DNA from: a virus
Virus record (IMG/VR): IMGVR_UViG_3300032240_000022
Location: 1-24,969 of that record
Reading direction: 5' to 3' (one strand)
Length of the DNA stretch: 24,969 nucleotides
A program made the position numbers and the translations under genes. Every line of letters starts with the position of its first letter. The stretch's first letter is position 1. Shown piece after piece: positions 1 through 24,969 of the stretch. The notes below the pieces were generated by a model, which was not told where the DNA came from, did no database searches, and saw only the letters and a list, made by a program, of their open reading frames with translations.

Positions 1-132
1 CAGTTCTGCTAACCTACCTTGTTGTTGTAACTCTACCAACTTGGCTTGTGCTTCGGCTTTCGCAGCTGGGTCGGGAATAACCTTATCCAGAATCTTCATG
101 CCTACACCAATAATATCGTCAACTCCAAACAT
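1..132 (-). CDS. Holin-like protein, N-terminal part (cut by window edge)
   Basis: An open frame of 44 codons starts at ATG (132-130) and runs off the left edge. The start follows an AAGGAG ribosome site 5-6 bases upstream that is built from the last Lys-Glu codons of the preceding gene. The visible protein has a short hydrophobic/amphipathic beginning, then the segment KVIPDPAAKAEAQAKL followed by a Gln/Leu helix. Many phage and gene-transfer-agent holins of the three-transmembrane type begin with a similar IPDP-AA-KA-Q pattern before their membrane segments, which would lie beyond the edge. Function would be inner-membrane permeabilisation at lysis. The family call rests on this N-terminal pattern only; the membrane helices are not visible. 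Confidence 0.6.
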   Translation of the reverse strand, partial: MFGVDDIIGVGMKILDKVIPDPAAKAEAQAKLVELQQQGRLAEL

Positions 133-134
133 AT

Positions 135-587
135 CTACTCCTTAATACCCCAAGTTAAATACCATGCTATAAATGCTGCTGCTGCAAAACAATACAATTG
201 AACTCGCCTTACCGCCTTTATATCGTGCTGATATTCTTCGTTGTCTTTTCTCTGAAGGTTTTCAATATCTAGCTTGATTTTCAAGACCGCTTCCCACTCT
301 TTAGCACCGTACTTCTTAACAAAATCAATCTTTAATCTAGCCTCCTCATCGGAGATTTGCTTCTTATGATTCCATGCTTCAAGCGCTTTAATTAGCGCCA
401 TTTCTTTTCTTGCTTCTGCTTCCCGTCTTGCCCGTAATCGTTCTTGGGCTTGCTTCTGGGCTACATCTAAACCGTCTTTTTGTATTCCTTCAATGCTTTT
501 AGACAGACTTTTTGAGGCTTCTCGACTTGCATCAAGACTCCCACTAAGAGTTTTCACTCCTTCGGTTATACCAAACGGGTCTGCCAT
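135..587 (-). CDS. Coiled-coil protein with C-terminal membrane helix, unknown function
   Basis: 150 residues. A Ser/Lys-rich N-terminus (about 1-35) leads into a long charged helix (about 36-128, rich in Arg, Glu, Lys, Gln) likely to form a coiled coil. One hydrophobic segment (about 129-148, CFAAAAFIAWYLTW in its core) ends the protein. The topology is that of a tail-anchored membrane protein. It lies directly upstream of the holin-like gene (2-base gap, with that gene's ribosome site inside its last codons), so a role in lysis or membrane attachment is possible, but no family is recognised. The start ATG (587) has only a weak A-rich ribosome site and probably depends on translation from the gene before it. 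Confidence 0.75.
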   Translation of the reverse strand: MADPFGITEGVKTLSGSLDASREASKSLSKSIEGIQKDGLDVAQKQAQERLRARREAEARKEMALIKALEAWNHKKQISDEEARLKIDFVKKYGAKEWEAVLKIKLDIENLQRKDNEEYQHDIKAVRRVQLYCFAAAAFIAWYLTWGIKE

Positions 588-598
588 ACTTTTTCACT

Positions 599-808
599 TT
601 ACATAACTCCGCCACCAGCGGCAGGAACGGATGTCGCATGGATGGAAATGTGCTGTTTAAGGTTTAAAGGCGCACTGCAGTCTGAGCAGGTATCAGCAGA
701 AAGTTCAGACTCATCAAGGTCGTAACCACAGGCACGACATTCAATATGAACTTCATGTTTCGGCTGAACCAGACCATCTACAATCTGGGCTTCAATTACT
801 TGTTTCAT
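599..808 (-). CDS. Small zinc-ribbon protein
   Basis: 69 residues with two Cys-x-x-Cys knuckles (C24/C27 in CRACG and C41/C44 in CSDC) separated by 13 residues, the layout of a structural zinc ribbon. The C-terminus is Gly-rich (AAGGGVM). The start overlaps the stop of the preceding gene by one base (TAATG), with no good ribosome site of its own, so translation is probably coupled. Small zinc ribbons in phage late blocks may bind nucleic acid or brace a virion protein. Neither is shown here and the exact family is not recognised. Confidence 0.75.
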   Translation of the reverse strand: MKQVIEAQIVDGLVQPKHEVHIECRACGYDLDESELSADTCSDCSAPLNLKQHISIHATSVPAAGGGVM

Positions 809-1407
809 TATGCTTTGGGCCAGTTTGCAGTTACAGCAGCCAATTCATCTACAGTAGTTGTAGCAGCAATAGCGGCAACCAAACGAGTGCATTCTGTAAC
901 CACAGCAGCACGATAAGTTGCTACATCAGCTGGCACATCAACGCTACGCTCTACCTTACGGATAATCATCCAATCAGTAGAAGATAGAAGGCTATTAGCT
1001 GTGGCTTTAACTGTAGCGGTTTCTGTAGTCTTTAGACCTTTAGTAACCAAACGCTCAGAGGTATTAACCATCTGTTTTGTAGCTTCGTCATAGACTTGTA
1101 CATACAAAGGGTTGCCGTTCTGATCTGATTCTTCACGGTCATTTAATAACTTAGCAGCACCAGAATAACTGGCTTCTACTGTGCTGTTTGTCTCATTTAC
1201 ACGGTAGGCTGGACCAGTAATCCAGTAATACTTATCATTAGGGCGAGTGCCATGAATGATTTCCCAAATGCCAGCTTGTAGCTTTTCGGCAGGGGTTGAA
1301 GTGCGGAGGAACACGGCAGAATACTGCTGTGAACCAATGTTAAAAGGCATATCTAACGGGAGGATTTGAGTTACCTGTCCGTCTTGTACTACTGCAAAGT
1401 TGCTCAT
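808..1407 (-). CDS. Tail-fibre accessory/assembly-like protein
   Basis: 199 residues. The N-terminal half (1-110) resembles the small proteins that accompany tail fibres, with FAVVQDGQVTQIL at the start and a Tyr/Trp-rich middle (DKYYWITGPAYRV). The C-terminal half (about 140-199) has the pattern WMIIRKVERSVDVP, then an Ala/Thr-rich helix pair ending in ELAAVTANWP, seen in DUF4376-like and fibre-assembly chaperone tails. It directly follows two very large surface-type proteins, fitting a chaperone or cap for them. The ribosome site for the next gene downstream is the TAATG junction. The link to fibre assembly is inferred from the C-terminal pattern and position. Confidence 0.6.
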   Translation of the reverse strand: MSNFAVVQDGQVTQILPLDMPFNIGSQQYSAVFLRTSTPAEKLQAGIWEIIHGTRPNDKYYWITGPAYRVNETNSTVEASYSGAAKLLNDREESDQNGNPLYVQVYDEATKQMVNTSERLVTKGLKTTETATVKATANSLLSSTDWMIIRKVERSVDVPADVATYRAAVVTECTRLVAAIAATTTVDELAAVTANWPKA

Positions 1408-1431
1408 ATTATTACTCCTGTTAAAAAATTG

Positions 1432-4400
1432 TTAACGCCCTAAAGCGCTCTTAAATGGGTATTCGGCAAATGCCATGTAAATATAAGTTCCACCTGATGC
1501 GTTTCTATCTGTACCAGCTTGTCTTAATTTAAATCCATTTGAAACAAAATCCATTAAATCTGTTCCTGAAAATTCAGCATCAGAATAATTTGGATATAGT
1601 ATTTTATCAACAGTATTTTCAGGGTCTCTAGCAGAATCTTGAATAGTCCAAGCAGAAGTTGAATCTGACCGCTTAAGCATTACAAATTTAGGTCTAAATC
1701 CTGTATATACAAATGGACCATCAGCAGAACCATTACCTGTATAGCTACCAAAAGCACTAAAACCAGCTATTTGTGACCAGCAATAGGCTACATAAGTGTC
1801 ACCATTAGAATTTGTGTTTCCTGTTGTTCCAATACTAAATACAGATGATGTTGGGCTTGTGTTATTCCAATAAATTGAATTTGTGTATGGCGCAGAAGTT
1901 TGTTCTAAAAACAATGTAGCAGTTGGCCCAACTGATTTTGTATAAGTAGCCCAACTACTACCAGCTATACTTCTTGATTTAACAATAACCATGCTAGGTG
2001 CAACACCAAGTCCATGACCAACAGTAGCGTTTGCTCCGCTTCCTGTATAAAGAACAATACTAAATCCAGCGGTAGCATTAACGCTTACTGTTGATGTAAT
2101 AGAACCAGCGGTATTTGTAGTGTTAGTGCCTTGACCAGCTTGCCATTGCCAGCCTACAAAAGATGAACCACTATAATTTACTCCAGCCGCAGTTCCTAAA
2201 CTAAATCCATTTGAATTAAACGCAGTAACCCTTTGTGCTGAATATTCTTCTGCTCCTGTAGTATCGGTAAATAAAGTATTACCAACACCTCTTACAGAAT
2301 CAAACAAATCATTGTTAAAGCCAGCATCAGTTCTTGATTTAATCCATACAAAATCAGGTTTAAATGGTGCGGCATTAGTGATTGACCTTGCAGAGCCATT
2401 ACCTGTCCATAAAGTAGCATCCATTACCAAGTTACCCTGTTGGATAGTAGGTGTTGGTAGGTTAGTTGTACAGAGAGACTTATAACCAGATGGCGGGGCG
2501 TACGTAAAAGCGTACTGACCAAAGTTAGCAACAGCAGTTGTTGTTCCGTATAAAGAAATTGCTGGAGTATAGTTTCCACTTAAACCACTATATGCTTGTC
2601 CAAGACTAGAACCATTTTTATAAAATGTTAATGTTCCAGCATCCATGTCAAGAGCTACACCAACAACATCACCATTTGAGGTTGTTGAACCATAAGAAAC
2701 TCCTGATGAATTATTGTATTTTGTAGCAATTAATCCATAAAAACCATAAGATGTTGCAGTTTTTCCTACATAATTACCAGTAGTAAAAAATGTAGTCATG
2801 TCATCAGTTTTTGTAAGTCCTATAAATAAATAATTATTTCCTGATGTTGGGCTTACTTCCCAATAATATTTTCCACTTGAAACACCCATAGTTGAAATAA
2901 TAGTATTCCAATCAGCAGCAGTTGATGATGCTTGTAAATTACCATTTGATGCAGTTAAATTTGTATTTTTTAACAACGGATTCATTACGCAATAATTTCC
3001 ACGAATAATCCCGCCTACATCGCCAGTAACATTGTATGGAGTCCACTGTGTAGGTACATCAGTCATGGAGTCGTAGGTAGAATTACCTGTTGCATAGGCA
3101 ACGATAACTACACCAGAGCCACCTGTACCGCCAGCTTGTCCAGTACCAGTGTACATACCACCACCACCACCGCCACCAGTATTAGCTGTACCGTTTGCGC
3201 CAGGTGAGCCAGCAGCACCTCCACCTCCAGAGCCACCAGCACCAGGAGAGCCGCCTATATCTGCACGACCGCCACCGCCACCGCCACCTGCATATGTTGT
3301 ACCATTAATCCATGTAAGACCAGCACCACCAGCACCACCACTATTTCCGCTACGGTCTCCACCAACAGCACCAGCTCCACCGCCGCCACCTGCTCCGTTA
3401 AACGCACTAGCACCTGTTCCGCCAGTAGAACCTTGACCAAGAGTACCAGCACCGCCTGGACCTCCACCGTGACCAGCACCACCACCTGAGCCACCAGCTA
3501 TACCATCACCAGGAGTTGCACCAGCACCACCGCCAACAGCAGTTAATGAACCAAATGTGGAGTTTGAACCGTTTGTTCCGTTGTTGTTAGTACCACTAGA
3601 GGCTGCACCACCAGCACCGCCAGCACCTACAGAATAGGCAAAAGTCTGACCTGGGGTTACAGCCATTGTTCCTTGTATTAAACCACCAGCACCACCACCG
3701 CCACCAGCACGATTACCACCACCACCGCCTCCAGCTACAACAAGGTAGTTAATAGATGTGACATTGGAAGGAACAGTATAAGTACCAGAACCAGATGTGT
3801 ATGTTGTGTATTGATAAGACGGAGTTACTGAGAAGTTATTCGTGGTCCAAGTATTGTTATTACCTGAGAAGTCTAAGCCTAATGTACCTGTAGACGAGTT
3901 GTTGCTAAACGGCAAATAGAATCCGTTAGTACCGTATGTATTTGTGTATTTCTTACTTGTCCAGTTGCTAAATTGGTCATACTGCCCGAATGCTGTGGGG
4001 GATAGAGCTTGACCGCCAATAAAATTGACTTCAGTCATATAACCATCAAAATAACGACCACCACTACTTGTTCCCATGTAATGAACTACTGCACTATTAA
4101 TTTTGGTGTTACCTGTTTTTGAACCTGAAACCATTAACACATTGTTTACATATACATTTTGCGTTGCACCATTATAATTCCACACAATATGATACCAAGC
4201 GGCAGGGTCTCGAAATACAGCAGTTGTATTTAAGTTTGAAGCACCTAAAACAGCGTTTAAAGTGCCGTTATCAAATTCAAGAGTATCAACAGAACTTGTA
4301 TCAGCTTGAAACAAAACATGAAGTCCTGAATCAATAATTCCAAGTTTTATCCATCCACTCCATGTCCATGCTTGAAGATTTCCAGCACTAGCTGGAGTGC

Positions 4401-4593
4401 GATTCAAATAAGCAGACGCAGAGCTACGGAAACGCAAAGAGCGTGACATTGGGTTTGGCACATTAGCTACGGGCCAGTTATTAGTCTGTTGTGCTTGAGT
4501 TACATCCGTCATGTTCCATACGCCAGACGCAGAAGACTGGGTAGGTGTAGCTGGAGTTTTGCGGATCACACCGCCTGGGTATCTTTTACTCAT
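1432..4593 (-). CDS. Giant virion surface protein: LamG-like, Gly-rich insert, SPRY-like, three C-terminal modules
   Basis: 1053 residues, a paralog of the gene just upstream, with which it overlaps by 4 bases (ATGA). Order: a concanavalin/LamG-like domain at about 58-205 (core RFRSSAS, TWSGWIKLG, FRDPAAWYHIVW); a Gly-rich block at about 258-504; a SPRY-like domain around 565-700 (SSGKYYWEV, then DVVGVALDMDAGTLTFYKNG); then three copies of a roughly 90-100 residue module, each with a P-x-x-V-x-x-K core and ending in YVGWQW, YVAYCW or YMAFAE-type strands. The last resembles domains annotated as DUF7483. Such modules occur in fibre- or spike-associated proteins of environmental phages, so a receptor-binding or host-glycan-binding role is likely but unproven. 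The C-terminus is FKSALGR. Confidence 0.85.
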   Translation of the reverse strand: MSKRYPGGVIRKTPATPTQSSASGVWNMTDVTQAQQTNNWPVANVPNPMSRSLRFRSSASAYLNRTPASAGNLQAWTWSGWIKLGIIDSGLHVLFQADTSSVDTLEFDNGTLNAVLGASNLNTTAVFRDPAAWYHIVWNYNGATQNVYVNNVLMVSGSKTGNTKINSAVVHYMGTSSGGRYFDGYMTEVNFIGGQALSPTAFGQYDQFSNWTSKKYTNTYGTNGFYLPFSNNSSTGTLGLDFSGNNNTWTTNNFSVTPSYQYTTYTSGSGTYTVPSNVTSINYLVVAGGGGGGNRAGGGGGAGGLIQGTMAVTPGQTFAYSVGAGGAGGAASSGTNNNGTNGSNSTFGSLTAVGGGAGATPGDGIAGGSGGGAGHGGGPGGAGTLGQGSTGGTGASAFNGAGGGGGAGAVGGDRSGNSGGAGGAGLTWINGTTYAGGGGGGGRADIGGSPGAGGSGGGGAAGSPGANGTANTGGGGGGGMYTGTGQAGGTGGSGVVIVAYATGNSTYDSMTDVPTQWTPYNVTGDVGGIIRGNYCVMNPLLKNTNLTASNGNLQASSTAADWNTIISTMGVSSGKYYWEVSPTSGNNYLFIGLTKTDDMTTFFTTGNYVGKTATSYGFYGLIATKYNNSSGVSYGSTTSNGDVVGVALDMDAGTLTFYKNGSSLGQAYSGLSGNYTPAISLYGTTTAVANFGQYAFTYAPPSGYKSLCTTNLPTPTIQQGNLVMDATLWTGNGSARSITNAAPFKPDFVWIKSRTDAGFNNDLFDSVRGVGNTLFTDTTGAEEYSAQRVTAFNSNGFSLGTAAGVNYSGSSFVGWQWQAGQGTNTTNTAGSITSTVSVNATAGFSIVLYTGSGANATVGHGLGVAPSMVIVKSRSIAGSSWATYTKSVGPTATLFLEQTSAPYTNSIYWNNTSPTSSVFSIGTTGNTNSNGDTYVAYCWSQIAGFSAFGSYTGNGSADGPFVYTGFRPKFVMLKRSDSTSAWTIQDSARDPENTVDKILYPNYSDAEFSGTDLMDFVSNGFKLRQAGTDRNASGGTYIYMAFAEYPFKSALGR
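1678..1769. repeat. DNA-level repeat copy A, shared between the two giant paralogs
   Basis: Positions 1678-1724 match 4830-4876 with a single base difference in 47, and 1736-1769 match 4888-4921 with a single difference in 34. These encode the start of the last C-terminal module (TGFRPKFVMLK region) and the preceding GFSAFGSYTG. Other parts of the two genes have drifted much further at DNA level, so this stretch looks recently homogenised. Confidence 0.85.
3082..3822 (-). other. Gly-rich domain insertion inside the giant surface protein
   Basis: Codons 258-504 of the host gene are absent from the upstream paralog. The paralogs match on both sides: NTWT-x-NN-x-S-x-T just before and TYDSM-x-D-x-P just after. 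The insert starts with a beta-type lead (GTYTVPSNVTSINYLVVAG) and continues with poly-Gly runs of up to seven residues interspersed with Ala, Ser and Asn, returning to VVIVAYATGN. This matches the Gly-rich domains (Gly_rich_2-like) of phage fibres; related poly-Gly sheets form the tips of some T-even adhesins. The DNA is locally GC-rich with CCACCACCG runs on the plus strand, which creates spurious Pro-rich frames on the other strand. Confidence 0.8.
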
Positions 4594-7070
4594 CTTGCAC
4601 GAGCCATTTTAAAAGGGTTTTCGGCAAACGCTATGTAAATATTTTGAACTGTGTAATTAAAATCACTATCTGATGACCTAATTTTAAATCCATTAGCTAA
4701 AAAATCAGCCACAGTTGCAGTATTTTCTGCATTGGCAAGGCTTGGGAAAAGCCTTGCATTTTCCACATTTGATGTATTTCTAGTGCTATCAATAATATTC
4801 CAATTGCCTGTATCACCTGATGCTTTCAACATTACAAATTTAGGTCTAAATCCTGTATAGACAAATGGACCATCAGTTGTAAATGTTCCTGTATAGCTAC
4901 CAAAAGCACTAAATCCAGCTACAGGTGCAAAACAGTAAGCTACATAGGTAGCACCATTGATTGTTGCATTATCAGAAGTTCCAAAAGTTGTGCTTGTTAC
5001 GCCACTTGCACCCCAAAATGGGCTTGCAGATTGAACTGCGGCACCAGTATTTAATTCTAAGAATGATGTTGCTGGACTAGACAAAGCACTATGATAAACA
5101 AGCCAAGCAGAAGTAGAATTTCTACGCTTTAAAATTACCATGCTAGGTGCAACACCTAATCCATGCCCTACTGTTTGATTTCCTGAACCAGCAGTAAAAG
5201 TAACTACACTAAAACCAGCTGTTGTATTTACAGAAACAGTAGAAGTAATTGTGCCGTTGGTATTAGATGAAGTTACACCCTGACCAGCTTGCCATTCCCA
5301 TGCAACATAAGTCCCAGCGTTTGTATTAACATTCCCGCCAGAGCCAACGCTAAATCCTGTAGAAGTAAATGCTGTTAAATCGTTTACTCTAGTTTCATCA
5401 CCAGCTGTATCTTGAGACTGTAGTGTAATTGTTGCACCACGAACAGTATCAGTTAAATCATTTCCAGTGGCAGCGCCCCTTTGTTTAATCCAAACTAAAT
5501 CAGGCTTAAACCCTGATGCTGTTGTCAATGTTTGGCTTGTGCCGTTGCCAGTGTATAACTGAGCATCCATAAACTTATTACCAGCAGGAATAGTCGGCAC
5601 TGGCAAGTTGTATGTATTGAGCCTATTAAACCCTGTTGGCGGGGTGTAAGTGAATGGTTGTTGACCGAAGTTTGTGTACCAGCCGTAGTTATCGCCTGTG
5701 TTTCCGTACATAGAAACTTGTGGGACTATTGGCGATGTTGGTAAATAAGTAAATACTGGACCAGCTCCAGTTACGGGATTACCAGAGTTTTGCCATGTAC
5801 CATTTTTACCAACCCACATCTTAGACGCATCTATATCGTAAGCAATCATAATGACATCACCACTTACAGCAGAAGCTACAGTACCAGTAGAGCCATCGCC
5901 TTGTAAATTACCATTAGCTTGGTAACTACGAGTAGTTGAACCACCATAAGCATCACTCAAAGTAGATGTAGTGGTTGTCATAACGCCAACCATATTGTTC
6001 CCAGTGCTACCAGTAGAGCCAGTTAAAGTAGCTTCAAAATACCATTTACCGCTAGACGCACCTACAGTTGCACGGCAAGTAGACCAAGGAGAGCCAGTAT
6101 GCCCAACACCTATTCTAGTTAAGTTACCTTGCGTTGGAGGATTGTCATAAGTATCAATTGGACTTAAAACGCAGTAGTTAGCAATTGTAGAACTCGCATT
6201 AGACGGTGAGTCCAACATAGAGTCATAGGTAGAGCCAGAGGTTAAACTAATATTGTTTACTGTCCAAGTATTACTGTTCCCGCTTGAATCATTACCTAGC
6301 GTTGCTGTGCTGGTAGTGTTATTAAATTTTAGATAATATCCGTTAGTTCCGTAAGTACCAGTATAAGGAATAGGTTGCCATATACCATTAGCATCGGTTG
6401 TTCCAAATGAAGATGGAGTAAGAGCTATTCCGTCAATAAAATTAACTTCAGCAATTTCTCCATCGTAGTATTCACTGCTATATCCACCAATAGTATGTGA
6501 AATTGTATTGTTTACTTGTAAATCTGAGTTTTGCGATGGAATTGTTCCACTAGTCATCACATATTGCACACTATTTACATACAAACGGAATCTATCAGTA
6601 GAACTTCCATTCATTGTTGATGTTGCAGAAGTTGTGTCTACTACGCAAACTACATGATACCAAGCTGATGGGTCACGAAATACAGCCGCAGTTTTCCAGC
6701 TTGGAGATGAGCCAGCAGTTTGAGCAATTTGCAATGTGTCATCACTGCCAAAGTTAAAAACAAACCACGAAACAGTTGAATAACCAGCATTAAGAATTGT
6801 ATTAATTGATGCTAATTTTCCTCTTTTTACCCAAGCACTAAAAGTCCATGTTTTGCGATTAGTTGCACTAGCTGGAGTTCTGCTTAAAGTAGCAGATGCA
6901 CTACTTCTAAACCTTAAAGACTGAAGAATAGGGGTTTGAGCAGCGGTGGGCCAGATACCCTGACCTTGGTACTGCATCTGTTGAGAGAGCGTGTATTCGC
7001 CACCAGCACTCTGTAGAGTTACTGTTGGTGCAGTTCCTGAAAGTAATGCGCCTTTGTAGCGATCAGACAT
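4590..7070 (-). CDS. Giant virion surface protein, LamG/SPRY-like with three C-terminal modules
   Basis: 826 residues. LamG/concanavalin-like domain at about 50-225 (SLRFRSSASA, WTFSAWVKRG, FRDPSAWYHVV, YYDGEIAEVNFIDG), a linker, a SPRY-like domain at about 335-480 (SSGKWYFEATLTG, then VIMIAYDIDASKMWVGKNG), and three tandem modules at about 506-594, 620-715 and 735-820. Each module has a core like GFKPDLVWIKQR or GFRPKFVMLK, a W/D/R segment, a GF strand and a terminal YVAWEW, YVAYCF or YIAFAE strand. It is the shorter paralog of the next gene, lacking the Gly-rich insert. Ribosome site GAGG lies 5 bases before ATG (7070). Most likely part of the fibre or spike apparatus; receptor binding is inferred from domain content. 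Confidence 0.85.
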   Translation of the reverse strand: MSDRYKGALLSGTAPTVTLQSAGGEYTLSQQMQYQGQGIWPTAAQTPILQSLRFRSSASATLSRTPASATNRKTWTFSAWVKRGKLASINTILNAGYSTVSWFVFNFGSDDTLQIAQTAGSSPSWKTAAVFRDPSAWYHVVCVVDTTSATSTMNGSSTDRFRLYVNSVQYVMTSGTIPSQNSDLQVNNTISHTIGGYSSEYYDGEIAEVNFIDGIALTPSSFGTTDANGIWQPIPYTGTYGTNGYYLKFNNTTSTATLGNDSSGNSNTWTVNNISLTSGSTYDSMLDSPSNASSTIANYCVLSPIDTYDNPPTQGNLTRIGVGHTGSPWSTCRATVGASSGKWYFEATLTGSTGSTGNNMVGVMTTTTSTLSDAYGGSTTRSYQANGNLQGDGSTGTVASAVSGDVIMIAYDIDASKMWVGKNGTWQNSGNPVTGAGPVFTYLPTSPIVPQVSMYGNTGDNYGWYTNFGQQPFTYTPPTGFNRLNTYNLPVPTIPAGNKFMDAQLYTGNGTSQTLTTASGFKPDLVWIKQRGAATGNDLTDTVRGATITLQSQDTAGDETRVNDLTAFTSTGFSVGSGGNVNTNAGTYVAWEWQAGQGVTSSNTNGTITSTVSVNTTAGFSVVTFTAGSGNQTVGHGLGVAPSMVILKRRNSTSAWLVYHSALSSPATSFLELNTGAAVQSASPFWGASGVTSTTFGTSDNATINGATYVAYCFAPVAGFSAFGSYTGTFTTDGPFVYTGFRPKFVMLKASGDTGNWNIIDSTRNTSNVENARLFPSLANAENTATVADFLANGFKIRSSDSDFNYTVQNIYIAFAENPFKMARAR
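4830..4921. repeat. DNA-level repeat copy B, shared between the two giant paralogs
   Basis: Partner of 1678-1769, same orientation, about 3.15 kb apart. Two near-identical blocks (47 and 34 bases, one difference each) are separated by a short variable spacer of equal length (11 bases) in both copies. Confidence 0.85.
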
Positions 7071-7079
7071 CTAAACCTC

Positions 7080-7454
7080 TTAGCTAATGTTTTCGTAAGA
7101 AATAACAGCTTCCAAATAGTTAGCTGTTCCTGCTGTAATAACTACAGACTGGTTCTCCATTAGATAGAATGCGGTTGATTTATCAGTTACGATTAAAGAT
7201 GCTCCTGCTGGCACAGATATATTATATGCCAAACGATAAGCTGTACCACCACCAGAGGCAGCTGAGTTAACAGAAACCGTTACAGTAGCAGCAGTTGAGC
7301 CGTTTACATTAGAAACAACAATGTCATCTACCTTGTAGACTAGACCACTAGAAGCGGCATTAGACAGCAAGGTCGTTGCTGAAGTTGTAGATAGGGCTGC
7401 ATACGAAGTAGTACCGTAAATAGCCGAGACGTTAACAATATTTGGATTTGCCAT
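7080..7454 (-). CDS. Small beta-rich virion protein
   Basis: 124 residues from ATG at 7454 (MANPNIVNVSAIYG). A TTG 18 bases upstream keeps the frame open but is unlikely, because a perfect GGAGG (7464-7460) sits 5 bases before the ATG. That ribosome site is formed by the last Gly-Gly codons and stop of the preceding gene. The protein is rich in Thr, Ser, Ala and Val with no charged clusters, and is predicted all-beta (VTVSVNSAASGG, YRLAYNISVPAGASLIVTDK). It resembles small tail- or head-surface proteins of environmental phages that sit beside fibre genes. No enzymatic residues are seen; a structural role is inferred from composition and position. Confidence 0.75.
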   Translation of the reverse strand: MANPNIVNVSAIYGTTSYAALSTTSATTLLSNAASSGLVYKVDDIVVSNVNGSTAATVTVSVNSAASGGGTAYRLAYNISVPAGASLIVTDKSTAFYLMENQSVVITAGTANYLEAVISYENIS

Positions 7455-7455
7455 T

Positions 7456-8190
7456 TTATCCTCCGAAGACAAGCGCCATGGCTATGGCTTTACCAGTTGT
7501 AATACCCGATGGGGTAGTAAAAGAAAGTGTTCCAGAGCCATTGGTTTGAATGACCTGACCGCTAGTACCATCTGCGCTTGGTAGCGTAAATGTTGTATTT
7601 GCTGCAATATTATCTGCTGCTTTTAAGGCTGTATAGTTAGTTCCATTATCGGTATCCTCATATAGCTTAATATTAGCACCAGCTACTGATGTACCAGCCA
7701 CATCCATTTGAGTGATACCAGAAATTGTACCGCCTGTAATAGCAGCGGAAGGAGTTCCTAAAGACGTTAAATAAGTAACTACATCTACAACGTTTGTGCC
7801 GTTATTAAACACTAACATAGTCTTACCAGCAGGAACCGCAACGCCTGTGCCTGTGGTGTTTTTAACAGTTTTAGTTGCTGTTGTGCCGTTATTGATGATG
7901 TATAACTTCTCAATCTGGCATCCAGAACCAAGGACTAAGTTACCTGTATAACCTATTCCAGCACCAGATTCTGTAAGATTTAGGCGTAAATTACGGGCTG
8001 TTTGGGTAGCATTTGTGTCTGTAAGCGTTACAGTAACGTCTGCTGCGCTTGAATACGCTACATCAGCAGAGCCTGTGATGGCTTCTTGGATTGCAGTTCC
8101 AATATTGGTATCGGTAGTAATACCCCAAGTTCCAGCCTGTTCACCTGTGGTTATTAGCTCGAATTTTAATTCACTATACGTGGATGCCAT
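7456..8190 (-). CDS. Virion structural protein, fibre-type
   Basis: 244 residues. The N-terminus YSELKFELITTGEQAGTWG with TNIGTAIQEAITGSADV is a recurrent pattern in marine and freshwater phage structural proteins. The middle (IEKLYIINNGTTA, VAVPAGKTMLVFNNG) is a beta-sandwich-like repeat of strands, and the C-terminal part (TFTLPSADGTSGQVIQTNGSGTLSF) is the type found in fibre shafts and adhesion proteins. It ends in GKAIAMALVFGG, whose final Gly-Gly codons double as the ribosome site of the next gene. A tail fibre or spike component is likely; the exact position in the virion is not known. Confidence 0.75.
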   Translation of the reverse strand: MASTYSELKFELITTGEQAGTWGITTDTNIGTAIQEAITGSADVAYSSAADVTVTLTDTNATQTARNLRLNLTESGAGIGYTGNLVLGSGCQIEKLYIINNGTTATKTVKNTTGTGVAVPAGKTMLVFNNGTNVVDVVTYLTSLGTPSAAITGGTISGITQMDVAGTSVAGANIKLYEDTDNGTNYTALKAADNIAANTTFTLPSADGTSGQVIQTNGSGTLSFTTPSGITTGKAIAMALVFGG

Positions 8191-8200
8191 TTTTTATCCT

Positions 8201-9097
8201 TTATGCTGCTATTGCTACCCAATTAGGGTTTTGTGTGTCAATAATATCATTCCAAGCGGGTATTTGCGAGTCATTTATGCCAGTCCAATTTGCTGTTTGG
8301 TTATCTGGAATTACTTGCCAAATAATGACGCTACCAACCTGACCTGTTGCACTTACACCTGTTACCCCTACATCTATTCCAATTCTTACTAAAACTGAGC
8401 CTACACTACCCGTAACCTGGAACCCTGTAACATTGATATTCTGACCAGCCTGTACGTTAACTGGGTTTAATTGAGTAGTCCCAACTACACCCGTTACGCT
8501 TACAGCAGCTCCAGCCGTTGTAGTTAAAGAACCTACGCTTGCTGTGGCAGAAACCCCAGTTACACTAACTCCAGCACCTTGCTGTACCGTTACACTTCCA
8601 ATACTACCAGTAGCACTTATTCCAGAAACAGCCGCATTTGCAGCTATTTGTACTGTTACTGAGCCTACACTTACTGTTCCTGCAACACCTGTAATGCTAA
8701 ATGATGCAGTTCCTGTTTCAGACGGACTACCAATACTTCCTGTGGCACTAACTCCAGTTACACTTACAGCAGTTACCGTTGTGACGGTGACAGATCCTAC
8801 ACTTCCAGTACCAGTAACCCTAGTTACACTAACCGAAGCATTTGCATTTATCGTAACAGAGCCTACTGACCCTGATGCACTTAAACCTGTTACTGCTACA
8901 GAACTACCAGCCTGAGCTGTTACTGTGCCTACACTTCCCGTTCCACTAACACCAGTTAAATTAACACTGGTATTAGACTGTACTGTTACTGATCCAACTT
9001 GTCCTGTGGCGGAAACGGAAACACTTCCATAACCCCACGCAGACTGACCCCAGCCTTGGCTTCCCCAGCCTCCTAACGGAACAATGACATCAGCCAC
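8201..9097 (-). CDS. Tandem-repeat virion protein (22-residue repeats) with Trp-rich ends
   Basis: 298 residues from GTG (9097); the only in-frame alternative upstream is blocked by a TGA six bases before it. Residues 9-25 are Gly/Trp-rich (GGWGSQGWGQSAWGYGS). Residues 26-261 are eleven tandem copies (nine full, two partial) of a 22-residue unit with consensus V-S-V-T-G-V-S-A-T-G-S-V-G-S-V-T-V-x5. The last 35 residues carry four Trp (WTGINDSQ, WNDIIDTQ, NW). Strand-turn-strand units of this kind suggest an elongated beta-solenoid or fibre shaft. It lies among structural genes, so a fibre or whisker is the likely role. No enzymatic motif is seen. Confidence 0.8.
   Translation of the reverse strand: MADVIVPLGGWGSQGWGQSAWGYGSVSVSATGQVGSVTVQSNTSVNLTGVSGTGSVGTVTAQAGSSVAVTGLSASGSVGSVTINANASVSVTRVTGTGSVGSVTVTTVTAVSVTGVSATGSIGSPSETGTASFSITGVAGTVSVGSVTVQIAANAAVSGISATGSIGSVTVQQGAGVSVTGVSATASVGSLTTTAGAAVSVTGVVGTTQLNPVNVQAGQNINVTGFQVTGSVGSVLVRIGIDVGVTGVSATGQVGSVIIWQVIPDNQTANWTGINDSQIPAWNDIIDTQNPNWVAIAA
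8315..9022 (-). repeat. Eleven tandem 66-bp coding repeats
   Basis: Protein period is exactly 22 residues (66 bp). Full copies span 8372-8965, with partial copies on each side. Copies have diverged (for example copy 9 reads VVGTTQLNPV instead of VSATGSVGSV), so it is an old array under selection for the VTG and VGSV strands, not a fresh expansion. Confidence 0.85.
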
Positions 9098-9110
9098 ACC
9101 TCAATTACCC

Positions 9111-9548
9111 TTAAGCAATACGGATAATAGCGTTTGTTGCGTCAGCCGTTGGGAAAACAATCGTAAATGTACCTGCGGTAGATGTCTTAGCACCACCAAA
9201 ATCAAGGATACATACGGCTGGATTACCAGCTGCTGAACTGTTATAAATCATTGCGCCATATGCTGTAATAGTTGCAGATGTAAATGACAAGTCATTAAAG
9301 TCAGTAAACGCTGTAGTGCTTGAAGATGTTGGGGTAATGTTAGTCAACGCACCACCACCAGCAGAATAGCTACCAGAAGCCGTTACTTCGTTAGTTGCTG
9401 TATAAGCTGTAGTTGCGGCTGTAAATGATGCTGAGTTATCATACATTGCCAATTTAAAGGTATTACCAGTACTAGCCGTAAAGTTGTGCGTTGCTGTCAT
9501 TAACTGCACTTTAAAGCTGGTACACATAAAATTGCCTGTAAAAGCCAT
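9111..9548 (-). CDS. Small virion structural protein
   Basis: 145 residues, Thr/Ala/Ser-rich and free of catalytic-looking motifs. The start MAFTGNFMCTSFKVQLM, followed by TFKLAMYDNSASFTAATTAY, and the end TFTIVFPTADATNAIIRIA are predicted beta strands. I recognise the pattern (YDNSA, then F-x-DLSFTSATI, then G-AMIYN) as a common conserved protein in uncultured phage structural blocks, without a proven function. Ribosome site GGAG lies upstream of ATG 9548, and the next gene begins 13 bases after its stop. Position between the adaptor and the repeat protein suggests a tail or neck-fibre component. Confidence 0.7.
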   Translation of the reverse strand: MAFTGNFMCTSFKVQLMTATHNFTASTGNTFKLAMYDNSASFTAATTAYTATNEVTASGSYSAGGGALTNITPTSSSTTAFTDFNDLSFTSATITAYGAMIYNSSAAGNPAVCILDFGGAKTSTAGTFTIVFPTADATNAIIRIA

Positions 9549-9557
9549 TTTGGACTC

Positions 9558-9845
9558 CTATTCTTCTAAAAGTTTAATTAATTCGGGGTGACCAGCTTCC
9601 CTTAGCTTGTGAGCTAGTGTTACACGATCAAATTTTACTGCCTCATTCATGTAAAAAACTAATACCCCACGGATGTTATTGCGAAAAGCGTTTGCTTGTT
9701 CACGAACCAATGGGTGGGATTGGTCGCCTACTTGAATGATTTTATCTAGTGCTCTTTCAGCTATTTCCTCTGGAGAAAATCCTCCATGGTCTTTAGTAAA
9801 GACTTGGATTCCGTTAGATTCGCCTATTCCTTGTACAGTTATCAT
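9558..9845 (-). CDS. Conserved small helical phage protein
   Basis: 95 residues, mostly helical and charged. The recognisable conserved core is ALDKIIQVGDQSHPLVREQA followed by YMNEAVKFDRVTLAHKLREAG, seen in small proteins next to neck and adaptor genes of many phages. No enzymatic motif is present. The start ATG (9845) overlaps the adaptor gene's stop by 4 bases (ATGA), so the two are probably translated together. Function is unknown; a minor virion or assembly role is inferred from location. Confidence 0.75.
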   Translation of the reverse strand: MITVQGIGESNGIQVFTKDHGGFSPEEIAERALDKIIQVGDQSHPLVREQANAFRNNIRGVLVFYMNEAVKFDRVTLAHKLREAGHPELIKLLEE

Positions 9846-10501
9846 TTTACTGGATACCTCACTTGACCGCTACGATAAGAGTCTTGACGATCCTTAGCTT
9901 CGCCTAATTGTTTAAGTTCTACCATAGCTTCATCGTAACGAGCTTTGTAATTGGTAATAACATCTGCATCAGACTTCATAAATGTAGCTGCCTCCAATAA
10001 TGCTCCATAGACTAATACCATAGAGAAATTATCTCCAAGCCAGCTTGTGCCAGCTGTAACAATGGAAGTTGGATAGTAGAAATAATGGAGTTCTGTAGCG
10101 TAATTAGCGTTCGGGGTAGGCCCAAGAATAAAAGCAGTGGAATCAAAAACAGCGTAATACTGCGGTTCACCATAGAAAGTAGAGTCAGTATCTGGGAAGG
10201 CTTCACGAATAAAGTTGACATCTTTGTTTAAAAGATAAAGATATTCGTTATTGGAATTAATTACTGCAAGGCTATAAGTTGCAAGCCAGTCTGTAGGCAT
10301 TTGGAGATACTTGTTTCCAGATGTCATGTTACCTGTAACGTTCTTACGAAACGCTGGCATTTGCACCATATTGTAGATGCGTTGCTCCGCCAACTGCACA
10401 AAGGTAGCAATTTGCTGTGCAGAAGTAAACGACCCAACCGTAGCTGGAAAGTCGTTTTCAGCGTAACTTTTAATTACAGAAGTTAATTCCGTGTAGTTCA
10501 T
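9842..10501 (-). CDS. Head-tail adaptor, SU10-type
   Basis: 219 residues. The N-terminal helix MNYTELTSVIKSYAENDFP, then IATFVQLAEQRIYNMVQMPAFR, then the strand-rich middle (YLQMPTDWLATYSLAV) and a C-terminal helical hairpin (DADVITNYKARYDEAMVELK) match the adaptor proteins that dock below the portal in short-tailed phages (Pfam-type SU10 adaptor; also called tail-tubular A-like). Such proteins form a dodecameric ring joining portal and tail nozzle. Start ATG overlaps the stop of the previous gene by one base (TAATG). The family call is from pattern memory, but the helix and PTDW order are distinctive. Confidence 0.8.
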   Translation of the reverse strand: MNYTELTSVIKSYAENDFPATVGSFTSAQQIATFVQLAEQRIYNMVQMPAFRKNVTGNMTSGNKYLQMPTDWLATYSLAVINSNNEYLYLLNKDVNFIREAFPDTDSTFYGEPQYYAVFDSTAFILGPTPNANYATELHYFYYPTSIVTAGTSWLGDNFSMVLVYGALLEAATFMKSDADVITNYKARYDEAMVELKQLGEAKDRQDSYRSGQVRYPVK

Positions 10502-10779
10502 TAAGCCATTGGTCCTCGTGCCATTACACCTTTAGTAGCTGCGCCCGTGCCACGAATCTTTACTTTGCCATTCTTGTCAATTTGTGTTGAAGCAGGATTA
10601 CCCGTGCTAACTCTACGAGCTGGCATACCGCCTGGCGTAGACTCAACAGCACTCATTGAGTTTGGATCAGTTTTATAGCCAATATCACTAGATTTCATAG
10701 CTTTTCCATCCATAGTGTGTGGTTTTGCATAGACTTTGGCATCGCCAACTTCTTTACCCATAACTTTTTTGCTAAACAT
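10501..10779 (-). CDS. Small basic protein with C-terminal RGTGAATKG motif
   Basis: 92 residues, basic and low-complexity, with PGGMPARRVSTGNPA in the middle and the end KIRGTGAATKGVMARGPMA. The C-terminal G-A-A-T-K-G (79-84) is a relative of the G-C-A-T-K-G core in the Lys/Gly-rich protein at 13556-14209. Many small phage proteins of uncultured phages end this way, with no known role. It shares one base with the genes on both sides (TAATG junctions), which shows it belongs to the same translated block. Possible nucleic-acid contact is suggested only by the positive charge. Confidence 0.7.
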   Translation of the reverse strand: MFSKKVMGKEVGDAKVYAKPHTMDGKAMKSSDIGYKTDPNSMSAVESTPGGMPARRVSTGNPASTQIDKNGKVKIRGTGAATKGVMARGPMA

Positions 10780-10982
10780 TATCGACCTCTTCCAGCTGCT
10801 TTACGCATACCTTGGTTTTGAACCTTAGCTAAATTACGACCAATTTTCTTCATTACGTTTTGGTCTTTACCTAACATTTTTGGCTTTGACTTTAGTACTG
10901 AAGCTGTTGGACCGCTATCACCTAAATTGCGACCTTCTGTTTTGCCTTTTTTGGCTACACCATCTGCATCACGTTTAAACAT
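10779..10982 (-). CDS. Very small basic protein with ADG-x-A-KKGKT motif
   Basis: 67 residues, strongly basic. The N-terminus carries ADGVAKKGKTEG (residues 6-17; nucleotides 10932-10967), the same motif found at the C-termini of the proteins at 12844-13554 and 13556-14209. The rest is a Lys/Arg/Gly-rich helix ending MRKAAGRGR. It has a good ribosome site (AGGAG, 7 bases before ATG). Function is unknown. Basic character and association with the virion block allow a DNA-associated or ejected protein, but nothing in the sequence proves it. Confidence 0.7.
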   Translation of the reverse strand: MFKRDADGVAKKGKTEGRNLGDSGPTASVLKSKPKMLGKDQNVMKKIGRNLAKVQNQGMRKAAGRGR

Positions 10983-10991
10983 TTTCTACTC

Positions 10992-11414
10992 CTAAGTTGT
11001 TGTTACTGTTACGCTACCTACTAAACAAGATGGGGCAAGATCGTTGGGTGTTAAGCCATTGTCTCTAGACCCTCCAACGGGGTTCCATCCCCATTGAATA
11101 ATCCTACTTCCACCTGCTGGATACCCTACACCCTGTTCAGTTGTGCTATTGGTACCATTAATCTGTAATCCACTACTGCCTGATACTGTATAACTGACAT
11201 CTGGTCTTGGTTCCCGAACCGCTTGCGGGTCATCAACAGGGTACATACCTAATGATAACTGCGGTTGGTCTGGTTCCCAACACTCAGGACAAACCTTTAT
11301 ATTCTTCATTTGCTGCTTTACGACCAGCTTTCTAAGCTCTTTTAGCTTATAGCGCTGACCGCATCGATCACACTCTGCAATGGCAAACTTGCCACTACTG
11401 TACTTATTAGGCAT
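10992..11414 (-). CDS. Zinc-ribbon phage protein
   Basis: 140 residues. An N-terminal zinc ribbon with CDRCG (C15, C18) and CPECW (C42, C45) is followed by QPQLSLGMYPVDDPQAVREP, a strongly recurring phage pattern I recognise, then a Gly/Ser-rich tail ending SCLVGSVTVTTT. The tail echoes the VGSVTV repeat of the fibre-like protein at 8201-9097. ATG at 11414 overlaps the stop of the neck gene by 8 bases. A structural zinc knuckle in a virion or assembly protein is likely. The precise role is unknown. Confidence 0.8.
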   Translation of the reverse strand: MPNKYSSGKFAIAECDRCGQRYKLKELRKLVVKQQMKNIKVCPECWEPDQPQLSLGMYPVDDPQAVREPRPDVSYTVSGSSGLQINGTNSTTEQGVGYPAGGSRIIQWGWNPVGGSRDNGLTPNDLAPSCLVGSVTVTTT

Positions 11415-12333
11415 AGAAGGTAGTCCTTGGCACGAATCTAGAAGCCGCCTTCTCCCTATCCTCCGTAGATGCCATTAACCATTGTTCTTCGTATTCACTT
11501 TTTAAAAACTGCATTCTTGGCAACGCATCTGGTAATTTTTGGGATAAGTAGAAAGCCAATCCAGCTACCATACAAGGCAACAAACGGAAAGGAATATCTG
11601 GTTCTACTGTACCGTTAGTGCCAGCGTCTTGTATTCTGCGTAGTCTCCAGTAAACAAAAGTATAAGGACCACCACCAGCATCAGGGGTGGGCCAAACATT
11701 TATACATGGAAGGTTTTTATTGGTAATAGCAGCGCCAGTAGTGTGGGATGCTGCAGTTGTACCGCTTTGACCACGATAGCAATTGATTAATTGATTGCCA
11801 GAAACGTTGGCATAGCCAATAATTTCTGAATCAATTTGAATGAATCCAGCGCTTGCCAGTTGACTTGCATCGCTTATAGTAATAGTAGTAGCGGTAGAAT
11901 TAATGGTGCCATTTAAAGTAACGCTTGTACTGTTGCTTTGACCAGTTTGGCGGTTAAACCACATCTGGATAGGGCGACCTTGAGTCAGCTTATTGGGAAT
12001 GGTTGAATAGGTAGACTCAGAAATACGGGTAATATTAATGTCAATCTGGTTGCTTTGAACACCATTGTTTTGACGAATAATAGTGTCTAAAAGGTCAATA
12101 GTGTTAGTTGGTACAGGGTATATACCTTGACCTGTTACCAGCTCAATCTGACCTTGTTCAATAGTCCATAGGTTTAAACCACGATTAGCCCACTCTACAG
12201 TCAGTAGATTTAAAGACCTACGAGCGGTACGCATATCGTAACCAGTACGCAGTTCTGTACCACAACGCTCAAAAGCCTCTTCAATGAGGTTATTGAGGTC
12301 TAGATTAAAAGTAGTTATGCCTGATGTACTCAT
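11407..12333 (-). CDS. Neck/adaptor-like virion protein
   Basis: 308 residues. The N-terminal helices NLIEEAFERCGTELRTGYD, then RRSLNLLTVEWANRGLNLWT, and the strand region IELVTGQGIYPVPTNTIDLLD resemble P22 gp4-like and other head-tail adaptors. A central section (about 145-200, GTINSTATTITISDASQLAS to CYRGQSGTTAASH) is a beta-rich insertion, and the C-terminus is helical (YEEQWLMASTEDREKAASRF). It follows the small basic gene by a 4-base ATGA overlap. It probably joins the portal/adaptor stack to the tail, but with the SU10-type adaptor also present, the division of labour between the two is unclear. Confidence 0.75.
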   Translation of the reverse strand: MSTSGITTFNLDLNNLIEEAFERCGTELRTGYDMRTARRSLNLLTVEWANRGLNLWTIEQGQIELVTGQGIYPVPTNTIDLLDTIIRQNNGVQSNQIDINITRISESTYSTIPNKLTQGRPIQMWFNRQTGQSNSTSVTLNGTINSTATTITISDASQLASAGFIQIDSEIIGYANVSGNQLINCYRGQSGTTAASHTTGAAITNKNLPCINVWPTPDAGGGPYTFVYWRLRRIQDAGTNGTVEPDIPFRLLPCMVAGLAFYLSQKLPDALPRMQFLKSEYEEQWLMASTEDREKAASRFVPRTTFYA

Positions 12334-12578
12334 ATTTTCCTAAACGGCTTTACTTTTGCTTTTACCTTTTGCGGCTGCGGCACGAACTGCTGCCCCCGTG
12401 CTTTTCCTGCTCGTTTTGCTTTTGTCGTTGCTGCGTACTCCTGCGGGCTTAGGGCTTCTATTGCTTTTTTTGGCAGGTATCTCTCCCCCGTCTTGGACGA
12501 TGGTTTCCCTGACTTGGTTGTCCATTTCTGGTCTCCCCAAGCCTTTAAAGATTTTTGCGATTTTGTTAATCCACTCAT
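12330..12578 (-). CDS. Small basic phage protein (KSGK...RYLPKKAI type)
   Basis: 82 residues, very basic: QKWTTKSGKPSSKTGERYLP, KKAIEALSPQEYAATTKAKR and a Lys-rich end (KVKAKVKPFRKI). The order of KSGK, RYLPKKA and Q-FV-PQP recurs in small proteins of uncultured phages. ATG (12578) forms an ATGA overlap with the stop of the gene before it, and its own stop forms an ATGA overlap with the neck gene, so it is locked into the translated block. An overlapping GTG frame of equal length exists at 12340-12588, but it lacks the ATGA junctions and any recognisable pattern. Confidence 0.8.
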   Translation of the reverse strand: MSGLTKSQKSLKAWGDQKWTTKSGKPSSKTGERYLPKKAIEALSPQEYAATTKAKRAGKARGQQFVPQPQKVKAKVKPFRKI

Positions 12579-12847
12579 TTATATCCACCGCCAGCCGCCT
12601 TATATTTTTTTGCTACTAGTTGAGCTTTACGAGCTGACCATTGACCAGCACCAGTGCCTTGTGTTGCAGCTGCTTTAACTTGAAAAACAATCCGTTTACG
12701 CAAGCTAGGTTTTGTGTAATTACCAGCAGCATTAACTGTGCCGCCTTCTTTGTACTGAGTAAAGTCGGTGTCATCTCTACGGGCTTTCTTTTTCCCGTTA
12801 GGCATTTTAGAGGGGGAGATTGCTCCCATTCCTCTGCTTGGTCTCAT
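12575..12847 (-). CDS. Small basic phage protein (ARKAQLVAKKYKAAGGGYK end)
   Basis: 90 residues from ATG (12847; MRPSRGMGAISPSKMP), chosen because it forms an ATGA overlap with the stop of the gene before it. An upstream ATG nine codons earlier would lie wholly inside that gene. Contains DDTDFTQYKEGGTVNAAG, whose YKEGG resembles the KKGG elements of neighbouring proteins, and ends QLVAKKYKAAGGGYK. It is strongly basic and of unknown function, but is a recurring neighbour of neck genes in environmental phage blocks. Confidence 0.75.
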   Translation of the reverse strand: MRPSRGMGAISPSKMPNGKKKARRDDTDFTQYKEGGTVNAAGNYTKPSLRKRIVFQVKAAATQGTGAGQWSARKAQLVAKKYKAAGGGYK

Positions 12848-13554
12848 GCTCTTGTTTTTCCACGAATTGCACAACCGTCAGCACGTCTAGATGCTGAAGA
12901 ACGAACAGATCCACCACGTTTAAACGCACCAGATCCACCATCGTCAACCATTTCTTCTGCTTGGCGTTTAACTGGGATCTTTTTGCCAGATTTATTGGTT
13001 ACCTCTTTAACGCCCATACCTTCGGTTGATTTACCAAAATTTGGCTTACTCTGTTTAACAGGAATATCTTTGCCTTTAACTGACACAGTTCTAGTTGGCT
13101 TTAAAGCATCTATAGTTTCAGATGGGTTAAAACCTTCTTCAGCTCTACGGACAACATTTTTAGCTGCGCCTTCAGCAGCTTCTTTGGCTGTACGCTTTGC
13201 GCCCATTTCAACCACTTTTCTAAGCATTGGCTTAAGTAAACCAGCACCAGGAATATAATCTTCTGGATGCACAGGCTCAAGTGCTTGAGACTTGGTTAGC
13301 TTTTCCATACGTGCCCGTTCAGCTTCCATATCCACTGCTGGCTTGGTAGGTGGAACAACTGTTTGAGAGACTTTAGAGGTGCTTTTAGAAGCTGCACGAG
13401 TTACTGGGGCACCGATATCACGAGACTCTTCGCTAGCGCCTTCTACATACTTCATAGCCTTGCTACGAGTATCTTCATTAATACTAGGAACAGGGTTTGA
13501 AGGATCGGCAGTGACGTAGTCACCATCAGAAAACTTGCGCAGTCTCTTTCTCAT
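12844..13554 (-). CDS. Lys/Gly-rich protein with C-terminal ADGCA-x-RGKT motif
   Basis: 236 residues from ATG 13554 (MRKRLRKFSDGDYV). A GTG five codons earlier also keeps the frame but the ATG follows the preceding stop by one base and matches the KKVRKYAEGD segment of that neighbour. The middle is helical and charged (EAERARMEKLTKSQAL, KRTAKEAAEGAAKNVVRRAE), and it ends FKRGGSVRSSAS then RRADGCAIRGKTRA. The last 12 residues are the motif seen also in the neighbours at 13556-14209 and 10779-10982. Low-complexity, basic and of unknown function; possibly a packaged, DNA-binding or scaffold-associated protein by composition only. Confidence 0.75.
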   Translation of the reverse strand: MRKRLRKFSDGDYVTADPSNPVPSINEDTRSKAMKYVEGASEESRDIGAPVTRAASKSTSKVSQTVVPPTKPAVDMEAERARMEKLTKSQALEPVHPEDYIPGAGLLKPMLRKVVEMGAKRTAKEAAEGAAKNVVRRAEEGFNPSETIDALKPTRTVSVKGKDIPVKQSKPNFGKSTEGMGVKEVTNKSGKKIPVKRQAEEMVDDGGSGAFKRGGSVRSSASRRADGCAIRGKTRA

Positions 13555-13555
13555 A

Positions 13556-14209
13556 TTAGCAAGCTCCACCTTTTTTCATGCTAATCATTGTGCCTTTAGT
13601 TTTACCTTTTGTGGCGCAGCCATCGGCAGAGGAACGGAATGAGCCACCTTTAGCCATCTTTTTAGGAGCACAAGCCATACCGCCCTTTTTCAAAGTTAAC
13701 TTTGTGCCTTTACCGCCTTTATGCTCTTGCATATCATGCTCTTTAAACGCTTTCTTGATCATGGCAACATCTTGTTTCTTGTCCATTTTCATATCTTCTT
13801 TAGCATCACTGGTCATGCCGCCTTTTTTCATGCCATATTTGCTGCCCAAACCAGCAGACATACCAGCTTTTGCTAAACCACCCATTCTTGGGTTTTTATT
13901 CATACCAGTCTCAGCATCTTGCTTTTTAAGCATATCTGAATCTTCTTTACTAACTCTACCAAGACGGCTACCACGGTCTTTACCCATGTTTAAATGCGAT
14001 CCAACGTAGGCAGAATTATCTTCAACCATATCGCCTTCAGCATATTTACGAACTTTTTTCATCATTCCACCTTTTTTAAATGTTTTGCCTTTATCGGCAG
14101 CGGCAAAATCTTTGCCAACGGATTGAGGAACTCCTGCTTTTTTAGCCATTTTTGGGCTATGTGCAATCATTTCCATGAAATTGTGTTGTTTTTTAGAGAC
14201 ACTTGGCAT
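13556..14209 (-). CDS. Lys/Gly/Met-rich protein with repeated KKGG elements and ADGCATKGKT motif
   Basis: 217 residues. N-terminus KKQHNFMEMIAHSPKMAKKA, then AGVPQSVGKDFAAADKGK, is a recurring environmental-phage pattern. It is followed by five KGG elements (FKKGGMM, MKKGGMTS, LKKGGMAC, AKGGSF and the final MKKGGAC) and one ADGCATKGKTKG (residues 195-206). Methionine and lysine are unusually frequent. No enzymatic site is visible. The combination of dispersed basic-glycine elements suggests a flexible protein contacting DNA or many protein partners, but that is inference. The next gene starts 2 bases after its stop. Confidence 0.75.
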   Translation of the reverse strand: MPSVSKKQHNFMEMIAHSPKMAKKAGVPQSVGKDFAAADKGKTFKKGGMMKKVRKYAEGDMVEDNSAYVGSHLNMGKDRGSRLGRVSKEDSDMLKKQDAETGMNKNPRMGGLAKAGMSAGLGSKYGMKKGGMTSDAKEDMKMDKKQDVAMIKKAFKEHDMQEHKGGKGTKLTLKKGGMACAPKKMAKGGSFRSSADGCATKGKTKGTMISMKKGGAC

Positions 14210-14212
14210 TAT

Positions 14213-14449
14213 TTATTTCCTAATAAGTTCGTCAATTTTGCTTTCAAGTTTGTTAAACCTTGAGTCCATGTGTTCAACAATGCGTTCAAGTTCTGCTTTA
14301 GTAACGTTATCACGAGCCACCTCTTCTCTTGTTTTGTTTAACAAAATATCAATGCGCTTTAAATCATTGAATTTTTCATGCATCATATAACCAATTAGGG
14401 CTACAAATATAGTTAACCCGCCAGTCCAAAGTTCCATCATATTTAGCAT
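14213..14449 (-). CDS. Small membrane protein with cytoplasm-side coiled coil
   Basis: 78 residues from ATG 14449, which overlaps the preceding gene's stop in an ATGCTAA junction and follows GAGG by 5 bases. A GTG two codons earlier is less likely. Residues about 6-23 (LWTGGLTIFVALIGYMM) form one membrane helix, followed by a charged heptad-like helix (DLKRIDILLNKTREEVARD to KLESKIDELI). The topology resembles haemolysin XhlA-like or spanin-like proteins, often near lysis or ejection genes, but here it sits in the virion block well away from the holin-like gene. Role unknown; membrane-associated ejection factor and lysis helper are both possible. Confidence 0.65.
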   Translation of the reverse strand: MLNMMELWTGGLTIFVALIGYMMHEKFNDLKRIDILLNKTREEVARDNVTKAELERIVEHMDSRFNKLESKIDELIRK

Positions 14450-14706
14450 TTCCACCTCGCTAAAGAGGCAGCCTTTCTGGTTGGTCTACCTTTTTCGTCC
14501 TTCATTGGACCTGGCATACCAGACATACGAGCGCAAAATGATTTCTTTCTAGATCCGCCTTCAGGCTGTGGAGCCTTTAGATTCGAGCCAGTAGCCGCAT
14601 TATACTTAGCACGACCTTTGGCGGTAAGCCCAGCACCCTTAGATACAGGCAACTTTTCACCACGACCAATCGCAAGAGAAACTCCCTTTTTCTTTTTAGT
14701 AGCCAT
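14443..14706 (-). CDS. Conserved small basic Cys-containing protein (FCARMSGMPGPM type)
   Basis: 87 residues. Starts MATKKKKGVSLAIGRG, continues LTAKGRAKYNAATGSNLKAP, and ends SFCARMSGMPGPMKDEKGRP then ARWKC. This is one of the most recognisable small proteins of environmental phage genomes (I believe a DUF6321-type protein, number unverified), with two conserved cysteines and a KGRAKYN helix. Basic throughout. ATG 14706 shares a base with the glycosyltransferase stop (TAATG). No function is established. Confidence 0.8.
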   Translation of the reverse strand: MATKKKKGVSLAIGRGEKLPVSKGAGLTAKGRAKYNAATGSNLKAPQPEGGSRKKSFCARMSGMPGPMKDEKGRPTRKAASLARWKC

Positions 14707-15461
14707 TATGCAGCTTCCTTCTTAGAATCAACTGGACGGATCAATGGGTATAAAAACTCTTCACCAAAAGATCCTTCAAATTCGTGAACACCCATATGAC
14801 CTAACTTAATTGTAGGATCAATCCATACTTCAAAACCTTGTTCACGGGCACGGTCACAGAACAGATAGTCTTCACCAATGTATTGCCCATCTTTTAACTC
14901 AAAGTCAAAGAAGCAGATTGTTGTATCGCCTTCTTTCTTCTCATCGTGATAAACCCACTCTGGATGAGCTTCAGCTAACTTTTCAAACACTTCTCTGCGG
15001 ATCATCATAAAAGCTGTCGCTACACGCTTGGCTCTAACTAAACCCATTTTGTCCATGAAAATGGTTTCATCGTCTGTGTCTAACGTAGAAAAATAAACTT
15101 GACCTTTTTTACGAGCAACAGGAATACCAGCAACGATACCTTTTTTAGGGTCGCTATTCCATGCCATTAAACGGAAAATGTCTTCCGCATTAAAGTTAAT
15201 GTCCGAATCAATGAACATTAAATCTGTACAGTCTGAGTTTAAAAAATCAGTTGCAATTAGATTGCGTACACGAGATACGACAGAACATCCAGAAATATTA
15301 CAGACCTGAACATCAACACCGTGTTTCATTGCCATTAAACAAAAATTAGCCATTGAAATAGCTAATTTAGAGGATACTTTGTAATCGTAGGATGGAAGAC
15401 CTAACATTACCTTCCGACCTGCTAAATTATATCCAGCCTCTAAGCGAACTTTTTCGGTCAT
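14706..15461 (-). CDS. GT-A-fold glycosyltransferase-like protein
   Basis: 251 residues. After the first strand (VMLGLPSYDY) comes a helical region, then LMFIDSDINF (DSD at 85-87), which matches the metal/nucleotide-sugar-binding DxD of GT-A enzymes. The C-terminal part has GEDYLFCDRAREQGFEVWID and IKLGHMG, where E197/D198 and H222 fit the catalytic-base and metal-ligand region of GT2-type and related families. A transferase that modifies phage proteins, host surface sugars or DNA is plausible, but substrate cannot be read. Its place between capsid-type genes and the small basic block suggests co-expression with the virion. Start ATG 15461 follows a short GGA-type ribosome site. A structural, non-enzymatic role cannot be excluded. 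Confidence 0.8.
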   Translation of the reverse strand: MTEKVRLEAGYNLAGRKVMLGLPSYDYKVSSKLAISMANFCLMAMKHGVDVQVCNISGCSVVSRVRNLIATDFLNSDCTDLMFIDSDINFNAEDIFRLMAWNSDPKKGIVAGIPVARKKGQVYFSTLDTDDETIFMDKMGLVRAKRVATAFMMIRREVFEKLAEAHPEWVYHDEKKEGDTTICFFDFELKDGQYIGEDYLFCDRAREQGFEVWIDPTIKLGHMGVHEFEGSFGEEFLYPLIRPVDSKKEAA

Positions 15462-15464
15462 TTT

Positions 15465-15971
15465 TTATCCGTATTGAATAGTCTGGTAGTTAATATTAGT
15501 TACTACAACATAAATACCATTTTCAGCCAAAATTCCTTCACCAGAAAAAATTGCTTGGAATGGTTGTACTGCCGTTCCTGTGTTGTAACTAGTTAAAAAT
15601 TTACCAGTTGAATATACGCAAGCGGTACCACCAGCAATGGTTCCAGTATTAAGGTCTGTAATACTAAAAGTATCAGCAGTTAAAACAGTAATTGTATAAT
15701 TTCCAGCAACGGCAGCAACACCAGAAGCAGGAGAATAACTTATGCCAATAGCTTGCCCAGTAGTTAACCCATGTGCAGTTTTTGTAACTGTTACTGTATA
15801 TCCAGAACGAGCATAAGTGGCTGAGACAGGAGCAGTGGTGGTATCAAATAAATCAATACTGCCAGCCGTACCAGTGCCAAGATAAACTAAATTTTTAAGG
15901 CGGCAACGACTAGATACTGCTAAACCTGAGCCGCTAAAATGCGAGCCTTTTACGTCATATTGCATTGTCAT
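15465..15971 (-). CDS. Head-surface/decoration-like protein with nested beta domain
   Basis: 168 residues. The outer part (1-50 and about 121-168) is a short beta-type protein (SRCRLKNLVYLGTGTAGSID, ending FSGEGILAENGIYVVVTNI). Between them, about 52-120, sits a second domain (YTVTVTKTAHGLTTGQAIGI, NYTITVLTADTFSITD), which resembles the E1_FCCH-like beta domain often inserted in phage fibres and surface proteins. This looks like a loop insertion of a surface module. Good ribosome site AGGAG 7 bases before ATG 15971. A virion surface role is inferred. Confidence 0.65.
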   Translation of the reverse strand: MTMQYDVKGSHFSGSGLAVSSRCRLKNLVYLGTGTAGSIDLFDTTTAPVSATYARSGYTVTVTKTAHGLTTGQAIGISYSPASGVAAVAGNYTITVLTADTFSITDLNTGTIAGGTACVYSTGKFLTSYNTGTAVQPFQAIFSGEGILAENGIYVVVTNINYQTIQYG

Positions 15972-15994
15972 AATTAATCTCCTAAATTTTAAGT

Positions 15995-16016
15995 GGGCTA
16001 GGGAAAACCCTAACCC
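15995..16016 (-). promoter_or_regulatory. RNA hairpin between two surface-protein genes (weak terminator, attenuator or processing site)
   Basis: In the minus-strand transcript, GGGUUAGGG pairs with CCCUAGCCC through a UUUU loop, a 9-bp stem with one U-G wobble. It stands 6 bases after the stop of the gene at 16023-16493 and about 20 bases before the next start. The sequence after it (ACTTAAAATTT) is not a strong U-run, so full termination is doubtful; partial attenuation or mRNA protection is more likely. Confidence 0.65.
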
Positions 16017-16022
16017 GCCAGA

Positions 16023-16493
16023 TTAATTATTGTATACAGTCTGATATTGACCGCCATCTGAATTGCGGACTACATAGTTAACAACCAAAGTAGATGCACC
16101 AGAAGTAGATGTACCAGCCAAAGTAGCAACAATGATAGCGTCTGTAGTGCCCACATTAAGCACAAAAGGTGCGCCTGTAGTGGCAATAGTAAACGCAGAA
16201 ACTCCCGCTGCTGATGGGTTTGTTAAGCCAGAAGTAATGGTTGTACCACCACTAGACAGAGTAATCGTTGGTGTTGTACCACCAGCATAGCCAGTAGTAG
16301 TAATCAATTGAAAACCAGTAATTAAAGAACCAGCTGGAACGGTAACAGTATTTACTGCACCATCAGCAAAGCCTAAAGTAAATTGTTGGGAAACGGCAGT
16401 ACAACCTGTGTTACGGATTGAACCAGCAGTTGTGCCAGTAGTGTTTTTAACGGTGCCAAGTAACCAAGGACCTAAGTGTGTAGCGAAACCCAT
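16023..16493 (-). CDS. Virion surface protein, first gene of second transcription unit
   Basis: 156 residues. Start MGFATHLGPWLLGTVKNTTG, then a Thr/Ser/Ala-rich all-beta body (VNTVTVPAGSLITGFQLITT, PTITLSSGGTTITSG, NVGTTDAIIVATLAG) and the end VVNYVVRNSDGG. The pattern MGFA-H-GPW-LGT-KNTTGTTAG recurs in phage capsid-adjacent proteins, likely decoration or head-fibre proteins. Ribosome site GGAG lies 7 bases upstream. It is the first gene after the MCP terminator and behind its own promoter, implying strong late expression. No catalytic motif. Confidence 0.75.
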   Translation of the reverse strand: MGFATHLGPWLLGTVKNTTGTTAGSIRNTGCTAVSQQFTLGFADGAVNTVTVPAGSLITGFQLITTTGYAGGTTPTITLSSGGTTITSGLTNPSAAGVSAFTIATTGAPFVLNVGTTDAIIVATLAGTSTSGASTLVVNYVVRNSDGGQYQTVYNN

Positions 16494-16517
16494 GAGGATT
16501 CTCCTATATACAAGTTA

Positions 16518-16562
16518 AACCTATTAATCGGTATATCGTCTGCTGGGGCAGTTTAATAGGTT
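16518..16562. repeat. 10-bp inverted repeat in the leader of the second unit
   Basis: Perfect arms AACCTATTAA (16518-16527) and TTAATAGGTT (16553-16562) with a 25-base centre that holds a further CTGC/GCAG stem (16540-16551). On the transcript, it lies between the predicted start point (about 16576) and the ribosome site (16504-16501), so it would form a 5' hairpin that could stabilise the mRNA or bind a regulator. Confidence 0.75.
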
Positions 16563-16582
16563 GGTATCACCCAGATGACTAT

Positions 16583-16610
16583 ATCTTACTACTTTTTTAA
16601 ATATATGCAA
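16583..16610 (-). promoter_or_regulatory. Sigma70-like promoter for second late unit
   Basis: On the minus strand a -35 TTGCAT (16610-16605) is separated by 16 A/T-rich bases from a -10 TAAGAT (16588-16583). It lies just behind the MCP terminator and 90 bases before the next start codon, where a promoter is needed for the second unit. The match is fair, not perfect; a phage-specific polymerase site cannot be excluded. Confidence 0.6.
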
Positions 16611-16620
16611 GCGTTTAAAC

Positions 16621-16649
16621 AAAGAAAAACCCCGCTTTTTGGGCGGGGT
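16621..16649 (-). terminator. Intrinsic terminator after the major capsid gene
   Basis: In the minus-strand RNA, ACCCCGC (16649-16643) pairs with GCGGGGT (16635-16629) across a 7-base loop, followed by UUUUUC then UUUG. The GC-rich stem and U-run are those of a strong rho-independent terminator, 24 bases after the MCP stop codon. It divides the late block into two units. Confidence 0.92.
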
Positions 16650-16672
16650 CTTCTGTGATGCCAAGGTACTGA

Positions 16673-17587
16673 TTAAGCGCCTTGTGATCCCCACATTCCG
16701 AGTGGATCAGACCAACCAAAGCTGTAACGCTCACGAGACTTGTAACGAACGTTACCAGTATCGAAATCACCGTCCATGCTGTTGCTCAAAGGTGTACGAA
16801 CAAAGTGCTTCATACCATTTGGAACATCAGTTGTTAGGAAGTAACCATTTGGATCGGTCAAGAAGTTGTTAACTGTGTAACCTTCTGAAACTGAACCATT
16901 GTTTACGATTGCGTTAATGTCATTGTCGGTTGTACCAACACGCAGTTGAGTTTCGAGCAAGCGAGTTGCAACGAATTGTAACTGTGGAGGAACAATCAAC
17001 TTCTTAGGTTTAGCAGCGATCAATAAGCCACGCTCGTCTGTCCATTGAGCGATTTGAATAACGGCAGCTTCCAAGGAAGTTTCGTTCAAATCAGCCATTG
17101 TGGACTGAGTGTTGCTGTTTGTACCGCCAGATACCAATGGGTGAGCAGTGCTGAACAATGGAACGCCATCGCCACCGTAATAAGCGGCAGAGCTAGTGAA
17201 TCCGTTGTTTAAAACAGCAGCAGCTTTAACCTGTTTGGTATAAGCCATAGCACGAGCCAAAGCCTTTGTATAGCGAGCTGACAAGGAATCGTAGAGGTTG
17301 TCTTCGATTGCTTCTTCAGTCAAGCTAAAGCCAAGGGCGATAGTTTCGTGGTTGTAACGAGCTGTAAATGCCTCTTGAGCATTGTCGTAACGAATGGCAG
17401 AGCCTTCGTTTTTGACAGGTGCTGCAGAGAAGCCAGACAGCTTGGTTTCTTCTTCGAACGAACGCTCAGAGGTCTCAGTATCGTAGATCTCTTTGTGTTG
17501 TTCACCGTAGCGAGCGTACTCAAGTCCGAACAAAGCGTTCAAACCAGGGAGCAACTCTTTCAGTAGTTGTGCACGTGAAATAGCCAT
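16673..17587 (-). CDS. Major capsid protein
   Basis: 304 residues. N-terminus AISRAQLLKELLPGLNALFG with EYARYGEQHKEIYDTETSER, the E-loop-like segment ETKLSGFSAAPVKNEGSAIR, a long helix DNLYDSLSARYTKALARAMA, and C-terminal strands (KHFVRTPLSNSMDGDFDTGN, ending RYSFGWSDPLGMWG) fit an HK97-fold capsid protein (Mu gpT-like type by pattern). It has a strong ribosome site (AAGGAG, 7 bases before ATG) and is the last gene before a strong terminator, giving high steady-state output. Preceded by scaffold and decoration-like genes, as in other phage head blocks. No protease gene is visible, so scaffold removal may use another route. Confidence 0.88.
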   Translation of the reverse strand: MAISRAQLLKELLPGLNALFGLEYARYGEQHKEIYDTETSERSFEEETKLSGFSAAPVKNEGSAIRYDNAQEAFTARYNHETIALGFSLTEEAIEDNLYDSLSARYTKALARAMAYTKQVKAAAVLNNGFTSSAAYYGGDGVPLFSTAHPLVSGGTNSNTQSTMADLNETSLEAAVIQIAQWTDERGLLIAAKPKKLIVPPQLQFVATRLLETQLRVGTTDNDINAIVNNGSVSEGYTVNNFLTDPNGYFLTTDVPNGMKHFVRTPLSNSMDGDFDTGNVRYKSRERYSFGWSDPLGMWGSQGA

Positions 17588-17598
17588 TTATATGCTCC

Positions 17599-18213
17599 TT
17601 AAGCTGCTGTTGCTACAGCAGAACCGCTGTAGTAAGTGTGAACACCAAAGTTAAATTTAACAATAACTTCAGTGAAAGAACCCGATGCATTAACTGTTTC
17701 TGGAACACCAGCTACGATACGCATAGGAACTGCGGAACCGCTACCAGTAGTTGCTGAAATAGATGCTAAAGAGTCACCTGTGGTTGTGCTGCCAGCGGTC
17801 AAGATTAAAGCTGAATTTTGACCAATAGCTGCTTGTGTTACACCAGAAATTGTGGATGCGCCAGCAGCAGTTACGGCAACTTTGAACAAAGCATCTGGAT
17901 CATCCAAAACGAAAGCTTGAATGTCAGTAGCGTTTGTGCTAGCTGGGTAATACTGTTGTTGCAACAATTGCTTGGTTGTTGGGTTTGTAAACTGACAACC
18001 CAAGAAGATGCCAACGGCATCAGTTGCGGTAGCTGTGGTTGAAACTTTGCTTAGAGTGCCACCAGTGTTTAAACGCACAACATCACCGTAAAAAATCGAT
18101 GTGCCAGAGTTTTGGGCAATGGGGAATAAGCGAGTTGAACCAGCAAATACCTGACCACCGATCAAATTGATCGGCTGAAATCCGTAAGGACCTGAAACGG
18201 TAGGATAAGCCAT
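17599..18213 (-). CDS. Head decoration/stabilisation-like protein
   Basis: 204 residues. Start MAYPTVSGPYGFQPINLIGG, then QVFAGSTRLFPIAQNSGTSI, FYGDVVRLNTGG, and VGIFLGCQFTNPTTKQLLQQ. The PYGF-PI-LIGG and GDVV pattern is characteristic of a protein that lies beside the capsid gene in many environmental phages and is likely to sit on the capsid. C-terminal half all-beta (VKFNFGVHTYYSG). Ribosome site AGGAG is 6 bases before ATG. It is separated from MCP by 11 bases and is co-transcribed. Function is inferred from position and pattern. Confidence 0.78.
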   Translation of the reverse strand: MAYPTVSGPYGFQPINLIGGQVFAGSTRLFPIAQNSGTSIFYGDVVRLNTGGTLSKVSTTATATDAVGIFLGCQFTNPTTKQLLQQQYYPASTNATDIQAFVLDDPDALFKVAVTAAGASTISGVTQAAIGQNSALILTAGSTTTGDSLASISATTGSGSAVPMRIVAGVPETVNASGSFTEVIVKFNFGVHTYYSGSAVATAA

Positions 18214-18230
18214 TTAGAACTCCTAATTAA

Positions 18231-18680
18231 TTAATTACCTTTTCCAAAGCTACTTGTGGATTTACGCTCAGTAAAGAGTGGCATCCGTGGGTCGCTTTGG
18301 CGCATTAAATTATTGTCTACAGCCTCTGTCTGATCTTGTGTTTGTTTAGCATAAAAGTTGTTACGCTGTTCCACAAATTCTTCTGGAGTCTTGCAAAGCA
18401 ATAATCCACCGATCTCAATGTTGTCCTTAAAGCGACTATTTGGATCGATTAACAGTTGCATTTCTGGTTGCTCTTCCATTGGTACAGGTTCCCATTTTTC
18501 CCTCAGTTTTGCTGAAAGATTTCTTGGATCTGCTGCTCCCAATGTAGAAATACGTACCCAGTGGTATTTATATCCAGGCATTTTTACAGGCTCTGGAAGT
18601 AACTCGGCTGGTGCCCACTGCTGAAGGCGCTCGCTTTTATCACGGGTTTCTACTTCACGGTCAATTCTTTTCGTAGTCAT
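18231..18680 (-). CDS. Conserved head-region protein, unknown function
   Basis: 149 residues, charged and partly disordered. Recognisable segments are GYKYHWVRI, then LREKWEPVP, then IEIGGLLLCKTPEEFVEQRN, and a C-terminal DPRMPLFTERKSTSSFGKGN. This arrangement (WVR, WEPV, GGL-LCK-P, then R-P-F-ERKS) recurs directly beside scaffold genes in environmental phages. Ribosome site AAGGAAA is built from the last Lys-Glu codons of the scaffold gene. A head-assembly accessory role is inferred. Confidence 0.75.
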   Translation of the reverse strand: MTTKRIDREVETRDKSERLQQWAPAELLPEPVKMPGYKYHWVRISTLGAADPRNLSAKLREKWEPVPMEEQPEMQLLIDPNSRFKDNIEIGGLLLCKTPEEFVEQRNNFYAKQTQDQTEAVDNNLMRQSDPRMPLFTERKSTSSFGKGN

Positions 18681-18681
18681 T

Positions 18682-19626
18682 TTAGATTTCCTTTACAAGT
18701 TCACGGGCATATTGCTCATTGGTTAGTCCTAACTTCTTTGCAATTGCTTGCTGGGAGGTTGTCAGCCTAATCTTTTTAGAAGATGTGCTGCGACTAGCCG
18801 AAGCTACAACAGTACTAGGTTTTGCCTTGGACTGAGGTTTTTCGTCTTCATCAATGCTCTCGAAATTCTCAGGGAATCTCTTACGCATAGTTTCGTCTAT
18901 GCGCTTGTAATACTCATCGGTAGTGGCATAAGCCATACCATTTTGCTTAACAAGCTTTTCATGCAATCCCAAGGCTAGACTGGTCATTTCGTCATCTTGA
19001 CCAAACCAAGAGTTTTTTTCCTGCCAATTTTGGGCTTTCGAGTCCCTAACTGGCTGTTGCACTGGCTGTTGTTGTATTTGTACATCATTTTCCCGCTCTT
19101 GTAAAGCCCTTCTTTGATTTAAATTTTGAGTAGCGTCAAAGACCCTATCTAATTTAATCTTGGCGGTAGTCATTTTTTCCTGAGCTTCGACTAATTTATC
19201 GCCATCTCCAGACTCATAAGCGTCTCGATATTCTTTCTTAGCCATAGCCAGTTCTTGCTCTGCACTGGTTTTAAATGAGTCTACAGCTACTGCTTCGCTT
19301 GAATTAACCTTGCCTTTTAGGGCTTTGTTTTCTTCATAAAGCTTTTTAGCAATTTCTAATGCTTCCTGACGTTCTCTGTCAGCCGCATCAGCTTTTCTGC
19401 GCTCATCGTGGTAAATCTTGCGAAACCCAGCAATTTTTTTCTTTGCTTCTGCAGAGTACTCATCAAGCTCATCCCGCTCCAAAGATTCTACAAACTCTGG
19501 CTCAGAAGGGGTCTTGCCTCGATCCTCTGGTGGGGTATCGTCTTCAATTTCAATTTCAAAATCGTCTTCTTTGTCAGCGTCTACTGACTTTACTTCTTCT
19601 TCATCGGGAAACTTGTAGTTTTCCAT
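18682..19626 (-). CDS. Capsid scaffolding-like protein
   Basis: 314 residues. Acidic N-terminus (residues 1-60; DFEIEIEDDTPPEDRG), a long charged coiled-coil (about 60-190; KKKIAGFRKIYHDERRKA, EIAKKLYEENKALKGK), a linker with Gln repeats (QIQQQPVQQPV), a folded piece (NSWFGQDDEMTSLALGLHEK) and a basic C-terminal helix-turn-helix-like end (KIRLTTSQQAIAKKLGLTNE). Scaffolds of dsDNA phages have this acidic/coiled-coil body with a basic C-terminal coat-binding end. Located between portal and MCP genes, as scaffolds usually are. Good ribosome site AAGGAG 7 bases before ATG. Confidence 0.8.
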   Translation of the reverse strand: MENYKFPDEEEVKSVDADKEDDFEIEIEDDTPPEDRGKTPSEPEFVESLERDELDEYSAEAKKKIAGFRKIYHDERRKADAADRERQEALEIAKKLYEENKALKGKVNSSEAVAVDSFKTSAEQELAMAKKEYRDAYESGDGDKLVEAQEKMTTAKIKLDRVFDATQNLNQRRALQERENDVQIQQQPVQQPVRDSKAQNWQEKNSWFGQDDEMTSLALGLHEKLVKQNGMAYATTDEYYKRIDETMRKRFPENFESIDEDEKPQSKAKPSTVVASASRSTSSKKIRLTTSQQAIAKKLGLTNEQYARELVKEI

Positions 19627-19647
19627 TCGTATACTCCTTATTTTCGT

Positions 19648-20052
19648 TTACTTACGTTTAATGCCACGGGGATCGTCTACTACGCCTTCTACAGAATCAT
19701 CGTTGATCATGCGGAATTCACGTCCATGAATTACTAAACGGCTGCCAGCATATGGTTTTACAAGGACAAAATCGCCCTTTTTACACCAAGCACCGCTAGG
19801 AAAACGGGCTTTATCTGCATAACAATCTGGTCCTAGCTCTACTACAAACAACACTGTAGTCAAGGTTTCCTCAACACGGACAGTTTCGTCTGCCTTGATG
19901 ATTCCGCTTTCGTACTCTTTCTCCATCTCAGGAATGGCGCATAAAATGCGGTATCCAGAGGGTTTTGGAAGTTGTGTTGCCTTTTCTTCGTTTGACTTAT
20001 CAAGCAGTTGCGTCAAATCTACCGCTTGCGCTAAGTCGAGAGTTTCACTCAT
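19648..20052 (-). CDS. GroES-like co-chaperonin
   Basis: 134 residues. After a 30-residue N-terminal extension come the Cpn10 strands: GYRILCAI (33-40), the mobile-loop region with SGII (49-52), LFVVELGPDCY (68-78), GAWCKKGDFVLVKPYAG (87-103) and VIHGREFRMINDDSVEGVV (107-125). T4 gp31 and similar phage co-chaperonins replace host GroES to fold the coat protein in GroEL. Here the gene lies between portal and scaffold genes, fitting that job. No GroEL-like gene is present, so the host GroEL is presumably used. The start overlaps the preceding stop by 8 bases. The loop's hydrophobic contact is II-K rather than the GroES I-V-L type. Confidence 0.82.
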   Translation of the reverse strand: MSETLDLAQAVDLTQLLDKSNEEKATQLPKPSGYRILCAIPEMEKEYESGIIKADETVRVEETLTTVLFVVELGPDCYADKARFPSGAWCKKGDFVLVKPYAGSRLVIHGREFRMINDDSVEGVVDDPRGIKRK

Positions 20053-20233
20053 CCGAGTTCTCCATTCTGTCTTTGAGGTCTAATACGTATCCACGAGCAA
20101 TGAGCAGACCTCGAATCTCACCACACGATCTTTTGTATTCCTCGAACCTTTCGTAGTTTCCAAGGATTACTGCATCTTTAAGTTGGTTAATTTTTTCGTC
20201 AAATTGCTTAACCAACAGTTCTAATTCGGTCAT
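20045..20233 (-). CDS. Small helical phage protein
   Basis: 62 residues, mostly helical: ELLVKQFDEKINQLKDAVIL, then YERFEEYKRSCGEIRGLLIA, then YVLDLKDRMENSD. The EEYK-x-x-CGEIRGL pattern recurs in small proteins placed next to portals in environmental phages. No enzymatic motif. ATG overlaps the portal stop by 4 bases (ATGA), and its own end overlaps the co-chaperonin start by 8 bases. Unknown role, possibly portal or scaffold accessory. Confidence 0.75.
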   Translation of the reverse strand: MTELELLVKQFDEKINQLKDAVILGNYERFEEYKRSCGEIRGLLIARGYVLDLKDRMENSDE

Positions 20234-22755
20234 TTGTTGTTATTCCCCTTGTTAGAGTTGTTTCTTGCGTTCATTTCAGCGGCTATGAGCTGTGCAGCTA
20301 TCTGCCCTTTTTGAGTATCAATTTGCTCTTTCTTATGAGCCATCTCTACACCCAGTTTTGTGCCATCAAACTCAGATTTACGGTCTGTATTGTCTTTATC
20401 TTTGGAAATGGTGGCTCCAAGACGGGTTCCATCTATCTCTAGCTGACCTTCTACCCTTGTTTTATCAATTTTTAAGCGTTCAATTTGCAATGCAAAGTCA
20501 GTTTTGTCTTTTTCTGCTTTACGTTGCTGCTCCTGCGCCTTAATTTGCAGTTCTTGCATCTGCATTTGGACGATAGGATCTTCTGCCTGTTGTTGAGCTT
20601 GTTGTTGTGCAGCTGCAGCTTGATTTTGAGCAAGTAATTGGGTAGAAGCTTGAGCTACCAGACGTGAAATTTGGATTTCGTAGTCCTCTGGGAGTGCATC
20701 TTCGTCTTCGTCTTTCATATAAGGCAGTGGAGCACCTAGTTGTTGCTCAATCATTTGGCGATACTTGAAGCCAAAGTGCTCTGCAATGTGCGCTTGGAGC
20801 GCTGATGTCATCTGTTGAGCCAATGGATTCTGCCCAATCACGGCTGCAGTGGTTGGATCTTGCAAGAAATTGGTGTGAGCAGCAATATGAGCGTCTTGAT
20901 CTTGGTAAATAAACGCTTTTAATGGCTTCTGATTTAATACATCCATGTTTTCGGTGATTGGATCCTTTGGTTTCTTGTCTTCTTCCAAAGGAATGAGCTT
21001 CTGAGCGTTGCGAATTCCCAACACATCTAGCATTTGACGGTGCAACTGGGGCATATTGTAGATTTGTGGGGCACCTTGAGCCAATTGAAGCACGGCTTGG
21101 TACTGAACAATCTTCTGCGCCATTGTTGCAGCGTTAGGATCAGACACAGGAATGACTGTGACTAGCTCATAATCGCTTCTTTTGGCTCTTGCACGACCAT
21201 CTACAGGCTCGTAACCATAAGATTCTGGGGTGTAATCCCGAATAATGTCTTTTAACAGACGTAATTCTTGTTTCATTGAGTAATGGATACGGGCTTGTAC
21301 CGCACTCATTACCTTTAAAGTACGCTCTAGAATTGCTAGAGTGGTTCCAACTGGAGCATTGGCACTCATGTCAGACACTTTCATGTCTGCTGCGGAAGCA
21401 AATCTACGACCTTCTTCTACGATTGTACCGAGTAACTGGTAAAGAACCTGACTAGGTTCCTTGTAAGGCAAGGTCATTAAGTTGTCTTTAATGGCTCCAG
21501 ACGGTACATCTACGTCACGGAACTCACCTGGCGCTATCGGTGTGTCATCGCCTTTGACACGCAATCCACGGGTCTTAAAGCCACCTGGCAGGTTGCTAAG
21601 GGTTCCTGCGTCAACGAGCTGACGAATAAGAGACGTTCCAGACTTCGCAAAGGCTCCAACCAAATGAATGAGACCAAAGCAATAAAAGCCAAAACCAGGC
21701 ACGTAGCCGTAATGAACGAAGTGTTGACGTTTTTGTTTAGTTTCATCTTCTGGTCTCCAGTTACGTCTAATGGATAGGACTTCCTGAGTGCCCTTTTCCA
21801 TAGTGACTACATAAGGAAGGGCTATGCCTGTTGGTTCTCCGTCTTCATCTACGTCTTCGTAACCTGGCAAGTCTAAGTTGACGTGCATCTCAAGCAGTTT
21901 AAACCTGTCGTCTGAAGTGGCTCTAAAGCCCATCTTCTCAGCAATTTTCTTTTCTACTTCATCTAAAGCGCCAGTAGGCTCATCTAGATCTACATCTCGG
22001 TAAAAACCCTCATACTGCAAACGCTTGAGTTCATTTTGGGTTTTCCGCATTACATGGGTAACACGTGGCGCTTGCTCTAGGCTAGAGGCTCCGTAAGGAA
22101 CCACAATGTCTTCTGCTGGCACAAACATGGATACCTGACGGTTTAGGGCAGGATCAAAGTAAACTTTCTTAAATGCGTTGCCTGAAAGACCTAAGCCCCA
22201 GATCATTCTTTCATGTTCAGGGCGGAATTCCTGCATTACATCGGTTAACTCATAGTTCATGTCATCCTGAACACGGGTCGCAGCGTCTTTCTTCTCGACT
22301 GTCTCCTTGCCGATGATCTGCGTTTTAACAGGACCCGCAGCTGGAAAGGTCTCCATAATTGTCTCCGCTTGGAACTTAACAAGCGCTTCAGATAACAGCG
22401 GGTGATATACACCACAGGCTCCTTCCCAAGGGTCAGTACGTTCTTCAATCTTCATTCCTAGTAGTTCTAATCCGTCTACATAAGTTTGAATCCAGTCTTT
22501 ACGAGCGCTAATGTCTTCTTCAAAGTCTGCCAGCAAATCTCCCGCAATCTCGGTTAATTCGCCTTGGCTCATATACTCGGCTAAGTTATCGTCAAAGTCT
22601 TCTTCATCAGACTCTGGTTTGCCTAATTCAATCTCTAAATCGCCTATCCCAATTTTTACGGACTCTGGGTCTTCAATCTCAATTTCGAGTGCTGGCTCTT
22701 CTGTTAATGAGTCTATCCCTATAGGGGCTTGGTAAAGACTTTTTTCAATTGACAT
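20230..22755 (-). CDS. Portal protein, P22-like
   Basis: 841 residues. Acidic N-terminus with EIEIEDPES (24-32), then the portal core (SARKDWIQTYVDGLELLG, DPWEGACGVYHPLLSEAL, WGLGLSGNAFKKVYFDP, FVPAEDIVVPYG, RQLVDAGTLSNLPGGF, ILERTLKVMSAVQARIHYSM). The C-terminal about 150 residues (from about 693) are a Gln/Lys-rich helix likely to form the long barrel seen in P22-type portals, with two copies of a 22-residue unit (E[I/F]DGT[R/K]LG). Portals form the dodecameric ring for DNA entry. Length and barrel suit a short-tailed phage. Ribosome site AAGGAT lies 5 bases before ATG 22755, 9 bases after the terminase stop. Confidence 0.9.
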   Translation of the reverse strand: MSIEKSLYQAPIGIDSLTEEPALEIEIEDPESVKIGIGDLEIELGKPESDEEDFDDNLAEYMSQGELTEIAGDLLADFEEDISARKDWIQTYVDGLELLGMKIEERTDPWEGACGVYHPLLSEALVKFQAETIMETFPAAGPVKTQIIGKETVEKKDAATRVQDDMNYELTDVMQEFRPEHERMIWGLGLSGNAFKKVYFDPALNRQVSMFVPAEDIVVPYGASSLEQAPRVTHVMRKTQNELKRLQYEGFYRDVDLDEPTGALDEVEKKIAEKMGFRATSDDRFKLLEMHVNLDLPGYEDVDEDGEPTGIALPYVVTMEKGTQEVLSIRRNWRPEDETKQKRQHFVHYGYVPGFGFYCFGLIHLVGAFAKSGTSLIRQLVDAGTLSNLPGGFKTRGLRVKGDDTPIAPGEFRDVDVPSGAIKDNLMTLPYKEPSQVLYQLLGTIVEEGRRFASAADMKVSDMSANAPVGTTLAILERTLKVMSAVQARIHYSMKQELRLLKDIIRDYTPESYGYEPVDGRARAKRSDYELVTVIPVSDPNAATMAQKIVQYQAVLQLAQGAPQIYNMPQLHRQMLDVLGIRNAQKLIPLEEDKKPKDPITENMDVLNQKPLKAFIYQDQDAHIAAHTNFLQDPTTAAVIGQNPLAQQMTSALQAHIAEHFGFKYRQMIEQQLGAPLPYMKDEDEDALPEDYEIQISRLVAQASTQLLAQNQAAAAQQQAQQQAEDPIVQMQMQELQIKAQEQQRKAEKDKTDFALQIERLKIDKTRVEGQLEIDGTRLGATISKDKDNTDRKSEFDGTKLGVEMAHKKEQIDTQKGQIAAQLIAAEMNARNNSNKGNNNK

Positions 22756-22764
22756 AATCTATCC

Positions 22765-24267
22765 TTAGTAATACGCAACTTTTCGTTTTGGCAAATCATA
22801 ATCAGGCTCATCCGAATTGATACGGATAAACCCGCCTTGACGGAATCTGAGGAGGGCTTGGGATGTTGAGTCAACCAAGTCATCGTGGTCTCCGTTAGGA
22901 AAAGAAGCACACTCTTCCATTACTTCCTCCGCCCATCTAGTATTGGGACACCATACAAACCCTGATGCAAATAAGTCTGAGATGGCGTTTACACGGGCTA
23001 TCTTATCACTTCCTTTGCCTGGTGTATATTCCTGCAGCGGGATTCCCATCCGCCTCATTTCATAAATTAATGGAGCACCCGCAGCTTTTTTCTCAATAAT
23101 TAAAGTGTGAGGTTCATATTCTTTGTAAAGCTCAAATGCTTTGGCTTTTAATTCAGGGAACTCCATGCGCTCTTTAAACGCATCTAACAGGATAATATGG
23201 GCTACATCCCGCCCATCAGCATCAGTCTTATAGAAGATTCCCCACGTGGTGCAAGCGGAGTAGTCGGCACGGTTATTCTTTTCAAAAGCGGTGTCCCATG
23301 ATTGAATAATGTAGTCGCAAAACGGTGGCTCGTCATCATCCCAGATCTTCCACATCTCTCGTTTGATGATTGCGCCCTCTTCTGAGGTCGGATTTTGTTG
23401 ATACTGAGCTTCCCATTTACCTACAGGGATCTCCGCTTTAATTGCTTCTAGCTCTTCCTTTTTCCAAAATTGGGGCCAGAGTGGGTTTCCTGACGGCATC
23501 AAAGCAGGAAATTCAATTACTTCCCATTCATCGCCTTCCCGCTTAATGGAGTTTTCAATGATCTGTCCTGTCAAGTCTCGCTTAGACCAGCGGGTCATTA
23601 CAATCACAATAGCCCCGCCTGGTTGTAGACGCTGACGTGGACCTGATGAATACCACTCGTAAACCCTGTCGTAGACCTCTGGGTTGCCTTGCATGGCTTC
23701 TTGCTCTGAATGCGGATCGTCAATAATGAGGACATCCGCACCTTTACCCGTTACGGCTCCGCCTACACCAATCGCAAAATAATCACCGCCTTTATCTGTA
23801 TTCCAGCGACCTGCCGCCTTGGAATCAGAGGAAAGCTTAGTAGGAAATATCTCTTGATACTCCTGCATATTGACTAGGTTTCTTACTTTCCTTCCGAAAC
23901 CCACTGCCAGCTCCGCTGTATGGGCGGTCTGAATAATCTTCTTCTGAGGGTATTTACCTAGGAACCAAGCAGGAAATAGGTAAGAAGCGAACTCAGACTT
24001 AGTATGACGAGGAGGCATATTAATAATGAGGCGTTTGAGTGTTCCATTAGCTACTCTTTCAAAGGCATCAGCCATATCTTTGTGGTGTTTGCCTGGTATG
24101 AAGGCAGACCACATACTGTTAACAAACGATAAAAAATGCTCTTTACAGCGCTCCTTTTGATCTTCCTGCAAGATCACCTTAATCTTAGGTATCTCAGGAG
24201 AGTCTTTTGGAAGCGTGTCTAATAGACTCCTGTAACGCTGTAACTCTGCAGTGCTTAGTAGACTCAA
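22765..24267 (-). CDS. terL: Terminase large subunit
   Basis: 500 residues. ATPase: Walker A-like MPPRHTKSE (84-92), Walker B VLIIDD (179-184) and coupling motif VMTRW (223-227). Nuclease: D325 in QSWDTAFEK, E392 in IIEKKAAG and D462/D463 in GDHDDLVD, the expected RNaseH-like triad. It packages DNA through the portal. The start is TTG (24267), overlapping the preceding gene's stop (TTGA); no ATG or GTG is available before an in-frame stop upstream, and the next Met is residue 52, inside the conserved part. This rare start coupled to the upstream gene may keep expression low. No small terminase subunit is recognised by sequence; the LexA-type protein just upstream is in the usual place for one. 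Confidence 0.93.
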   Translation of the reverse strand: MSLLSTAELQRYRSLLDTLPKDSPEIPKIKVILQEDQKERCKEHFLSFVNSMWSAFIPGKHHKDMADAFERVANGTLKRLIINMPPRHTKSEFASYLFPAWFLGKYPQKKIIQTAHTAELAVGFGRKVRNLVNMQEYQEIFPTKLSSDSKAAGRWNTDKGGDYFAIGVGGAVTGKGADVLIIDDPHSEQEAMQGNPEVYDRVYEWYSSGPRQRLQPGGAIVIVMTRWSKRDLTGQIIENSIKREGDEWEVIEFPALMPSGNPLWPQFWKKEELEAIKAEIPVGKWEAQYQQNPTSEEGAIIKREMWKIWDDDEPPFCDYIIQSWDTAFEKNNRADYSACTTWGIFYKTDADGRDVAHIILLDAFKERMEFPELKAKAFELYKEYEPHTLIIEKKAAGAPLIYEMRRMGIPLQEYTPGKGSDKIARVNAISDLFASGFVWCPNTRWAEEVMEECASFPNGDHDDLVDSTSQALLRFRQGGFIRINSDEPDYDLPKRKVAYY

Positions 24268-24494
24268 AGCGAGGTCATCTTCTGAACGGTTCTATCGATG
24301 GGCACGAGGGAGCGGATCTTATTGGGTTGCACCTTTAAGAGTCCTCTATCCTTCAAATTGTGAATAATTCGGTGGATATTAGATTTGCTCTTCAGTTTGA
24401 GTCCTGTAGCTATATCAGCATAACTAGGGGAAAACCCTCGGTACTTAATAAAGTCTTCTATGAAGTGCAACACTTCCATTTGTCTTTCAGTCAT
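24264..24494 (-). CDS. LexA-type winged helix-turn-helix protein
   Basis: 76 residues. The whole protein matches the N-terminal DNA-binding domain of LexA: TERQMEVLHFIEDFIKYRGF, then SPSYADIATGLKLKSKSNIH with the recognition helix, then LKDRGLLKVQPNKIRSLVP. The C-terminal peptidase domain of LexA is absent, so it cannot self-cleave. It could be a small repressor/activator of late genes, or may serve as the DNA-recognition (small) subunit of the terminase given its position directly before terL. Ribosome site GGAG lies 7 bases before ATG. The fold call is firm; the job is inference. Confidence 0.85.
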   Translation of the reverse strand: MTERQMEVLHFIEDFIKYRGFSPSYADIATGLKLKSKSNIHRIIHNLKDRGLLKVQPNKIRSLVPIDRTVQKMTSL

Positions 24495-24519
24495 CGCTGT
24501 GCTCCATACACTTCGTTTC

Positions 24520-24753
24520 TCATAACGGCATATAGTCTAAATAAACGGGAGTGGCTTCGCCCATGTAGGCTCCAAGGATATTGAACTCGTAATACTCCCA
24601 AGCTTCTTCTTGGTTCATATCCCGCATTAGGATGCTAATAATCTTATTGCGGTCATAACAGACCGCTAGTAGACCAGCACGCTCAACAACCCCTAGGACA
24701 GCTTCGTCAAAGCCATCGAGGGTTAAAAGGTCAGGATGCTCCTCAGAGATCAT
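24520..24753 (-). CDS. Conserved small phage protein (LLTLDGFDEAVLGV type)
   Basis: 77 residues. The run LLTLDGFDEAVLGVVERAG, then ICYDRNK-like strand (LLAVCYDRNKIISILM), then EEAWEYYEFNILGAYMGEATP, is a very recurrent pattern of small acidic phage proteins located just before terminase genes. No enzymatic residues are obvious. ATG 24753 forms an ATGA overlap with the small gene before it. Function is unknown; the location suggests a link to packaging or late-gene control. Confidence 0.8.
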   Translation of the reverse strand: MISEEHPDLLTLDGFDEAVLGVVERAGLLAVCYDRNKIISILMRDMNQEEAWEYYEFNILGAYMGEATPVYLDYMPL

Positions 24754-24893
24754 TTGAGCAGCTCCAAGGCTTTTCTGACACTTGCTATAGCACTAGTCAT
24801 TTCCGCCCTTTCTTGACCCCTTAATTCAGCTTGTACCGCCATCATCGATAGGACAAGACTTTTTAGTTTATCGGTCAACTCTTTATTCTTCAC
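24750..24893 (-). CDS. 47-residue helical protein, GTG start
   Basis: A short frame from GTG (24893) to TGA (24750): MKNKELTDKL, then SLVLSMMAVQAELRGQERAE and a Lys/Leu-rich helical end (VRKALELLK). It is supported by a clear AGGAG 6 bases before the GTG and by an ATGA overlap with the next gene. The first gene of the block in this window. Predicted two short helices, no family recognised. A start further upstream is unlikely because the ribosome site matches GTG well. Confidence 0.7.
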   Translation of the reverse strand: MKNKELTDKLKSLVLSMMAVQAELRGQERAEMTSAIASVRKALELLK

Positions 24894-24916
24894 TTCTTAC
24901 TCCTGTTTAAACGTTC

Positions 24917-24931
24917 GTGGTATGTTACCAC
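24917..24931. repeat. 6-bp perfect inverted repeat upstream of the block
   Basis: GTGGTA (24917-24922), a 3-base centre, then TACCAC (24926-24931). It lies between an A/T-rich run (24936-24952) and the first ribosome site, so it could be an operator for a dimeric regulator, or a small RNA hairpin. No clear -10/-35 pair can be assigned because the upstream DNA ends. Confidence 0.5.
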
Positions 24932-24953
24932 ATTGCTAAAAAAATATATATAG

Positions 24954-24969
24954 AGATCGGAAGAGCGTC
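24954..24969. other. Illumina sequencing adapter remnant
   Basis: The last 16 bases, AGATCGGAAGAGCGTC, are identical to the start of the Illumina TruSeq universal adapter as read through at fragment ends. This is not biological sequence. The true phage sequence ends at or just before 24953. Confidence 0.96.

Follow-up and report, generated by a model that had tools for sequence, protein, structure and literature searches.

Tagged late proteins in the window

The window, a virus record of 24,969 bases analysed over its whole length, carries late genes on the minus strand that encode a terminase, a portal protein, a GroES-like protein (phrog_3188 match), a putative scaffold, the major head protein, a DUF6321 protein, P1 and P2, continuing with adaptor 1, a zinc-ribbon protein, P3, P4 and adaptor 2. 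The protein encoded between the GroES-like protein and the major head protein is taken for the scaffold by its position and composition. The features on which the analysis centres are as follows.

9842..10501, minus strand: SU10-type adaptor 2 (PF24175, E 9.8e-24)
10501..10779, minus strand: P4, 92 aa, with the conserved C-terminal tail KIRGTGAATKGVMARGPMA, possibly a cousin of the tag
10779..10982, minus strand: P3, 67 aa carrier, with N-terminal tag, linker and predicted helix (41-57)
10932..10967, minus strand: tag ADGVAKKGKTEG of P3, in-frame pattern match
11407..12333, minus strand: SU10-type adaptor 1, downstream edge of the tag slot
12844..13554, minus strand: P2 carrier, start placed at the ATG that follows the stop codon of P1 (GTG at 13569 in the ORF list)
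12847..12882, minus strand: tag ADGCAIRGKTRA of P2, in-frame pattern match
13556..14209, minus strand: P1, 217 aa carrier, with an N-terminal module of 46 residues that virion proteins of jumbo phages also have
13592..13627, minus strand: tag ADGCATKGKTKG of P1, in-frame pattern match
14443..14706, minus strand: DUF6321 protein, untagged here, with relatives elsewhere that carry the tag after the same C-terminus
16673..17587, minus strand: major head protein (phrog_371), upstream of the slot

The three ADG..GKT strings reported in the first-pass annotation are all encoded in frame. The first lies near the C-terminus of P1, the second forms the last 12 residues of P2 with the stop codon directly after it, and the third, in P3, is of the N-terminal form. 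A degenerate motif pattern detected exactly these three tags in the window, and a reversed control pattern detected none. The annotation had also stated that the carriers have nothing else in common, which needs amending for P1 and P2: both contain K/R-GGS-[FV]-R-S-S-A just upstream, so that the C-terminal tag form extends over about 20-25 residues.

The RGTGAATKG tail of P4 had been proposed as a diverged cousin of the tag. It is the conserved end of its own family, since all 49 matches to RG[TC]GAA.[RK]G lie at the C-terminus, and it fits the joint pattern R[GA].G.A.[RK]G, which is C-terminal in 306 of 308 matches (shuffle mean 0.7). A common origin with the ADG tag is plausible at most. In the uncultured phage DSL-LC04 (PMC10611076), a protein encoded next to the adaptor (L216:1315-1542, minus strand) starts with MAGRGMGCATRGGG, a possible link or intermediate between the two.

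Frequency, position and form of the tag

Relatives of P2 and P3 were taken from viral contigs by protein similarity, and further loci were collected by the motif DNA pattern alone; the locus set is therefore partly motif-selected, which biases it towards motif presence but leaves it unbiased in position, copy number and neighbourhood. Among 3,113 called ORFs of these related viral loci, DG.A..GK[ST] occurred 313 times, against 0.15 in shuffled proteins, and it was absent from 825 kb of control viral loci collected with the reversed pattern. The motif being at background frequency in unrelated proteins, which the first-pass annotation had named as grounds for abandoning the idea, is therefore not what we found. 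In the whole viral collection, the reversed DNA pattern gave 101 stretches, nearly all single, whereas the true pattern occurred several times per contig among the matches listed. The shuffled proteins, the reversed-pattern loci and the stretch counts together rule out chance or composition as the origin of the tag. Using patterns of the P2 body that do not include the tag, we found 18 loci, all of which contain it; in nearly every one it ends the P2 relative, down to 43% body identity.

The motif lies near a terminus in 299 of the 313 occurrences: 239 are no more than 25 residues from the C-terminus and 60 no more than 20 from the N-terminus. The C-terminal form is the twelve-residue [RS]-A-D-G-[CIV]-A-x-[RK]-G-K-T-[RK], usually preceded by a K-x-GG-(S/K/M) stretch and SSASKR; in the pattern-collected loci the stretch between the core and the stop measures exactly 5 residues in 137 cases, 2 residues in 19 and 13-14 residues in 37. 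The N-terminal form, ADG[IV]AKKGKTEG, starts at about residue 6 in the P3 family (60-70 residues). There is a second version of the tag, GGG[ICV]Ex[RK]GKT, which takes the place of the ADG version at identical sites within the same protein families. The D of one position and the E of the other were found together in none of 402 matches (Fisher p ~6e-53, relatedness ignored). In three loci (L093, L133 and L118), single proteins have two tandem tags or combine one tag of the first version with one of the second, a possible sign of multivalent binding.

Selection on the peptide and its portability

In the conserved residues of the tag, codon positions 1 and 2 are fixed, some of them by the search pattern itself, and third positions vary freely; one peptide, RADGCAIRGKTR, is written in 44 DNA spellings. 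Selection therefore acts on the protein and not on the DNA, and a DNA or RNA element read by accident is ruled out by the same observations.

Stripped of their tags, 308 carrier bodies fell into 103 clusters by blastp, between which remote homology is possible. Within the P1 family some form of the tag, GHT and GLT variants included, is present in all 64 members. DUF6321 proteins document the gain or loss of the tag as a unit: relatives of ~80-90% identity either stop at ...RAWNC or run 22-23 residues further with the first or the second tag version (the DUF6321 protein of the window is a more distant relative of this set). With many unrelated bodies, both termini, unit gain or loss on orthologous DUF6321 proteins and two interchangeable versions, the description of the motif as a portable tag is strongly supported.

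Tags within one genome are no more alike than tags from different genomes. Some tag copies have near-identical DNA, and after their removal no signal of tag co-evolution within a genome was left. For this reason we infer that the partner of the tag is conserved across phages.

DUF6321 is itself a C-terminal domain that behaves as a portable unit: its matches fall at the ends of PHROG profiles whose lengths range from 99 to 928 positions. It also has hits in 493 phage records, mostly of cyanophages, and the matches listed end at, or a few residues from, the untagged terminus.

A variable slot between capsid and adaptor genes

In records of 22-87 kb, the tags form one block near the SU10-type adaptor genes and on the same strand as these; an additional match on the opposite strand (G006:44346) looks like chance. 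Of 24 long tagged records, 23 contain PF24175, which was not found in either of two chance-match controls; the 24th tagged record encodes a relative of adaptor 1 by blastp. The gene order capsid, DUF6321, helix protein, tagged genes, adaptor recurs between phages. Carriers lie inside the structural block, between the capsid and adaptor genes, and not outside such blocks, the other finding that the first-pass annotation would have counted against the proposal.

The genes that flank the tagged block have median coverage-weighted identities of 76-91% to those of the window (major capsid protein 87, DUF6321 91, helix protein 89, adaptor 76). The corresponding values for tag-stripped bodies are 22% for P1 and 56% for P2, and P2 was found in only 24 of 56 loci. 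Since the flanks are conserved and the bodies of P1 and P2 are not, the block is a slot in which bodies turn over while the tag stays constant. The carrier bodies are disorder-prone and mostly basic, with a net charge per residue of 0.085 vs 0.028 in other ORFs; profile comparison detected no recognisable effector domain in them.

The zinc-ribbon protein encoded between both adaptors (10992-11414, minus strand) has a conserved QWGWNPVGG near its C-terminus, and similar CDxCGxRY proteins adjoin the adaptor in DSL-LC04 and in Synechococcus phage MinM2.

Distribution

Tag carriers were found in a large group of mostly uncultured phages. The named phages among the records found are MinM2 and Planktothrix phages Pag-Yong1 and Pra-JY27, with the tag sequence ...GRDGCAKRGRTKGRFI; MinM2 and Pag-Yong1 encode one tagged protein (MM2_5, L215:2274-3200). 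Short-peptide searches are weak, so further carriers may have been missed. The tag was absent from the regions read of HTVC027P, CRP-901, GB2A, Venkman and MW202545. A stringent tag pattern gave only 4 stretches in 84,980 cellular genomes, all on MAG or uncultured-bacterium contigs, which rules out a prophage or host protein as the source of the tag. No Pfam, PHROG or NCBIfam profile aligned to the tag residues when carriers and bare tag peptides were compared. Full-text searches of the literature gave no relevant mention of the tag strings tried; subscription papers fall mostly outside such a search, and an earlier description is possible.

A candidate docking tag for virion loading

As a module conserved at the protein level, the tag occurs on many unrelated late proteins, most of them basic and disorder-prone, whose genes share one variable slot. 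Binding, targeting or virion incorporation, as initially suggested, is the best-fitting candidate for its purpose. Our leading reading, which we put forward tentatively, is a docking tag that loads these variable proteins into the virion, in the manner of the capsid targeting sequence (CTS) of T4. During assembly the tag would bind a conserved site on a common virion component, such as the procapsid interior, the scaffold or the portal. The particle would in this way take up a small set of proteins particular to each phage, perhaps for ejection into the host. Tag constancy with variable cargo would be how the system works, as for the T4 CTS.

The internal proteins of T4 combine a constant terminal tag, the CTS, with variable bodies (PMC3012670). 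Like the tag described here, the CTS is a short terminal sequence common to several diverse late proteins of one phage. The two differ in sequence, in position (the present tag is mostly C-terminal, and only the P3 type is N-terminal) and in the number of body families, which is far greater here. Removal of the CTS by a protease has no known counterpart for the tag; profile scans recognised no separate prohead protease among the window proteins scanned.

Residues 1-46 of P1 (14072-14209, minus strand) match the N-termini of jumbo-phage proteins including PHIKZ165.1 and the virion protein CBB_322, which was found in virions by mass spectrometry with 30 peptides (PMC5259590). The same module is present in phrog_22033 and phrog_25121, both of which have the annotation virion structural protein. 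Such company for P1 favours the docking tag for virion loading. The module (PSVSKKQ; phrog_16759) resembles the tag in being terminal and common to phage virion proteins, and it sits at the other end of P1; it differs in its length of ~45 residues, its N-terminal position, its occurrence in cultured jumbo phages and its unrelated sequence. DUF6321 (PF19846), with 8 PHROGs matched, is likewise a module at the C-terminal end of phage proteins that vary in length, but it has ~80 residues and a conserved Cys, and in some phages the tag comes after it as a separate unit.

The docking tag agrees with the terminal position of the motif, its excess over chance, its selection at the protein level, the 103 body clusters and the variation of the tag on DUF6321 proteins. 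It also agrees with the fixed slot by the adaptors, the conservation of the flanks with turnover of the bodies, and the basic, disorder-prone character of the latter. By analogy, the detection of the P1 module in virions as part of CBB_322 and the same pattern in T4 internal proteins point the same way. Against it stand the mostly C-terminal position, unlike T4, the want of a recognised separate prohead protease among the window proteins scanned, the lack of recognisable effector domains in the bodies and the lack of tag likeness within genomes, which gives no sign of a genome-specific partner. We found no proteomics of a tagged phage in the literature.

Alternatively, the tag might be a structural anchor and not a cargo label. 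The carriers would then be flexible accessory components of the neck, portal or capsid, fastened by their ends to the adaptor, the portal or the capsid. Carriers adjoin the adaptor genes, have the tag at either terminus of a long disorder-prone body and in some cases have tandem tags, as such parts might; the fast turnover and varying number of bodies would be odd for structural components, and we consider this unlikely, if not to be neglected.

We regard as improbable a nucleic-acid-binding tail that condenses or holds packaged DNA: basic residues in and around the tag and the higher charge of the bodies would suit it, but the strict spacing, the invariant D-G-x-A and the D or E that are never both present suggest a specific fold or partner and not charge alone.

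The carriers might also be old duplicates of one gene of which only the tail is still recognisable, the tag then being inherited by descent and not exchanged between proteins. Their genes adjoin each other in one block, the tag DNA of some copies is nearly identical, and blastp clusters are compatible with remote homology. However, the DUF6321 protein and P3, which are clearly different proteins, are tagged as well, and conserved tails would still need a function; we find this account hard to favour.

Least of all do we expect that the tag imitates the mobile loop of GroES and binds the host chaperonin GroEL: SADGIA..G and GGGIEIKG may loosely resemble the GroES loop, and the phage encodes a GroES-like protein, but the hydrophobic loop residues are mostly not kept (A is followed by I, Q, T, V, S or K) and [RK]GKT[RK] has no known counterpart in the loop.

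The tag string GCATKGKT fits the Walker A consensus (GxxxxGK[ST]). The GK[ST] lysine is not invariant, being H, L or R in relatives (GHT, GLT, GRT), and the tag has no structure in low-confidence AlphaFold2 models (mean pLDDT 59) of P3 and a tagged DUF6321 protein. A P-loop NTPase is ruled out by the replaceable lysine, the location at the extreme terminus (the P2 tag ends at the stop), the predicted disorder and the missing strand-helix loop. Comparison with solved structures gave no match to the P3 profile and only insignificant matches (E 0.8 and above) to the DUF6321-tag protein.

To return to the docking tag, a fuller version of it, which is more tentative still, would be a virion-loading system of this large, mostly uncultured phage group: a single conserved docking site would be paired with a universal terminal tag that exists in two versions, and each phage would swap its own set of small proteins for packaging into the particle and delivery to the host. 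The fixed tag with interchangeable bodies is a marker of a whole class of late proteins with one testable common role, and shows a short linear motif outliving its carrier proteins. If the tag loads virions, candidate injected proteins could be identified from sequence alone in many unannotated genomes, and a second natural cargo-loading code would stand beside that of T4, with two equivalent versions to compare.

Other proteins of the window

A protein encoded inside the structural block (14706-15461, minus strand) resembles a glycosyltransferase family (phrog_12406, weak) and phrog_1574. The 298-residue protein at 8201-9097 (minus strand) is made of repeats like SVTGVSATGSVGSVTV. A small protein at 24264-24494 (minus strand) looks, by eye only, like a LexA-type DNA-binding domain.
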